NCBI RefSeq assembly: GCF_002283555.1
Contig: NZ_MVOI01000003.1
Span: forward strand, 208,536-272,535
DNA: 64,000 nucleotides
From: Rubrivirga sp. SAORIC476
GTDB taxonomy: Bacteria > Bacteroidota > Rhodothermia > Rhodothermales > Rubricoccaceae
Direction: 5' to 3'
Positions 1-64,000 of the stretch are shown here, piece by piece. Each line of letters starts with the position of its first letter. Positions within the stretch are counted from its first letter, which is position 1. The notes under the pieces are model-generated. The model was given only the letters and a program-made list of their open reading frames with translations. It did no database searches and was not told the origin of the DNA. The position numbers and the translations under genes were made by a program.

Positions 1-53
1 GAGCGCGAACCCATGGTCGCGGGAGGGGTAGGCCCCTCCCCTTCCGCATCGAC

Positions 54-833
54 ATGCTCCGCCTCGGTCTTCTCCTCGCCCTGCTGGTCACCGGCTGCGC
101 GTCGGCGCCCGACGCAGTCTCCCCGAGCCCGCCGACGACGTACCCGACCGGGGCCGATGTCGAGCCAGGCCAGATCAAGTTGGTCCCGCTCCGCCCCGGA
201 GTCTGGGCACACGTCTCGACGTTTCGCTTCGAAGACGGCACCGTCTACCCTTCCAACGGCCTGGTGGTGCGGGACGGCGACAGCGTGTACCTCGTCGACA
301 CGGCATGGGGCGAGGAGGCGACGGTCGCGCTCCTGGCGGCCATCGACGCCGAGATCGGGCTGCCGGTCCGAGGCGTGGTCTCGACGCACTTCCATGACGA
401 CCGGGTCGAAGGCGCCGACGTGTTCCGCTCACGCGGCATCCCGGTCTTTGCGTCGTCGATGACCCGTCGGCTCGCCGCCGAGGAGGGCAACGCGGTCCCC
501 TCGGATTCGCTGGCCGGGCTGACCGTCCCCGGAGCGAATGTCCGGCTGGGCCCGCTGGATGTGTTCTACGCGGGTCCGGGCCACACGCGGGACAACCTCG
601 TCGTGTACGTCCCCGAGGCGGGCATCCTGGCGGGAGGGTGTGCCGTCCACGAGGCCAGCCGGACGCATGCCGGCAACGTGGCGGACGCCGACCTCGATGC
701 CTGGCCGGTGTCGCTGCGCCGGGTCCGCGACCGCTACCCCGAGGCGGACCTCGTGGTGCCGGGCCACGGGCCGCCCGGAGGTCGCGAGTTGCTGGATCAC
801 TCGATCGAGGTGGTCGAGGCCGCGGGCGACTAG
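54..833 (+). CDS. VIM-like subclass B1 metallo-beta-lactamase lipoprotein
   Basis: This 259-residue protein is a dizinc hydrolase predicted to open beta-lactam rings in the periplasm or at the outer membrane. A lipobox (LVTGC, Cys15) ends a short signal peptide. The B1 zinc ligands are all present: His112, His114 and Asp116 in HFHDDR, His177 in GHTRDN, Cys196 in GGCAVHE and His238 in PGHG. Cys196 separates B1 from B2/B3 enzymes and glyoxalase-like relatives. From memory, long segments match VIM enzymes almost word for word: VYPSNGL, VRDGD, DTAWG, STHFHDDRV, TRRLA, NLVVYVP, AGNVADADL. Composition matches the surrounding chromosome. No integron, transposase or BlaI operator lies within the 53 bases upstream, so it looks resident. 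Substrate range cannot be read from the sequence. Confidence 0.93.
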   Translation: MLRLGLLLALLVTGCASAPDAVSPSPPTTYPTGADVEPGQIKLVPLRPGVWAHVSTFRFEDGTVYPSNGLVVRDGDSVYLVDTAWGEEATVALLAAIDAEIGLPVRGVVSTHFHDDRVEGADVFRSRGIPVFASSMTRRLAAEEGNAVPSDSLAGLTVPGANVRLGPLDVFYAGPGHTRDNLVVYVPEAGILAGGCAVHEASRTHAGNVADADLDAWPVSLRRVRDRYPEADLVVPGHGPPGGRELLDHSIEVVEAAGD

Positions 834-893
834 GGCAGCGCAACAACTTTGCGAGGGGCGGTTCGTAGGAGTCTCACATCGCCCCTTCCTCCC

Positions 894-1211
894 ATGACCC
901 GCGTCTTCAGTCATCCCGACCCCTCGATCACGCATCTGGTCCTGAACCGCCTTCAGCAAGAAGGCATCGACGGGGTGATCCGCGGGCTGGCGGTCGGGCG
1001 CGGCATGGGCGAGATTCCGCCGATCGCGGCGTGGTCGGAGGTCTGGGTCGCAGGCGACCCCACAGCCGAGGCGGTCCAGACCGTCATCTCGGAGGTGACC
1101 TCCGCCTCTCCCCCGGACGCGGACTGGACGTGCGCCTGTGGCGAGACCATGGAGGGCCAGTTCGCGACCTGCTGGGCCTGCGGCGCGGAGGCCCCGATGG
1201 TTCCCTCCTAG
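894..1211 (+). CDS. DUF2007-like protein with C-terminal zinc ribbon
   Basis: A small cytosolic protein of 105 residues. The first 65 residues resemble the DUF2007 (putative signal-transducing) fold, with the typical order FSHPDPSITHLVLNRLQQEG, then a short loop and WSEVWVAGD. The tail has four cysteines (Cys80, Cys82, Cys93, Cys96) in a C-x-C / C-x2-C zinc-ribbon arrangement. The ATG at 894 was preferred to an upstream in-frame ATG because recognisable sequence begins there. It ends one base before the GTG of the following methyltransferase, so the two are probably cotranscribed. The function of the family is unknown. Confidence 0.75.
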   Translation: MTRVFSHPDPSITHLVLNRLQQEGIDGVIRGLAVGRGMGEIPPIAAWSEVWVAGDPTAEAVQTVISEVTSASPPDADWTCACGETMEGQFATCWACGAEAPMVPS

Positions 1212-1212
1212 C

Positions 1213-1803
1213 GTGCGCGAGTACGACCAGATCGCCGACTGGTACACGATCGCTCGGAATCCCGAAGTCGGCATCCCCGACCTGGAGTCGTTCGCGCGCC
1301 ATCTGCCGCCCGGCGCGAAGGTGCTCGACATCGGCTGCGGCGACGGCGTCCCGGTCTCACAGTTCCTGGTCCGGGCGGGCGCCGAGGTCGTCGGGCTGGA
1401 CAGTTCCCCGGAGATGGTCGCGCGCTTCCGAGCCGCCCTTCCCTCTGTCCCCGTCCGATGCGAGCGGGTCCAGGCCGCGTCGTTCGAGGCCGCGTCGTTC
1501 GACGGGGTCGCGGCGTGGGGCGTCCTGTTCCACCTGTCGGCGCCCGACCAGCGTGCTGTGATCGAGTCGATGGCCGAGTGGCTGAAGCCCGGCGGGCGGG
1601 TCCTCTTCACGTCCGGCGCGGAGGCCGGGGGGACAGAGAGCGAGATGGACGGGGTGACCTTCCACTACGTCTCGCTCGGCGCCGAGCAATACCGCGCGGC
1701 GCTCGACCGGGCCGGGCTGGTGCTGGAGTCCGACCGTCCCGACGCATGGGACAACCACGTCTACGTGGCCCGGAAGCCGGTCGCCGACGCCAGCGCCCTG
1801 TAG
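1213..1803 (+). CDS. class I SAM-dependent methyltransferase
   Basis: A 196-residue cytosolic methyltransferase. SAM-binding motif I is VLDIGCGDG at residues 37-45. The acidic end of strand 2 is VVGLDSS, and the post-motif III strand is LKPGGRVLFT. This is the order of the Methyltransf_11/25 fold. The start is taken as GTG at 1213, one base after the upstream TAG, because the sequence upstream in this frame encodes the other gene. The substrate is unknown. The close neighbour DUF2007 protein gives no clear pathway. Confidence 0.8.
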   Translation: MREYDQIADWYTIARNPEVGIPDLESFARHLPPGAKVLDIGCGDGVPVSQFLVRAGAEVVGLDSSPEMVARFRAALPSVPVRCERVQAASFEAASFDGVAAWGVLFHLSAPDQRAVIESMAEWLKPGGRVLFTSGAEAGGTESEMDGVTFHYVSLGAEQYRAALDRAGLVLESDRPDAWDNHVYVARKPVADASAL

Positions 1804-1823
1804 AGATCCATCCACCCCGCGGC

Positions 1824-2420
1824 CTACGTCGTCCCGCGAATCAGATCCGGCGCCAGCAGGCCATACATCGCCGTGTCCTTCCACTCGTCGAAGAACGTGA
1901 ACCAGCGGTCGCGGAGGCGCCCCTCGAACACGAACCCCAGCCCGGTGAGCAGGCGGATCGAGGCCGCGTTGTCCGGGTCGACGTCCGCCTCGACGCGGTG
2001 GACGCCGAGCGTGTCGATGGCGAAGGCGAGCACCGTGCGGACAGCGTCCGAGGCGAGCCCCTGGCCTTTCGCGTCCGGGTGGAGAATGAAGCCGACCTCG
2101 ATGCGCCGGTTCGTCCGGTCCCAGTCGGCGAGCGTGACCGTGCCGACGAGCCGGTCCGCCTCGGGGCGCGTGAGGGCCCACTGAAAGAAGGCCCGGTCCC
2201 GAGTGCCCGCCTCGATGCCCTCGCGGTAGGTACGGGCCGCGTCGAGGTCAGCGAGCGGCCCATGACTCCAATAACGGAGGTGCGTCGCATCGCCGAAGAC
2301 GGCCAGCAGGTCGGGGTCGTCGCTCGGGCGGACGGCGCGGAGCCGGACGCGGGCGCCGCTCAGTACCGGTAGGCCCTCGGCGAAGGGGTCGGGCAGAACG
2401 TGGAGGCGGGAACGAGGCAT
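1824..2420 (-). CDS. GNAT N-acetyltransferase, RimJ/RimL type
   Basis: A 198-residue acetyl-CoA-dependent N-acetyltransferase. The RimJ/RimL-like layout is visible: an N-terminal strand LSGARVRLRAVRPSDDPDL, the beta4 strand IEVGFILHP, the acetyl-CoA pyrophosphate loop DAKGQGLASDAV, then NAASIRLLTGLGFVFEGRLR, which is typical of this family. The ATG at 2420 was chosen because the 33 residues upstream in frame look like non-coding read-through. It converges with the methyltransferase, leaving about 20 bases between stops. Substrate (ribosomal protein, amino acid or drug) is not determinable. Confidence 0.8.
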   Translation of the reverse strand: MPRSRLHVLPDPFAEGLPVLSGARVRLRAVRPSDDPDLLAVFGDATHLRYWSHGPLADLDAARTYREGIEAGTRDRAFFQWALTRPEADRLVGTVTLADWDRTNRRIEVGFILHPDAKGQGLASDAVRTVLAFAIDTLGVHRVEADVDPDNAASIRLLTGLGFVFEGRLRDRWFTFFDEWKDTAMYGLLAPDLIRGTT

Positions 2421-2581
2421 CGCGTTCGTCAGGGAGAAGGGAGTGCACGGTACGTCCAGATCCGCCGCCGGACCTCGCGCCTCGTCCCCCGGATCGGATG
2501 CAATCCGACTCGTCTCCACCCCGAGTGGAAGCGCCGCGCCTTCCGTCGGCGTTAGCGTAGGGCTTCCCCTCCGCTCCGCAC

Positions 2582-4867
2582 GTGGACCGCACCGAGACCC
2601 CGAAAGGCAACTTCCTCCGCGACATCGTCGCCGCCGACGTGGCGGCGGGCACCTACGACGGCCGCGTCGTGACGCGCTTCCCGCCCGAGCCCAACGGCTA
2701 CCCCCACATCGGCCACGCGCAGTCGATCTGCCTCAACTTCGGGCTGGCGAAGTCGTTCGGGGGCGTCACCAACCTGCGCTACGACGACACGAACCCCGAG
2801 GCCGAAAGCCAGGAGTTCGCCGACGCGCTGCTGGATGCGGTCCGCTGGCTCGGCTTCGAGCCCAACGAGGTGCTCTACGCGTCTGACTACTTCGAGCCGT
2901 TGTACGCCTGGGCGCAGGACCTCATCCGCAAGGGGCTCGCGTATGTCGACAGCCAGGACGGCGACGCGATCCGCGCGGGGCGCGGCACGGTCACCGAGGC
3001 GGGCACGCCCAGCCCGTACCGCGACCGCCCCGCCGAGGAGTCGCTGCGCCTCCTGGAGGAGATGAAGAACGGCGAGCATCCCGATGGCGCGCACGTGCTC
3101 CGGGCGAAGGTGGACACCGAGTTCGGGCCGATGGCGCACCCGAACATGAAGCTCCGCGACCCGATCATGTACCGCATCCGGCGCGACGCGGAGCACTACC
3201 GCCGGGGCACCGAGTGGGCCATCTACCCGCTCTACGACTGGGCCCACGGGCAGGGCGACGCCATCGAGGGCATCACGCACTCCGTCTGCACGCTGGAGTT
3301 CGACGTCAACCGGCCGCTCTACGACTGGTACCTCGACGCCATCGGCATCCCGGAGCCGCGCAACCACCAGTACGAGTTCGCGCGCTTCAACCTCGACTAC
3401 ACCGTCATGAGCAAGCGCATCCTGCGCCGGCTCGTCGAGGGCGGCCACGTCGACGGCTGGGACGACCCGCGGATGCCGACCATCGCCGGGCTCAAGCGCC
3501 GCGGCGTCCGCCCCCAGGCGCTGCGGTCGTTTTTCGACGGGCTGGGCGTGACGAAGGTGAACGGCAGCGTCGAGATCCAGCAGCTGGAGTACGCCCTCCG
3601 CGACGACCTCAACGCGGTCGCCCCGCGCGTGATGGCCGTGCTCGACCCGGTGGAGCTGGTCATCGACGGGATCGAGGGCACGACGTGGATCGACGCGCCG
3701 TACTGGCCGCACGACGTGACCCCGCCCGCCTCGGCGCCGCGGTCGCGGCAGTTGCCGCTGGGGGCTACGGTGTGGATCGAGCGCGACGACTTCTCCGCCG
3801 ACCCGCCGAAGAAGTGGAAGCGGATGGCGCCCGGCCGGGCGGTCCGCCTCCGGCACGGCCCCGTCGTCGAGTGCCTCGGCGCCGAGACGGACGCCGACGA
3901 CACCGTCACGCGCATCCGCGCCCGCCTCGCCGACGACGCGAAGCCGACCGGCGTGATCCACTGGGTCGACGCCGAGCACGGCCTCCCGGCCTCGTTCCGC
4001 CTCATCGAGCGCCTCTTCACCGTCCCCGACCCGGCCTCCGAGGAGGACCCGATGGCGACGCTCAACCCGGACTCGCTGGTCGAGCAGATCGGCTGGGTGG
4101 AGCCGTCCGTCGCCGAGGACCCGATGGACACGCGCTACCAGTTCGAGCGGACGGGCTACTTCTGGCGCGACCCGGAGGACTCACTGCCGGGCGCGCTCGT
4201 GTTCAACCAGATCGTGGCGCTGAAGGACACCTGGGCCCCGAAGCCGGACGCCCCGACACCGCCCGCCGCTCGCTCGCAGACGCCGACGACGCCCGCCGGC
4301 CCGCGCGACCCCGCCTCGGCGCTCGACGCGGACCAGCGGGAGACGTACAGCGCCCTTCTCGTTCACGGCATCGGCGAGGAAGAGGCGGCCGTGCTCGCCG
4401 CCGACACGCCGCTGCGGCGCCTCGCGCACGCCATCATCGACGCGGGGGCCGATCCCCGGGCCGCCGGCGCGCTCGTCGTCCACGACCTCCGCCGCGCCCT
4501 CGGCGACCGCGACCTCGCCGACTCACAGGCCGAGGCGGACGAACTGGCGGCCGTGCTCGCCCTCGTCGAGGACGGCACGCTGACGCGCAACGCCGTCGGC
4601 GATGCCGTCGCCGGGCTGGTGGACGCGGGCGGCACGGCGCGAGCGGTCATCGCCGCCCGCGGCCTCGCCGCCGTCCGCGACGCCGACGCGCTGACGCCCG
4701 CTGTGGAGGCCGCCCTGGCCGAGAACCCCGACGAGGTGGCGCGCTACCGCGCGGGCGAGCAGAAGCTGTTCGGCTTCTTCGTCGGGCAGGCGATGCGGCG
4801 GGCGGGCAAGGGGGCCGACCCGAAGGCGGTGCAGGGTCTGCTGCGGGAGAAGCTGGCGGACGCATGA
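2582..4867 (+). CDS. glnS: glutaminyl-tRNA synthetase with YqeY-like C-terminal extension
   Basis: Charges tRNA-Gln directly with glutamine. The class Ic catalytic core shows PPEPNGY followed by the HIGH motif (residues 42-45) and VMSKR (275-279) as the KMSKS loop. The anticodon-binding beta-barrels follow, to about residue 560. GlnRS is usually about 550-580 residues, but this protein has 761. After a Pro/Thr/Ala-rich linker near residues 560-580, the final 170 or so residues resemble the YqeY/GatB tail domain, including LVEDGTLTRNAVGDAVAGLV and a C-terminal QAMRRAGKGADPKAVQGLL. A comparable tail is known in Deinococcus GlnRS, where it aids tRNA binding. The start is GTG at 2582. The downstream gene overlaps by ATGA. 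Confidence 0.93.
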   Translation: MDRTETPKGNFLRDIVAADVAAGTYDGRVVTRFPPEPNGYPHIGHAQSICLNFGLAKSFGGVTNLRYDDTNPEAESQEFADALLDAVRWLGFEPNEVLYASDYFEPLYAWAQDLIRKGLAYVDSQDGDAIRAGRGTVTEAGTPSPYRDRPAEESLRLLEEMKNGEHPDGAHVLRAKVDTEFGPMAHPNMKLRDPIMYRIRRDAEHYRRGTEWAIYPLYDWAHGQGDAIEGITHSVCTLEFDVNRPLYDWYLDAIGIPEPRNHQYEFARFNLDYTVMSKRILRRLVEGGHVDGWDDPRMPTIAGLKRRGVRPQALRSFFDGLGVTKVNGSVEIQQLEYALRDDLNAVAPRVMAVLDPVELVIDGIEGTTWIDAPYWPHDVTPPASAPRSRQLPLGATVWIERDDFSADPPKKWKRMAPGRAVRLRHGPVVECLGAETDADDTVTRIRARLADDAKPTGVIHWVDAEHGLPASFRLIERLFTVPDPASEEDPMATLNPDSLVEQIGWVEPSVAEDPMDTRYQFERTGYFWRDPEDSLPGALVFNQIVALKDTWAPKPDAPTPPAARSQTPTTPAGPRDPASALDADQRETYSALLVHGIGEEEAAVLAADTPLRRLAHAIIDAGADPRAAGALVVHDLRRALGDRDLADSQAEADELAAVLALVEDGTLTRNAVGDAVAGLVDAGGTARAVIAARGLAAVRDADALTPAVEAALAENPDEVARYRAGEQKLFGFFVGQAMRRAGKGADPKAVQGLLREKLADA

Positions 4868-5439
4868 TGCCGCTGCGACCGACCACCCAGGCTGCTCTCG
4901 CGGAGGTGACGGACCAGTTGCGCCGCGTGCCGGACGTGCTGGGCCAGCTCCGCGCGTTCTCGGAGGTCCACCAGGTGAAGCACGGCCTGCTGGGCCCCGC
5001 GAGTTCCAGCCAGATCGCCGAGGAGGCCCCCGACGCGCCGGATGCCGAGACCCCCGATCGGGACCTGATCGCCATGCTGACGGGCGACGAGTACGAGCGG
5101 TCGGAGTTCTCCGAGACCGCCCCCGGTGACGTGCGCGTTCGGGCCGTCCGCCGGGGTGGTCCCGAGGTGGAAGGCGCAGCCCCCGGCGCCGACATCACCC
5201 TCCAGACCGACCCGCCGCGTCTCCTGAGCCTGTCGGCCCTGCCGCCCGAGCTTCCCGGCCTGATGGGCTGGTTCATCGCCTCGACCGAGAACGAGATGCG
5301 GTTCGAGTACCGCGATGGCGTGCCGCTGCTGCAGTCGATGTACACCCGGGTCCGCAGCCGGGGCATCGGCGTCCTGCGGCTCGACCAGGAAGTCCGCTTG
5401 GCGGCGCACTACGCGCCCCGAGACGCCGCGGCCCCATGA
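4864..5439 (+). CDS. hypothetical protein, coupled to glnS
   Basis: A 191-residue protein I do not recognise. It lacks a signal peptide and membrane segments. The N-terminal third is helical and acidic. The C-terminal half alternates hydrophobic strands (ITLQTDPPRLLSLSAL, EMRFEYRDGVPLLQSM, GIGVLRLDQEVRLAAHYA), suggesting a mixed alpha/beta fold. The ATG at 4864 overlaps the glnS stop (ATGA), and ATG at 4867 is an equally possible start. Its own stop overlaps the next ATG at 5436, so glnS, this gene and the acetyltransferase form one translationally coupled unit. Third-position GC matches its neighbours. Confidence 0.65.
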   Translation: MMPLRPTTQAALAEVTDQLRRVPDVLGQLRAFSEVHQVKHGLLGPASSSQIAEEAPDAPDAETPDRDLIAMLTGDEYERSEFSETAPGDVRVRAVRRGGPEVEGAAPGADITLQTDPPRLLSLSALPPELPGLMGWFIASTENEMRFEYRDGVPLLQSMYTRVRSRGIGVLRLDQEVRLAAHYAPRDAAAP

Positions 5440-5957
5440 CCGTCCGCGACGTCTCCCCCGCCGACCTCCCCCCGCTCCGGGACCTTGCCGAGCGTGCGTT
5501 CCGGTCCGCCTTCGCCGCCCAGAACGACCCCGCCGACCTGGACGCCTACGTCCGCGACGCCTTCGACCCTGCCCGCCTGGGCGGCGAGGTGGCAGACCCG
5601 GCGACCCAGTACATGGTGGCCGAGAGTGACGGCACCCTCGTGGGCTACGCCACCCTCCGCGACAGCGAAGTCGAGGACTGCGTGACCGGGCCGAGCCCCC
5701 TGGAGATCCAGCGCATCTACGCAGCCCCCGAGGCCATCGGCCAGGGCGTCGGCACGGCGCTGATGCGCGCGTGCCTGGACCGGGCGCGGAGGCAGGGCTT
5801 TGAGACCGTCTGGCTGGGCGTCTGGGAAGAGAACGCGCGGGCCATCGCGTTCTACGAGCGCTGGGGGTTTCGGGTGGTCGGCTCGCACGTCTTCCGGCTC
5901 GGGAGCGACGACCAGACGGACCTCATCCTGGAGCGGCCTGTCGGCTCGGCAGCGTAG
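5436..5957 (+). CDS. GNAT family N-acetyltransferase
   Basis: A 173-residue single-domain GNAT. The beta4 strand LEIQRIYAAPEAIGQGVGTALM carries the acetyl-CoA loop (G-Q-G-V-G-T-A). NARAIAFYERWGFRVVGSH is the conserved beta5-alpha4 signature. This type resembles the PaiA/YhbS-like cytosolic acetyltransferases acting on small amines or protein N-termini. The start overlaps the stop of the upstream gene (ATGA), which indicates translational coupling in the glnS operon. The substrate is unknown. Confidence 0.82.
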   Translation: MTVRDVSPADLPPLRDLAERAFRSAFAAQNDPADLDAYVRDAFDPARLGGEVADPATQYMVAESDGTLVGYATLRDSEVEDCVTGPSPLEIQRIYAAPEAIGQGVGTALMRACLDRARRQGFETVWLGVWEENARAIAFYERWGFRVVGSHVFRLGSDDQTDLILERPVGSAA

Positions 5958-6035
5958 GCCGAGGCCGGACATCGAGCCATGGGGAGAACGGTGGTGGAGG
6001 GCAACGGTACGCCTTCTTTCCACTCCCCCAACGTC

Positions 6036-6335
6036 ATGGCCACCGAACAAAAAGCCCTCCTCGCCCGCCTCCACGCCAAGCCCGGCAAGGAAGATGAGGT
6101 GGCTGCGTTCCTCACGAGCGCGCTCCCGCTCGCTCAGCAGGAGGATGCCACCATCCGGTGGTACGCCCTCCGCCTCGACGACACCACCTTCGGCATTTTC
6201 GACACCTTCGCCGACGACGCCGGTCGTCAGGCTCACCTCGACGGCGACATCGCCGCCGCGCTCATGGAGAACGCCGAGGCCCTCCTCGACCGTCCGCCCG
6301 TGATCGAGCAGGTCGACCTGCTGGCAGCCAAGTAG
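6036..6335 (+). CDS. antibiotic biosynthesis monooxygenase (ABM) domain protein
   Basis: A 99-residue single-domain protein of the ABM/dimeric alpha-beta barrel superfamily. The pattern is typical: LLARLHAKPGKEDEVAAFL, a central WYALRLDDTTFGIFDTFADD strand pair, then AHLDGDIAAALMENA and a final strand. Family members are cofactor-free monooxygenases or small heme- or quinone-handling proteins and act as dimers. The start at 6036 gives a family-length protein, whereas an upstream ATG at 5979 adds unrelated sequence. The distant location from any biosynthetic cluster suggests a general oxidative role, but that is only inference. Confidence 0.75.
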   Translation: MATEQKALLARLHAKPGKEDEVAAFLTSALPLAQQEDATIRWYALRLDDTTFGIFDTFADDAGRQAHLDGDIAAALMENAEALLDRPPVIEQVDLLAAK

Positions 6336-6410
6336 GGCTCCTGGCGACGTCTGGGTCCCGAGCGCTCCCTTCGGCACCGGTATGTTGATCTGCCCCCGAC
6401 GCCCGCCCCC

Positions 6411-6950
6411 ATGCGCCTGCTTCTCCTCCTCGCCCTCGTGGTCGCCCTCCCCGCCTCGGCCCAGTCGTGGTCGATGGGCGACATGCTGACCGAGATGGCC
6501 CCGGTCCTGGTCGACGCCGCCTCGACCGACTTCGCGTCGCTCCGAGGCGAGTTGCTCAACACGCGCGGCACCGACTCGCTCTGGGCCTCGACCTACCGGC
6601 CGGAAGGGCCGAGCGGGCCGCTCTACTCGCGGATCGCGATGAACGCCAGCGTGAACCAGAGCATGCTCTGGTTTTCGATCCAGGCCACCGACACGACGTA
6701 CGCGCAGCGGCTGTTCGGAACCGCCATCGGAACCCTCAACCAGCAGGTCGGCAGCGTAGACGAGGAAAATGGGCTGGGCTGGATGCTGGCCGTCGCCGAA
6801 AACTCGGCGGTCCGCAAGGTGGTCCAGTGGGTCGAGTGCGCCCAGGTGGGCCGCGTCGTTGAGGCGATCTACCAGCCGACCGAGACGGGCGCCGACGTGA
6901 TGGTGTCGGTCGTCCGCCGCGGCGGGGCCGACTGCCCGGGCGACGGCTAG
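6411..6950 (+). CDS. secreted hypothetical protein
   Basis: A 179-residue protein with a clear Sec signal peptide (MRLLLLLALVVALPASAQS, cleavage after Ala-Gln or Ala-Ser near residue 18), so it is periplasmic or exported. The mature part has no recognised domain. It contains one probable disulfide pair (Cys near 142 and Cys near 175) and a strand-rich middle (LYSRIAMNASVNQSMLWFSI). The 75-base upstream gap and lack of close partners suggest a single-gene unit. No function is proposed. Confidence 0.65.
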   Translation: MRLLLLLALVVALPASAQSWSMGDMLTEMAPVLVDAASTDFASLRGELLNTRGTDSLWASTYRPEGPSGPLYSRIAMNASVNQSMLWFSIQATDTTYAQRLFGTAIGTLNQQVGSVDEENGLGWMLAVAENSAVRKVVQWVECAQVGRVVEAIYQPTETGADVMVSVVRRGGADCPGDG

Positions 6951-7006
6951 GCCCATGTCGGCCCCGGCTGCCGCGGCCAGGGGCGGACGCAGACGGCGCC
7001 TCTCCC

Positions 7007-8485
7007 CTACCCGAGCACGCTCGCGGCGTGGCGGAGGCGACGCACCGTGGCCTCCTTCCCGATCACGACGAGCGTCTCGAACAGCCCGGCGCCGACCGAG
7101 GTGCCCGTGGCCGCGAGGCGGACCGGGTGGACGATCCGGCCGAAGCCTGCCCCCTCGTCCTCGGCGAGCTGGCGCATGACCGCCTCGGTGCTCTCGACCG
7201 AGAAGTCGGCGTCGGCCTCCAGGCGGTCGGCGTAGGCGGCCACGAGCGCCGCGCTGTCGTCCTTCCAGCGCTTCTTGAGGCCCGCCTCGTCAAACGACTG
7301 GGGATCCTGGAAGAGGTAGGTCGCCTCGGCGAGATCCGAGGCGCGCGTGAGGCGCTCGCGCATCAGGCCTGCGGCCTCGACCAGCGCCGCGTCGTCGACG
7401 GGGCCGACGGCGGCCTGGACGGCCGGGCGAGCGCGCTCAGCGATCTGCTCCGCCGAGAGCCGCCGCAGGTGCTGGCCGTTGAACCACTCCAGCTTATCCA
7501 TCGCGAACTGGACGCCGCTCTTGCCGATCCGCTCAACGTCGAACGCCGCCACCAGTTCGTCGAGCGTGAACAGCTCCTGCTCGGTGCCGGGGTTCCAGCC
7601 CAGCAGCGCCAGGAAGTTGACCACCGCCTCGGGCTCGAAGCCCGCCTCGCGGTACTGGACCACGCTCACGGGGATGCCGAGGCGGTCGGCGGAGCGCTTC
7701 GAGAGCTTGCCGCCGGTGGGCGACAGGATCAGCGGCAGGTGCGCCAGCCGGGGCGCCTCCCAGCCGAGCGCGCGGTACATGAGCAGGTGCTTGGGGACGG
7801 ATGACAGCCACTCCTCACCACGAATCACGTCGGTGATGCCCATCGCGTGGTCGTCCACGACGTTGGCGAGGTGGTACGTCGGCATGCCGTCGCTCTTGAC
7901 GAGCACCTGGTCGTCCACCTCGGTGGTCTCGAAGGCGACCTCGCCGCGGACACGGTCGGTGAACGTGATCGTCTCGCCCTCCGGCACGAGCAGGCGCACG
8001 ACGTGCTCGTCGCCCCGCGCGAGCCGCTCGGCGACCTCGTCGGCCGACAGCGTCAGCGAGTTGGTCATCTCGCCGCGCGTGGCGAGGTCGTAGCGGGGGC
8101 TGGGGTTTTCCTTCGAGCGGTGGCGCTCCTTCATCGCCTCGATCTCGTCCGGCGTGTCGAAGGCGACATACGCGTGTCCGCCGTCGAGCAGCGCCTGTGC
8201 CGCGTCGGCGTAGAGGTCGCGGCGCTCCGACTGGCGGTACGGCCCGAGGTCTCCGCCCTGCGTCGGCCCCTCATCGACGGTCAGGCCGGCCCAGGCGAGA
8301 CCGTCGAGGATGTCCTGCTCGGCCTCGGGCACGAAGCGAGAGCGGTCGGTGTCCTCGATCCGGAGGACGAACGTGCCGCCGGTCTGGCGGGCCAGCAGGT
8401 AGTTGGTGAGCGCCGTCCGCAGGCCGCCGATGTGGAGGAGGCCGGTGGGCGAGGGCGCGAAGCGGACGCGGACGGGGGCAGACAT
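7007..8485 (-). CDS. gltX: glutamyl-tRNA synthetase
   Basis: A 492-residue class Ic synthetase that attaches glutamate to tRNA-Glu. The start FAPSPTGLLHIGG holds the HIGH-like motif (His18-Ile-Gly-Gly21) and KLSKR at residues 260-264 is the KMSKS loop. LRIEDTDRSR is the Glu-binding signature, and the C-terminal 170 residues form the helical anticodon-binding domain. Length is normal for bacteria. With glnS also in the window, both Glu and Gln tRNAs can be charged directly. The terminal residues YLLARQTGGTFV follow the family consensus, so the ATG at 8485 is secure. Confidence 0.96.
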   Translation of the reverse strand: MSAPVRVRFAPSPTGLLHIGGLRTALTNYLLARQTGGTFVLRIEDTDRSRFVPEAEQDILDGLAWAGLTVDEGPTQGGDLGPYRQSERRDLYADAAQALLDGGHAYVAFDTPDEIEAMKERHRSKENPSPRYDLATRGEMTNSLTLSADEVAERLARGDEHVVRLLVPEGETITFTDRVRGEVAFETTEVDDQVLVKSDGMPTYHLANVVDDHAMGITDVIRGEEWLSSVPKHLLMYRALGWEAPRLAHLPLILSPTGGKLSKRSADRLGIPVSVVQYREAGFEPEAVVNFLALLGWNPGTEQELFTLDELVAAFDVERIGKSGVQFAMDKLEWFNGQHLRRLSAEQIAERARPAVQAAVGPVDDAALVEAAGLMRERLTRASDLAEATYLFQDPQSFDEAGLKKRWKDDSAALVAAYADRLEADADFSVESTEAVMRQLAEDEGAGFGRIVHPVRLAATGTSVGAGLFETLVVIGKEATVRRLRHAASVLG

Positions 8486-8564
8486 GGTCGAGGCGAAGGG
8501 GGAGGACCGAACCTATCCCCTCCCCCGCGCCCCACGCCTCCGCGCGGACTTCAGACGGGCCGGA

Positions 8565-8882
8565 TCAGCGGAGCATCAGCGGAATGTCGACTTCCCCGGT
8601 CGCCTTCGACACGCGGAAGATCGTCCGGTCCGGGGTCTGAACGGTGCCCCGCTCCTGTGCATACCGAAGCGACACCATCCACTGCCCCGGCGATTCGATC
8701 ACCTGAATGGGGTCGGGCTCGTACGCCGCGGGATCCGGGAGCGACGCCACTACCAAGTCCACGGCCGCCTCGGGGCTCGTGACCACCGACGTCTCCGCCG
8801 AGACCGCCGGGTACGGGTCGGACAGCCGACTCTGCGAGCACCCGGCCAGGACGACGAGGCCGAGGATCAGGACGAAGCGCAT
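8565..8882 (-). CDS. small lipoprotein of unknown function
   Basis: A 105-residue protein with a lipobox (VVLAGC, Cys15), so it is predicted to be lipid-anchored in the cell envelope. The mature part is a short alpha/beta domain (SPEAAVDLVVASL helix, then WMVSLRYAQERG and TIFRVSKATGEVDIPLML strands). It loosely recalls PepSY or NTF2-like small domains but cannot be assigned. It sits between gltX and the anti-sigma factor gene on the same strand, with 18 bases to the latter, and may be the last gene of the sigma/anti-sigma operon. Confidence 0.65.
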   Translation of the reverse strand: MRFVLILGLVVLAGCSQSRLSDPYPAVSAETSVVTSPEAAVDLVVASLPDPAAYEPDPIQVIESPGQWMVSLRYAQERGTVQTPDRTIFRVSKATGEVDIPLMLR

Positions 8883-8900
8883 GGACGGATGGTGTGGGGG

Positions 8901-9386
8901 CTAGTGAGCCGAGCGCGGCGCCTCGACCGTCACGCCGGGGTCGATGAGGTACAACGCGCCGTCCGACAGCACGGCCTCCACGACGCGCTCCTCCTGAGCC
9001 GGAGGCGCGGGCGTCGGCGCGAGGACGGAGCCCACCCAGACGGCCATCCCGGCGACAGCCAGCAGGGCGCCGAGCGACACGCGCCGCCGCAGCGCGTGGC
9101 CCACCGCCGAGCGCTGGGCGCGGCGGTCTGGCGCCCGGCGCGACAGGCGGCGCTGCTTGTCGAGGCGCGCGAACAGCGCCGCATCCGCCGAGGCGGGCAC
9201 GGCGAGCGGCTCCTGACGCGCGGCCAGCCGGAAGGCCAGCAGCGCGTCGAACTGGTGGCGGCAACCGGCACACGCCGCGAGGTGGCCGAACAGCGCGGGC
9301 TGCTCGGCGGGGTCGAGTTCACCGTCGACGTATTCGTTGAGCCGCATCTCGGCCTCGTCGTCGGTGCAGAAGGAAAGCATGGTCAT
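8901..9386 (-). CDS. zinc-finger anti-sigma factor, single TM
   Basis: A 161-residue membrane protein predicted to hold the adjacent ECF sigma factor inactive. The N-terminal zinc-binding anti-sigma (ZAS) motif is visible as H-x3-C-x2-C in HLAACAGC, preceded by MRLNEYVDGELDPAEQPALF. A single transmembrane helix (SLGALLAVAGMAVWVGSVL) lies near residues 110-130, followed by a short extracytoplasmic tail. The start is the ATG at 9386, which overlaps the stop of the sigma gene (ATGA), so the two are translationally coupled, as is usual for such pairs. The signal that releases sigma is unknown. Confidence 0.88.
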   Translation of the reverse strand: MTMLSFCTDDEAEMRLNEYVDGELDPAEQPALFGHLAACAGCRHQFDALLAFRLAARQEPLAVPASADAALFARLDKQRRLSRRAPDRRAQRSAVGHALRRRVSLGALLAVAGMAVWVGSVLAPTPAPPAQEERVVEAVLSDGALYLIDPGVTVEAPRSAH

Positions 9387-9985
9387 AGGGAGCGCGCAGG
9401 CTGTGCGGCGAGCGCGGGGACGGCAGGCCCCGGCGCCTCGTCCGGGTGGAGCCAGGGCCGAAGCAGGACCCCGATCTGGCGGCGGGCCTTGAAGAGACGG
9501 CTCTTGACCGCCGACACCGTCGACTTGGTCACCGAGGCGATCTCGTCGTAGCTGAGGTTCTGGTACTCGCGGAGCACGATCACCTCGCGGTAGGACGGCG
9601 AGAGCTGGCCGAGCGTTTTGGTGACGAGGGCCGTCTGCTCGCTCTTGAGCAGGTTGGCGAACGGCGTCGCGCCGTGCGACGGGGGCTCGGGCGCGTCCTC
9701 GGCGAACCCCACCTCTCGCCCGCGCTTCCGGAGCACGTTGAGGCACTGGTTGCGCGCGATGGTGAAGAGCCACGCCTTGAACGACGTCGAGCTGAGGAGC
9801 CGCTCCCGGTGCTCGTAGGCACGCGCGAAGGTTTCCTGGAGGAGGTCCTCGGCCTGGGCGCGGTCGAGCAGCATCTTGGCGCAGTAGGCGTAGACGGCCC
9901 CTTTGTACCGGTCGTAGAGCGTGACGAAGGCGAACTCGTCGCCCTGGCGGAACGCGTCGATCAGGGCGGGGTCGTCGGGCGGCAT
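9383..9985 (-). CDS. ECF RNA polymerase sigma factor (RpoE-like)
   Basis: A 200-residue group 4 sigma factor. Region 2 is visible as FVTLYDRYKGAVYAYCAKML, DLLQETFARAYEHRERL and AWLFTIARNQCLNVLRKR. Region 4 is LSPSYREVIVLREYQNLSYD followed by the helix-turn-helix EIASVTKSTVSAVKSRL. Regions 1 and 3 are absent, as expected. ATG at 9985 was chosen over an upstream ATG, which would add 61 low-complexity residues. It overlaps the anti-sigma gene and is divergent from the foldase operon, so an envelope-stress role is plausible but inferred. Confidence 0.93.
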   Translation of the reverse strand: MPPDDPALIDAFRQGDEFAFVTLYDRYKGAVYAYCAKMLLDRAQAEDLLQETFARAYEHRERLLSSTSFKAWLFTIARNQCLNVLRKRGREVGFAEDAPEPPSHGATPFANLLKSEQTALVTKTLGQLSPSYREVIVLREYQNLSYDEIASVTKSTVSAVKSRLFKARRQIGVLLRPWLHPDEAPGPAVPALAAQPARSL

Positions 9986-10179
9986 GGGCGACGGGGAGAG
10001 GGTCGTCTCAGGGAGACACACGAGCCAACGGATCGTTGCTCCGGTCTGGTGCTTTTTCGCACGGGCCGTCGGCGACGGCGCTCGGGTCGCCTCGGGGCCA
10101 CGGGAAGCCGGGACAGGGTCGCGTTCCGTTGCGGGGGCGTTTTCGCTCCACCTTGGACAGTGCGTCACGGCGCCTCGGT

Positions 10180-10187
10180 TAGTTTCC
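10180..10187 (+). promoter_or_regulatory. candidate Bacteroidota-type -7 element before foldase operon
   Basis: TAGTTTCC matches the Bacteroidota -7 consensus TAnnTTTG at six of eight positions and lies 56 bases before the first foldase start. No exact -33 TTTG is present at the usual spacing. The 258-base gap between the divergent sigma and foldase genes holds no other clear element. Confidence 0.3.
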
Positions 10188-10243
10188 CGGCCCCGACGCG
10201 CCGGAGTGGACCGGCGCCCCCCCTGTCACCTGACTGAGACGCG

Positions 10244-12283
10244 ATGTTCTCCCCCCGCCTCGCCCTGCTCACGTTCGTCGCCGCCGCTGCCCTCGCCGGG
10301 TGTGGCGGATCCCGGCCGACCGCCGAGCCCGTCGCCCTCGGGCCGGACGGCACGCCCATCGTCGCCTCCTGGAGCGCAGACACGCTCACGCTCCGCGCCT
10401 TCGACGAGGCCTACGTCGCCGCTGACGGCGCCATCGTCGACTCCACGCAGACGCCGCTCGCACGCCGTCTCGACTTCCTGGAGCGCTACGTCGACTTCCG
10501 CCTCAAGGTGCTCGCCGCTCGCGAGGCGGGCTACGCCGACGACTCCGCCTACGTCGCCGAGGTGGCCGAGTACCGGGACCAGCTCGCCGGCCCCTACTTC
10601 ACCGACCGCCGCGTCCTGGACGCCATCATCGCGGACCTCTACGCGAAGCAGGCCGAGCGCATCGCAGTCTCCCACATCCTCTTCCTGATGAGCCCGGCCG
10701 AGCGCGACACGGCCGCCGTCTACGCTCGCGCTACCTCCCTCCGGGATTCCATCGAGGCAGGCCTGATCTCGTTCGCCGACGCTGCGGCCCAGTATTCGGA
10801 GGACCCCTCCGCCGCGGAGAACCAGGGCGACATCGGCTGGATCTCCGGCGGGCGCACCGTCCTGGCGTTCGAGGACGCAGCCTACACCACGCCGGTCGGC
10901 GAGGTCTCGGAGCCCGTCCGCACCCGGTTCGGCATCCACCTCGTTCACCCGACCGCGCGTGAGGCCGACCGCCCGGCCATCTCGGCCCGCCACATCCTGA
11001 TCAGCACCTCGGAGGAGGTCTCGGCCGATTCCGCCGAGGCGGTCATCGCGTCGCTGCGGGAGCGCGTGCTGGCGGGCGAGGACTTCGGCGACCTCGCACG
11101 GGAGTACTCCGACGACCCTGGCTCCGGCTCCCGCGGCGGCGACCTGGGCGAGTTCACGCGAGGCCGCATGGTGCCGCCGTTCGAGGAGGCCGCCTTCGCG
11201 CTCGCCACCGTGGGCGACGTGTCGCAGCCCGTCGCGTCGCGCTTCGGGTCGCACCTGATCCAGTTGACCGGCGTCGCCGAGCGGCCGTCGTTCGAGGAGG
11301 CCTACACGAACCTGCGGACGCTGGCCCTCCGCCTTCCCCGCACGGCCGTCCGCCGCCAGGCCGTCGGGCGTGAGTACATCGCCGAAGTGGGCGGGACGTA
11401 CGACGAGGCGCTCGTCCGCGAGGCCATCGACCAGTACCCGGCCGACTCGGTGCAGCAGTACGTCCAGAGCGTCGGCTTCGGGGAGTACAACGACCGGACG
11501 TTCGCGACCATCGGGGACTCCAGCTACGTGCTCCGCGACCTCGCGCTGCCGCTGGCCCGCCAGCGCTACGGGCCGCACCCGGCCGGTGAGATGATCGAGG
11601 CCATCCGCGCGTACGTCGACGAGAAGGCGGTCGAGATGGCGCTCGCGCGCCTGGAGGACCGCGACCCCGAGTTCGCCCGTGTCTTCCGGAGCTACGCCGA
11701 CGGCGTGCTGCTCTTTCGCATCGCCGAGGACAGCGTCTGGACGCCCGCCCGCGAGGACACCGACGGGCTGCGGGCCTACTTCGACGCCCGCCCCGGCCAG
11801 TTCCGCTGGCCCGAGCGCCGTCGCGCGGTCGCCTTCCGGGCGCCGTCGGACTCGCTCCTCCGCGCCGTCGCCGCCGACCTCGACGCAGGGATGACGCCCC
11901 AGGCCGCCCTCGCCGCACGTCAGGACCTGGTCGACGACGACCGGCTCCGCCTCGATACCGTCTACGTGGCCGACTCGACGGGCTCCGCGCTCGACGCGGT
12001 GCTGTCGCTGCGCGTCGGCGACCGGAGCGAGGTGATTCTGGAGCGTGCCCAGCGCGTCCTCTACGTGCTGGAGGCCATCGAGCCGCCGCGCGACAAGACC
12101 TTCCAGGAGGCCCGCGCCGAGCTCATCACGGGCTACCAGGACCAGGTGGAGTCGGAGTGGGAGGCGCGCCTCCGGGCCCGCTACGACGCCCGCACCTACC
12201 CGTCGCGCATCCCGGCGACCTCGTCGGTTTCCCTGCCCGAGGCGGAGGGACCCGCGACGGTCCTCTCCGACGGCGCCCGGTAG
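10244..12283 (+). CDS. parvulin-type peptidyl-prolyl isomerase lipoprotein, two PpiC domains
   Basis: A 679-residue envelope foldase. The signal peptide ends in a lipobox (AALAGC, Cys19). An N-terminal helical chaperone segment covers about residues 45-135. Two parvulin (rotamase) domains follow, one near 138-240 beginning VSHILFLM and containing [10 protein letters not shown], the other near 245-345 beginning ARHILIST and containing [10 protein letters not shown]. The remaining 330 residues are helix-rich and look like a second SurA-like cradle. It is the first of three adjacent foldase genes and probably assists outer-membrane protein folding. The start places the signal peptide at the N terminus. 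Confidence 0.88.
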
Positions 12284-12294
12284 CCGGAGCCTGC

Positions 12295-13155
12295 ATGTCG
12301 CTGCGCCTTTCCCTGCTCGCGCTCCTGGCGCTCGGCGCGTGTTCGGACGCACCGAGCGCCGACGCGCCCGGCGGCGGGGAGACCGTCGCCCGTGTCGGCG
12401 ACGCCCGCCTGACGGAGGGCGACGTCGCGAATGCACTCGGCGACGGACCGGTGGGGCTGGACAGCGTCACAGCCCGTGAGCAGGTCATCGAGCAGTGGGT
12501 GCAGCGCGAGTTGCTGGTGCAGGAAGCCCGGCGCCAGGGCCTCCCCGACGACCCGGGCGTGCGCCGACGCCTCGCGGACGCAGAGCGCGCGACGCTGGAG
12601 ATGGCGGCCCTCGCGGCATTCTTCGACCAGGCCCCGCCGACCCCATCGGAGGCGGACCTCCAGGCGTACTACGACCGCCACAGCGAGGCGCTCGCGCTCC
12701 GGGAGCCGTACGTGCGCCTCCGGCACCTCCGGCTCGCCGCGCCGACGCGCGCCACCGAGGCCCGGGCCTCGCTCGACCGCGCCATCGCCTCTCCCTTCCC
12801 AGACTCGCTGTTCGCCCTCGTCGCCCGCGAGTACGCCGACGACCCCGACGGCGCCATCGCGTTCGCCCGCGAGTATGTCTCGGAGGCCCGCCTCGCCGCC
12901 CTCGACGAGACGCTGGGCGAGCGCGTCGCCGGGCTCTCGGCCGGTGGCCAGGGGACCGCGATCCCCATCGGGCCGACGGTGCATCTCGTGCAGGTGATCG
13001 ACCGCGTGCCCGCGGGCACGGTCCCCCCCTTCCGGCTCGTCCGCGACGAGTTGGCCGAGCGGTTGGGCATCCAGATGCGCCGCGACGCCGAGGCGCGCCT
13101 CATCCAGCGGCTCCGCTCCGAGGCCCAGGCCGCCGGGCGCCTCGACGTGCCCTGA
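12295..13155 (+). CDS. SurA/PpiC-related lipoprotein, probably without rotamase activity
   Basis: A 286-residue lipoprotein (lipobox LALGAC, Cys16). After the anchor, VARVGDARLTEGDVANAL and EQVIEQWVQRELLVQEAR match the SurA N-domain helices. A middle segment (LRHLRLAAPTR to VAREYADDPDG) looks like a reduced parvulin domain that lacks the canonical G-x-L-G-W core. It then returns to SurA-type C-terminal helices (FRLVRDELAERLGIQMRRDA). The gene begins 11 bases after the upstream foldase and is followed by surA, so all three are probably one operon. A pure chaperone role is inferred from the degraded rotamase core. Confidence 0.78.
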   Translation: MSLRLSLLALLALGACSDAPSADAPGGGETVARVGDARLTEGDVANALGDGPVGLDSVTAREQVIEQWVQRELLVQEARRQGLPDDPGVRRRLADAERATLEMAALAAFFDQAPPTPSEADLQAYYDRHSEALALREPYVRLRHLRLAAPTRATEARASLDRAIASPFPDSLFALVAREYADDPDGAIAFAREYVSEARLAALDETLGERVAGLSAGGQGTAIPIGPTVHLVQVIDRVPAGTVPPFRLVRDELAERLGIQMRRDAEARLIQRLRSEAQAAGRLDVP

Positions 13156-13234
13156 CCCTCCCTCTCCCCGTCTTCGCGCAATACGACGCCCCCCCGGGCC
13201 GTATTCGCCCCTCGCCTGTCCCCAGCCTCGCCCG

Positions 13235-14593
13235 ATGCGTTCGATCCTCACCGCCCTTCTGATTCTCGCCGCCGCCTCTGGCGCCGTGGCCCAGCCCGTC
13301 GCCCCAGGCGCCCGGCTCGACGGCATCGCCGCCGTCGTCGGCGAGCAGGTCGTGCTGTACTCCGAGGTCGACGCCCTCGTGCAGCAGTCGACGCCGCAGG
13401 GCCAGACGCCGCCGCCGGACTTCTGGAGCCGCGCCCTCGACCGCCTCGTGGACCAGCGCGTCGTGATCGCGCGGGCGCGCCAGGACACGACCCTCAACAT
13501 CACCGACGACATCGTCGACCAGCGCGTCGACGCGCAGGTGGCGCAGCTCTCGGCCCAGGTCGGCGGAGACGCCGCGCTGGAGCAGGCCTACGGGCGCTCG
13601 CTCGACGAGGTCAAGATCTCCATCCGGGACGACGTGCGCGACGAGCTGCTGCTCCAGCAGTACCAGGCCCGCCGGATGCGCGAGGTCGTCATCACGCCGG
13701 GCGAGGTCCGCGCGTGGTTCGAGCGCATCCCCGAGACCGAGCGGCCCGTGGTGCCCGAGCTGGTGCGCGTGGCCCACATCGTCCGCATCCCGTCCACCGA
13801 CGAGGCAGGGCGTGCCTCCCTGCGCGCCTTCGCCGACGCGCTCCGCGACTCAGTCCTCGCCGGGCAGGCGACCATCGAGGAACTCGCCAACCGCCACTCG
13901 GCGGACCCCGGCAACACCAACCGCGACGGCACGAAGAACGGCGGCCTCTACACGACGCTCCGGCTGACGGACCTGGAGCCGCGCTTCCAGGCGGCGGCGG
14001 CGGCAGCCGAGATCGGCACCCTCTCGCCCGTCTTCGAGACGCCGTTCGGCTACCACTTCCTGCGCGTCAACTCGCGGGACGGCAACCGGCTCTCGTTCAA
14101 CCACGTGCTCCTGCAGGTGGAGGTGGGCGAGGCGGAGGGGCAGGCCGCCCGCGAGTACCTGTCGGTGCTCCGCGACTCGGTGCTCGCCGGAACGCCCTTC
14201 GAGGCCATCGCGCGGCGCCAGTCCGAGGATCCCGCCAGCGCACCCCGCGGCGGCTACGTCTCGGTACCGCAGACACGCCAGCGCGACCTCTCGGTCGAGG
14301 GCCTCGGCCCCGAGTGGCGAGCGACCATCGACTCGCTGGAGGTCGGCGAGATCAGCGAGCCCGCGCCGGTCACCCTGGCCGACGCCTCGGGCACGCGCGC
14401 CTTCCACATCGTCCTCCTCCAGAAGCGGACCCCCGCCCACCCGCTCTCCGTCACCGACGACTACGCGTTGCTGAGCCAGTACGCGCTTCAGGAGAAACAG
14501 AACGAGGTGCTCGCTGAGTGGGTCGGCGACCTCCGGGAGACGGTCTACGTCGACATCCGCGCCGAGCGGTACCAGCCGCCGTCGGGCGGATAG
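13235..14593 (+). CDS. surA: periplasmic chaperone/PPIase SurA
   Basis: A 452-residue SurA-type foldase for outer-membrane proteins. The signal peptide is cleavable (AASGAVAQ, near residue 20) with no lipobox. The N-domain begins LDGIAAVVGEQVVLYSEVD, the classic SurA opening. Parvulin domain 1 (about 185-280) contains RVAHIVRI and GYHFLRV. Domain 2 (about 285-385) begins FNHVLLQV and contains SAPRGGYVSV. A C-terminal helix completes the chaperone core. Length agrees with the family (about 430-460). The 79-base gap to the preceding gene is short enough for one transcript. Confidence 0.93.
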   Translation: MRSILTALLILAAASGAVAQPVAPGARLDGIAAVVGEQVVLYSEVDALVQQSTPQGQTPPPDFWSRALDRLVDQRVVIARARQDTTLNITDDIVDQRVDAQVAQLSAQVGGDAALEQAYGRSLDEVKISIRDDVRDELLLQQYQARRMREVVITPGEVRAWFERIPETERPVVPELVRVAHIVRIPSTDEAGRASLRAFADALRDSVLAGQATIEELANRHSADPGNTNRDGTKNGGLYTTLRLTDLEPRFQAAAAAAEIGTLSPVFETPFGYHFLRVNSRDGNRLSFNHVLLQVEVGEAEGQAAREYLSVLRDSVLAGTPFEAIARRQSEDPASAPRGGYVSVPQTRQRDLSVEGLGPEWRATIDSLEVGEISEPAPVTLADASGTRAFHIVLLQKRTPAHPLSVTDDYALLSQYALQEKQNEVLAEWVGDLRETVYVDIRAERYQPPSGG

Positions 14594-14692
14594 AGGACAG
14601 GCCCACGAGTGCCCCATCCACGCGCGGGGGCGACCTCGGAGCCTCGCGCGCCTGACTCGTAGACTCGCACTCCTGCTCCCTCGCCCACTCTG

Positions 14693-15682
14693 ATGCCGAT
14701 CGACCCCCGCGACCCCACCGCCGTCTCTGCCCTGGCCGACAGCTACCGACAGCTCCGCGCCGAGGTGGGCCGGGTCGTGATCGGGCAGGAGGACGCCGTC
14801 GAGGGCCTCGTCGTGGCGCTGCTCGCCCGCGGCCACGCGCTGCTCGTGGGCGTCCCCGGCCTCGCCAAGACGCTCCTCATCCGGACGCTGGCTGACGCGC
14901 TGGAGCTCTCGTTCCGCCGCATCCAGTTCACGCCGGACCTGATGCCGAGCGACATCACGGGCACCGAGGTGGTCGAGGAGGACCCGGCGACCGGCCGCCG
15001 CGCGTTCCGGTTCGTTCAGGGCCCGGTGTTCGCGAACGTGGTCCTGGCGGACGAGATCAACCGGACGCCGCCCAAGACGCAGGCGGCGCTCCTGGAGGCG
15101 ATGCAGGAAGGCCACGTGACCGCTGCGGGCGAGACCGTGGAGCTACCGAAGCCCTTCTTCGTGCTCGCCACCCAGAACCCGATCGAGCAGGAGGGCACGT
15201 ACCCGCTGCCCGAAGCCCAGCTCGACCGGTTCATGCTGAACCTCTGGCTGGACTACCCGCCCTTCGCCGACGAGGTCGCCATCGTCAAGAGCACCACCTC
15301 GGGTGGGGCCCAGGCGATCTCGCCCGTGCTCTCGGCCGAGGACTTGGCCGCGTTCCAGGCACTCGTCCGCAACGCGCCCGTGGCCGACCATGTCGTCGAG
15401 CACGCCGTCCGCCTGGCGGCGCGCACTCGCCCCGGCCGCGAGGGCGCGCCGGATTTCGTGACGCAGTACCTGTCCTACGGCGCGGGCCCGCGGGCGAGCC
15501 AGTACCTCGTGCTCGGCGCGAAGGCGCTCGCGCTGCTCGACGGACGGGTGACGCCGTTGGCGGAGGACGTCGACCGGATGGCGGTCGCTGTCCTGCGCCA
15601 CCGCATCGTGACCAACTTCAACGCCGAGGCGGAGGGCGTCTCGGGCGTCGACATCATCGGGCGGCTGGTGGGAATGGACTGA
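14693..15682 (+). CDS. MoxR-family AAA+ ATPase
   Basis: A 329-residue AAA+ chaperone ATPase. Walker A is GVPGLAKT near residues 49-56, Walker B is VVLADEIN followed by the MoxR signature RTPPKTQAALLEAMQE, sensor 1 is FVLATQNP, and the C-terminal lid begins near residue 220. MoxR proteins act with VWA-domain partners in metal-cofactor insertion or envelope maturation. No VWA or DUF58 gene is adjacent here, which is unusual, since they are typically in the same operon. Confidence 0.9.
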   Translation: MPIDPRDPTAVSALADSYRQLRAEVGRVVIGQEDAVEGLVVALLARGHALLVGVPGLAKTLLIRTLADALELSFRRIQFTPDLMPSDITGTEVVEEDPATGRRAFRFVQGPVFANVVLADEINRTPPKTQAALLEAMQEGHVTAAGETVELPKPFFVLATQNPIEQEGTYPLPEAQLDRFMLNLWLDYPPFADEVAIVKSTTSGGAQAISPVLSAEDLAAFQALVRNAPVADHVVEHAVRLAARTRPGREGAPDFVTQYLSYGAGPRASQYLVLGAKALALLDGRVTPLAEDVDRMAVAVLRHRIVTNFNAEAEGVSGVDIIGRLVGMD

Positions 15683-15780
15683 CCGGACGGGCACGGGAGC
15701 GAGCGAGATGGCCGGCGTCCGGGGAATCCCTCAGGCGGCTGCTCGTACACTCGCACACCTGACCACTCGTCGACCTTCCT

Positions 15781-17010
15781 GTGCTGGACCTCTCCGCCCA
15801 CTTCGCCGTCCCCCCATCGCCCGCCGTCGAACTGCGCGCCTTTACGCACGGGCTGATGCCGCGGACGGTGCCCGACCTCATGGCGGGCTTCTGCGCGGAC
15901 TGGGCCGAGCGCGGCGTCGACGCCTGGAACCGGGTGCCCGACCGCTGGGGGCTAGGCCGCGAAACCGGCTGGTGGGCGCTCCCGACGGACCTCGCCGACG
16001 CCTACGTGGCGCCGCTCCTGTCCGCACCGGTGGGCACCTGCATCCTGCAGCCCAACGTCTTCACGACCGTCCAGGCGCTGCTGTCGTGTGATGGCCCCTT
16101 CGACGGACGCGACGAGGTGGTGTTGACTGCCAACGCCTTCCCGTCCGTCCGCCACTCCGCTCAACGGTGGGACGGGCTCCGCGACCTCCGCCCCGTCGAG
16201 GTGCCCGCCGGGCCCGACGGCTTCCTCGACCTCGACGCCATCGCGGACGCCATCACCGACCGGACGGCCTGGGTGTTCGTCTCCCACGTCGGCTTCGCGA
16301 CCGGGGAGGTGATCCCGAACGAGGCCCTCCGCGCGCTCGCCGAGGTGGCCCACCGGCACGGCGCGCTGCTCGCGGTCGACGGCTACCACGCGACGGCCTC
16401 GTACCCGGTCGGCGTGGATGCCATCGGGGCGGATGTCTACCTCGGCGGGCTGCTGAAGGAGGCGTGCGGGTCGAGCGGCAACGCGTACCTCTACGTCCGC
16501 CCCGGCCTGGACCTGCGCCCGCGCCTGAGCGGCTGGTTCGGCGATGCCGACCCGTTCGGCTTCCGGCCCTCCCCTGCCGACCACCCCGAGGTCCGCCGCC
16601 GCTTCCTGGGCGGCACGACCGCCGTCGCGTCGATGTACCACGCCGTCGAGGGCGTCCGCGTGCTGCTGGACGCCGGCCTGGAGGCTGTCCGCGCCGACAC
16701 CCTAGCCAAGGGGGACCATGCGCTGCGCCGCGCCGACGCGCTCGGCCTGACCGTCCGCTCGCCCCGCGAGGACGCCCGACGCGGCGCCATGATCGTGCTG
16801 GAAGTGGCCGAGGCGGATGCCATGGTCCGATGGCTCAAGACGCAGGACGTGTACGTAGACGCCCGGCGCGGCGAGGTCGTCCGCTTTGCCCCGTTCGTGT
16901 GGAACACCCCGGCCGAGGTGGATCGCCTGTTCGACGCGCTCGGCGAGGGGCTCGCGTCCGGCGCCCACCGCGCGCTCGCCCTGGCCGACGAGGGCGGCCC
17001 CGTCACGTAA
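15781..17010 (+). CDS. kynureninase-like PLP enzyme (aminotransferase class V fold)
   Basis: A 409-residue fold-type I PLP enzyme. The cofactor-binding Asp200 lies in LLAVDGYHATASYPV and the Schiff-base lysine is probably Lys226 in GADVYLGGLLKEACG. The phosphate-binding segment is NVFTTVQALLS. The arrangement Asp-x2-His followed by the lysine about 26 residues later resembles kynureninase and related class V lyases. No tryptophan-degradation genes are adjacent, so kynurenine as substrate is unproven. The start is GTG at 15781, as no closer ATG gives a full N terminus. Confidence 0.75.
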   Translation: MLDLSAHFAVPPSPAVELRAFTHGLMPRTVPDLMAGFCADWAERGVDAWNRVPDRWGLGRETGWWALPTDLADAYVAPLLSAPVGTCILQPNVFTTVQALLSCDGPFDGRDEVVLTANAFPSVRHSAQRWDGLRDLRPVEVPAGPDGFLDLDAIADAITDRTAWVFVSHVGFATGEVIPNEALRALAEVAHRHGALLAVDGYHATASYPVGVDAIGADVYLGGLLKEACGSSGNAYLYVRPGLDLRPRLSGWFGDADPFGFRPSPADHPEVRRRFLGGTTAVASMYHAVEGVRVLLDAGLEAVRADTLAKGDHALRRADALGLTVRSPREDARRGAMIVLEVAEADAMVRWLKTQDVYVDARRGEVVRFAPFVWNTPAEVDRLFDALGEGLASGAHRALALADEGGPVT

Positions 17011-17270
17011 CGACCCGCCCGACGCTGATTCTACACGGGCCGTTACGTTTCCGTACCGACGGGACGGCTTGATTGGGGCCTCGTCGGCAACGGCCGATAC
17101 AGCCCACGGAACGTCACATCGTCCCCTCTACACGGGTCTGGCGGCACGTGCGCGCTCCATCCGCGCCCTCTGATGGGGAAGGCGCGCGCAGGGAGGAGGT
17201 CTCATGCGACGCGCGAAACGAGGCTGGCATTCGGCTTGCGGAAGGGACCGGCATCGACACCCTCCCACCC

Positions 17271-17432
17271 GTGCTCGCCTGGTCTCTCCGCTCCGCTGCC
17301 ACGCTCGGCGCCATCGCGCTCGCCGCCCGCCCCCCGGCCTCCGCCGCCGAGGCCCTCGGCCTGGCGGTGGCCGCGCTCGTGGTCGCGGCGCTGGCCGTCT
17401 GGCCGGCGGAGCCCTCCCAGCCGTCCGCCTGA
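17271..17432 (+). CDS. possible small membrane protein (53 aa)
   Basis: A short frame from GTG 17271 encodes two hydrophobic segments (ATLGAIALAARPPASAAEAL and VAALVVAALAVW) and ends 23 bases before the sigma factor gene. It has the look of a small inner-membrane protein, and its codon choice fits. However, Ala/Val-rich frames are common by chance at this GC content. The 260 bases upstream to the previous gene hold only a TACGTTTC element at 17044, which may be a promoter. Confidence 0.35.
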   Translation: MLAWSLRSAATLGAIALAARPPASAAEALGLAVAALVVAALAVWPAEPSQPSA

Positions 17433-17455
17433 CCCGGCCGCGTCGCCTCGCCCCC

Positions 17456-18229
17456 ATGACCTCTTCGCTCCAGACTGCCGTCGAACGCTACGCCGCCGAG
17501 CGCGACGCCGAAGGCCCCCGAATGGACATGTACGCCCGCGCCGTGGCCGTGGCCGCGCTGCCGCTCGTCCGCTCTCTGTCCCGCCGCGTGGCGCTCCCGG
17601 ACCACCCGCTGGCGTCCTACGCCGACCTCGAGAACGCGGGCATGCTGGGCATGCTGCAGGCCCTCGGCAGCTACGACCCGTCCCGCGGCACGCCGTTCGC
17701 GTCGTTCGCCTACGGCCGCATCCGTGGGTCCCTGGTCGACTTCCTCCGCACCATCGACTGCCTGAGCCGCGACCGCCGTCGCCGCGTCGCGGAGGCCTCG
17801 CGAGCCGCGCAGACGCTCCAGCAGGAACTCGGCGACGAGCCCCGCGCCGCGCAGGTCGCCGACCGCCTCGGCGTCTCCGTCCGCGCCTACCACCGCCTCC
17901 TCGGCGATGCCCAGCAGCGCTTCGCGCTGTCGCTCTTCGACGGCCAGGGCACCGACCGCCCCTCCCCCATCGACACGCTTCCCGCGCCGGACGTGGAGGC
18001 CGCCGACGCCAGCGCCGAGCGCCGCTCGCTGTACGGCTTCGTGGAGGCGCTCGTCGAGACGCTCCCCGAGCGCGAGCAGCGGATCGTCCACCTGTACTTC
18101 TTCGAGGGCCTCACGCTCCGCGAGATCGCGGGCGAGTTCCACCTCACCGAGGCACGCATCTCGCAGATCCTCTCCAAGACGCTCCGCACGCTGCGCGGGC
18201 ACATGGACCATCACGCGGTGGCTGCCTAG
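17456..18229 (+). CDS. sigma-70 family factor, FliA/WhiG group
   Basis: A 257-residue group 3 sigma factor. Region 2 runs through YADLENAGMLGMLQALGSYD and FASFAYGRIRGSLVDFLR, with the FliA-type RIRG signature. Region 3 (LSRDRRRRVAEASRAAQTLQ to ADRLGVSVRAYHRLL) is present, distinguishing it from ECF factors. Region 4 is LPEREQRIVHLYFFEGLTLR with EIAGEFHLTEARISQILSK as the DNA-binding helix-turn-helix. Relatives direct flagellar or developmental genes, but no flagellar gene is in this window, so its target set is open. A terminator with a T tract follows the gene. Confidence 0.88.
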   Translation: MTSSLQTAVERYAAERDAEGPRMDMYARAVAVAALPLVRSLSRRVALPDHPLASYADLENAGMLGMLQALGSYDPSRGTPFASFAYGRIRGSLVDFLRTIDCLSRDRRRRVAEASRAAQTLQQELGDEPRAAQVADRLGVSVRAYHRLLGDAQQRFALSLFDGQGTDRPSPIDTLPAPDVEAADASAERRSLYGFVEALVETLPEREQRIVHLYFFEGLTLREIAGEFHLTEARISQILSKTLRTLRGHMDHHAVAA

Positions 18230-18265
18230 CCACGCACCGACCTCCCGAGAGGGAGAGAGAGAGCG

Positions 18266-18308
18266 GCGAGCCGAGACCGGGGAGACCTGGCCTCGGCTCG
18301 CTGTTTTT
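18266..18308 (+). terminator. intrinsic terminator after FliA-type sigma gene
   Basis: A perfect 10-bp inverted repeat (GCGAGCCGAG / CTCGGCTCGC, arms 18266-18275 and 18292-18301) is followed directly by TGTTTTT. It lies 36 bases after the sigma stop. Confidence 0.85.
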
Positions 18309-18322
18309 GGCACCCCGGGAAG

Positions 18323-18344
18323 CCCGCCTCGGCGCCGAGGCGGG
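18323..18344. terminator. perfect 22-bp palindrome between convergent genes
   Basis: Two 10-base arms, CCCGCCTCGG and CCGAGGCGGG, separated by CG. It lies between the sigma terminator and the convergent acyltransferase gene, and no T tract follows on either strand. The same two arms form the hairpin at 35911-35946. Confidence 0.4.
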
Positions 18345-18368
18345 AGGAGGCCGCCTCAATGAGCCCAG

Positions 18369-19028
18369 TTAGGCTGGCAGCGTCGCCCGGTCGGGGTGGC
18401 GGCCCTGGACGCCGTCGAGGAGATGACCGATGGCCGCCAGATCGGCGTCGAGGTCACCGGTCGGGACGAGCGTGCCGGTGACACCGATCTCCTTGCGCCC
18501 CCAGTCGATGGCGACGATCGCGATCGGCACGTCGGCCGCGAGCGCGATCCGGTGGAAGCCCGTCTTCCAGCGCGGCACGGCGCTCCGCGTGCCCTCCGGG
18601 GTGATCGCGACGATGCCCGCCCGCCCCGGTCGCAGCGCGGCCGCGGCGTGCTCGACCAGGCCGACCGGCGCGTCCCGGTCCACGGGCACGCCACCGAATG
18701 CACGCAGCGTCACCCCGAGGGGTCCCCAAAACAACTGGCGCTTGGCGAACACCTGCACGCCGATGTCGCATGCCGCAGCGGCGGCCAGCCCCACGAGCCC
18801 GTCGAGGTTGGACGTGTGGGGGGCGCCGATGATCACCTGCCGGGGCACGTCCGCGAAGCCGCCGACGAAGCGCCAGCCGAGCACGCGCATCACGCCGCGG
18901 CCTAGCGCCCGCAGCCAGGCGGGGTGGCCCTGCCGGGGCACGGACGGCGGGAGCGCAGGCAGCAGGACATCGACAGGGAGCACGCGGACCGCGTCCGCCG
19001 ATGCACCAGGGGATGGAGACACGGACAT
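18369..19028 (-). CDS. PlsC-like 1-acyl-glycerol-3-phosphate acyltransferase
   Basis: A 219-residue acyltransferase of the PlsC/LPLAT superfamily, acting on lysophospholipid or a similar acceptor at the inner face of the membrane. The catalytic H-x4-D motif is His71-TSNL-Asp76. The substrate-binding EGTR motif is at 145-148 (TPEGTRS). [10 protein letters not shown] is the third conserved block. One amphipathic or membrane segment precedes the motif. It is a short form: there is no extra TM region, resembling the family sometimes called 1-acyl-sn-glycerol-3-phosphate acyltransferase-like. It is divergent from ribH. Confidence 0.85.
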
Positions 19029-19111
19029 GGTGCGAAAGCTACTTCGGGCCCTCGGGCGTGACTCGGCCTGCGCCCCGAGGGGCGTTACCTTCCGGTCGCC
19101 CCCCCAGACGC

Positions 19112-19585
19112 ATGTCCACGACCTTCCAAGGATCCCTCGTCTCGCCCAGCGGCGCGCGCTACGCGATCGTCGCGAGCCGGTTCAACGAGGCCATCACCCG
19201 CCGCCTCCTGGACGGCGCCACCGAGGCGCTCGTCCGTCACGGCGCCGACGCTGACGCGATCGACGTGGCGTGGTGCCCCGGCGCCTTCGAGATCCCGCTC
19301 GTCGCCCAGCAGCTGGCGCAGACCGGCACCTACGACGCGGTGCTGTGTCTCGGCGCCGTCATCCGCGGCGCGACGGCGCACTTCGACTACGTCGCCTCGG
19401 GCGTCGCGAGCGGCTGCCAGCAGGTCGCGCTCGCGACCGGCGTGCCGGTGATGTTCGGCGTGCTCACCGTCGACACGCTCGACCAGGCGTGGGAACGGGC
19501 CGGGACGAAGGCGGGCAACAAGGGCGCCGAGGCGGCCGCGGCGGCCGTCGAGATGGTGAACCTCGCCGGCCACATCGGCCGCTAG
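19112..19585 (+). CDS. ribH: 6,7-dimethyl-8-ribityllumazine synthase
   Basis: A 157-residue enzyme that condenses 5-amino-6-ribitylamino-uracil with 3,4-dihydroxy-2-butanone 4-phosphate, the penultimate step of riboflavin synthesis. Signature segments are [18 protein letters not shown], the strictly conserved [30 protein letters not shown] and [19 protein letters not shown]. The ATG at 19112 gives the normal length. TACCTTCC at 19086-19093 may be its -7 element. No other rib gene is adjacent. Confidence 0.96.
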
Positions 19586-19631
19586 CCCCGCACCGCTCCC
19601 GACGACGCTACGCGACCCACTCTCTCGTCCC

Positions 19632-21941
19632 ATGAGGATCTCGCTCGCGTTCGCCGTCATCTGCCTGCTCGCCGTCCCCGGCCGGGCACAGTCCGCCCTC
19701 GGCTGGGAGGCCTACCCGGCGTTCACCGAGGTGTCGGCCGTCGCGTCGGCGTCGGACGGGCTCTGGGCCGCCAGCGACGGCGGGGTCTTCTTCTACGACA
19801 CGGCCTCGGGCGAACTGCGGACCGCCACGGCGGCGACGGGGCTCCGCGGCGGTGCGGTCGGCGCCGTAGCGGTCGACGACGCGCGGGGAGCGCTCTGGAT
19901 CGGCTATCGTGACGGCGTCCTGGAGCGCCTCGACGCCGAGACGTTGGAGGCTCGGGCCTTCTTCGAGATCCGCCGCGCCGACCAGTACCCCGCACGAGGC
20001 ATCCGCCGCATCGTCGTGCGAGGCGACGTCCTGTACGTGGCGACCGACTTCGGCGTGGTGGTGTTCGACGCCGCCGGGGAACGGGTCCTGAACGCCTACG
20101 CCCGCTTCGCGGACCAGGAGGCCGGAACGCCGGTCAATGATGTGCTGGAAGCCCCCCTCTCCACGGGCGCCCCCGGGCTGTGGGTCGCCACCGACGGCGG
20201 GGTGTTCACGGCCTCCCGCGACGCCGACAACCTCCAGGCACCGGGGTCTTGGACCCGCGAGACCGGATTCGAGGGGCCTGCACTGAGCATCGCCGCGTTC
20301 GACGGGACGGTGTACGTCGGCGGGGGCATGGATGGTGCCCGCGACCTCTACCGGCGGTCCGCCTCCGGGACCTACGACCGGCAGTTGTTCATCAACAACC
20401 CCATCACGTCGCTCGCGGGCACGCCCGGTCGCCTCTTCGCATCGGCCCCCTCGTTCGTCTACGCCCTCCTCCCGCCCGGCCAGCCTTCGTCGTTCTACCG
20501 GATCGCCGGGGCGGGTGCCCTGACGGGCGTCGTAGTCGGGCCCGACGGCACCCCGTGGGCAGGCGACGGCGCGATCGGTCTGTTCAGCCTTCCAGCGGCT
20601 CCTCAACCCGGTGAGAACGTCGTCACTCCGGACCCCGTCGCGCCCCCGGGCCCCCTCTCGACCAACATCGTCGACATCGACGTGGACGACGACGGGACGC
20701 TCTGGGCGGTCACCGAGCGGCTGGAGTCGGGCGTGTTCGCCTCGGTGAACCGGTTCGAGGACGGCGCATGGACGGCATTCCGCACCGACGACCCGTCCAT
20801 CGACGTGGTCCGCGCGTCTCTGATCTCGGCCTCGGTCGGCCCCGACGGCACGTTCTACGCGGGGTCGGCAGGCGATGGCGTGAGCGTCTTCCGCGATGGC
20901 AGCCCCGCGACCTACCGTGAGTCCAACTCGTCGCTGCAATCCGCCATCGGCACCACCGACTTCGTGGTCGTCCGCGATGTGGCCGTGGACGATCAGGACG
21001 CGGCCTGGGTGCTGAACGTCTCCGCCCGCCCTCTGCACCGCTTCGATGGCGAGACGTGGCGCGGGTTCGGCTACCCCAGCGGCATCCCGTCCGGCGCGGA
21101 GGCATTCCGGATCGCCATCGACCGGTTGGGGCAGAAGTGGCTCGCGCTCGGCTCCAACGGCCTCGGCGTGTGGGACACCGGCGCCGACCCGCTCTCGGCG
21201 GCCGACGACCGCGCGACGCGCTTCGCGGGCGAGGGGAGCAACGGCGTCGGGCTGCCCAGCGCGGATGTGCGCGACGTGGTGCTCGGCGGCGACGGGCGCA
21301 TCTGGATCGGCACGGCCCGCGGTGTCGCGTCCGTCTTCCGACCTCTCGACGCCTTCTCGGCCGACCCGGGCCTCGCCGCGCCGCAGTGGCCCCTCACCGA
21401 GGACGGCACCAGCTACCTCCTCCGAGACGTGGAGGTGTACGACCTCGACGTGGACCCGGCGGGCCAGATCTGGGTCGGCACGTCCTCCGGGGCCTACCTG
21501 ATCGACGCCGAGGGGACGGGCCTCGTCCGCACCCTGACCGCTGAGACGAGCCCGCTCCCCAGCGATCCGGTGTTCGCCGTCTCCGTCGACCCGTCGTCCG
21601 GCCGGGTCTACTTCGTCACCGCGGAGGGCCTCTTCAGTGCGCCTGGCGACGCGACACGCCAGACGCCGGGCTCGGACGCGCTCGCGGCCACGCCGTCGCC
21701 GTACCGCCCGGCGATGGACGCCTCGGGCGTGGTGGTGAGCGGGCTGCCGAGCGCCGTCTCTCAGGTCCGCGTCATGACCGTCGCGGGCGACGTGGTCTAC
21801 GCGGCCGAGGTCCGGGGCGGGTCCTTCCGGTGGAACGGCCGCGACACGAGCGGCCTGCCGGTGCCGTCCGGCGTCTACCTCGTGGCAGCCTCCGGCTCCG
21901 ACGGCTCGTCGACGTTCGGGAAGGTGGCCGTCATCCGGTAG
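19632..21941 (+). CDS. PorZ-like beta-propeller protein of the type IX secretion system
   Basis: A 769-residue exported protein. The signal peptide ends near residue 20 (VPGRAQS). Repeated blades of the form vxAVAVDDARGALWIGYRDG, DGTPWAGDGAIGLF and VLGGDGRIWIGTARG identify a two-component-regulator-type beta-propeller. The C-terminal 85 residues (from TPSPYRP, through VRVMTVAGDVV, to SGVYLVAASGSDG) match the T9SS type A sorting domain. Length and layout agree with PorZ, a cell-surface component of the T9SS attachment complex. Without alignment, a generic propeller-plus-CTD protein cannot be excluded. It starts 46 bases after ribH. Confidence 0.75.
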   Translation: MRISLAFAVICLLAVPGRAQSALGWEAYPAFTEVSAVASASDGLWAASDGGVFFYDTASGELRTATAATGLRGGAVGAVAVDDARGALWIGYRDGVLERLDAETLEARAFFEIRRADQYPARGIRRIVVRGDVLYVATDFGVVVFDAAGERVLNAYARFADQEAGTPVNDVLEAPLSTGAPGLWVATDGGVFTASRDADNLQAPGSWTRETGFEGPALSIAAFDGTVYVGGGMDGARDLYRRSASGTYDRQLFINNPITSLAGTPGRLFASAPSFVYALLPPGQPSSFYRIAGAGALTGVVVGPDGTPWAGDGAIGLFSLPAAPQPGENVVTPDPVAPPGPLSTNIVDIDVDDDGTLWAVTERLESGVFASVNRFEDGAWTAFRTDDPSIDVVRASLISASVGPDGTFYAGSAGDGVSVFRDGSPATYRESNSSLQSAIGTTDFVVVRDVAVDDQDAAWVLNVSARPLHRFDGETWRGFGYPSGIPSGAEAFRIAIDRLGQKWLALGSNGLGVWDTGADPLSAADDRATRFAGEGSNGVGLPSADVRDVVLGGDGRIWIGTARGVASVFRPLDAFSADPGLAAPQWPLTEDGTSYLLRDVEVYDLDVDPAGQIWVGTSSGAYLIDAEGTGLVRTLTAETSPLPSDPVFAVSVDPSSGRVYFVTAEGLFSAPGDATRQTPGSDALAATPSPYRPAMDASGVVVSGLPSAVSQVRVMTVAGDVVYAAEVRGGSFRWNGRDTSGLPVPSGVYLVAASGSDGSSTFGKVAVIR

Positions 21942-22084
21942 GGACCGCGACTGGTGGGGAGGATCGCGACTCGGGGGTCGGGAAATCCATGACTGCGGGG
22001 TCGTTGTGTGCGATCACGGTGCGGACCGGAACGCGCCCGGAACGGCACTGGTCAAAGCGCTTCCTTTCTTCCTCCCCCCCTCCC

Positions 22085-22660
22085 ATGGATCGCACTTCCA
22101 TTCTCAACGACTACGTCACCGACATGTCGGCCGTCGAGGCCCACATCCTCGCCGCCGTCGAGCGCCAGCTGGCCTCCGACGACACGGCACGCTATCCCGA
22201 GGCGGTGTCCGCCCTCACGGATCTCCAGTCGACCCTCACGAAGCACGTCACGGCCCTCGAGGCCTACAACGAGCGGACCGACGGGGGCGGCGTCAAGGAA
22301 GCCCTCAAGGAAGCCGTCGCGGGCGCGCTCGGTGTCGCCGCGGGCTTCTACGATCAGTTGCGCCCGACCGACAAGGTCTCGCGTATGATCCGCGACGCCT
22401 ACACCGCGACCAGCCTCGCCGCGATCAGCTACCACATGCTGTACACGACGGCGCTCGCGCTCAAGGCCGACGACCTCGCCGCGCTCGCCCTCGGCAACCT
22501 GTCGGACCTCACCGATCGCATCGGCCAACTGTCGGAGACCGTCTGCACCGTCGTCGCGGCGGAGCTGACCGACGAGGACAAGACCATCGACCCGACCGCC
22601 GGCGCCGACGCGGTCCGCGCTACGCAGGCTGCCTGGGCGACCATGGAAGAGACGAGCTAG
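22085..22660 (+). CDS. hypothetical helical protein, ferritin-like pattern
   Basis: A 191-residue protein predicted to be almost entirely helical. The spacing of long amphipathic helices (SAVEAHILAAVERQLASDD, VSALTDLQSTLTKHVTALEA, AATGFYDQLRP-type segments) and scattered His/Glu residues recall DUF892/YciE-like ferritin-fold proteins, but a full metal-binding set cannot be confirmed. It has no signal peptide. A decamer AAGCGCTTCC lies 21 bases before the ATG, and the same decamer precedes the gene at 49641. It ends at a strong bidirectional terminator. Confidence 0.6.
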   Translation: MDRTSILNDYVTDMSAVEAHILAAVERQLASDDTARYPEAVSALTDLQSTLTKHVTALEAYNERTDGGGVKEALKEAVAGALGVAAGFYDQLRPTDKVSRMIRDAYTATSLAAISYHMLYTTALALKADDLAALALGNLSDLTDRIGQLSETVCTVVAAELTDEDKTIDPTAGADAVRATQAAWATMEETS

Positions 22661-22681
22661 TCGCTCTCCTCGCCAGACTGT

Positions 22682-22712
22682 ACGGGGTCGCCGCATCGTG
22701 CGGCGGCCCCGT
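22682..22712. terminator. bidirectional intrinsic terminator
   Basis: Arms ACGGGGTCGCCGC (22682-22694) and GCGGCGGCCCCGT (22700-22712) pair over 13 bases with one G-U, loop ATCGT, then TTCTGTT. It lies between the convergent genes ending at 22660 and 22724. Confidence 0.85.
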
Positions 22713-22723
22713 TTCTGTTCCGG

Positions 22724-24394
22724 TCAGTAGCGAACGCTGCGGAAGGGCATCTCCCAGCGAAGCCCCAGCGTCGCCGCCACGGAACGGTCGGCGCCCGACT
22801 CTGCATCTGTGAGAGACTGGACGAGCAACGCGCCCTCGACGACGAGGCGCGGGAGAATCTCGAACGCGCCCCCCCCCTCGACGAGCCACTTCGTCTGGCG
22901 AATGCCGTCGAACGTCGGCGCGACGTCGCTCTGGCGCTCACCGTAGGGCTCCCGCGGGTCGGCGCCCACGATCTGACCGTCCGGCGCCCGTCCCCGTCGG
23001 GTGCGGGCCGCGAGGAGGCGAGCAGTTAGCCGGGCACTCGGCCGGTAGGCGACGAACAGGGAGAGGTCGTCGGCGTTGGGACCGACGGGATGGCCCAGCA
23101 CATCGTCGTAGTGGACGTACGCGCTGAACTCGGTGCGGTGACCGTAGAGGTAGGGACGCAGGCGGGCGTACTCGCCGCGGACCTCCAGCCCCTCAAGACC
23201 GAGGTCGACCGTGTGGACGCCCCCCAGGAGCCCCCACTTGTTGGTCCATGCGTCCTCGAAGAAGCTCCGCGCGCGGAACTCGTCGAGCAGCGCCTGGCCG
23301 TAGACGCGGACCCCGTCGAGAGGACGGGCCGAGATGCCTGCACCGAGCAGCGCATTGTCTCCAGAGCCGAGTTCACTCTCGACGGACCGGTAGAAGATGA
23401 CCGGGTTGAAGTAGCCCAGTTCCAGCCCGCGCCGGTTGCCCCTCAGCGTGTCGTCGTGGTAGACGACGGTCTCGAACGCTTCCAGTTGGAGCCGGCCGAT
23501 CTCCAGCGAGGCCCGGTGGAAGGCCGCGTACCTCGACGGCAGCAACGCGTCGAGCCCCTGCCGGTCGCGGTCGGGGGTGGTGAGCCGCGCCACCATCATC
23601 GTGTAGCTGACGGGCCCGGCCTGGGCAGCGATGCGGAGGTGATCCGTCGGGGCTGCGTAGTCGGACAGGAAGAGGGTGCCGACGCCGGCGCCCCACCGGA
23701 CGCGGTCGCGTGCGAGTCGCACATCGACGAAGCGGTCCCGATAGCCGACGGCCCCTTCGGCGGCGAAGTAGTCGTAGCGGTCCCGCCCGAGCGGCTTGAC
23801 GAACCCGAGCCGCGGTGCCGTCGCCCGGGCGGAGTCCCGCGCGAAGACCGCGGGCCGCCGCTGGTTTTCCGTGGCGCGAGACTCAGCGTAGAGCCGCCCC
23901 ATGCGCCCTGCCACACGGATGCCGCGGGAGTTCTGATACACCCAGCCGGAGGGGTCCTGGACGCCATCGTCGGTTCGCCGGACCGGACCGAGCGAGGCGT
24001 CGATCACGGGCGACGCCTCGAACGCGTAGCCGTCGCCCTCGGTACGGAAGGGCGAGACCCCATCCGGGTAGAGCCCGAGCGGGAGCGCCCGCCCGGAACG
24101 CCTCGTCGGCGACCGGTACCGGGCGAGGAGGTCCCGGTCGACCCGTGACAGCGTCACCCGGCCCGCCTCGGCGGCGACGGCGAGCGAGTCGAGCCATCGG
24201 AGCGCCTCTCCTGCGGAGAGCGGGAGCGCGTCGGCCGAGGCCACCGGAATCCGTCCCGCGGTCGCCTGGCGCTGGACGAAGTCTGCGAGGGGGCTCCCGA
24301 TCTGGAGGACGCCCTCGCGCTGCGCCTCCGTCGTCGGCGACGCGAACAGGGCGAGGGCGAGAAGGGAGGCTCGGAGGGCGGTGGAACGAGTCAC
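22724..24394 (-). CDS. capsule assembly Wzi-family outer-membrane protein
   Basis: A 556-residue protein with a signal peptide (ASPTTEAQ, near residue 25) and alternating strands typical of an outer-membrane beta-barrel. The stretch GLELGYFNPVIFYRSVES followed by LGSGDNALLG resembles the conserved core of Capsule_assem_Wzi proteins, which bind exopolysaccharide at the outer surface. WGAGVGTLFLSDYA and the aromatic final strand LGLRWEMPFRSVRY suit BAM-dependent insertion. No polysaccharide genes are adjacent in this window. Confidence 0.72.
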   Translation of the reverse strand: MTRSTALRASLLALALFASPTTEAQREGVLQIGSPLADFVQRQATAGRIPVASADALPLSAGEALRWLDSLAVAAEAGRVTLSRVDRDLLARYRSPTRRSGRALPLGLYPDGVSPFRTEGDGYAFEASPVIDASLGPVRRTDDGVQDPSGWVYQNSRGIRVAGRMGRLYAESRATENQRRPAVFARDSARATAPRLGFVKPLGRDRYDYFAAEGAVGYRDRFVDVRLARDRVRWGAGVGTLFLSDYAAPTDHLRIAAQAGPVSYTMMVARLTTPDRDRQGLDALLPSRYAAFHRASLEIGRLQLEAFETVVYHDDTLRGNRRGLELGYFNPVIFYRSVESELGSGDNALLGAGISARPLDGVRVYGQALLDEFRARSFFEDAWTNKWGLLGGVHTVDLGLEGLEVRGEYARLRPYLYGHRTEFSAYVHYDDVLGHPVGPNADDLSLFVAYRPSARLTARLLAARTRRGRAPDGQIVGADPREPYGERQSDVAPTFDGIRQTKWLVEGGGAFEILPRLVVEGALLVQSLTDAESGADRSVAATLGLRWEMPFRSVRY

Positions 24395-24444
24395 GGCCCG
24401 AAGCTAACCGTCGCCCGAACCGCCCTCGGGCTCGCCGGCCCCGG

Positions 24445-25245
24445 TCAGTCGTCCGTGATGCGGAGGAAAGGATCGTCGTCAGAGAACGCGTCTTTGTCCT
24501 CGTCCTTCAACACCGCCGTGAGGATGAGGTACGGGATGATGGCGCCGCCCTGCGTAAAGATGGCAGCGATGACCCACGCGATGCGTACCACGGTGGCGTC
24601 GAGGCCGAAGTAGTTGGCCATGCCGGCCGCAACCCCGGAGATCTTCCGGTTCTTGCGGTCCTTGAGGAGCTTGGTGCGCCCAGCGCGGCGGGCGGCGGCA
24701 CGGCGCGCCTTCGCCTCGTCGAGTCCCCGCCCGGCGGCCTTTCCCGCCGTCTGGAACGCCCGCTCGGCCTGCCGGAACGCCCGCGATGCGGTCCGCCCTG
24801 CGGCATCCGTCGATGCCGTGGACGGCGCCCGCCCGACGGTCTTGGGCTGCGCGCGACGCTGCTGCTGGCGACGGCGCGCGGCACGCTTCCGGGCCTTCTT
24901 GCGCCGCCGCGCCGCCGGACTCCAGGACAAGACCCCGAAGCCGGTCAGCATGATCAGCACCGCCGCGAAGATGGGCAGCACCTGGACGAGGTTCTGCAGG
25001 ATCGGGCTGCCCAGACGCAACAGGCCCAGCAACTGGAGGCTGTACAGCGACCCGACCCCGATCAGCCCGATGCCGGAGGCCGTCTGGAGATTCCAGAATC
25101 CCGCCTCCTTCTCCTCCTCGGCCTCTTCTTCGAGCTCCTGCTCGGCCATGAACGCGACGATGTCGTCGTCGCTGATGAGGCTGAACTCATCGTCGTGAGC
25201 CTCAGTCTCGGTCGGACGGGACCTGCGACGGGAACGGGTGGACAT
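24445..25245 (-). CDS. PspC-domain membrane protein with basic linker
   Basis: A 266-residue inner-membrane protein. The order is an acidic N-terminal segment, two hydrophobic helices (about 60-115), a very basic Arg/Lys/Gln-rich stretch (about 120-150), then a helical linker. The C-terminal PspC domain is LKDRKNRKISGVAAGMANYF and YLILTAVLKDED, with one further TM. PspC proteins sense or stabilise the membrane in the phage-shock response. No pspA is nearby. ATG 25245 was preferred to the longer frame because coding signal starts there. Confidence 0.8.
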   Translation of the reverse strand: MSTRSRRRSRPTETEAHDDEFSLISDDDIVAFMAEQELEEEAEEEKEAGFWNLQTASGIGLIGVGSLYSLQLLGLLRLGSPILQNLVQVLPIFAAVLIMLTGFGVLSWSPAARRRKKARKRAARRRQQQRRAQPKTVGRAPSTASTDAAGRTASRAFRQAERAFQTAGKAAGRGLDEAKARRAAARRAGRTKLLKDRKNRKISGVAAGMANYFGLDATVVRIAWVIAAIFTQGGAIIPYLILTAVLKDEDKDAFSDDDPFLRITDD

Positions 25246-25364
25246 CGGGGGGCGGGAGGAACGGCCCAAGGTACGGAGGGCGCCCGGCGCGGTTGCGGGT
25301 CAGCTTCGCCCGGCCCGACGGCGGCCCCCTTCGAAGCCCTCCTCGTCTCGCCCAGTGGGCCTCC

Positions 25365-26402
25365 TCACGTCTCACTCCTCGGCCCGCCCGCGCCCGGCTT
25401 GCCTTCGAGATCGTTGCGGTAGAGGCGCGTCGTCGGGTAGGCGAGGTCGATGTCGTCACGAGTGGCGAAGCGGTCGAGGACAGCCTCCCAGACGTCCTGC
25501 TCGCTGCCCCGCACCCGGCGCGGCGCCACGAGGTAGCGCAGCGTCAGCTGAACCCCCTCGCCGACGACGCTCGTGTAGACCACCGGCGTCAGCTTGGAGT
25601 AGAAGATGAAGTACTCCCGTGCCGCACGCCGGAGCGTCCGCGCAGCATCCTCGGAGAGGTGCTCGGCGCACTCGTGGACGACCTCCGTCAGGATCTGCTT
25701 GGCCGCCCGCCAGTCGCTCTCGAACGACACCACGACCGCCACCTCGTGCCAGACGTACGCGAAGGTCCCCGTGTGGTTGGTCACCGAGTCCGAGAACACC
25801 CACCCGTTCGGGACGTGCACGATCCGCCCGGTCGACTGCCCCGCGCCCGTCACCGTGCCCACCTCCAGCAGCGTGAACTGGAACAGCCGCTGGTCGATCA
25901 CGTCGCCCGTGTGCTCGCGAATCGTGATCCGGTCGCCCGTCGCGTACGGGCGTCGGGAGATGATGAACATCCACCCCGCCAGATCCACCAGCGGGTCCTT
26001 GAGGGCGATCGCGATGCCCGCCGTGAGGAGACCCAGGAAGGTGCCGATCGACTGCATCTCGCCCGTCCAGATCTGGATGAGCGCGAGCACCGCGATGGCC
26101 GTTGCCGCGTAGGTGGTGCCTTTGCGCCACTGGTAGAGGCGGCGCACGTCGTCGCCGGTGCGGCGGCGCACCATCAGCAGGACGAGCTGCCGGACGCCCC
26201 ACAGGCAGAGCGCCAGCAGGAGCGTCAGGAGAAGGTCCCGCGTCAGCGCCGGTCCGATCCCGACCGCCTCGGCGAGGGCGTCCGACCACTCCTCCCCCAG
26301 GTCCGTGGGCGAGGGGACCGAGCCGCGGGCGTTCTGCTTCATCGACCGCGCCAGCGCGGCGAGCGAGTCGGAGACGGTCGAGTCGGGAGCAGATTGAGGC
26401 AT
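25365..26402 (-). CDS. small-conductance mechanosensitive channel (MscS family)
   Basis: A 345-residue channel that opens on membrane tension to release solutes. Two to three N-terminal TM helices are seen (LLLTLLLALCLWGVRQLVLL, TTYAATAIAVLALIQI). The pore helix is SIGTFLGLLTAGIAIALKDP. The beta-domain follows (GDRITIREHTGDVIDQ), with VHVPNGWVFSDSVTN as the MscS signature. The C-terminal alpha/beta vestibule is intact. It is in tandem with the VKOR-DsbA gene (34-base gap), though the two roles are unrelated. Confidence 0.9.
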   Translation of the reverse strand: MPQSAPDSTVSDSLAALARSMKQNARGSVPSPTDLGEEWSDALAEAVGIGPALTRDLLLTLLLALCLWGVRQLVLLMVRRRTGDDVRRLYQWRKGTTYAATAIAVLALIQIWTGEMQSIGTFLGLLTAGIAIALKDPLVDLAGWMFIISRRPYATGDRITIREHTGDVIDQRLFQFTLLEVGTVTGAGQSTGRIVHVPNGWVFSDSVTNHTGTFAYVWHEVAVVVSFESDWRAAKQILTEVVHECAEHLSEDAARTLRRAAREYFIFYSKLTPVVYTSVVGEGVQLTLRYLVAPRRVRGSEQDVWEAVLDRFATRDDIDLAYPTTRLYRNDLEGKPGAGGPRSET

Positions 26403-26436
26403 GGGCGGGACGAGCGGGCGGCCCGCTCGCCAGCGG

Positions 26437-27702
26437 CTACTGCGCCTCGGAGATGAACTCGCTCAGGCAGCGCTCGCTGTACGAGGCGTAGGTCGACTCC
26501 ACGATGCGGCCGTTGATGGCCAGCTTGGGCACCGACAGGCGACCGCTCTGGCTGGTGAAGGCCTCCGTGACCGCCTCCGCCTCGGTCTGGATGGCGCTCA
26601 GGTAGCCCTGGAGCTGCGTGTCGTCCTGGAGGGTCGCCTCGAACGCTGAGCCGTCCATGCCGACCGCGTTGAGGGTCGCTACCAACTCCGGCATGGTCAT
26701 GCCCCAGGAGGTGTCCTGGCGGCGGAACATCTCGTCGAGGACCTCGAAGAACTTGTCCTGCTCGGCGGCCATCCGCAGCGCGATCACCTGCCCGACCGAC
26801 TCCTGGCGGAGCGGGTACGGGACGAAGAAGTACTGGGCCGAATCCGGGTTCTCGTCGATGAACGGCCCGACGACATCCGACAGCTCGCGGCAGTGCGGGC
26901 AGTTCGGGTCGAGGACCTCGACCACCTTGACGGGCGAGTCCGGGTTGCCGCGCCACGGTCCCTGCATGAAGGGCGTCATGTCCTCGATGGGCAGGTAGTC
27001 GGCGTCGTAGGTGCAGGCGCCGGTGACGTCCTGGATGCTGCGCTGCGGGGTCGGCGGCACGTCCCCTGTCCCGGCCACCGCGTCCCCGTTGGTGCGGGCC
27101 GCGAGGCCGAACGTGGAGGCGAGGAGGACGACGAAGCCACCCAGGACGACCGCGTAAGGACGGAGGGCGGCGAGGCCAGTCGCCTCGGAGGCCACACGGC
27201 GGCGAGGCGTCGGGGCGGGAGCCTGGGACAGGCGGCGGTGCTCGATCACGTGGAGGATGAAGAGGGTGGTGACGAGGGCGGCGGAGGTCATGCAGAGCAC
27301 GCAGAACGCGCCGATGACGGCCGCCTGGAGGTACACGAGGTAGGCGGTGTAGAGGATGCCGACGGACACGACGCCCGCACTCGCGAGCCGGAGCCGGTCG
27401 TCGCGGAGAGCCGCGTAGGCGAGCCGAAGCCCCGCCACGATGACGTAGAACAGAAGCCCCAGGGCGATGTTGGAGATGAGGCCGAGGAAGTCGGCGTACT
27501 CGCCCTCGGTCACCGTCGCGCAGCCCGACCCTTCGCCGGTGACGGCCGCGCCAGCCGAGAAGTCGACCTCGCCGAGGCCCGTGCACCCGGCGGCGAATCC
27601 GTTGGCCTTCTGGAGCGCGAGGTGCGTCACCACGACGATGCCGAGGAGGGCCACGCCGACGATGATGCGGCGGAGGAGCGAGGTCTGAGCGGGGAGGGCC
27701 AT
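26437..27702 (-). CDS. vitamin K epoxide reductase-DsbA-like thioredoxin fusion
   Basis: A 421-residue membrane oxidoreductase that makes periplasmic disulfides and reoxidises itself through quinone. The VKOR half has four or five TM helices with the loop cysteines Cys40 and Cys61 and the active-site pair Cys134-VL-Cys137 (FCVLC). After a linker near 155-255, a thioredoxin-fold domain carries Cys268-PH-Cys271 (DPNCPHC), the DsbA-type motif. The fusion thus replaces separate DsbA and DsbB. The start is ATG 27702. It is divergent from blaI, with a BlaI-type palindrome at 27836-27853 in the shared 209-base gap. Confidence 0.9.
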   Translation of the reverse strand: MALPAQTSLLRRIIVGVALLGIVVVTHLALQKANGFAAGCTGLGEVDFSAGAAVTGEGSGCATVTEGEYADFLGLISNIALGLLFYVIVAGLRLAYAALRDDRLRLASAGVVSVGILYTAYLVYLQAAVIGAFCVLCMTSAALVTTLFILHVIEHRRLSQAPAPTPRRRVASEATGLAALRPYAVVLGGFVVLLASTFGLAARTNGDAVAGTGDVPPTPQRSIQDVTGACTYDADYLPIEDMTPFMQGPWRGNPDSPVKVVEVLDPNCPHCRELSDVVGPFIDENPDSAQYFFVPYPLRQESVGQVIALRMAAEQDKFFEVLDEMFRRQDTSWGMTMPELVATLNAVGMDGSAFEATLQDDTQLQGYLSAIQTEAEAVTEAFTSQSGRLSVPKLAINGRIVESTYASYSERCLSEFISEAQ

Positions 27703-27835
27703 GGGGGTCCGTTGAGTGTCCGTTCGATGCGAGCGCAACAAGGCGGCGCGGGAGGCCGAAAAGGTACGGAGCGCGAGGGGCAGCGAACAACGCGCACCGC
27801 CGCCCCCGCAACGCAGATGGGACAGGCCTCGTGCC

Positions 27836-27853
27836 CTGCTAAAAAAACAACAC
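27836..27853. promoter_or_regulatory. upstream BlaI-type operator O1
   Basis: CTGCTAAAAAAACAACAC. It matches the reverse complement of the 18-mer at 31214-31231 at 16 of 18 positions. It lies just upstream of the -35 of the blaI promoter and between the divergent VKOR-DsbA gene and blaI. Confidence 0.7.
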
Positions 27854-27859
27854 TCGCCC

Positions 27860-27888
27860 TTGACTCCTCCCGCCTGAGAGCCTACACT
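27860..27888 (+). promoter_or_regulatory. sigma-70-like promoter of the blaI operon
   Basis: TTGACT (27860-27865) and TACACT (27883-27888) with 17-base spacing, nearly canonical. A Bacteroidota-type element TAACTTTT (27893-27900) lies just downstream, so the exact initiation mode is ambiguous. Operators O1 and O2 flank the promoter. Confidence 0.6.
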
Positions 27889-27906
27889 CAGTTAACTTTT
27901 TAGCAC
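27889..27906. promoter_or_regulatory. BlaI-type operator half-site O2
   Basis: The right half TTTTTAGCAC is identical to the operator at 31214-31231 (12 of 18 positions overall). It covers the expected transcription start and ends five bases before the blaI ATG, so binding would block initiation. Confidence 0.5.
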
Positions 27907-27911
27907 ACCCC

Positions 27912-28292
27912 ATGCCTGTCCCCTCTCTCAGCCGTCGCGAGCGCCAGGTGCTCGATGTCCTGCACCGTCTCGGCCGCGCCTCCGCCGCCGATGTCCGCGA
28001 TGCCCTCGCGGACCCGCCGAGCGACTCGGCCGTCCGCACTCACCTCCGGATTCTCGAGGAGAAAGGGCACATCCGTCACGAGCAGGACGGGCCACGCTAC
28101 ATCTACCTGCCCGTACAGCCGCGCGAGGAAGCCGGGCTCTCGGCGCTGCGCCACCTGACGAAAACGTTCTTCGGCGACGCGCCCACCCGAGCCGTCGCCG
28201 CCCTCCTCGACGACGCGTCCGCCGACCTGTCCGACGCGGACCTGGACCGCCTCGACGACCTCATCCAACGCGCTCGCGCCCAGGGCCGATGA
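27912..28292 (+). CDS. blaI: BlaI/MecI/CopY-family repressor
   Basis: A 126-residue winged-helix repressor, presumably dimeric. The N-terminal domain shows SRRERQVLDVLHRLGRASAA and the recognition helix region SDSAVRTHLRILEEKGHI, with the wing HEQDGPRYIYLPV. The C-terminal dimerisation helix is short. In the family, the linker is cleaved by the partner membrane protease on signal, releasing the operator. Here the M56 protease gene overlaps the stop codon (ATGA). Palindromic sites at 27836 and 27889 indicate autorepression. Confidence 0.92.
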   Translation: MPVPSLSRRERQVLDVLHRLGRASAADVRDALADPPSDSAVRTHLRILEEKGHIRHEQDGPRYIYLPVQPREEAGLSALRHLTKTFFGDAPTRAVAALLDDASADLSDADLDRLDDLIQRARAQGR

Positions 28293-30325
28293 CTCTCCTC
28301 CTCGCCATCGCGCTCAAGGGCGCGCTCGTCCTGCTGCTCGCCGCCCTCGTGGTGCGCCTCCTGCGCCACGCCCCGGCCTCCGCCCGGCACGGAGTCTGGG
28401 CAGCCGCCTTCGCCGCCCTGCTGCTGCTGCCGCTGCTCGAAGGCGTCGGCCCGACGTGGGCCGTGGGCCTGCTCCCCCACTCCGCGACGCTGACGGCGTC
28501 TGCAGTGGCGCCGGTCCCACCCATTCCTCCCACGCCGCCGCTGCCCCCCGTCCCGCCAGCGCCCCCTGCTCCGCCGGACGCTCACCTCAGTGCGGACGGG
28601 GCCCCGGCCACGCTCGCCGAGTATGAGGCTGAGATCGAGCGCCACGCTGCGGAAGCCGCTGCTCTCGCCGAAGCGCATGCATGGGAGGTGGAAGCCGAGA
28701 TGGCAGGTCTCGAAGCTGAGATGGCGGGCTTCGAGGCTGAGATGGAAGGCTTTGAGGCCGAGATGGCCAGCTTTGGAGACTCGTGGGCCGTGTCCGCGGC
28801 TCCACAGGCCAACGGATGGTTGCGATGGGACCTCTCCCCCGTCGGCCGCTGGCTGGTCGGGCTGTGGGCTCTGGGCGCCTTCGTGGTGGGGCTCGGCTGG
28901 CTGGGCGCGGCGCTCGCCGCCCGACGCATCGTCGCGACCGCCCGCCTCGAGACTGATGACGACTGGGCGGTGCTCGCCGAGCGCGCTCGTCGCCTGAGCG
29001 GCATCGAGGGGCCTGTGCGGCTCCTCCGCACCGACGCTCTGGACGTGCCCATCGCCTGGGGCTATGGGCGTCCTGCCGTCGTCCTGCCCACCTCGGCGGA
29101 CGCCTGGGACGACGGCCGCCGCGAGGCGGTGCTCCTCCACGAGATGGCCCACCTCCGCCGCCGCGACGCCTGGACGCAGGCCATCGCCCAGGTGGCCGTC
29201 GCCGTCCACTGGATGAACCCGCTCGCGTGGTGGGGCTATCGCCGGTTCCTGGATGCGCGCGAGCACGCCTGCGACGATGCCGTGATCCAGGGCGGCGCCC
29301 GTCCGTCCGACTACGCCGCTCATCTCGTCGGCGTGGCGCGGTCGCTCCGCCGCGACCCCTACGCGCTGGCCGCCGTCGCGCCGATGGCACGGTGCGCGCC
29401 CATCGAAGACCGCATCGTCTCCATCCTCGATGCCGGGCGCCGCCGGGGCCGCCTCGGCCGCGTCGCCCACACGGCCACGGTGGTCCTGGCCGCAGGCGTC
29501 CTCCTGCCCCTGGCCGCCCTCCAGCCCGTCGCCCGGACACAGTCGGTCGAGCCCGCCCCCGTCGCCACCCCCACCGTCACCGTGACTGTCGACGCGACCT
29601 CCGGGTGGACGCCGCAGGTCGAGCCGGTCCCCGTCGTCGCCGACACCGACTCGGTCTCGGTCGTCCGCCTGGAGGACGAGTTCGACCAGGCCCAGGACGA
29701 CCTCGCGCGTGCCGGGCAGGACGTCCGGCGCCTGATCGTCGACCTCGATCGCGAAGGCGACGAGGTCGCCCGAATCCGCGCGGACGCGCTCCGGGCAGCC
29801 GAGACGGCCCTCTCCCAGATCGACCTCGGCGCGCTGCGTGTCGAGGCCGAGCGGGCTGCGATGTCGTTCAGGGCCCCGGACGAGGCCCGGCTGCTGGAGA
29901 TCCAACATGAGGCCCTCCGTCAAGCGGAGGCTGCGCTGGAGCGCATGGACTGGCAAGACGACATCCAGCGTGACGCCGAGGAGGCCGTCCGGGAGGCGCT
30001 GGAGGAGCTCCGCGAGGAGATCGAGGACCTCGAAGAGGAGGCGCGAGAGGCAGCCGACGACGCCGCCTCGGAGCGCTCCTGGCGCATGCGCGTCGATGAC
30101 CGACGCAGCACAAGGAAGGCGTCCGCCGACACGGCGCGCCTCCGCTCGACCCGCGCCGCGCAGACGGCCCGAGCCACCCCCGTTCCGCCCCAGACCCCAC
30201 GGGCGGCGCCCCGGCCGTCCGCCGCCGCCCGCCCCCGCGCGCCGCGCCCGGACACCGCCGCCTTCGACTGGGGCGCGGTCGAACGCGCCCGCGCCGCCGC
30301 GACCCGGTCCACGCCTTCCTGGTAA
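28289..30325 (+). CDS. M56-family (BlaR1-like) membrane metallopeptidase, no penicillin sensor
   Basis: A 678-residue membrane protease. The gluzincin HExxH motif is His284-EMA-His288 in LLHEMAHLRRRDAW, flanked by TM helices. LEAREHACDD-type sequence (DAREHACDDAV) supplies the third ligand region. N-terminal helices are followed by a Pro-rich stretch (about 73-98) and four heptad repeats (136-163). Canonical BlaR1 ends in a penicillin-binding domain. Here, after a TM near 395-415, the C terminus is a charged coiled-coil of more than 200 residues with no S-x-x-K motif. It therefore senses something other than, or in addition to, beta-lactams. It is coupled to blaI by ATGA. Confidence 0.9.
   Translation: MTLLLAIALKGALVLLLAALVVRLLRHAPASARHGVWAAAFAALLLLPLLEGVGPTWAVGLLPHSATLTASAVAPVPPIPPTPPLPPVPPAPPAPPDAHLSADGAPATLAEYEAEIERHAAEAAALAEAHAWEVEAEMAGLEAEMAGFEAEMEGFEAEMASFGDSWAVSAAPQANGWLRWDLSPVGRWLVGLWALGAFVVGLGWLGAALAARRIVATARLETDDDWAVLAERARRLSGIEGPVRLLRTDALDVPIAWGYGRPAVVLPTSADAWDDGRREAVLLHEMAHLRRRDAWTQAIAQVAVAVHWMNPLAWWGYRRFLDAREHACDDAVIQGGARPSDYAAHLVGVARSLRRDPYALAAVAPMARCAPIEDRIVSILDAGRRRGRLGRVAHTATVVLAAGVLLPLAALQPVARTQSVEPAPVATPTVTVTVDATSGWTPQVEPVPVVADTDSVSVVRLEDEFDQAQDDLARAGQDVRRLIVDLDREGDEVARIRADALRAAETALSQIDLGALRVEAERAAMSFRAPDEARLLEIQHEALRQAEAALERMDWQDDIQRDAEEAVREALEELREEIEDLEEEAREAADDAASERSWRMRVDDRRSTRKASADTARLRSTRAAQTARATPVPPQTPRAAPRPSAAARPRAPRPDTAAFDWGAVERARAAATRSTPSW
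28694..28777 (+). repeat. four 21-bp tandem repeats encoding heptads
   Basis: Four consecutive in-frame units encode AEMAGLE, AEMAGFE, AEMEGFE and AEMASFG (residues 136-163 of the M56 protein). The heptad pattern predicts a coiled-coil between TM segments, and repeat number could vary between strains. Confidence 0.9.
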
Positions 30326-30330
30326 CCCCC

Positions 30331-31143
30331 ATGCGTCTCCCCCTCCTCGCGACCGCCCTCCTGCTGCTCCCAGCGACGGCGTGCGCCCAGTCTCATCCGA
30401 GCCGCACCCTCGCGGACGATGCGTGGTGCGAGGACGCCGAGGGTCGAGGAGACCGTGTGGTGGCGTGCGAAGTCCGCGAGACCGTGCTCCGAACGGACGC
30501 GCTGGACGTGACCGTGATGAATGGAGCCCTCACCGTCACCGAGTGGGACCGGCCGGACGTGCTGGTCCGCGCCCGCGTGGTCGCCACCGCCGACGACGAG
30601 GCCGTCGCTTGGAGGCGGGTCCGAGAAACGACCGTGTCCACGACGGAGGGCCTCATCCGCGCAGAGGCGCCCCGCCACCGGGACGGCAGCGCATCGGTCA
30701 GCTTCGAGATCTTCGCTCCGAAAGCGACCGACCTGACCGCCGCAGCCCTCAACGGCCCGGTCCATGTAGAAGGCCTCGACGGCACCATCCGCGCGACTGC
30801 GACCAACGGTCCGGTCTGCCTCGTCAAGCTCTCGGGCGACGTGGAGGTCAACGCGACCAACGGCCCCGTCTCGATCGACCTCCGAGGCGACGCCTGGACC
30901 GGGTCCGGCCTGGCGGTCCACGCCACGAACGGGCCGATCACGATGGACCTGCCTGCGCGCTACTCCGCCCGCCTGATGGCGGAGACCGCTCAGGGTCCGA
31001 TCGTCGCGCCAGGCCTGCACACCCTGCGTGGCCGTGGCGGACGTGGCGACCGCCTGGACGCGACCCTCGGCGCGGGCGGCGGGCTGCTCACGCTCGACGC
31101 CCACAACGGGCCGGTCCGCATCCGGACTTCCGAGGGGAGCTGA
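30331..31143 (+). CDS. DUF4097-type secreted protein
   Basis: A 270-residue exported protein with a signal peptide ending near residue 20 (TACAQS). The mature part is a repetitive beta-helix-like fold: ALNGPVHVEG, ATNGPVCLVK, ATNGPVSIDL, ATNGPITMDL and AHNGPVRIRT occur at regular intervals, the signature of DUF4097 (putative adhesin) proteins. It follows the M56 gene by five bases, so blaI, M56 and this gene are one operon. The family often sits with such regulators in Bacteroidota, but its role is not known. Confidence 0.82.
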   Translation: MRLPLLATALLLLPATACAQSHPSRTLADDAWCEDAEGRGDRVVACEVRETVLRTDALDVTVMNGALTVTEWDRPDVLVRARVVATADDEAVAWRRVRETTVSTTEGLIRAEAPRHRDGSASVSFEIFAPKATDLTAAALNGPVHVEGLDGTIRATATNGPVCLVKLSGDVEVNATNGPVSIDLRGDAWTGSGLAVHATNGPITMDLPARYSARLMAETAQGPIVAPGLHTLRGRGGRGDRLDATLGAGGGLLTLDAHNGPVRIRTSEGS

Positions 31144-31152
31144 GACAAATCA

Positions 31153-31170
31153 GGGCACACCGTCGTGCCC
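31153..31170 (+). terminator. hairpin after DUF4097 gene
   Basis: GGGCAC-ACCGTC-GTGCCC, a perfect 6-bp stem nine bases after the stop, without a T tract. It may weakly terminate the blaI operon. Confidence 0.4.
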
Positions 31171-31213
31171 AACCCGAAGGTTAACAGCGTTCTGAGACAC
31201 CCAGACGCAGGAG

Positions 31214-31231
31214 GTGCTGTTTTTTTAGCAC
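31214..31231. promoter_or_regulatory. BlaI-type operator O3 before the DUF5916 gene
   Basis: GTGCTGTTTTTTTAGCAC, a perfect inverted repeat GTGCT-N8-AGCAC. It nearly equals O1 in reverse orientation and lies 55 bases before the next gene, with a TAACTAT -10-like element at 31238. This puts the DUF5916 gene under the same repressor. Confidence 0.7.
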
Positions 31232-31286
31232 AGCGAGTAACTATCCGCCGCCTCCCCCGTCTTGGGACTGCACGCCCCACACACTC

Positions 31287-34007
31287 ATGCGCCTCGCTCT
31301 CCTCGCTCTCGCCGTCACCCTCGCCCTTCCGGCGGCGTCTCAGACCTCTCTTCCTCCGACCGCACCGGTCACCATCGACGGCCCGCTGAGCCTCGCCGCA
31401 CACAGCCTCTCGGACACCGCCATCAACCTCGATGGCCGCCTGGACGACGCGGCCTGGGCCGATGCCGAGGTCGCGACGGGCTTCGTCCAGTTCCGCCCCA
31501 CCCCGGGCGACGCCGCCTCCGAGCGCACCGAGGCGCGCGTCCTCTACGACGCGGACGCGATCTACGTCGGCATGCGGCTCCATGACTCCGAGGCCGAGGC
31601 CATCGGCGCTCCGCTCGGCCGCCGCGACGCCAACCTGTCCGGCGACTGGGCCTTCGTCGCCGTCGACTCCTACCGCGACGGGCGGACGGGCTTCATCTTC
31701 GCCCTCAACCCGGCCGGCGTGCAGCGCGACATGCTGATCTACGACAACGTCAACGAGGACGACTCGTGGGATGCCGTCTGGGACGGCGCCGCCAGCCGCG
31801 ACGCCGACGGGTGGACGGCCGAGTTCCGGATCCCCCTCAGCCAGCTCCGCTACGCCGCCGACCGCGAGACCCAGGAGTGGGGCTTGCAGTTCGGCCGGAC
31901 CCACTTCCGAACCGGCGAGGAGTCCTTCTGGAACCCGATGAGCCCGGACGAGGACGGCATGGTGTCGCAGTTCGGGACCCTCCGCGACCTCCGCGGCCTC
32001 CGCCCGCCGCGCCAGTTGGAGATCATGCCCTACGTCGCCTCGGCGCTGACACGGGCCCCCGGCGACGCGGCCGACCCGTTCTACTCCTCGAACGACCTGG
32101 AGCCGCGCGTCGGCCTGGATGTCAAGTACGGACTCACGAGCGATCTCACGCTCACCGCCACCGTCAACCCGGACTTCGGGCAGGTCGAGGCGGACCCGGC
32201 GCGCGTCAACCTGGGTGGCTTCGAGCTGTCGTTCGAAGAACGGCGCCCGTTCTTCGTCGAGGGCACCGACGTGTTCAACATGCAGCCGCGGCGCTTCTTC
32301 GGCATGAACCGCCCCGGGCTGCTCTACACGCGCCGCATCGGGCGGAGCCCGCAGCGCGGCAACTTCGTCTCCCAGGAGGCGACCGATGCGGCCGGCGACG
32401 CGGGGACGATCTACACAGACGCGCCCCAGCAGAGCACCATCCTGGGCGCCGCAAAGCTGTCGGGCCGCGTCGGCCGGTTCTCGGTGGGCGTGCTGAACGC
32501 CGTCACCGCGCCGGAGTACGGCCAGTTCCGCGCCTACGACCCCACCGGCTCGCTCGTCGCCGATGACCGCGCGCTCGTCGAGCCCGCCACCAACTTCGCC
32601 GCCGCCCGCGCCCGCGGCACCTACGGCCGGACGACGCTCGGCGTGCTCGGCACGTCGGTCCTCCGTAGCACCGCCGATGCCGCCATTGCCGAGGCCCTCC
32701 CCGGCCAGGCCGCCGTCCTCGGCGTCGACGTGGAGCACCAGCTGTCCGACGACTGGATCCTGAACGCGCAGCTCGCGGGCAGCCACGTCAGCGGCAGCGC
32801 CGCCTCCATCGACCGCGTCCAGCGCGCCTTCCCGCGCCTCTTCCAGCGGCCCGACGCCGACCACCTCGACTACGACCCCACGCGGACCTCGATCTCGGGC
32901 CTGACCGGCGAGGCCAACCTGCTCAAGTCGGGCGGCGAGCACTGGGTCGGCTCGGTCCATGCCGAGTTCACCTCCCCCGGCTTCGACGCCAACGCGCTCG
33001 GTTTCCAGAGCCGGGCCGACGAGCTCGGCATCGGCGCCGTGGTGGTGTACCAGCAGAACCAGGCCCAGGGGCCGTTCCAGAGCTGGAGCGCGAACTCCTT
33101 CGCCGGGCGGCGCGGCAACTTCGACGGCGACCAGACGGCGCTGTTCGTCGGCGGCAACGCCAACGGCCGGTTCAAGAACTTCTGGGGGGTCGGGGTGAAC
33201 GGCGAGCGCTACTTCGCCAGCATGAGCGACCGCCTGACGCGCGGCGGCCCGCTCGCGTCCACGCCCGGCGGCTTCGGCCTCAACCTGAACGCCTGGAGCG
33301 ACGACCGCAAGCCGATCTCCGGCTACGCGTGGACGGGCTACAACCGGGACGACCTCGGGAGCACGTTCAACGGCTTCGAGGCCGGGATCGAGGCCCGTCC
33401 CAGCTCGTCGGTGACGGTCCGCGTCGGCCCCGAGCTGTACCTCTCCTCCGACCCGCAGCAGTACGTCACGAGCGACGACGCGCCCGCGCTGGACGCCACC
33501 TTCGGCCGCCGCTACGTCTTCGGCCGCATCGACCAGACGACGGTGTCGCTGGAGACGCGCGTCGACTGGACGTTCACGTCGCGTCTCTCGCTCCAGGTCT
33601 ACGCCCGGCCCTTCGTTTCGCGAGGCCGCTACGACGCCTTCCGCCAGATGACGGCGCCCGGCCAGCTCGACTTCCCGCGCTTCGGCACCGACATCGGATC
33701 CATCGAGGAGGTCTACGCCGAGGGCGCCACGCCCGGCGTCGACGCGCCCGAGTCGTACGTCGTGACCGGCCCCGACGGCGGGACGACTGAGTTCGGCAAC
33801 CCCGACTTCACCGTCCGCGCCCTCCAGGGAAATGCGGTCCTGCGGTGGGAGTACCGGCCCGGCTCGGCGCTCTTCCTGGTCTGGCAGCAGCAGCGGAACG
33901 GCTTCTCGAGCGACCGCGGCTTCAACCTGAACCGCCAGGTGTCGGATCTCTTCCGCGACCAGTCCACGAACGTCTTCCTCCTCAAGCTGAGCTACTGGCT
34001 CGGCTGA
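31287..34007 (+). CDS. DUF5916 outer-membrane protein with CBM9-like N-terminal domain
   Basis: A 906-residue envelope protein. The signal peptide ends near residue 19 (LPAASQ). Residues about 40-240 form a family-9 carbohydrate-binding-like domain (NLDGRLDDAAWADAEVATGF, VLYDADAIYVGMRLHDSE, FRIPLSQLRYA). The remaining 650 residues alternate strands and turns of an outer-membrane beta-barrel (DUF5916), with EERRPFFVEGTDVFNMQPR as the family core and an aromatic C terminus (LLKLSYWLG). The family has no fixed function, and the barrel end suits surface binding or uptake. The palindrome at 31214 implies BlaI control. Confidence 0.88.
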   Translation: MRLALLALAVTLALPAASQTSLPPTAPVTIDGPLSLAAHSLSDTAINLDGRLDDAAWADAEVATGFVQFRPTPGDAASERTEARVLYDADAIYVGMRLHDSEAEAIGAPLGRRDANLSGDWAFVAVDSYRDGRTGFIFALNPAGVQRDMLIYDNVNEDDSWDAVWDGAASRDADGWTAEFRIPLSQLRYAADRETQEWGLQFGRTHFRTGEESFWNPMSPDEDGMVSQFGTLRDLRGLRPPRQLEIMPYVASALTRAPGDAADPFYSSNDLEPRVGLDVKYGLTSDLTLTATVNPDFGQVEADPARVNLGGFELSFEERRPFFVEGTDVFNMQPRRFFGMNRPGLLYTRRIGRSPQRGNFVSQEATDAAGDAGTIYTDAPQQSTILGAAKLSGRVGRFSVGVLNAVTAPEYGQFRAYDPTGSLVADDRALVEPATNFAAARARGTYGRTTLGVLGTSVLRSTADAAIAEALPGQAAVLGVDVEHQLSDDWILNAQLAGSHVSGSAASIDRVQRAFPRLFQRPDADHLDYDPTRTSISGLTGEANLLKSGGEHWVGSVHAEFTSPGFDANALGFQSRADELGIGAVVVYQQNQAQGPFQSWSANSFAGRRGNFDGDQTALFVGGNANGRFKNFWGVGVNGERYFASMSDRLTRGGPLASTPGGFGLNLNAWSDDRKPISGYAWTGYNRDDLGSTFNGFEAGIEARPSSSVTVRVGPELYLSSDPQQYVTSDDAPALDATFGRRYVFGRIDQTTVSLETRVDWTFTSRLSLQVYARPFVSRGRYDAFRQMTAPGQLDFPRFGTDIGSIEEVYAEGATPGVDAPESYVVTGPDGGTTEFGNPDFTVRALQGNAVLRWEYRPGSALFLVWQQQRNGFSSDRGFNLNRQVSDLFRDQSTNVFLLKLSYWLG

Positions 34008-34039
34008 TTCCCGGCCGCGCCTCGTGCGTGTCCGGCCGT

Positions 34040-34076
34040 CCGGCCCCGGCAGATTGTGTGTCTCTGCCGGGGCCGG
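34040..34076 (+). terminator. strong GC-rich hairpin after DUF5916 gene
   Basis: Arms 34040-34053 and 34063-34076 pair over 14 bases (left arm CCGGCCCCGGCAGA) around a 9-base loop. No T tract follows. It lies 33 bases after the stop. Confidence 0.65.
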
Positions 34077-34191
34077 CGTCTGTCTGGGCGATCCGGCGGC
34101 GCCCTGGGGCCGTCCCCCATCCCCGCGACCGGCCCGTGCCGGGACCGTCCGCCTCGGCGTACCATCGGAGCCGTTCCTCCCTCCTCCCCTG

Positions 34192-35394
<1,203 letters not shown>

Positions 35395-35428
35395 ATTTGA
35401 GGGCAGGCTCCTGCCCTGCCCTCTTCTC

Positions 35429-35899
35429 ATGCGCCGACTCGTCCTTCCGTTCGCGTCCGTCCTCGTCTTTCTCCCCGGTTGCCAGTCGGCCGCGTCGACG
35501 GTGGCGACGCCCCTCGTCTCGTGCGCGGATGCGCAGTTCGAGGGGTCCCGCGCCCGCCTCGCAGCCGACGTAGACGTCCCCCCGGAGCCGGTCGGGGGGG
35601 TGCGCGCCGTGCAGGAGCGCGTCCGCATCCCGCGTGAGGGTCCACGCATCGCCACGCCCGACGGACGCTTCGTGGACCTCCGCGCCGTGATCGACACCAC
35701 CGGGGCGGTGCGGTGTAGCGACGTGCTCCACGCCGAGACCGAGGCGAAGGGACTCGCGGCGCGCCGTGCCGTGCACGCGAGCCCGTTCGAGCCGGGCCGT
35801 CACGAGGGCGTCTTGACCGACGTGATCGTCGACCTCCGACTGGACGTCCGGGGCGAGGGCACACCCCGCGTCGTCCGCGGCGACCAGATCGGCCTGTAG
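35429..35899 (+). CDS. TonB C-terminal-like lipoprotein
   Basis: A 156-residue lipoprotein (lipobox VFLPGC, Cys18). The mature part resembles an isolated TonB C-terminal domain: FVDLRAVIDTTGAVRCSDVL, AARRAVHASPFEPGRH and TDVIVDLRLDVRG follow the strand-strand-helix-strand order. It lacks the TM anchor and Pro-rich spacer of TonB, so it is not a complete energy transducer. It follows the dipeptidase by 34 bases, which include a small hairpin (35401-35416). Confidence 0.68.
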   Translation: MRRLVLPFASVLVFLPGCQSAASTVATPLVSCADAQFEGSRARLAADVDVPPEPVGGVRAVQERVRIPREGPRIATPDGRFVDLRAVIDTTGAVRCSDVLHAETEAKGLAARRAVHASPFEPGRHEGVLTDVIVDLRLDVRGEGTPRVVRGDQIGL

Positions 35900-35910
35900 C
35901 GGCCGTCGCC

Positions 35911-35946
35911 CCCGCCTCGGCCTGCCCGTGGGCCGACCGAGGCGGG
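35911..35946. terminator. hairpin between convergent genes
   Basis: Arms CCCGCCTCGG (35911-35920) and CCGAGGCGGG (35937-35946) with an inner GCCC/GGGC stem. It lies 11 bases from each flanking stop and uses the same arms as 18323-18344. Confidence 0.6.
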
Positions 35947-35957
35947 AGCACCCGTGG

Positions 35958-38018
35958 CTACCGCGCGACCGTCAGCCGGGCCGCGTGGACGGCGCCGTCG
36001 GCCTCGACGCGGACCACGTAGGCACCGGCCGGGAGCGACCCGACGGGGACGGCCAGGATGTGGTCACCGGCCGCCAGCGGACCCTCCCTGAGCGTCGCGA
36101 CGCGGCGGCCGAGCGCGTCGTAGAGCGTGGCGCGCACGGGGCCAGCCTGGGCGAGCGCCAGCCGGACGGAGGCGTTCGTGGCCGCTGGGTTCGGGAAAGC
36201 GCGTCCCAGCGTCGTCTCGGCGGCCCAATCGTCCGCGTCTGTGGCCTGCGCGTCGCCGAGGCGGATCGTGCCGGGTTCGGCGGGCGCCGTGCCGTCGGGG
36301 GTCCCCAGCGTGAGCGCCTCGACGGCGACGGTCACGGGGCCGGCCATCGGGGCCGCCACGCGGAGGCGGACGGTCAGGGCCGCGCCCTCGCCGGTCGCCA
36401 GCGCGGCCCCACGCTTGCGGGTCGCGGCGGCGTCGACCACGCCCGCCTCGGCCGACGTGTAGGTGAGCACGTCGCCGTCGTCGAGCCAGCCGCCGGGGAC
36501 CACGTCGATGGCGTCGAGACCGGGCGGAAGCGAAAGCGTCGCCGCCACGCCCAGCGCGCCGTCGGTCGCCACGACCACGTCGAGTGGGACCTCGGTTCCT
36601 ACCGGCTGCGGCTGGACGGTGACCGTCGCGAGCGGCGCCGAGGAGGTGCGCAGGGCGACGCCGTCCTCCGTCATCCGGCCGTAGTTGACGCCCACCGCGA
36701 GCACGTCCGCCTCGTCGACCTCGCCATCTCCGTTGGCATCGGCGTGTGTGCCGACCGGATCGTCCCAGAACGGAGCCACCACGGGCGCCCAGGCATAGCC
36801 TTCGTCCTGGCGGGCGGGGCCGCTCACACCGAACCGAGAACCGATAGACAGCAAGTCGGCGGCGGCCACTGTGCCGTTCGCGTCGGTGTCACCCGGCCAC
36901 ACCACGACGCCGTCGACTACCTGGACCCGCGTTCCCGCCGCCGTCAGCGGCATCCGAGTCCCCTTCGAGTCGATGGCCTCCAGGTCGTCGAGGGGGAACG
37001 CGGCCGGTCCGCCGGGCACGGCGAGCGGGACCTCGAAGACGAGGTGCCCCAACCTGACCTCGCCCGAGGCGCCGGTCGGGCACCGGTCCGCCCGCCTCGA
37101 CACCGCGACGGCCACCGACGCGGCCTGGGGCGTCACCGACGTGACGAGGTCCTCCGTGTTCGGGTCCGCGTCGCACGAGCCGAAGTCCGGGTCTGGCACG
37201 AACTCGACGAAGAGTGTCTGGAGCCCGTCGTACCCCACCTCGAACGCGGCGCCGAACAGGTCGGTGACCGACGAGTCGCGCCCGGCGACCACGTCGATCT
37301 CGAACTGCTGGCCGGACACGACCGTCTCGGCCGAGGGGATGAGCGCGACGGCCGGGCCGCTCGTGTCGGCCTCAGCCCGGATGACTACGTTGTCGAGGCC
37401 CATCTCCGACAGGGTCCACGACGAGCGGTCAGCCCGGTTGCCCCCGGTGATCAGGATGCCTCCGAGTTGGAGCGTGTTGAGTACGCGCTCGATCTCGGCC
37501 TCCGTCGCAGGTCGGTAGTCTCCGGGGCCGACGACCACGATCCAGCGTGCGGGGGCAGCCCCTTCGTTCGTGATCGGCGCGGAGTAGCGGGCCCAGCCGG
37601 CGGCCAGACCGGGCTGGCCGGACGCCGCCGTCCAGAGGGGGTCGAGGTGGATCGACAGCGGGTCGCCCTGGTCGTCCTGCCCGTACATAGCGACGACCGG
37701 ATACCCACTGTCCGTCTCGCCGCTGATGGCATAGGCGTCGAACGAGACAGTCTGGCGGTAGGCGCCGGGAAGCGGGACCGGAAGTTCGAGGACTCCGACA
37801 GCCGCGCTAAGGGGGACGTCGAGGAGCACGTGCCCCCCTGGATTGCCGCCGCTCGGCTGGAAAGTGACGGGGTCTGAATCGGTCCCCCACCCCTCGTCGT
37901 CGGTGTCGAACGAGGCGCAGTAGGTGTCGGTGGGCAGGCACGTCTGCGCGCGGACGGGCGTCGGGAGCGCGAGCACGGCGGCGAGGGCCGCCAGCGGAAG
38001 GAGTCGGGAGAGTCGCAT
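35958..38018 (-). CDS. secreted protein with cohesin-like, dockerin and T9SS sorting domains
   Basis: A 686-residue exported protein. After a signal peptide (residues 1-24), a beta-sandwich (about 25-210) resembles a carbohydrate-binding module. A cohesin-like domain (VVSGQQFEIDVVAGRD) is followed by a type I dockerin near 375-460 with two calcium-type loops, GDTDANGTVAAADLL and DANGDGEVDEADVL. A second cohesin-like fold then leads to the T9SS type A C-terminal domain from LGRAFPNPAATNAS to the end. It is thus released or attached by T9SS. ATG 38018 lies 27 bases after the ECF-type promoter at 38046-38075. Confidence 0.82.
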   Translation of the reverse strand: MRLSRLLPLAALAAVLALPTPVRAQTCLPTDTYCASFDTDDEGWGTDSDPVTFQPSGGNPGGHVLLDVPLSAAVGVLELPVPLPGAYRQTVSFDAYAISGETDSGYPVVAMYGQDDQGDPLSIHLDPLWTAASGQPGLAAGWARYSAPITNEGAAPARWIVVVGPGDYRPATEAEIERVLNTLQLGGILITGGNRADRSSWTLSEMGLDNVVIRAEADTSGPAVALIPSAETVVSGQQFEIDVVAGRDSSVTDLFGAAFEVGYDGLQTLFVEFVPDPDFGSCDADPNTEDLVTSVTPQAASVAVAVSRRADRCPTGASGEVRLGHLVFEVPLAVPGGPAAFPLDDLEAIDSKGTRMPLTAAGTRVQVVDGVVVWPGDTDANGTVAAADLLSIGSRFGVSGPARQDEGYAWAPVVAPFWDDPVGTHADANGDGEVDEADVLAVGVNYGRMTEDGVALRTSSAPLATVTVQPQPVGTEVPLDVVVATDGALGVAATLSLPPGLDAIDVVPGGWLDDGDVLTYTSAEAGVVDAAATRKRGAALATGEGAALTVRLRVAAPMAGPVTVAVEALTLGTPDGTAPAEPGTIRLGDAQATDADDWAAETTLGRAFPNPAATNASVRLALAQAGPVRATLYDALGRRVATLREGPLAAGDHILAVPVGSLPAGAYVVRVEADGAVHAARLTVAR

Positions 38019-38045
38019 GAGGGTTGGGAATGGGGGTGTGCCGGG

Positions 38046-38075
38046 GGACACGCAGTCCCCGACCTACAGGGGACA
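38046..38075 (-). promoter_or_regulatory. ECF-type promoter, copy 1
   Basis: On the minus strand TGTCCCCT (38068-38075), 14 bases, then GCGTGTCC (38046-38053), followed 27 bases later by the ATG of the dockerin protein. Both blocks and the spacing are identical to the copies at 38726 and 41644. Confidence 0.8.
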
Positions 38076-38131
38076 CGGCGTTGATTCTCAACCGGCTGCC
38101 CGGTATCCTCCAGAGCCTTCGCTCGCGCCCT

Positions 38132-38695
38132 GTGTCCGCCGCCCCCGACGTCACGCTCCTCCTCGACGCCCACCGGGGTGGCGACGCCGACGCGCTCGGG
38201 TCCCTCCTCCCCCTCGTGTACGACGAACTCCGGCGGATCGCTCACCGGCACCTGGGCCGCGGGCGCGGCTCCGAAACGATCCACACGACGGCGCTCGTCC
38301 ACGAAGCCTACCTCAAGCTGGCACGCAGCGGCAGTGGGGCCTCCAACCGCGCCCACTTCTTCGCCATCGCCTCGACGGCCATGCGGCAGGTCCTCGTCGA
38401 CGCAGCCCGGCGGCGACAGGCGCTCAAGCGCGGCGGAGGCGCCCACGCCACGACGCTCGACGAGGGCCACGCGCTCGCCGTCGACGCCCGGGCCGACGAG
38501 GTGCTCGCCCTCGATGAGGCGCTCGGCCGGCTGGCCGCGCTCGACGCTCGGCTGGCGCGCGTGGTCGAGATGCGGTTCTTCGGGGGAATGGAGATCGTCG
38601 AGATCGCCGAGGCGCTGGGCGTCTCCGACCGGACGGTCAAGCGGGACTGGCGGAAGGCGCGCGCGCTCCTCCAGGCCGAGTTGACGGACGCGTGA
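38132..38695 (+). CDS. ECF-like sigma factor (TIGR02999-type) of kinase island
   Basis: A 187-residue sigma factor. Region 2 begins GSLLPLVYDELRRIAHRHLG and contains HTTALVHEAYLKLA and RAHFFAIASTAMRQVLVDAA, wording characteristic of the TIGR02999 group that often neighbours Ser/Thr kinases. Region 4 is LDARLARVVEMRFFGGMEIV with EIAEALGVSDRTVKRDWRKA. No anti-sigma gene is adjacent. GTG 38132 is chosen, and TTG 38081 is possible but less likely. The identical promoters around it suggest it drives the kinase and both secreted-protein genes. Its own upstream region lacks that motif. Confidence 0.88.
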   Translation: MSAAPDVTLLLDAHRGGDADALGSLLPLVYDELRRIAHRHLGRGRGSETIHTTALVHEAYLKLARSGSGASNRAHFFAIASTAMRQVLVDAARRRQALKRGGGAHATTLDEGHALAVDARADEVLALDEALGRLAALDARLARVVEMRFFGGMEIVEIAEALGVSDRTVKRDWRKARALLQAELTDA

Positions 38696-38725
38696 GCACG
38701 CGCCTGGTCCCGTCTGCAGGTTGGC

Positions 38726-38755
38726 TGTCCCCTCGTCGCTCGGTTCCGCGTGTCC
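38726..38755 (+). promoter_or_regulatory. ECF-type promoter, copy 2, before kinase gene
   Basis: TGTCCCCT (38726-38733), 14 bases, GCGTGTCC (38748-38755). The kinase GTG starts 16 bases later (or 22, if GTG 38778 is used). Confidence 0.8.
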
Positions 38756-38771
38756 TAAGGCAGCCCCGCCC

Positions 38772-41609
<2,838 letters not shown>

Positions 41610-41643
41610 CCGGGAACGTCCGCAGCGCGACCGAGGCGGTCCG

Positions 41644-41673
41644 TGTCCCCTGGCAGCGGCCGCCTGCGTGTCC
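41644..41673 (+). promoter_or_regulatory. ECF-type promoter, copy 3
   Basis: TGTCCCCT (41644-41651), 14 bases, GCGTGTCC (41666-41673), then 27 bases to the next ATG, the same distance as in copy 1. Confidence 0.8.
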
Positions 41674-41700
41674 GGATGTGACGCCTCACACCCCGATCCC

Positions 41701-42678
41701 ATGCGCACGCTCCTCTTCGCCCTCATCGCCGCCCTCACGCTGTCCCCCCTCGCCGTCGCCCAGAGCATCGAGGACCGGGTCCGCCAGATGGAGACCCGGC
41801 GCGCCTCGGCCAGCACGCCGCCTCCCGCGCCGCTGTACGGGGCCTACCTCGGCTCGCTCACCGTCACCGAGCAGCCCGCGCTCGGCACCTTCCTCCGCTT
41901 CCTCGACACGCGGTTCGTGTTCCTCTCCGAGAGCGAGGGGACGGCGGAGTTGCTCCGGGGCGGCGAGACGGTCGCCCGGTTCGACTGGGTCACCTACGAC
42001 CAGGCCGGCCCGTTCTACGACATCGAGCCGCTGCGGGTGACGTGGCCGGAGAGCGACTTCAGCGCCCTCGGCGTCCCGCTCGACGAGCCCGGCGACTACG
42101 AGATCGTCTACCGCATGGGCGGCGAGCCCTTCTGGCGGATGCCGTTCACCGTCACGACCTCCGGCGGCGACGACCCGTACGCGCCCAACCCGTCGGTCCG
42201 CCTCGACGGCCCCTGGGCCGACCACGCCTACATCCTCCACGACACCGACGAGTCCGGCTCGTGGGTCTTCAAGCGGTGGCTCCACCCGGACGACGTCTCC
42301 ACGGCGATGGCGCCGACAGTGACCGTCTCGCGGGCCGGGAGCACGGAGCCGATCCTCGTCGGCGGGTCGCCAGAGCACCACCTCGGCATCAGCGGGGACA
42401 ACTGGAACCGGGTCGAGTACGAACTCCAGTGGCCGGGACGGCGAAACGCGACGAGCGGCGCGTACTACGACAACCCCGCCTTCCGGGCCAACACCGAGCG
42501 CCTCGACGACGGCGACTACGTGCTGACCTACGACCTCAACCCGGGTCCCGTGTCGCGCTACCCGTTCACCGTCCGCGACGGAGCCATCGTGCCGACCGGC
42601 CGACAGGCCCTGGGCGCCGACCCGATGACGCGGATCGACGGCGGCGGAGCCGCGGCCTGGCTCGTCGAGGCCCGCTAG
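41701..42678 (+). CDS. secreted protein of unknown function in the ECF regulon
   Basis: A 325-residue exported protein with a signal peptide ending near residue 20 (SPLAVAQS). The mature part is rich in aromatic, Asp and Gly residues and predicted beta-strands. It appears to hold two or three Ig-like beta-sandwich blocks, for example WVTYDQAGPFYDIEPLRVTW, GDYEIVYRMGGEPFWRMPFT and GDYVLTYDLNPGPVSRYPFT, the last two being internal repeats. I do not recognise a family. The upstream promoter puts it under the island sigma factor. Its TAG overlaps the stop of the convergent antiporter gene. Confidence 0.75.
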   Translation: MRTLLFALIAALTLSPLAVAQSIEDRVRQMETRRASASTPPPAPLYGAYLGSLTVTEQPALGTFLRFLDTRFVFLSESEGTAELLRGGETVARFDWVTYDQAGPFYDIEPLRVTWPESDFSALGVPLDEPGDYEIVYRMGGEPFWRMPFTVTTSGGDDPYAPNPSVRLDGPWADHAYILHDTDESGSWVFKRWLHPDDVSTAMAPTVTVSRAGSTEPILVGGSPEHHLGISGDNWNRVEYELQWPGRRNATSGAYYDNPAFRANTERLDDGDYVLTYDLNPGPVSRYPFTVRDGAIVPTGRQALGADPMTRIDGGGAAAWLVEAR

Positions 42679-45176
42679 CTCGCCTCGGCGTCTGTGCGGA
42701 GCGCCCCGAGAAGCGCCGCGTGCGCCTGCCCCGGGGCCTCCGCCTGGCGGACGGCTTCGACGGTCGCATCGTCGCGGAGCATCCGGGCGACGAGGGCCAG
42801 CCAGCCGAGGTAGCGCCGCGACGGGACGCGCTCGGGCACGACGAGCGCCAGCACGACGTGGACCGGCCCCGACGCGCCGGGCATCGCCACGCCCTCCCGG
42901 CTCACGCCGACGCCCAGGAACGGTTCGTCGGCTCTGGAGGACCGAACATGGGACAGGACCACGCCGGGCCGGATCTCGGGCCGCGCGTCGGCCGGCGCGG
43001 CGGCGAGCCGGGCCGCGACATCCTCGGGGAACGCGTCGCCCAGCGTCTGGCGGAACAGGCCGGCAGGGTCGTCCGCGCGCAGGCCGAGACGGACGGCGTT
43101 GGGGCGGAGCCGGTCGAGGAACGCGCGGTCGCCGCTCGTGAGGCCGGACGGGAGGATCGCCGAGACGGGCACCTGGCCCGGGAACAGTACGAACAGGGAC
43201 AGGTCGGGATGCCTCCGCGCGAGCACGCGGGGCAGCCGGTCGAGCGAGGCCCGCCACGCGATCGCGCCCTGCCGGGCCGAGACGAGCACGAGCGCGTCGG
43301 TCGGACGGAGCGCCGTGTCGAGGGTCGGCGGGAGGTCGGCCCACCGGTCAAGCGGGCGGACCTCCGGCGCCGCGCCGCCCCGACGCGCCCGGGCGAACGC
43401 CTCGCGGACCGCGTCGGCGTAGGGCGCCGGCGTGAGGACGACGAGCTCAGCCCCCGAGCGGCTCGCCAGGCCGAGGAGCATCCCCGCCGCCGACCGGAAA
43501 CCGGGCTCGAGTTCGGCCATCGGCGGCACGGCCACGAACAGACGCCCGACGGTCGCCGGCGGGCGCGTCTCGCGGGCGATGAGCACGGCCGTCGGCGTCT
43601 CGCGGAGCACGCGGTCGGGGACGCTGCCGAACAGGACGCGCTCGGCGGCCGCGCTCCCGTCCCAGCCCATCACGAGGAGCGACGAACGGGTCTCGGCGGC
43701 GGCCCGCGCGAGCGCCCGCGCCACGTTCGACTCGACACGGACGATCGGCAGCACCGGTACCTCCGCACCAGCCGCGTGGACGACGGCCGCCGAGAGCGTC
43801 CGCTCGCCCGAGGCCACGGCCGCGGCCTGGTCCGGCCCGCCCGGCACGACGGTCACGACCGCGAGCGGCGCCGACGCCTCCGGCCCGCGCGCCAGGAGCG
43901 CGAGGTCGACGAGGGCCTCGGCCGTTGCCGGGTTTGCCAGCGACACGAGGACGCGGTCGCGCCCGTCGCGAGCGTCCGGCACTCGCTCGGCCGCCGCCTG
44001 CGCCAGCCGACGTCCCACGCGCTCCACCACGACCGGCCCGACAACGCACGTCACGAACACCATTGCGATGGTGCCGTTGAGCACCGCGACATCGAAGAGG
44101 CCCACCTCGACGCCGATCAGCACGGCCGCGAGCGTGGCCGCAGCCTGGGGAACCGTCAGCCCGAACGCGAGCCGCGCCTCGTCTGCCGAGAACCCGAAGG
44201 CGGGGCGCGTCAGCCAGGCCGCCGTCCCCTTCGTCACGAGCAGCGTCGCCGTCATCGCCAGCGCCACCGTCCATGCGCGCCCGGCGTCGGGGCCGCCCGC
44301 GAACGCTCCGAGGTCGACCAGCATGCCGGTCGCGAGCAGGAAGAACGGCACGAAGAGCGCGTTGCCGACGAACCCGATCCGGTTCATCAGCGGGCCGCCT
44401 TCCGGCACCAGCCGGTTCAGGGCCAGACCCGCCAGGAACGCGCCGATGATGGGCTCGACGCCCAGCGCCTCGACGCCCAGCGCGCACACGAACACGGCCG
44501 TCAGCACGAACACGAACTCCAGCGTCGCGTCCTGTGCCGCCGTGCGGAAGAACCACGCCCCGAGGCGCGGCAGCCCCCACAGCACCGCCCCCCCCACCAC
44601 GAGCAGCGACCCGACCACGCGGAGGAGCACGCCGAGGTCGAAGCCGCCACCACTCCGGGCGCCCGTTGCAATAACGGCCAACACGAGCAGCGCCAGCGTG
44701 TCGGTGAGGATCGTCGCGCCCACAGCGGTCGTCGTGGCCCGCTCCTTCTGCAACCCGAGGCGGGCCGCCGCCGGATACGCGAGCAGCGTGTGGCTCGCGA
44801 ACACGCTCCCGAGTAGGATCGCTCCCGGCCACCCCATCCCGAACACCACCCGACCGACCCCCGCCCCGACGAGTTGGGGCAGCAGGAACGTCGCCGCGCC
44901 GAAGCCCAGGCTGCGCGCCTTCCCCTCTTCCAACTCGTGGAGGTCGACCTCCAGCCCCGCCAGGAACATGATGTAGAGCAGGCCGACCGTCCCCAGCAGC
45001 ACCATCGTCGGGTCGCGGTCCAGCACGCCCAGCGCGTGCGGGCCGAGCGCGATCCCCGCCCCGAGCAGCACAACGGCCGACGGCACTCCGCGGCGACCGA
45101 TCAGGGGCGCCGCCAGGAGAACCAGCAGCACGACTGTGAAGACGGCGACGGGCTCATGGAGGGGCAGGTCGAGCAT
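42675..45176 (-). CDS. CPA2-type cation/proton antiporter fused to Usp and EIIA-like domains
   Basis: An 833-residue membrane transporter. Residues 1-400 contain about 12 TM helices of the Na+/H+ exchanger fold (GTVGLLYIMFLAGLEVDLHE, LGVEPIIGAFLAGLALNRL). Residues about 430-670 hold two universal-stress-protein-like domains (MGWDGSAAAERVLFGSVPDR, a typical UspA ATP-loop wording). The C-terminal 110 residues resemble a PTS EIIA type-2 domain with a candidate phospho-histidine His743 (VVLSHVRSS) and the following EPFLGVGVSREGVAM. The three-part layout suggests transport regulated by nucleotide and phosphate signals. ATG 45176 fits the first helix. Confidence 0.85.
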   Translation of the reverse strand: MLDLPLHEPVAVFTVVLLVLLAAPLIGRRGVPSAVVLLGAGIALGPHALGVLDRDPTMVLLGTVGLLYIMFLAGLEVDLHELEEGKARSLGFGAATFLLPQLVGAGVGRVVFGMGWPGAILLGSVFASHTLLAYPAAARLGLQKERATTTAVGATILTDTLALLVLAVIATGARSGGGFDLGVLLRVVGSLLVVGGAVLWGLPRLGAWFFRTAAQDATLEFVFVLTAVFVCALGVEALGVEPIIGAFLAGLALNRLVPEGGPLMNRIGFVGNALFVPFFLLATGMLVDLGAFAGGPDAGRAWTVALAMTATLLVTKGTAAWLTRPAFGFSADEARLAFGLTVPQAAATLAAVLIGVEVGLFDVAVLNGTIAMVFVTCVVGPVVVERVGRRLAQAAAERVPDARDGRDRVLVSLANPATAEALVDLALLARGPEASAPLAVVTVVPGGPDQAAAVASGERTLSAAVVHAAGAEVPVLPIVRVESNVARALARAAAETRSSLLVMGWDGSAAAERVLFGSVPDRVLRETPTAVLIARETRPPATVGRLFVAVPPMAELEPGFRSAAGMLLGLASRSGAELVVLTPAPYADAVREAFARARRGGAAPEVRPLDRWADLPPTLDTALRPTDALVLVSARQGAIAWRASLDRLPRVLARRHPDLSLFVLFPGQVPVSAILPSGLTSGDRAFLDRLRPNAVRLGLRADDPAGLFRQTLGDAFPEDVAARLAAAPADARPEIRPGVVLSHVRSSRADEPFLGVGVSREGVAMPGASGPVHVVLALVVPERVPSRRYLGWLALVARMLRDDATVEAVRQAEAPGQAHAALLGALRTDAEAS

Positions 45177-45271
45177 CGGGGCGGGGCGAAGAGGAGGGCG
45201 CCGCGCGGGGCTCGCGAGCGTGCCGCAAACGAGCCGCCCGACCGGCGGATCCCTGCACACACAGACACAAA

Positions 45272-45304
45272 CGAGCCCCCCCGCCTGGGAGGCGGAGGGG
45301 CTCG
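45272..45304 (-). terminator. terminator after bacilliredoxin gene
   Basis: Stem CGAGCCCC/GGGGCTCG with an inner CGCCT/AGGCG stem. On the minus strand it is followed by TTTGTGTCTGTGTG, 23 bases after the stop. Confidence 0.7.
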
Positions 45305-45326
45305 GGCCAGAGGACGGACGGTGGCG

Positions 45327-45842
45327 CTACAGGATCGAGCGGAACGTCGCCGGGAGACCGGGGGCCGGAGCCGCAGCACCGTCCGGGCGGAGCGGGGCGT
45401 CGGGTACCTCAGCAGCCTCCTCGCCGCAGAAGGTTTCGAAGGCCGTCTTGAGGTCCCCCGCGATGGCGCTCGCCGAGCGGCCCTCGATGTGGCGGCGCTC
45501 GATGGCGTAGACCGGGTCACCGTCCTTTAGAAGAAACATGGACGGGCTGGAAGGCTGGATGCCCGCCAGGAAGCCGCGCAGGCGGTTCGTGGCGTCGAGG
45601 TCCTGGCCCGCGAACACCGTCACCATGCGGTCGGGCTGGGGCTCCACGTTCTGGACGAAGGCGACGGCCGGGCGTGCGTTGGCCGCGGCACAGCCACAGA
45701 CCGAGTTGACGATAGCGAGCGTGGTCCCGCTCTGGGCCTCGTCGATCAGCGCGTCGACGTCTTCCGCGGTGCGGAGTTCGCGGACGCCGAGGCGGGTGAG
45801 TTCGTCGCGCATGGGGGCGACGAGAGGTTCGGGGTACGGCAT
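45327..45842 (-). CDS. BrxA/BrxB-type bacilliredoxin
   Basis: A 171-residue thioredoxin-fold protein that removes bacillithiol or another low-molecular thiol from protein cysteines. The atypical redox motif is Cys49-Gly-Cys51 (NSVCGCAAANARPAV), as in YphP/YqiW proteins. The helix-strand order DRMVTVFAGQDLDATNRLRG and SPSMFLLKDGDPVYAIERRH follows the family. The last 25 residues are a Pro/Ala-rich extension. No bacillithiol synthesis genes are in this window. Confidence 0.9.
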   Translation of the reverse strand: MPYPEPLVAPMRDELTRLGVRELRTAEDVDALIDEAQSGTTLAIVNSVCGCAAANARPAVAFVQNVEPQPDRMVTVFAGQDLDATNRLRGFLAGIQPSSPSMFLLKDGDPVYAIERRHIEGRSASAIAGDLKTAFETFCGEEAAEVPDAPLRPDGAAAPAPGLPATFRSIL

Positions 45843-45898
45843 GGGGTCGGGGGGAAGTGAAGAGCGTCGGGACGTGGACGCGGAGCAGTCGGCTGAGC

Positions 45899-46201
45899 TT
45901 ACGACCGCCTCGCGTGGAGGTCGTCGAGCAGTCCGCGCGTGTCGATCACGTCGATGTCGCCCGTCAGCGGCAGGTGCCGCTCGGACAGGCGCCGAGCGCG
46001 GGTGCGGGCAGCCTCGGCGAGCGGCTCGGCGAGGTCGGAGGTGCGATCGCGGGCCGCGTCGGCAGCGCTGCGGGCCGAGGCAGACAGCCGCTCGCGGGTG
46101 AGGTCCCCCCGAGCGGGCGCGATCAGCAGACCGAGGCCGACCCCCGCGCCGAGAGCCAGGCCAACGAGCAAGAGGCGTCCAAAAAAGTCTGTCTCGCGCA
46201 T
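45899..46201 (-). CDS. YtxH-like small membrane protein
   Basis: A 100-residue protein with one N-terminal TM helix (LLLVGLALGAGVGLGLLIAP), followed by a basic, helical segment (RSAADAARDRTSDLAEPLAE). This is the YtxH-domain layout, with a Gly-rich helix and APxxG turn. YtxH proteins are stress-induced in other bacteria, with unknown mechanism. It is divergent from the NlpC/P60 gene. Confidence 0.75.
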   Translation of the reverse strand: MRETDFFGRLLLVGLALGAGVGLGLLIAPARGDLTRERLSASARSAADAARDRTSDLAEPLAEAARTRARRLSERHLPLTGDIDVIDTRGLLDDLHARRS

Positions 46202-46226
46202 ACGTCCTTGAGCCTAAAGAGGAAAC

Positions 46227-46251
46227 GCCGCTGGCCGATACCGCCAGCGGC
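46227..46251 (-). other. hairpin in leader of YtxH-like gene
   Basis: GCCGCTGGC and GCCAGCGGC pair perfectly over 9 bases around a 7-base loop, 25 bases before the minus-strand ATG. It could affect leader stability or act as a weak terminator. No partner sequence was seen. Confidence 0.4.
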
Positions 46252-46326
46252 CTCGTTCACGGGGACCTAACCCGCCATTTACAGAAGTCCCGTCGCGGGG
46301 TTTCCCCCACGGGCTCCGATTCAGAG

Positions 46327-46334
46327 TAGTTTTG
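46327..46334 (+). promoter_or_regulatory. Bacteroidota -7 element before NlpC/P60 gene
   Basis: TAGTTTTG matches TAnnTTTG exactly. A TTTC at 46301-46304 sits 22 bases upstream, close to the -33 TTTG spacing. The ATG follows 33 bases later. Confidence 0.6.
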
Positions 46335-46367
46335 ACGCGACCCCACCAACCCCCGTTCCTTCTGCCT

Positions 46368-47087
46368 ATGTCCTGGTCTTTCCGCCGCGCGGCAGCGCTC
46401 CTCGCTGTCGCCGCGCTCGCGGGCCTCTCCAGCCCCATCGACGCCCAGACCGGTCCCGGGACCCCGACCGTTTCCACAGCGCCCTCTCAGGACGCCGCGG
46501 AAGCGACCGCTCCCCGCCGCCGCCCGGTCCGCCGCACCCGCCCGACGCCCCGCTCGGAAGCCCGCCGCGACACCATCGAAGTGCCCGTCCGCCGGGTCTC
46601 GTCGCGCCCCGAGATGCGCCCGATGACGGCCGAGTCGGCCACGGCTCGCGTCGCCCGGCTGGACCGCTCCCTCCGCTCGGACGCCCCCAACTGGATCGGC
46701 ATCCCGTACCGCTGGGGCGGCACCACGCGCCGCGGCATCGACTGCTCGGCGTTCGTCCGCCAGTTCGTCGACCAGAACCTCGGCATCGCTCTGCCTCGCA
46801 CGACGGCGAGCCAGCGCTACGAGGGTGTCCACATCGACCGCTCCGAGTTGCAGGCGGGCGACCTCGTCTTCTTCCGGCGCCGCGGCGTCCGCCACGTGGG
46901 CGTCTACCTCTCCGACGGCGAGTTCATCCACGCGTCGTCGAGCCGCGGGGTGACCATCTCGAACCTGTCGAGCAGCTACTGGGACCGTCATTACTGGATG
47001 TCGCGCCGCATCCTGAGCGAGCCCTCCGGCCGCATGCCGACGCCGCGCTCGACCGCTCGTCGCGACTCGTCCGGCGTGCGCGGCTAG
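46368..47087 (+). CDS. secreted NlpC/P60 peptidoglycan peptidase
   Basis: A 239-residue cell-wall hydrolase of the NlpC/P60 family. The signal peptide ends near residue 27 (SPIDAQT). A basic, Arg/Pro-rich linker covers residues 45-80. The catalytic domain has IPYRWGGTTRRGIDCSAFV (catalytic Cys126), HVGVYL (His176) and FIHASS (His188). It cleaves cell-wall stem peptides. The domain ends with WMSRRIL, and a Ser/Arg-rich tail follows. Confidence 0.92.
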   Translation: MSWSFRRAAALLAVAALAGLSSPIDAQTGPGTPTVSTAPSQDAAEATAPRRRPVRRTRPTPRSEARRDTIEVPVRRVSSRPEMRPMTAESATARVARLDRSLRSDAPNWIGIPYRWGGTTRRGIDCSAFVRQFVDQNLGIALPRTTASQRYEGVHIDRSELQAGDLVFFRRRGVRHVGVYLSDGEFIHASSSRGVTISNLSSSYWDRHYWMSRRILSEPSGRMPTPRSTARRDSSGVRG

Positions 47088-47127
47088 ACGCCGACGGCAC
47101 CCGTCTCGCTTTCTGGCGGCGAGTTCG

Positions 47128-47135
47128 TATCTTTC
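47128..47135 (+). promoter_or_regulatory. candidate -7 element in greA leader
   Basis: TATCTTTC matches TAnnTTTG at seven of eight positions, 86 bases before the greA ATG and about ten bases before a terminator hairpin. No good -33 element was seen. Confidence 0.4.
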
Positions 47136-47144
47136 CGCCCGTCT

Positions 47145-47181
47145 CCGCATCCCGGCCTCCGCGTCGGGGTGCGGTTTTTTT
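47145..47181 (+). terminator. intrinsic terminator between NlpC/P60 and greA
   Basis: CCGCATCCC (47145-47153) pairs with GGGGTGCGG (47166-47174) over nine bases with one G-U. It is followed by seven T (47175-47181). It is 40 bases before greA, so it either ends the NlpC/P60 transcript or attenuates greA. Confidence 0.85.
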
Positions 47182-47221
47182 CCCGGTCTCTGCCGGCCTC
47201 GTCCGGACCTCATCCCACGCC

Positions 47222-47695
47222 ATGAGCTCCACCGTTTACCTCACCGCCGAAGGGCTCCAGAAGCTCAAGGACGACCTCCACCACGCACGCACGGTCGAAC
47301 GCCAGAAGATCTCCGAGGAGATCGCCGAGGCCCGTGCTCAGGGGGACCTGTCCGAGAACGCCGAGTACGACGCCGCCAAGGAGGCCCAGGGCCACCTCGA
47401 AGCGCGCATCGTCAAGATGGAGAACGCCCTCGCCAGCGCCCGCGTCGTCAACGAGGACGAGGTGGACGCGTCGAAGGCGCGCATCCTCTCCAACGTCCGG
47501 GTGATGAACCAGAAGGCCAAGCGCGAGGCGACCTACACGCTCGTGGCGGCCCAGGAGGCCGACCTGAAGCGCAACCGGATCTCGGTCGAGAGCCCCATCG
47601 GCAAGGCCCTTCTCGGTCGCGAAGTCGGCGAGACGGTGGCCGTCCGCGTGCCCGCGGGTACGGTGCAGCTGGAGATCCTCGACATCACCCGATAG
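47222..47695 (+). CDS. greA: transcription elongation factor GreA
   Basis: A 157-residue factor that rescues backtracked RNA polymerase by stimulating transcript cleavage. The N-terminal coiled-coil carries the acidic tip (GDLSENAEYDAAKEAQ, where Asp and Glu contact the active site). The C-terminal FKBP-like domain follows (ISVESPIGKALLGREVGETV). Length and motifs match the family. mtgA starts one base after its stop, suggesting co-transcription. Confidence 0.96.
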   Translation: MSSTVYLTAEGLQKLKDDLHHARTVERQKISEEIAEARAQGDLSENAEYDAAKEAQGHLEARIVKMENALASARVVNEDEVDASKARILSNVRVMNQKAKREATYTLVAAQEADLKRNRISVESPIGKALLGREVGETVAVRVPAGTVQLEILDITR

Positions 47696-47696
47696 G

Positions 47697-48416
47697 GTGG
47701 CCCGCCGGAAGGCCGCCGCGACGTCCAAGCCGCCCCGACGCGGACCGCTCCGCTGGATCGGCTCCCTGATCCGCATCCTGACCGCGGTGACGCTCGGCTA
47801 CCTGCTCGCGTGCACGCTGCTGCTGCTGGCGTACCGGGTGGTCCTCCCCCCCGCGACGACCGTCCAGCTCCAGCGCGCCGTCGAGGCCGCCGCGACGCAG
47901 ACGCCGTACGACTTCCAGTACCGCCCCGTGTCGGAGGAGGCGCAGGACGCCGACGTCCGCCACGCCGCGGTCGCCAGCGAGGATGCGCGCTTCTACACCC
48001 ACGGCGGTTTCGACATGGAGGAGTTGCGGCGCGCCCGCGAGGACGCCGAGCGGACGGGCCGCCCCATGCGCGGCGCGTCCACGCTCACCCAGCAGCTCGT
48101 CAAGAACCTGTTCCTGACCACGCACCGTTCGATCGTCCGAAAGGCGCTCGAGATCCCGCTCACGCTGCTCGCCGAGTGGATCCTCCCCAAGGAGCGCATC
48201 CTGACGCTCTACCTCGACGTGGCCGAGTGGGGCCCTGGCGTGTTCGGCATCGAGGCCGCCGCGCAGTATCACTACGGCACCTCCGCCTCGGCACTGACGC
48301 GGGAGCAGGCGGCGCGGCTGGTGGCGTGTCTTCCGGCCCCCCTCGAGCGCCTCCCCCAGGACATGGGCCGGACATCGTCCCGCATCCTGACCCGCATGCG
48401 CCAGATGGGCTGGTAG
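47697..48416 (+). CDS. mtgA: monofunctional peptidoglycan glycosyltransferase
   Basis: A 239-residue membrane-bound glycan polymerase that joins lipid II into chains. One N-terminal TM helix ([20 protein letters not shown]) is followed by the GT51 domain: [15 protein letters not shown] (donor-site catalytic Glu), [29 protein letters not shown] and [19 protein letters not shown]. There is no transpeptidase domain. GTG 47697 is used, immediately after greA. Confidence 0.93.
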
Positions 48417-48501
48417 GCTCGGGCCGCCCTTCCCGACCCCCGGACCCGTCGGGGTGATCCGGGCCTCGCCCGGTCGAACTCCACCACCTTCCACGTCCTC
48501 C

Positions 48502-49527
48502 ATGCCCGCCGACCTCCGATCCGATACCGTCACCCGACCCACCGCCGCCATGCGGCGGGCCATGGCCGACGCCGAGGTGGGCGACGATGTGTTCGGCGAG
48601 GACCCCACGGTCGAGCGGCTGGAGGCCCGCGTGGCCGACCTGCTCGGGAAAGCGGCGGGGCTGTTCGTGCCCTCGGGGGTGATGGGGAATCAGATCGCGA
48701 TTCGCCTCCACACTCAACCCGGCGACGAGGTCGTGGTCGCTGAGCGCAGCCACATCTATCACTATGAAGGTGCGGCCCCGGCGGCGCTGTGGGGGGTGCA
48801 GCTTCGGCCCGTCGGCGACGCGTCTGGGGTGCTGACGGCGGACGACGTGGAGGCCGTCGTGCAGGGCGCCCACGACTGGGAGGCGCGCACGCGGCTCGTC
48901 TGCCTGGAGAACACCGTCAACAAGGCGGGCGGCGTGGCGGTCTCCATGGACGCGATCACGCCCGTCGCCGAGACCGCCCGCGCGCACGAGCTGGCCCTCC
49001 ACCTGGATGGCGCTCGGCTCTGGAACGCTGCCGTCGCCCTCGACACGTCGCCCGCTGCCCTCGCCTCGCCATTCGACACCGTCAACGTCTGCCTGTCGAA
49101 GGGCCTGGGGGCGCCCGTCGGATCGGTCTTGTGCGGGCCTCCAGACCTCATGCGCGAGGCGCGACGGGTCCGGAAGCTCCTCGGAGGCGGCATGCGCCAG
49201 GTCGGTGTGCTGGCCGCCGCGGCCCTCGTCGCGCTCGACGACTACGAACGGGACGACCGCGCCCTCCTCCGCGCCGACCATGCGCGCGCCCGCCGCCTCG
49301 CGGACGCCGTCGCGGCCTGTGGCCTCGCGCTCGTCCGACCGCCCGACACCAACATCGTCCTGTTCGAGACGCCCGAGCCCGCGGCCGAGGCCGTCGGGGC
49401 CCTCGCCGAGGCGGGGGTTCGGATGGTCCCCTTCGGACCGCGTGCCGTCCGCGCGACGCTCCACCGCGACCTCGACGACGCGGCCCTGGACCAGGCCATC
49501 CTGGCCCTCCAAACCCGCTACGCGTAG
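48502..49527 (+). CDS. low-specificity threonine aldolase
   Basis: A 341-residue PLP enzyme that cleaves threonine or allo-threonine to glycine and acetaldehyde. The start [20 protein letters not shown] is characteristic. Asp169 ([11 protein letters not shown]) binds the cofactor nitrogen and Lys200 ([12 protein letters not shown]) forms the Schiff base. [17 protein letters not shown] matches LtaE-type enzymes. ATG 48502 is used, because the 16 residues upstream in frame are not conserved. Confidence 0.92.
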
Positions 49528-49617
49528 GAAACCGGCCCCGCGGAAGGCCTTACGATCAAGGGGTTTCCCCCAGGCCCCTCGGCACCGGAACCGAACGATC
49601 TTCACGAGCCTTACATA

Positions 49618-49629
49618 GGAAGCGCTTCC
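49618..49629. promoter_or_regulatory. 12-bp palindrome before gene at 49641
   Basis: GGAAGCGCTTCC, perfectly symmetrical, ends 11 bases before the ATG. Its right ten bases recur before the gene at 22085. It may be an operator for a LacI-like or other dimeric regulator. No regulator gene is adjacent. Confidence 0.4.
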
Positions 49630-49640
49630 GGGTCCTCCGC

Positions 49641-50195
49641 ATGTCCACATGGTCGCAGACGTTCGACGACGACCGGGTCCTCGATGAGGCCCGCTCCCAC
49701 GCGCGCCGGTGCGTGATCGTGTTCGCGGGGGTGAGCGGCGCGCTCGTTTGCCTGGCGCCCCTCTCGACCCTCTCCCCCCGCCTCGACGCGACCGTGGTGG
49801 CACTCGTCAGCGGCGCCCTGCTCAGCGTCTGCGCGGGGGTGGTCATGGTGATCCTGGGCCGGGAGTACCGCCGCCTCTGGCGCATCGAACTCTCGATGGG
49901 TCGCTTCGTCGGCTACGACGCCGCGGGCCGCCGGTCCTCGCTTTCGTGGGCGCGCGTCCACCGGGTGGATGTCTCACGGGACGGGCTGCTGGTGGCCGGG
50001 CGCGACGAGCGGGGCCGCGGGACGCGTCTGACGGTGGCCGCAGGCATCCCGCAGTTCACCGTGCTGGCCCACCGAGCCGTCGAGTATGCCGAGGCGCACG
50101 GGCGGACCGTCTGCGTCGAGGGCACCCCGCTCGACGACCTCGACCTGGCGACCCTGCTCCCCTCGCTCTGCGAGACGGTCGGCGCGACCGCCTGA
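49641..50195 (+). CDS. hypothetical membrane protein
   Basis: A 184-residue protein with two adjacent TM helices (CVIVFAGVSGALVCLAPL, VVALVSGALLSVCAGVVMV) and a cytosolic C-terminal domain. That domain is strand-rich, resembling a bacterial PH-like fold (GRFVGYDAAGRRSSLSWARV, VSRDGLLVAGRDERG). No known family is assigned. A 12-bp palindrome lies just upstream. It converges with the patatin gene. Confidence 0.68.
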   Translation: MSTWSQTFDDDRVLDEARSHARRCVIVFAGVSGALVCLAPLSTLSPRLDATVVALVSGALLSVCAGVVMVILGREYRRLWRIELSMGRFVGYDAAGRRSSLSWARVHRVDVSRDGLLVAGRDERGRGTRLTVAAGIPQFTVLAHRAVEYAEAHGRTVCVEGTPLDDLDLATLLPSLCETVGATA

Positions 50196-50203
50196 CCGAT
50201 CCC

Positions 50204-51448
50204 CTAGGACGGCTCGGAGGCGAGGAACGCCTGCAACGCCTCCGCCTGTCGCTCGGCGTCCTCCTCCCCGATCGCGATGAGCCGCTCGACGTAGGCCGGG
50301 TCGAAGGCGAGCATCGAGAGCCAGTCCGGGCTGGCGTCGCCTGCGCCCAACCCGCCCAAGAGCAGCCGCATTGACGGCGGCAGCGGCGGCGATACCTCCC
50401 CGACAAGCGTCGCCAGGTCGACCGACGGCCGCATCACCAGCAGTTCGACCGGGCGGAAGCCATTCCACTGGCTCGGCGGCGTCGCCGCCATGAGCGCGTT
50501 GATGCGGTGCAGCGTCTGCGCGTCCCGGTCGATGACGTCCAGGAAGACGGCGTTCATCAGCACCCCCAGCACGCGCGTCGGCGGCGGGTAGTCGCGGACC
50601 TTCGGCGCGTCGGCCTGGGCGCGGCTCTGGCTCGACCGCGTGTTGACGACCAGGATCTTGTCGGCGCCGAGGTGGAGGGCGGGCGACAGCGGCGCGGTGA
50701 GCCGGATGCCCCCGTCGCCGTACCAGCCGTGGCCCACCTGGGGGTCGTTCAGCGAGACGGCCGGGAAGAAGAACGGCAGCGCGGAGGAGGCGAGCACGTG
50801 CTCGGTGCGCAGCGGCGTCCGCACGGCGCGGCGCATGGGCCGGTCCCACGGCTCGATGCCCTCCCCCTGCACCCACGTCACCGACTGCCCCGTCGTGTAC
50901 GAGGACGTGGTCACCGCGAACGCCCCCACGTGCCCCGCCTCGACGTTGCGCTGGACGGCCTCCATGGGCTGGCCGACCGGCCCGAGGTGACGTTCCAGAA
51001 ACTCCTGGAGCGGCGTCGTGTCCAGCAGCCCGCCCTCGGCCGGAGGTGAGACGGTCTCCGGATTCCGGAGAAACCGCCCGATGGTCTGCATCAGCGTCGG
51101 CCGGTCCAGCCGGAAGACTTCGTCGGCGCGCAACTCGCGCCAGATCTGGACGAGGCGGTCGGCGGCGTCGGCGAACGGCGCGTCGGCGTTGGCCGCGAGG
51201 AAGGCGCTGTTGATGGCACCCGCCGAGACGCCCGTCAGGATGTCGGGCTTGAAATCTGGGGCGAACCTCGCGAGCCCCCGCAGGACGCCCGCCTGGTAGG
51301 CGGCCCGCGAGCCGCCCCCCGTCAGCGCCAGCGCGGTCCCCCCTCCGCCTCCGGGCGGGGGGTCGGGCTCGTCGGGACGGAGGCCGTCGAAGAGGCGGGC
51401 GAGGCGGTCGAGCACGGCGCGAGGTGGGCCCGCAGAAGCTACACCCAC
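50204..51448 (-). CDS. patatin-like phospholipase
   Basis: A 414-residue lipid acyl hydrolase with a Ser-Asp dyad. The oxyanion loop is LTGGGSRAAYQAGV (residues 42-55), the nucleophile Ser75 lies in GVSAG, and the catalytic Asp245 is in DGGIR. The intervening FLRNPETVSPPAEGGLLD fits the fold. There is no signal peptide, so it is probably cytosolic or membrane-peripheral. The start is GTG at 51448, a less certain call. It lies six bases after the histidine kinase gene on the same strand. Confidence 0.88.
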   Translation of the reverse strand: MGVASAGPPRAVLDRLARLFDGLRPDEPDPPPGGGGGTALALTGGGSRAAYQAGVLRGLARFAPDFKPDILTGVSAGAINSAFLAANADAPFADAADRLVQIWRELRADEVFRLDRPTLMQTIGRFLRNPETVSPPAEGGLLDTTPLQEFLERHLGPVGQPMEAVQRNVEAGHVGAFAVTTSSYTTGQSVTWVQGEGIEPWDRPMRRAVRTPLRTEHVLASSALPFFFPAVSLNDPQVGHGWYGDGGIRLTAPLSPALHLGADKILVVNTRSSQSRAQADAPKVRDYPPPTRVLGVLMNAVFLDVIDRDAQTLHRINALMAATPPSQWNGFRPVELLVMRPSVDLATLVGEVSPPLPPSMRLLLGGLGAGDASPDWLSMLAFDPAYVERLIAIGEEDAERQAEALQAFLASEPS

Positions 51449-51454
51449 CGGACG

Positions 51455-54400
51455 CTATGCCTCCACACCGGCGGCGAGCGTCTCCATGAGCGACTGCCGC
51501 GTGAACGGCTTCGAGATGTAGGCACTGAAGCCCGACTCCAGGAGGCGCTCGCGGTCGCCAGGGAGCGCGTACGCCGTCAGCGCGATGGCGAAGACGCCGT
51601 CGTAATGCGGCAGCGAGCGGGCGATGCGGAGCACGTCGGCGCCGGTCTCCTTGCCGCCGAGGTTGATGTCGAGCACGAGCCCCGTGAACCGCTGCTGGTT
51701 CATCGCCAGCAGCGCCGAGCGCGCGTCGCCGACGGCCGTCACGTCGTACGTCGACCGGAGGATGCGCTCGAGCAGCATCCGGGTGTCGTCGTTGTCCTCC
51801 ACCACGAGGATGGTCGGCTTGCCCTCGCCACGGGGCTCCTGCACGATCTCTGCGTCCTCCGGCGGGGCCGCCGCGGGGATCGTCGGGCGGTCGTCCGTGC
51901 GAGCCCGGATGATCATCACTGGGTCCTCGGTCTCGGGCCGACCGGCACGCGTCGCGTGCGGGGCCGCAGGAGCGGGCGACGGTGCCGCGGGCCGAGACGG
52001 CGGGGCGGGCGGCGGAAGGGGCGCCGGGGGCGGAACGGCAGCCGGGGGGGTCGGCTCAGGAGCCGGGTCGGAGGCCGACGGGCGGCCGAAGCGGAAATCG
52101 AACATATCGGTCGGGGCGGACGACGGGGAGGCGAGGAGGGTGGGTTCGGCAGCGACGGGGGTCGCGGAGCTCAGGAACGTGAAATCGAAGGGGGCGCCGA
52201 GCAGATCGCCGGGGTCTTCAGTCGGAGGAGTGGCGAGGAGGTCGGGCACGGCGGGAACCAGGCCGTCGCCGAGAGCGGGGACGTGCTCCCAGGGCGAGGC
52301 GGCCGGGGACGGAACGCGGGGGAGCGAGAGGGTGACCACGGTACCCCCGGGCTGCTCCGACTCGATGGTGATCTCCGCGTCGAGGAGGTGGGCGAGCCGC
52401 CGGGCGATGGTCAGGCCGAGGCCTGCACCCTCGTGGCTGCGCGCGTGCCCGGTGTCCTCCTGGCGGAACGCGTCCATGGCCTCGGGCACGAAGGCCTCAG
52501 AGATCCCCCGGCCGGTGTCGGCCACGCGGAGCAGGGCGGCCGCAGGCGTCCCCTCGAGGGTGACCAGCACCCCGCCCGCGTCGGTGAACTTGATCGCGTT
52601 GCCCACCACGTGGCCGATGATCTGGCTCAGGGCGTCGGAGTCCACGTCGGCGGCGACATCGGGGTCCAGGTCCAGATCGAAGCGGAGGCCCTTTTCGTTC
52701 GCGGCGTCGGCCCACCGCTGGGCGGCGCGCTCCACCTCGGGGGCGAGGACCATCGGGCTGCGGTCGGCCTCGTACTCCCCCGCCTCCAGGCGAGACAGGT
52801 CGAGGACAGCGTTCAGCGTATCGAGCAGCCGGTGTCCGTTGCGGTCGATGAGGGAGACCGCGTCCCGAAGGTCGGCCGGGACCTCGGCGAGCAGGATCTC
52901 GGCGTAGCCGAGGATGCCCGTGAGGGGCGTCCGGATCTCGTGGCTCATGTTGGCCAGGAAGGCGCTCTTGAGGCGGTTCATCCGCTCGGCCGCCGCGCGG
53001 CCCTCCTCGGCGGCCTCCCGCGCCTCGACCAGTTCCTCGACCAGCCGCTCCCGGTCCTCCCGCTCCAGCGCCAGCGCGACCGCGTCGGCCACGGCGGCCG
53101 CGAACTCGGTCTCGGTCGCCTGCCAGTCGTGCGGGTGGTCGGTGCGGTGGATGGCGACGAAGCCCGAGACCTCTCCGCGGCGGCGGATCGGCGCGACCAG
53201 CAGGGCGCGCAGGCGGAACGCCCGCACGAACCCGGCGAGGCCGAGGGGCTCCACCCGGTCGTCGCTCGCCGCGTCGGCCACGGCGAGGGCCCGGTGCAAC
53301 TCGACGTGCTGGAGGACGGAGGCGAAGCCGCCCCCGAAGTCGACGTCGGGGTCGACGGGGGCCGGGGCGTGGAGCGGCGTGCAGGGATGGCCCGGCGCGC
53401 CGAGCCAGAACGACACGTCGGACGCGCCGAGCGTCGCCGCGACGATGGCGGCGGCGGGGGCGCCGAACGCATCGGCGCCGTCGAGATGGGCGAGGTCCAC
53501 CAGCGCTCGCTGGCGCATGAGGGCGCCCTGGGCGGCGTCCGCGAGGTCGTCCTCACGCATCTTCCGCTCCGTGACGTCCTGCAGCACACCGATCAAGCCG
53601 ATCTGTCTGCCGGCGGCGTCGCACCACACGCGGCCCGAGTTCTCGACCCAGCGCGGACCGAAGGCGGTCATCATCCGGTAGATCGCGTGGTAGGCGTCCT
53701 CCCCCTCCACCGGACCCGTCGCGAGTCCCTCGCCGGCCCGCACGTCGCGGACCTCGACGAGGCTTCCAGGCCCCCCGCGGGCGTCGACTTCGCTCCGTGG
53801 GAGCCCGGTCAGGGTCTCGATGGCCGGGCTGAGGTACTCGTAGACCGCGCCGTTCGGCGTGTAGCGGAGGCGGTACAGAACGTGCGGCGTGTGCTCGGTG
53901 ACCGTCTCCAGGCTGATGCGGGCATCGCGAAGCGCCTGCAGTGCCGCGACCCGGTCCAGGTGGCTCCCGAGGTGGGACCCCAGCCCGTCGGCGCCTCGGA
54001 GGTCCGTGGCCGAGATGTCCCGCGGGTCGGCGTAGCCCCAGAGGAGCACGCCCGCCGCGTCGGCCCCTGTCCGGACCGGGACGGTCCCGAACGCGCCGAC
54101 GCCCTTCTCCCGCAGCCGCATCGCCAGCTGGGAGGTGCCCCGTCCGGTGTGCGGCACCACGAGCGGCGCCATCGTGAGGCCGTGCGCGTGCGCGGAGACC
54201 GAGGCCAGCCCGTCCGGCGCCGCGCCCGCCGTGGCCACCAGTTCGAGGTCGTCCTCGGCGAGCAGGGCCGCCCAGCTGGCGTCTGTGGCGTCGAGCAGAG
54301 CCCCGACGGCCGAGCAGTAGATCGAGACGGGGTCGTCGGCGAGGGAGGCCGCGGCCGTGAAGCCGGCCATCGCGCGGTGCTGCCGGGCCACGGTCTGCTC

Positions 54401-55408
54401 CTCCTTGCGTGCCTCCGTCTCCGCCGTGATGTCCTCCATCGTCCCCTCGTACGCGACGACGCGACCCGAGGCATCGACGATGGAGCGGGCGTTCTCTCGG
54501 GTGCAGACTCGCTCCCCCGTCCTGCGCGTCCACTCGACGACCAGATTGCGGACGACGCCGGTGCGGGCGATCTCTTCGGCGAAGGCCTCGCGAGGATAGC
54601 CGAGGTCGGCCCGCACGTCGAGGCTGGCGAGCGCGGCGACCGAGTCGACGGCCAGCAGGTCGGCGAGAGCCGGATTGGCATACAGGATCGTGCCGTCGGG
54701 CGCACTGCGGTAGAGCCCGATGCTGAGGTGATCGGCGAGGGAGGCCAGGTGCGCGGGCATCGCCCCCTCGACGGGCTCCGGGGCGCAAGCCTCAGCGGGA
54801 GCCTCGGCCTCGCCAGGGTCCGCCCCGGCTCCAGCCTCCGAGGGCGCGTCGAACGACGCCTCGGCGAGCCAGGGCGAGTCCACATCCTGATCGGACGCGT
54901 CCACGTCGGGCGTACTCTCAGCGACGGCGGGAGAGGCCTCGGGGGCGGAAGGCACGTCCTCGGGGAGCGCGGGCGAGTGCGGCGCGGGGGCCTCAGACTC
55001 GGCCGGGACGGGCCGACCGAATGCCTCGGGGCGCGCCTCGTCCACCTCGGGCGCGGACTCGACCGGGTCGGCAGCGGCCAGGCGCGCGAGCAGGCTCGGC
55101 AGGTCGGCGGCCGGGAGAGCGACCGCCGCCGTCTCGGTGAGCAACAGCGGCACCTCCTCGGCGACGACGAACAGGGTCACGCCGTCCGGCACGAACACGG
55201 CCACCTCGACCTCCTCGACCGGCCCCCCGGGCACATACACCACGGCATCCCACCCGGCGGCGCCAGCCGGGTCGGCGAGCGCCGCGCTGAGCGCGTCGGC
55301 CGAGGGCGCCAGTTGGGCCTGAACCTCCCCGCCATGCCGAATGGCGGAGAGCGCCTCGACCGCGGACGGCGCGTCGGCGACGAAGAGGATCCGAGTGGGG
55401 GTGGACAT
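51455..55408 (-). CDS. hybrid sensor histidine kinase with PAS/GAF domains and receiver
   Basis: A 1317-residue cytosolic sensor kinase. The order is: a receiver-like N-terminal domain (RILFVADAPSAVEALSAI) that has lost the acidic phosphoacceptor site; an Ala/Glu/Pro-rich spacer (about 125-250); PAS (LYRSAPDGTILYANPALADL); GAF; PAS (VLYRLRYTPNGAVYEYLSP); GAF; HisKA with His823 (NMSHEIRTP); HATPase (ADTGRGISEAF, GAGLGLTIARRL); a Pro-rich linker; and a C-terminal receiver with Asp1247 (LVLDINLGG) and its lysine in YISKPF. It has no TM helix and so detects internal signals. No separate response regulator is adjacent. Confidence 0.93.
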   Translation of the reverse strand: MSTPTRILFVADAPSAVEALSAIRHGGEVQAQLAPSADALSAALADPAGAAGWDAVVYVPGGPVEEVEVAVFVPDGVTLFVVAEEVPLLLTETAAVALPAADLPSLLARLAAADPVESAPEVDEARPEAFGRPVPAESEAPAPHSPALPEDVPSAPEASPAVAESTPDVDASDQDVDSPWLAEASFDAPSEAGAGADPGEAEAPAEACAPEPVEGAMPAHLASLADHLSIGLYRSAPDGTILYANPALADLLAVDSVAALASLDVRADLGYPREAFAEEIARTGVVRNLVVEWTRRTGERVCTRENARSIVDASGRVVAYEGTMEDITAETEARKEEQTVARQHRAMAGFTAAASLADDPVSIYCSAVGALLDATDASWAALLAEDDLELVATAGAAPDGLASVSAHAHGLTMAPLVVPHTGRGTSQLAMRLREKGVGAFGTVPVRTGADAAGVLLWGYADPRDISATDLRGADGLGSHLGSHLDRVAALQALRDARISLETVTEHTPHVLYRLRYTPNGAVYEYLSPAIETLTGLPRSEVDARGGPGSLVEVRDVRAGEGLATGPVEGEDAYHAIYRMMTAFGPRWVENSGRVWCDAAGRQIGLIGVLQDVTERKMREDDLADAAQGALMRQRALVDLAHLDGADAFGAPAAAIVAATLGASDVSFWLGAPGHPCTPLHAPAPVDPDVDFGGGFASVLQHVELHRALAVADAASDDRVEPLGLAGFVRAFRLRALLVAPIRRRGEVSGFVAIHRTDHPHDWQATETEFAAAVADAVALALEREDRERLVEELVEAREAAEEGRAAAERMNRLKSAFLANMSHEIRTPLTGILGYAEILLAEVPADLRDAVSLIDRNGHRLLDTLNAVLDLSRLEAGEYEADRSPMVLAPEVERAAQRWADAANEKGLRFDLDLDPDVAADVDSDALSQIIGHVVGNAIKFTDAGGVLVTLEGTPAAALLRVADTGRGISEAFVPEAMDAFRQEDTGHARSHEGAGLGLTIARRLAHLLDAEITIESEQPGGTVVTLSLPRVPSPAASPWEHVPALGDGLVPAVPDLLATPPTEDPGDLLGAPFDFTFLSSATPVAAEPTLLASPSSAPTDMFDFRFGRPSASDPAPEPTPPAAVPPPAPLPPPAPPSRPAAPSPAPAAPHATRAGRPETEDPVMIIRARTDDRPTIPAAAPPEDAEIVQEPRGEGKPTILVVEDNDDTRMLLERILRSTYDVTAVGDARSALLAMNQQRFTGLVLDINLGGKETGADVLRIARSLPHYDGVFAIALTAYALPGDRERLLESGFSAYISKPFTRQSLMETLAAGVEA

Positions 55409-55539
55409 GGAGGAGAGAGGGATCGCACCCGCACATGCAAACGGAGTGCCGGACCGCGTCGAGGGCTCCAAACGGGTCCTCAGGCCACTCGGGACGGGGG
55501 GTCGGTGGGATTCGTAACGTGCCGACCCCGAATTCCCCG

Positions 55540-56427
55540 ATGCCCGGTCCGATGCCTCCTCCCACCTCGCTGTTCGCCGTCGCGCTGCTGTCGCTCGACG
55601 GCGTCGGGCGGGTTACGGCCCACCGCCTCCTGGAGCGCTTCCCCACCGCGGAGGCCGTCCGCACGGCTCCGCGCGAGCAGGTGCTCCTCCGCCTCAAGGG
55701 CGTCGCCCACGCCGACCGCACCGTCGACGCCATCTGCGACCCGGCCTTCGACGAGGCCACCGAGGCGGCACGGGCGCAGGTCGCCGCGCTGGCCGGGCGT
55801 CAGATCCACGTCCTCACGCCCGGCGCCACCGGCTGGCCCCCGGGCCTCGACGCGCTCGACCGGGCCGACCGCCCCGTGGTGCTCTACGCCTTCGGCGACC
55901 TGGCCGCCCTCGCGTGGCCGTCGCTGTCGGTGCTGGCCTCCGCACCGCTCGCCGCCGAGCCGTTCGAGCGAGCGCAGGACGTGGCGCGCGCCGTCCTCGC
56001 TCGCGGGCGCGGCCTCGTCGTCGGCGCCGCGCACGGGGTCGACCTCGCGCTCCAGAAGCTGTCGCTGGCCGCGAGCGTCCCCGCCGTCGCGGTGGTCGGC
56101 GCCGGGCTGGCCCGGCTGGAGCGCTCCATGCGCCCCGGCGCCACCGCGCTCACCAAGGCAGGCGGGCTCCTCGTCTCGCCCTTCCCCATGGCCCACGGGC
56201 CGTTCGAGCACGACGACCGCGAGCGCGCCTTCGTGCAGGCCGCCATCGGACGCGCCGTCCTGGCCGTCGCCCCGCCGCCGGGCTCGCCCGAAGACCGCGC
56301 CCTCGCCTGGGCCTCCGACGCCGGGCGCACCGTCGGCCTCCTCCCCCCTGCCCCGCCCGACGCGACCTGGTCCGCCTCGGCCCTCCCGGTGGACGACCCG
56401 CACGCCGTCGCCGAGTGGGTGGCATAG
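55540..56427 (+). CDS. DprA-like protein, divergent
   Basis: A 295-residue protein resembling DNA-processing protein A, which loads RecA on incoming single-stranded DNA. An N-terminal helix-hairpin-helix segment (LLSLDGVGRVTAHRLLERFP) is followed by a Rossmann-like region. Counterparts of family motifs are altered: GLVVGAAHGVDLALQKLSL replaces the usual SGLARGID-A-AH, and VAVVGAGLARL stands for the AVLG-x-GLD segment. The usual G-S-R triad was not found. It may be a non-canonical DprA or a SLOG-fold relative. The start is ATG 55540 or 55552. Confidence 0.72.
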   Translation: MPGPMPPPTSLFAVALLSLDGVGRVTAHRLLERFPTAEAVRTAPREQVLLRLKGVAHADRTVDAICDPAFDEATEAARAQVAALAGRQIHVLTPGATGWPPGLDALDRADRPVVLYAFGDLAALAWPSLSVLASAPLAAEPFERAQDVARAVLARGRGLVVGAAHGVDLALQKLSLAASVPAVAVVGAGLARLERSMRPGATALTKAGGLLVSPFPMAHGPFEHDDRERAFVQAAIGRAVLAVAPPPGSPEDRALAWASDAGRTVGLLPPAPPDATWSASALPVDDPHAVAEWVA

Positions 56428-56505
56428 CGGAATTCGGGGGGTGCGCGTCCCGCATCCAGAAGAGCACCTCTCCCTCGTCGTCCCGCCGATCGACCTCTGA
56501 ACGCC

Positions 56506-57417
56506 TTGATCCTCCTCGTCTTTCTCGACGGCGTCGGCCTGGGGCCCGCCACCGCCGCCAACCCGTTCGTCACGCTCGACCTGCCTGCCTTCGAGCGGCT
56601 CGCGGGCGGCCAGCGCTGGACGGCCGACGCGACCCCGATCCGCGAGCCGGAGCACGTGTTCATCCCCATCGACGCGACGTTGGGGCTGGAGGGCCTGCCG
56701 CAGAGCGGGACCGGGCAGGCCGCCCTCTTCACGGGCGAGAACGCCGCCGCCGTCCACGGGCGCCACTTCGGCCCGTACCCGCCGACGACCGTCCGCCCCC
56801 TCGTCGCCGAGCGGAGCGTCTTCGCCCGGCTGGTCGCCGCGGGCATCGAGGCGGACCGCCTCGCCTTCGCCAACGCCTACCCGGACCGCTTCTTCCGCTT
56901 CGTCGAGAAGCGGGGCCGGTGGACCGCCACCACGCTCGCCGCCCACTCCGCGGGCGTCCGCCTGCGCCGCGCCGCCGACCTCGCCGCCCGCCGCGCCCTC
57001 CCGGCCGACCTCACCGGCGAGACGTGGCACGCGCTCATCGACATCGACCAGAAGCCCCAGTCCGAGGCCGACGCCGCCCGCGCCCTCGCCGCCCTCGTCG
57101 CCGACCACGCGTTCGTCCTCCACGAGTACTACCTCACCGACAAGGCGGGCCACAGCCAGGACGCCGCCCGCGCCGCCGACGTGCTCACCTCGCTGGACCG
57201 CTTCTTCGAGGCCCTCCTCGACGCGCTCCCGCCGGAGGCCCTCCTCGTCCTCTCCAGTGACCACGGCAACATCGAGGACCTCGCCACCAAGAGCCACACC
57301 CGCCACCCGGTCCCGCTCATTGCGCACGGCCCCGGAGCCCACGCCTTCGCCGAGGCGGGCTCGCTGACGGACGTGACGCCCGCGATTCTCCGCGTCCTGA
57401 CCGACGCCGACGCCTGA
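56506..57417 (+). CDS. alkaline phosphatase-superfamily metalloenzyme
   Basis: A 303-residue enzyme of the metalloenzyme fold shared with cofactor-independent phosphoglycerate mutase and alkaline phosphatase. FLDGVGLG near the N terminus and LSSDHGNIED near the C terminus are the metal-binding motifs. TGQAALFTGENAAAVHGRHF corresponds to the nucleophile loop (T/S-G). HTRHPVPLIAHGPG completes the fold. The exact substrate is unknown, though small members hydrolyse phosphoesters. The start codon is TTG at 56506, 78 bases after the previous gene. Confidence 0.8.
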   Translation: MILLVFLDGVGLGPATAANPFVTLDLPAFERLAGGQRWTADATPIREPEHVFIPIDATLGLEGLPQSGTGQAALFTGENAAAVHGRHFGPYPPTTVRPLVAERSVFARLVAAGIEADRLAFANAYPDRFFRFVEKRGRWTATTLAAHSAGVRLRRAADLAARRALPADLTGETWHALIDIDQKPQSEADAARALAALVADHAFVLHEYYLTDKAGHSQDAARAADVLTSLDRFFEALLDALPPEALLVLSSDHGNIEDLATKSHTRHPVPLIAHGPGAHAFAEAGSLTDVTPAILRVLTDADA

Positions 57418-57426
57418 TCCGTCGGC

Positions 57427-58023
57427 TCAGCCCGCGTCCACCCACGGGTTGCCGACCTCCGCCAGGTGCGCCTCGTACGCCTCCACGGTCACCCGCAGCG
57501 CGGTCGTGTCCGACCAGAGCAGCCGGACGAGCGGGCGTGCCCAGCCCTGCACCGAGCGGAGGTGCCAGGCCGGGGGCGCGTCGGGCAGGAAGGCAGCGCG
57601 GAGCACCTCCTGCTGCGCCCGACACGACACCCCCCAGGTCGGACGCAGGTCCCCCGCCTCGGCGGGCTCGCGGAAGAAGCCGGGCGCGCGGTAGTCGAAC
57701 CCACGTGCGCTCGGACCGGACATCAGGGCCGAGGTGAGCGCCGTGCGGATGTCGCCGCACCCCAAGCGGTCTCGGAAGCCGGCCGTCCACCGCTCCACCG
57801 TTTCCGCCAGCCAGTCGGCCTGTTCCAGCAGCCGCGCCGGGTCCGCCTCCCCACCCACCCGGACGTGCTCTGCCGACAGCGCCCGCCCCGCCTCGACGTC
57901 TGCCCGGAGCACCTCGACCCACGCTCGGACCTCCACGGCGTAGGCCTCCCACACGCGCAGGTCAGCGTCGAACGCCGCCGTCACGGCCGCCCAGGGAGGA
58001 TCGAAGCGAGTCACCTCCGGCAT
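57427..58023 (-). CDS. hypothetical protein
   Basis: A 198-residue cytosolic protein without a recognised domain. It is helix-rich and has many Trp and Arg residues (WEAYAVEVRAWVEVLRADVE, LLEQADWLAETVERWTAGF). A central segment (PAWHLRSVQGWARPLVRLLW) is probably the core. It begins at ATG 58023, beside the cassette-like array and just outside it. Third-position GC matches the chromosome. Confidence 0.55.
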   Translation of the reverse strand: MPEVTRFDPPWAAVTAAFDADLRVWEAYAVEVRAWVEVLRADVEAGRALSAEHVRVGGEADPARLLEQADWLAETVERWTAGFRDRLGCGDIRTALTSALMSGPSARGFDYRAPGFFREPAEAGDLRPTWGVSCRAQQEVLRAAFLPDAPPAWHLRSVQGWARPLVRLLWSDTTALRVTVEAYEAHLAEVGNPWVDAG

Positions 58024-58184
58024 AGTGGGCGTTGTTGGGGTCACGCCGACGCTACGTCTGGTGCGACGACCCGCACAAGATCGGACCTGCGGCTCTGCGT
58101 AGTTCCCCTCAGTGACCACCCTGAGGAAGTCGTTCGGCCACGAGCACCTGCCGACGAAGCCCCCGAGGCGGTGGTGTCGACGAA

Positions 58185-58312
58185 TCCGAACCTCCACTGC
58201 CGACCCAGCAGACCGAGAGCTTCCGTAGAAAGGGGGTCGGTCAGCCGCACGCGGCACACGGCGCGATGGTGAACAGAAGAACGTAAAGTTTGCCTGCAGC
58301 GGCAGGTTACCC
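58185..58312 (-). repeat. attC-like site 1 (diverged)
   Basis: R''-like GGGTAAC (minus strand of 58306-58312) to GTTCGGA (58185-58191), 128 bases. L-box-like CTGCCG (58197-58202) and CGGCAG (58300-58305) can pair. The right end shares the TGCAGCGGC-GGTTA wording with sites 2 and 3. Confidence 0.4.
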
Positions 58313-58502
58313 GGCACGCGGCCGGGACGGGCTACCCCGAACGAAGCGCCGACGCCGAAGCCCAGCGCGGAGCCCCGACAGGAGCCGCCTCGGTCAGCGT
58401 GCGGGCCGACCCGCTGGTGCTCAGCCTCGGCCAGTGCGACCCCGAGGCGGGCAGGCTGGAGGTGCGAGGCACGGACCGGACGCCGGACGCCGGACGCGAG
58501 CC

Positions 58503-58631
58503 GGGTAACAGTTGACCGCTTAGCCGCCCAGGGCCGCGACCGTGATGGTGGAGCGAGGCGAAAGTAGCGCCGACGCCCGGACGAGCCGAGAACGCCGGAG
58601 CCCTGGGTCGGCCTGCAACCGCGGGTTACAC
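58503..58631 (-). repeat. attC-like site 2 (129 bp)
   Basis: Minus strand from GTGTAAC (58625-58631) to GTTACCC (58503-58509). Its first 80 bases closely resemble site 3, including the shared segments GGCGCTACTTTCGCCTCG (less one base) and TCTCGGCTCGTCC. It contains the stop of the gene at 58626-59099. Confidence 0.65.
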
Positions 58632-59099
58632 CGCCGGACCGGGAGGAGGTGGCCCCGGATCCGGACTACTCCTGATGTCCCAGCCTTCAGCCGCTACCCA
58701 CGTTGGGACCTCGATCTCGCGTTCGTAAACCTCCCGGTTGAAGACGCGCCACTCCAGCCGGGGGCCGCCTTCCACGTCAATGATAAAAGACCCCTGAAGA
58801 TCGTGGCCGGGCCGACCGTCGGGGAGCCACGCGTTGTCCCGGCCTATCACGGCAGCCACGGCCTTCACTTGATCGAGAACGAAGCGAGTGTTCCCGTTCC
58901 GCATGTACCCGCCCCAAAACGCGTAGTCGCTCCCGTACGTCCCAAACAGCTCCTCGATGAACCGCCAGTTCGTGGCGACGGCCTCGGCGTATTCCTTCTC
59001 CTCAGCCTGCGCTACGGCGGAGGCGATGGCCGAGCGGAGGGCATCCTTCTGACCGGGGAAGTATTTGATCCACCCACGGACCTTGGAGTACATGCCCAT
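58626..59099 (-). CDS. cassette-borne hypothetical protein
   Basis: A 157-residue protein of no recognised family. It looks cytosolic and well folded, with alternating helices (KDALRSAIASAVAQAEEKEY, NWRFIEELFG) and aromatic strands (FWGGYMRNGNTRFVLDQVKA, EWRVFNREVYERE). It ends in a Pro/Gly-rich tail. The stop TAA is part of the attC-like end motif, and ATG 59099 (or 59093) lies just inside the cassette start at 59121. An upstream in-frame ATG at 59135 would fall within the repeat and is rejected. GC is lower than in the flanking genes, consistent with acquisition. Confidence 0.6.
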   Translation of the reverse strand: MGMYSKVRGWIKYFPGQKDALRSAIASAVAQAEEKEYAEAVATNWRFIEELFGTYGSDYAFWGGYMRNGNTRFVLDQVKAVAAVIGRDNAWLPDGRPGHDLQGSFIIDVEGGPRLEWRVFNREVYEREIEVPTWVAAEGWDIRSSPDPGPPPPGPAV

Positions 59100-59114
59100 G
59101 GTGAGACGGAGGCG

Positions 59115-59243
59115 GTGTAACAGAGGGCTACTCAACCGCGAAGGAATGAGAGCACGGTAGCAGAACGAGGCGAAAGTAGCGCCTACGCCAGGACGAGCCG
59201 AGAGCGCTGGCGCCCTTCGTCGGCTTGCAGCGGCGGGTTAGCC
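59115..59243 (-). repeat. attC-like site 3 (129 bp)
   Basis: Minus strand from GGCTAAC (59237-59243) to GTTACAC (59115-59121). Includes the stop of the gene at 59238-59600 and the start region of the next cassette. Confidence 0.65.
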
Positions 59244-59600
59244 AGCTTGCGGAGGTTGGGATGGTCGCAGTCCGGGCTTATCGGCACTGTTATCGAACCA
59301 TTCCGACAGTCCGCACCGACGACAGGAGACGACGACAAACACAGATCGCTCGGCTCCGCTGAAGCCGACCCGGCGGGCTCGTGCGCGCGTACTCCCGCAC
59401 CGTTCGCACTCAAACAACTCCTCGGGCGCGACTTCCGACGAAGCGCGACGGGCGGCCCTCCGGTCTTCGAGAACGACCTCCGCCGCGGCTACGGCTTCGA
59501 TTGTGTAATCGCTTCGCTCCGGGCCGAGCACGGAGGCAAGCTGGTCGTCCGGCAGGGCCGACATCCTCTCGATCAGCACAGACAAGTCAACAGAAGACAC
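59238..59600 (-). CDS. cassette-borne small zinc-ribbon protein
   Basis: A 120-residue protein. The N-terminal half is a helical pair (LIERMSALPDDQLASVLGPE, YTIEAVAAAEVVLEDRR) of the type found in many small Zn-binding regulators. The C-terminal half is a zinc ribbon with Cys65, Cys68, Cys93 and Cys96 (ECERCGS and SCRRCGLSEW). The start is GTG 59600 or ATG 59564. The gene lies between the 15-bp inverted ends of its cassette. The TAA stop is in the end motif. No function is assigned. Confidence 0.6.
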   Translation of the reverse strand: MSSVDLSVLIERMSALPDDQLASVLGPERSDYTIEAVAAAEVVLEDRRAARRASSEVAPEELFECERCGSTRARARRVGFSGAERSVFVVVSCRRCGLSEWFDNSADKPGLRPSQPPQAG

Positions 59601-59616
59601 CAGAGGGGAGCAAGCT

Positions 59617-59734
59617 GGCTAACCAGTGATTGTGCGGACGGCGTCCAGTTTACAAACCGGACGTCGTCCGTATAACATACCCACAGGGTGATGTCTGTGC
59701 CCCCGCCGGGCCCATGGGAGACAGCACGTTATGC
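59617..59734 (-). repeat. possible attC-like site 4 (118 bp, poor match)
   Basis: From GCATAAC (minus of 59728-59734) to GTTAGCC (59617-59623). Length is similar, but the interior does not resemble sites 2 and 3. It contains the large hairpin at 59635-59670. Confidence 0.3.
59635..59670. other. large two-part hairpin
   Basis: CGGACGGCGTCC and GGACGTCGTCCG pair over 12 bases with one wobble. An inner GTTT/AAAC stem closes a 2-base loop. It lies at the edge of the cassette array and has no T tract on either side. Confidence 0.7.
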
Positions 59735-60035
59735 CCATCCTCTCAGCCCACGTCTCCCCGCAAATACGGACACCATCCGTAGAACAAGGGCTTGGCGGGG
59801 CAAGACCGGGGTCCCCAGGACCGCCCCCCCGCCACAGAGGAGCCACAACGTCCGTGTGCAGCGGCACCCCACCGCCCCTCCCCCCCCGTGTACACCCAGC
59901 GGCAGGCCGGCGACACGCACGAGCCCCACCCCACGCCCCCGCCTCGGCACAGCACCCAGCCTACCTGGATCCACCCACCGAGCGACCGAGGCAGACCAGG
60001 AACCGCGCCCGCCCGTCCATCGACAGCGAGACGCA
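59735..60035. other. no gene recognised, C-rich plus strand
   Basis: About 300 bases with a strong C excess on the plus strand and several open frames, none with recognisable protein features. Nothing else was seen before the tandem repeats. Confidence 0.5.
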
Positions 60036-60224
60036 GTCCAGACGCTGCAAGCATTCATTCAGACGCTGCAAGCCTCCATTCAGACGCTGCAAGACCCAGT
60101 TCAGACGCTGCGAGACCCGATTCAGAGACTGCGAGACCCGATTCAGAGACTGCGAGACCCAGTTCGGAGACTGCGAGACCCAGTTCAGACGCTGCGAGAC
60201 CCAGTTCAGACGCTGCGAGACCCA
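60036..60224. repeat. nine 21-bp tandem repeats
   Basis: Nine units with exact 21-base phase. The core CAGACGCTGC, or its variants CAGAGACTGC and CGGAGACTGC, begins at 60039, 60060, 60081, 60102, 60123, 60144, 60165, 60186 and 60207. All frames stay open because the unit contains no stop, so heptad-like peptides appear on both strands. The array lies about 145 bases before the gene at 60369. Confidence 0.92.
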
Positions 60225-60368
60225 CTCCACAAGCCGCCATCCAACATCCACCCAGACTCACACCACCAATAAACCCGCAATTCGCCATCGCCAATTCTGT
60301 CCCCTTCACTACACTCCACCACCTCTTTCCCCACAAGATCACACACATCACCGCATAGCGGCATCTCC

Positions 60369-61052
60369 ATGACCGACCGCCAGACCGACCGTCTCGACAT
60401 GCTCCGCGCGACCCTCACCGTCATCGACGACCACGCGGACGCATGGGCTGCCATCCCCGTCATGGCCCGCTACCGCGACGACCTCAGCACCGCCATTGAC
60501 CGCGTCCGCGACGCCGCCCAGCGACAGGCCGATCCCGCCAGCGCTGTCACCGCCGTCAAAGACCAACTCCGCACCCACGTCCGCGACGCCGCCTGGACCC
60601 TCGCCGCTGCCCTCCAGGCCTGGGCCGCCGACACCGACCGCCCCGACGTCGCCGCCCAGGCCGACTTCTCCCCCAGCGACCTCATCCAACTCCGCGACGC
60701 CGCCCTCGCCGACCAGTCCGAACTCATCGTCGACCTCGCACGCACCCACGCCCCCGACCTCGCCGACTACGGCGTCCTCCCCCCCGAGATCGACGCCCTC
60801 GATGCCCTCGACGACCAGTTCGCCGACGCCCTCTCCACCCCCCGCGCCGCCATCGTCGCCCGCAGCCGCGCCACCGCCGAGATCGCCATCGAGATCCGCA
60901 ACGCAACCCGCCTCCTCCGAGCCAGCCTCGACCCCATGGTCGCCCGCCTCACCGCCTCCTCCCCCGACTTCGCCCGCGAATACCGCACCGCCCGCATCAT
61001 CATCGACCGAGGCATCACCGGCGACCGCTCCCCCGACGCCCCCGACATGTGA
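60369..61052 (+). CDS. helical hypothetical protein
   Basis: A 227-residue protein predicted to be all-helical and without a signal peptide. Segments such as LTVIDDHADAWAAIPVMARY, LDALDDQFADALSTPRAAIV and EYRTARIIIDRG resemble a group of uncharacterised helical proteins widespread in Bacteroidota, but this is from memory of wording and not an alignment. Third positions are nearly all C. It is preceded by the 21-bp repeat array and followed by a hairpin (61069-61085). Confidence 0.7.
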   Translation: MTDRQTDRLDMLRATLTVIDDHADAWAAIPVMARYRDDLSTAIDRVRDAAQRQADPASAVTAVKDQLRTHVRDAAWTLAAALQAWAADTDRPDVAAQADFSPSDLIQLRDAALADQSELIVDLARTHAPDLADYGVLPPEIDALDALDDQFADALSTPRAAIVARSRATAEIAIEIRNATRLLRASLDPMVARLTASSPDFAREYRTARIIIDRGITGDRSPDAPDM

Positions 61053-61068
61053 CGCAGCCACCCTCCAC

Positions 61069-61085
61069 GCGGAGGCGCCCTCCGC
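61069..61085 (+). terminator. GC hairpin after the 60369 gene
   Basis: GCGGAGG-CGC-CCTCCGC, a 7-bp stem 16 bases after the stop, with no T tract. The remaining 290 bases to the tRNA hold no gene. Confidence 0.4.
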
Positions 61086-61342
61086 CCATCCTGGTACCCC
61101 GAGCACCAGCCACCCATCGCGACTCCGGCATCACACCCACCAGTCCCCGTTCCGATGGCTCGGAGGGTCGGCATCGAGACCCGTTCCCGCTCCCACCAGC
61201 ACAGGACGCCGCGCACGCTGAGGGCCTGCCGACCGAGCGAAACGGCACCCCTTCCACAGAAGAAGCGAAGACACGAACTGCGCCAGGCGTCGCCCGAGCC
61301 TCGGCCCCGAGTGAGCCAGGGATCGCCAGCGAGCCTCGCGGG

Positions 61343-61350
61343 TATCTTCG
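61343..61350 (+). promoter_or_regulatory. candidate -7 element before tRNA-Leu
   Basis: TATCTTCG, six of eight matches to TAnnTTTG, 27 bases before the tRNA 5' end. Confidence 0.4.
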
Positions 61351-61377
61351 CCCCGCTCCGCCCAGGCGCGGGGCCAC

Positions 61378-61460
61378 GCCGGAGTGGTGGAATGGTAGAC
61401 ACGGCAGCCTTAGGAGCTGTTGCTTTCACGAGCGTGCGGGTTCAAGTCCCGCCTCCGGCA
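61378..61460 (+). tRNA. tRNA-Leu (anticodon UAG)
   Basis: An 83-base class II tRNA. The acceptor stem is GCCGGAG/CTCCGGC with discriminator A at 61460. The anticodon loop CTTAGGA reads UAG, the T arm is GCGGG-TTCAAGT-CCCGC, and a long variable arm lies between 61417 and 61433. CCA is not encoded. It decodes CUA and other CUN codons. The lipoprotein gene starts 36 bases later. Confidence 0.95.
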
Positions 61461-61496
61461 CTGGCGACGCGAGTTGCGCCCCCCTCCCACCACCCC

Positions 61497-63542
61497 ATGC
61501 GCCCGCTCCTCCTCCTCGCCGCCCTCGCCGTCGCCGGGTGCGCCTCCACCGCCGTCCCCGCCGGCCCGCCCGACGCCACCGCCGAGCGCCCCTCCGACGG
61601 CCTCCTCACCCGCCCCGACCTCCAGGCCCTCGTCGACCTCCAGGTCCGCCGCGACGGCGCCGCCCTGGCCCGGGCCCTGACCAACCCCGACAGCCTCGTC
61701 CGCGCCCGCGCCGCGTTCGCCCTCGGCTCCGTCCAGGACCCCGCCGCCGTCCCCGCCCTCCGCGCGCTCCTCGACGACCCCGTCCCCGCCGTCCGCGCCG
61801 ACGCCGCCTTCGCCATCGGCCAGTCCGCCGACACCACCGCGGGCGTCGCCCTGGCCTTCACGCTGCGCCGCGAGGCCACCCCCGCTGTGCTCGCCGAAGT
61901 CCTCGACGCCCTCGGCAAGGTCGGCGGCCTGCCCGACCTCGGCGTCGTCCTCACCGCGCCCCTCCCCGACGCCCTCGAAGCCGCCCGCGCCCTCGCCCTG
62001 GCCCGCTTCGGCATGCGCGGCGTCGTCAGCGACGCCTGGGCCGCCTGGCTCGGCAGCCACCTCCAGGACCCCGACGCCGCCGTCCGCCGCGCCGCCGCCT
62101 ACGGCTTCACGCGCTCCCCGATGCCCGCCTGGGCCGGCCAAACCGACGCCATCCGCGCCGCCTTCGACGCCCTCCCCGGCGACCCCGCCCGCGCCGACCT
62201 CGCCCGCGCCCTCCAGACCCTCGACGAGCCCGCCGACATCCCCCGCCTCGCCGACGCCCTCGCCACCGACCCCGACTGGCGGACCCGCGTCAGCGCCGCC
62301 CGCGCCCTCGCCGAGGCCGACGGCGTAGAAGCCCGCGGCGCCCTCGCCCGCGCCGTCGACGACCCCAACCCCCACGTCGCCCAGACTGCCGCCGCCCTCT
62401 TCGCCGACGCCGGCCCCACCCCCGACGCCCTCGACATCGCCCGCGCCGTCCTCGCCGACGACGACCGCCCCTGGCCCGTCCAGGCCGCCCTCCTGCCCGT
62501 CCTCGCGCCCGCCCAGCCCGCCCTCGTCCTCGCCTGGGCCGACCGCCAGACCGACCCCTTCGCCCAGGCCGCCGCCCTCCGCGCCCTCGGCAGCACCGAC
62601 GACGGCGCCGCCCTGACGCGCCTCTTCACCGACGCCCGCTCCGACGACACCCGCCTCGCCACCGCCGCCCTCGGCGCCCTCCGCGAGCGCTGGGAGAGCG
62701 GCGGCTACGGCGCCCGCCGCTTCTACGAGGCCTACGCCCACGCCCTCCGCCGCGCCGACCTCGCCACCACCTCCGCCGCCGCCCCCGCCCTCGCCGACTC
62801 CGCCTTCTGGCCCCTCGGCGCCGGCCCCCTCCTCCGCGAGGTCTACGCCACCCTGGAGGCCCCCACCGACGTCGAGCCGATGGCCGCCATCGTGCAGGCC
62901 GTCGGCAAGGTGCGCGACGGCGGCGAGATCGACTTCCTCGTCGGGGTCGCCCTCGCCGGGCACCCCGTCCTCCGCCTCGCCGCCCGCGACGCCCTCAACG
63001 ACCGCCTGTCCGAAGGCGTCGACGTGGAGCTGTCCGGCGGCGGCACCCCCGGCACCACCAGCGTCGACTGGGTCCACCTCGCGCAGGTCGGCCGCCACCC
63101 GCGCCTCATCCTCGACACCGACCGCGGCACCGTGGTCCTCGAACTCGACACCGAGGCCGCCCCGCAGACCGTCCAGCGCATCACCACCACCGCCTCGCAG
63201 GGCCTCTACGACGGCGTCCCCTTCCACCGCGTCGTCGCCAACTTCGTCGTCCAGGGCGGCGACTACGCCCGCCGCGACGGCTACGGCGGCCCCGACACCG
63301 CCATCCGGAGCGAGTTCACGCGCCTCCGCTACGGCACCGGCACGCTCGGCATGGCCAGCTCCGGCAAGGACACCGAGGGCTCCCAGTTCTTCGTCACCCA
63401 CAGCCCCCAGCCCCACCTCGACGGCAGGTACACCGCCTTCGGGCAGGTCGTCGACGGCCAGGACGTGGTCGACCAGATTCTCCAGGGCGACGTCGTCCGG
63501 CGCGCACGCATCGTCCGCGATCCCACCGTCCCGAGGAGGTAA
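61497..63542 (+). CDS. lipoprotein with HEAT repeats and C-terminal cyclophilin domain
   Basis: A 681-residue lipoprotein (lipobox LAVAGC, Cys15). Residues about 40-510 form HEAT/ARM-like helical repeats, for example SLVRARAAFALGSVQDPAAV, AVRADAAFAIGQSADT and VAQTAAALFADAGPT. The last 150 residues are a cyclophilin-type peptidyl-prolyl isomerase: LDTDRGTVVLELDTEAAPQT, GVPFHRVVANFVVQGGDYAR, GTLGMASSGKDTEGSQFFVT and DGRYTAFGQVVDGQDVVDQI. All major cyclophilin motifs are present, so it is probably active. The fusion suggests a scaffold-guided foldase at the envelope. Start ATG 61497. Confidence 0.93.
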   Translation: MRPLLLLAALAVAGCASTAVPAGPPDATAERPSDGLLTRPDLQALVDLQVRRDGAALARALTNPDSLVRARAAFALGSVQDPAAVPALRALLDDPVPAVRADAAFAIGQSADTTAGVALAFTLRREATPAVLAEVLDALGKVGGLPDLGVVLTAPLPDALEAARALALARFGMRGVVSDAWAAWLGSHLQDPDAAVRRAAAYGFTRSPMPAWAGQTDAIRAAFDALPGDPARADLARALQTLDEPADIPRLADALATDPDWRTRVSAARALAEADGVEARGALARAVDDPNPHVAQTAAALFADAGPTPDALDIARAVLADDDRPWPVQAALLPVLAPAQPALVLAWADRQTDPFAQAAALRALGSTDDGAALTRLFTDARSDDTRLATAALGALRERWESGGYGARRFYEAYAHALRRADLATTSAAAPALADSAFWPLGAGPLLREVYATLEAPTDVEPMAAIVQAVGKVRDGGEIDFLVGVALAGHPVLRLAARDALNDRLSEGVDVELSGGGTPGTTSVDWVHLAQVGRHPRLILDTDRGTVVLELDTEAAPQTVQRITTTASQGLYDGVPFHRVVANFVVQGGDYARRDGYGGPDTAIRSEFTRLRYGTGTLGMASSGKDTEGSQFFVTHSPQPHLDGRYTAFGQVVDGQDVVDQILQGDVVRRARIVRDPTVPRR

Positions 63543-63596
63543 GTCAGAACCGGACGGTTTCGCATCGAAACGCCCGCCTTCCCTGCAGGAACGGCT

Positions 63597-63998
63597 CTAG
63601 GCCGTCAGTTGAGGCCGGATCAGGGAGGCGGCCCGCCCGGGCTCGCGGATCGGCAGGCGGTACAGGGTCGGCCCCGCGAACGCCTCCGCCGGGAGATGCG
63701 CCGACAGGCGACCGGCCGCGCGCGGCGACAGCACGAGGTCCAGCACCTGATCGCCCGGCGTCAGGTCGGTGATCTCCTCCCACTTCAGGACCACGTTCCA
63801 ACGCAGGTCGCGCAGCCCCTGCCAGTGGGTCTCCACCGCCCAGGCCTCATTCACGACCACGCGGAACGCGCGCCGGATCGCGTATGCTCCGAGCACCACG
63901 GCGACCAGCGGCGGCGCCCACATCGGCGCCACCCACTCCGTCACCACCCCGCTCAGCCCCACCGCGATGCCCGCCGTGAGGGCCGCCACGACCCCCAC
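63597..63998 (-). CDS. membrane protein with PH-like C-terminal domain, possibly truncated by window edge
   Basis: At least 133 residues, with two hydrophobic segments (VVAALTAGIAVGLSGVVTEW, PPLVAVVLGAYAIRRAF). A strand-rich cytosolic domain follows (VVLKWEEITDLTPGDQVLDL) and resembles the PH-like tail of the protein at 49641. The apparent start is GTG at 63998, two bases from the window edge, so the true start may lie outside. Function is unknown. Confidence 0.5.
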   Translation of the reverse strand: MGVVAALTAGIAVGLSGVVTEWVAPMWAPPLVAVVLGAYAIRRAFRVVVNEAWAVETHWQGLRDLRWNVVLKWEEITDLTPGDQVLDLVLSPRAAGRLSAHLPAEAFAGPTLYRLPIREPGRAASLIRPQLTA

Positions 63999-64000
63999 GA

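Follow-up and report, generated by a model that had tools for sequence, protein, structure and literature searches.

A palindrome of the rough form NTGCTAA-N4-TTAGCAN is likely the operator of a BlaI subfamily, to judge from its conservation upstream of blaI genes, and in Rubrivirga sp. SAORIC476 predicted copies of it stand both at the promoter of a blaI operon and, next to an ECF-like promoter, upstream of the DUF5916 gene which ends the same cluster. The copies lie in a stretch of 64,000 nucleotides (the window), to which coordinates refer unless another contig is named. What is new here is a BlaI operator variant occurring across phyla together with an operator-ECF composite, and not an operator specific to one genome. 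To our knowledge, BlaI-M56 pairs are also found in genomes without a known beta-lactam role, and their targets are largely uncharacterised.

Results

The window is part of a 4.48-Mb genome and carries a cluster in the order blaI, M56, DUF4097-like, DUF5916, all on the + strand. The blaI-type repressor gene (27912-28292, +) encodes 126 amino acids with a Penicillinase_R domain (Pfam PF03965, E=3e-23, 82.8 bits against a cut-off of 22.6), and the profile of its family retrieves the MecI structure 1okr (E=1.5e-11) and the BlaI structure 1sd4 (E=1.7e-09). Its stop is overlapped by 4 nt by the start of a gene for a BlaR1-type membrane zinc protease (28289-30325, +), for which Peptidase_M56 was the sole Pfam family matched (E=2.7e-28). 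The gene for a secreted DUF4097-like ('toastrack') protein (30331-31143, +) begins 5 nt further on; its Pfam DUF4097 match is weak and under the cut-off (E=0.021), and the nearest NCBIfam models are LiaX and LiaG (E=4e-6 and 9e-6), likewise under their cut-offs. After a gap of 143 nt follows the DUF5916 gene (31287-34007, +; Pfam DUF5916 E=5.6e-61), whose product is a predicted envelope protein with an N-terminal CBM9-like domain (Pfam CBM9_1 E=4.9e-06). Pfam detected neither a beta-lactamase nor a PBP2a target gene in the cluster. In ten relatives, picked for having blaI and DUF5916 on one contig, blaI, M56 and DUF5916 kept the same order and strand without exception (10/10), and six of the ten had a DUF4097-type match between M56 and DUF5916. 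DUF5916 is the conserved last gene of a blaI-M56-(DUF4097)-DUF5916 cluster and not the separate locus assumed in the preliminary description.

Two predicted operators bracket one promoter in front of blaI; none of the predicted operators is assigned a strand. O1 (CTGCTAAAAAAACAACAC, 27836-27853) stops 6 bp short of the -35 hexamer in a sigma-70-type promoter (TTGACT-N17-TACACT, 27860-27888, +), and O2 (CAGTTAACTTTTTAGCAC, 27889-27906) begins directly past its -10 element. With its 17-bp spacer, this promoter is the only promoter-like match between 27700 and 28000 (shuffles mean 0.0). The third predicted operator, O3 (GTGCTGTTTTTTTAGCAC, 31214-31231), lies upstream of the DUF5916 gene, and 5 bp past it starts an ECF-sigma-like promoter (GTAAC-N16-CGTC, 31237-31261, +), which the preliminary description had overlooked. 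O1 and O3 each end 5-6 bp ahead of a -35 element, and they agree at 16 of 18 positions when one is inverted, exactly as noted before; a search with GTGCTGTTTTTTTAGCAC allowing up to three mismatches returned the places of O1 and O3 only, with 0 matches in 100 dinucleotide shuffles. The third site formerly described at the blaI start region (TTTTTAGCAC) exists as well, not as a half-site but as the right half of the full imperfect operator O2. A TACA..TGTA core is absent from O1, O2 and O3. With 11/14 (O1) and 12/14 (O2) consensus positions both blaI sites are imperfect here, which counts against the operator model; the O2 place holds better palindromes in relatives (GTGTTAAAAATTTAGCAC in L015, GTGTTAAAAAATTAACAC in L035 and L037), and a site at the O1 place recurs in relatives, too. 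A paralogous blaI of the same genome (L006, C3:2068999) has another candidate operator at its promoter, TTCGAACCGAATCGAA, along with the similar TTCGATCCGGTTCG.

Several patterns were compared with control searches. The genome-wide search for GTGCT-N8-AGCAC, as proposed earlier, gave no enrichment in the 4.48 Mb (17 matches against 21 in the reversed control); a T6-core pattern with up to three mismatches showed no excess in this genome (9 against 10), nor did the perfect GTGYTA-N6-TARCAC in 60 genomes (32 against 52). The latter pattern was used only for its spread among genomes with and without a blaI orthologue, being present in 14/33 of the former and 1/27 of the latter (p=0.0006). TGYTRNTTTTTTARCA, with at most one mismatch, matched 56 times in nine genomes of the family against 6 in the control, and 5 times against 1 in this genome alone. 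The information sits in the A/T core plus TGYT..ARCA. The missing genome-wide enrichment of the bare-arm patterns counts against the operator model and would suit a reading in which the palindromes are A/T-rich stretches arisen by chance on a G+C-rich background; the conservation of the sites has to be weighed against this reading.

For this purpose 30 blaI orthologue loci of the Rhodothermales, one per genome, were scanned over 200 bp upstream for GTGYTAA-N4-TTARCAC. A site with at least 11/14 positions was present in 27/30 (shuffles mean 0.73, max 5; coding control 0/30), and two such sites in 17/30. Below the threshold were L014, L028 and L030, whose palindromes have diverged; the further two blaI copies in this genome reach 9. 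A second set consisted of 80 named loci, the best 80 of 541 relatives, picked by protein similarity only and belonging mostly to Acidobacteriota, Gemmatimonadota and Planctomycetota, besides Verrucomicrobiota, Aminicenantes and others. About 77 of them are independent of the first set, as two Rhodothermales records and L262 overlap with it. Of these best 80 of 541 relatives, 69 had a site matching 11/14 or more (shuffles mean 1.15, max 5) and 50 had one matching 12/14 or more (shuffles mean 0.07, max 1), compared with just 5 sites of at least 12 per 420,843 positions in the remainder of these loci. Two sites scoring 10 or more were present in 63 of the 80, most often 19 bp apart, and a downstream open reading frame with the M56 motif pair in 74. 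The consensus of the 69 relatives reads TGCTAA..TTAGCA. In L184-L263 tandem operators with a 19-bp pitch are the commonest layout (33/70 among the spacings listed), unlike the promoter-bracketing layout of 52-62 bp that is common in Rhodothermales.

The comparison of orthologous upstream regions suggested in the preliminary description has thus found the palindrome kept together with blaI in both sets, contrary to the refuting outcome named there, retention of blaI but not of the palindrome. Conservation in 27/30 and in 69 of the best 80 of 541 relatives, the low background, the 56 family matches against 6 and the 19 composites against 0 described below contradict the chance reading, whose probability we regard as negligible. 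Taken together with the distribution over genomes with and without blaI (14/33 against 1/27), the conserved sites and their low background make BlaI the likely ligand. Recognition helix and half-site covaried weakly (partial Mantel r=0.22, p=0.039; 29 of the 30 orthologues, this genome being omitted as its sites fall below the de novo palindrome filter), and a single-residue comparison (SA/SG versus base 7) gave no clean residue-to-base rule. The orthologues L025 and L030 combine an altered recognition helix (YNAVRVTLG and YNSVRITLG, respectively) with palindromes of TGCAAA type, not TGCTAA. One Rhodothermales family has GTGCTATGTTTGTAGCAC, which retains one TACA half.

Upstream of DUF5916, O3 was present in 6/6 loci of the genera g1 and g2 (the window, L157-L160 and L145). 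It was absent from 6/6 cluster loci outside these genera (L151-L156), which counts against the model; DUF5916 may there be transcribed from the blaI promoter. By eye, a layout close to O3-GTAAC-N16-CGTC could be made out at each DUF5916 site listed (12) and at each listed site of a second DUF4097 gene (3), one of the latter reading GTACC, and a similar layout is also seen past O2 at blaI in several families (L013, L015, L016, L029, L036). A strict composite, TTTTARCA-N4-8-GTAAC-N15-17-CGT, had 19 matches over the 60 genomes and none in the control. Fifteen of the 19 precede DUF5916 genes, as matched by coordinates to the list of DUF5916 sites, three stand before DUF4097 genes (assigned by Pfam in L140 and L181, by likeness in G001) and one before a lumazine-binding-like gene. 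In this genome, a looser composite was found in two places only, both at DUF5916 genes (that of the window and a 44%-identical paralogue), and was absent from three other DUF5916 paralogues examined; the site of the second DUF5916 gene reads GTGCGAAAAATTTCGCAT. GTAAC as -35, a spacer of 15-17 bp and CGT as -10 are typical of ECF-sigma-dependent promoters, and both the sequence of the candidate promoter beside O3 and the composite statistics fit this pattern. The ECF composite was not found in the upstream regions of the 80 relatives, a further point against the model. Before the DUF5916 gene of L176 (G037:C1, near 1426753), palindromes stand both before the -35 and after the -10 of the ECF-like promoter, an arrangement resembling O1 and O2 around the blaI promoter.

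The close and almost constant spacing (a few bp) between O3 and the ECF-like -35 is also what an activator site or a UP-like A/T tract would give. O3-type sites might hence belong to another regulator or be an extended upstream ECF element, with BlaI controlling its own operon only and the likeness arising from a shared A/T tract; the absence of O3 in relatives where DUF5916 directly follows M56 goes in the same direction. Yet the outer TGCT/AGCA arms of O3-type sites match the arms of the blaI sites in their own genome (for O1 and O3 the agreement given above), the ECF-like promoter of G037 is flanked by two palindromes, and in the nine family genomes blaI, DUF5916 and DUF4097 genes all have such sites. 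We therefore regard a separate origin of O3 as unlikely. As operator-bearing DUF5916 and DUF4097 genes recur in relatives, blaI and DUF5916 probably share one regulon under BlaI. The regulon proposed in the preliminary description is partly right and larger than thought.

Of the 56 TGYTRNTTTTTTARCA matches in the nine family genomes, DUF5916 genes account for 12, blaI for 8 and DUF4097 genes for 3; the 33 elsewhere were judged by position, plus Pfam where scanned. We do not claim all 56 as true operators, since only 23 lie at blaI, DUF5916 or DUF4097 genes. Many of the remaining matches (G005, G006, G008) are found roughly 15-110 bp upstream of genes whose products are apparently secreted. DUF1579, DUF58, vWF-A/YfbK, lumazine-binding-like or SnoaL-like and DUF4440 families were met in two genomes, at least one member of each being assigned by Pfam and its partner by Pfam or likeness; further candidate targets are HtrA-like, M13 and M16 proteases, DUF4139, DUF2911 and an outer-membrane (OMP) barrel. 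This recurrence of secreted and envelope gene families suggests that the candidate regulon may serve envelope homeostasis. G006 carries 15 sites, and BlaI was not found in it, which speaks against the model; this genome is 88% complete, so its blaI may lie in an assembly gap. In G005 (L133, contig C139, about position 2015) an operator-like site separates a DUF4440 gene from a divergent beta-lactamase-family gene (PF00144). The earlier statement that no beta-lactamase is involved is true of the cluster, with a possible exception in this relative.

Discussion

We consider it fairly probable that the cluster encodes an M56-BlaI envelope-stress regulon in which O1-O3 serve as BlaI operators and an ECF factor adds a second control. 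BlaI dimers on O1 and O2 would bracket the sigma-70 promoter and thereby repress blaI-M56-DUF4097 (autoregulation), and a dimer on O3, against the -35 of the ECF-type promoter, would repress DUF5916. A dimer so placed, 5-6 bp before a -35, might obstruct sigma region 4 or the C-terminal domain of the alpha subunit. The position of O3 upstream of the -35 counts against repression, because an activator could sit there, too. M56 would sense a disturbance of the envelope and cut BlaI, upon which the secreted and surface proteins that make up the regulon would be released from repression. DUF5916 would additionally require an ECF sigma factor and would, by this second requirement, integrate two envelope signals.

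The M56 protein of the window contains HEMAH and EHACD, i.e. the HExxH and ExxxD motifs, and the motif pair was present in 12/12 relatives scanned. Motifs of this type define the protease of BlaR1 according to the available text of PMC9834060, which also places the cleavage site of BlaI at Asn101/Phe102. This site aligns with A97/L98 here, L98 being nearly invariant, so that A97/L98 would be compatible with the BlaI cleavage position. A C-terminal penicillin-binding sensor domain was not found in the M56 protein either by Pfam, which gives M56 alone, or by NCBIfam, whose blaR1_generic model matches only 97-252 of 585 with 67.5 against a cut-off of 400 bits. Since this domain was not found, beta-lactams as such are probably not the signal. 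Ahead of the protease part (window 28505-28790), a proline-rich stretch is followed by near-perfect 7-residue repeats (EAEMAGL/EAEMAGF/EAEMEGF), at roughly the place of the signalling loop EL1 in BlaR1; they are possibly a sensor element.

BlaI could also bind the sites and be released by a small ligand, such as a peptidoglycan fragment or a metal, in place of M56 cleavage. Ligand release has been proposed for B. licheniformis BlaI and is known for CopY; the accessible part of PMC3305447 reports release of operator-bound BlaI by a peptidoglycan dipeptide, and the best NCBIfam model for the BlaI of the window is CopY_TcrY, far under its cut-off (40 against 122 bits). The 4-nt overlap of M56 with blaI, the M56-motif frame downstream of blaI in 74 of the best 80 of 541 relatives and the protease motifs intact in all 12 relatives scanned argue for cleavage instead, and we judge a ligand-only release to be quite improbable. 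For BlaI released by M56, the closest precedents are BlaI/BlaR1 and MecI/MecR1 of Staphylococcus and Bacillus licheniformis, with which the present system shares a winged-helix BlaI repressor encoded beside an M56 protease (HExxH..ExxxD), palindromic operators placed at the promoter and the implied autoregulation. It differs from them in the core, which is TAA..TTA with TGC outer arms here and TACA..TGTA in the B. licheniformis OP1 oligonucleotide (PMC3305447, as far as its text is available), in the penicillin-binding sensor domain, which was not found, and in the targets, DUF4097 and DUF5916 genes, not bla or mecA.

Operators without a TACA core have precedent. As reported in the accessible sections of PMC8457756, Clostridium thermocellum BlaI_0696 and BlaI_1845 are encoded beside BlaR1 genes and recognise GTCTAT inverted repeats and GACTAT; two inverted-repeat pairs at the target promoters and autoregulation are described there together with DAP-seq and EMSA data, and the regulons cover three operons and one operon. 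The BlaR1-type neighbour, the non-TACA operator, the paired inverted repeats and the autoregulation, predicted here, are common to both systems; the half-site TGCTAA and the phyla differ, and an ECF-type composite is absent from the description in those sections. The claim of a new, non-TACA operator hence holds as regards the missing TACA..TGTA core of O1-O3, and falls short in that the sequence is common to a BlaI subfamily and non-TACA operators had already been measured in C. thermocellum. The CopY/CopR copper repressors belong to the same fold family and also use two operators at the promoter (PMC7253601, in the portion available). With the two dyads aligned manually, the CopY operator RNYKACANNTGTMRNY and the present one share Y-T-A 4-6 bases from the centre, but differ in the inner CA, the outer TG and the core. 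CopY/CopR are metal-regulated via C-terminal CXC motifs in the same portion of that source; such motifs are absent here. By this comparison the operator appears to be a variant in the same frame as the known BlaI/CopY operators, not a new kind. In the open-licence PMC literature no title or abstract start was found that describes this operator, and no paper was found with the term DUF5916.

Known envelope-stress regulons include the Lia, Cpx and ECF-type systems. A link may be seen in the DUF4097-like protein, nearest to LiaX/LiaG (below cut-offs), and in the secreted proteases and envelope proteins among the candidate targets; in contrast to Lia/Cpx, a BlaI-M56 pair and not a two-component system would be in charge here.

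A wider generalisation is offered more tentatively, as a possibility: a BlaI subfamily found across many phyla may have NTGCTAA-N4-TTAGCAN as an operator of its own and run M56-sensed envelope-homeostasis regulons unrelated to beta-lactams, and the ECF wiring of Rhodothermales may restrict DUF5916 and DUF4097 proteins to conditions in which two independent envelope sensors agree. With a defined subfamily operator, regulons become readable from sequence in many phyla, and the operator-ECF composite offers DUF5916 genes an initial role that is open to testing. The predicted circuit points to a control of the cell envelope that would be built from parts used elsewhere for penicillin sensing.
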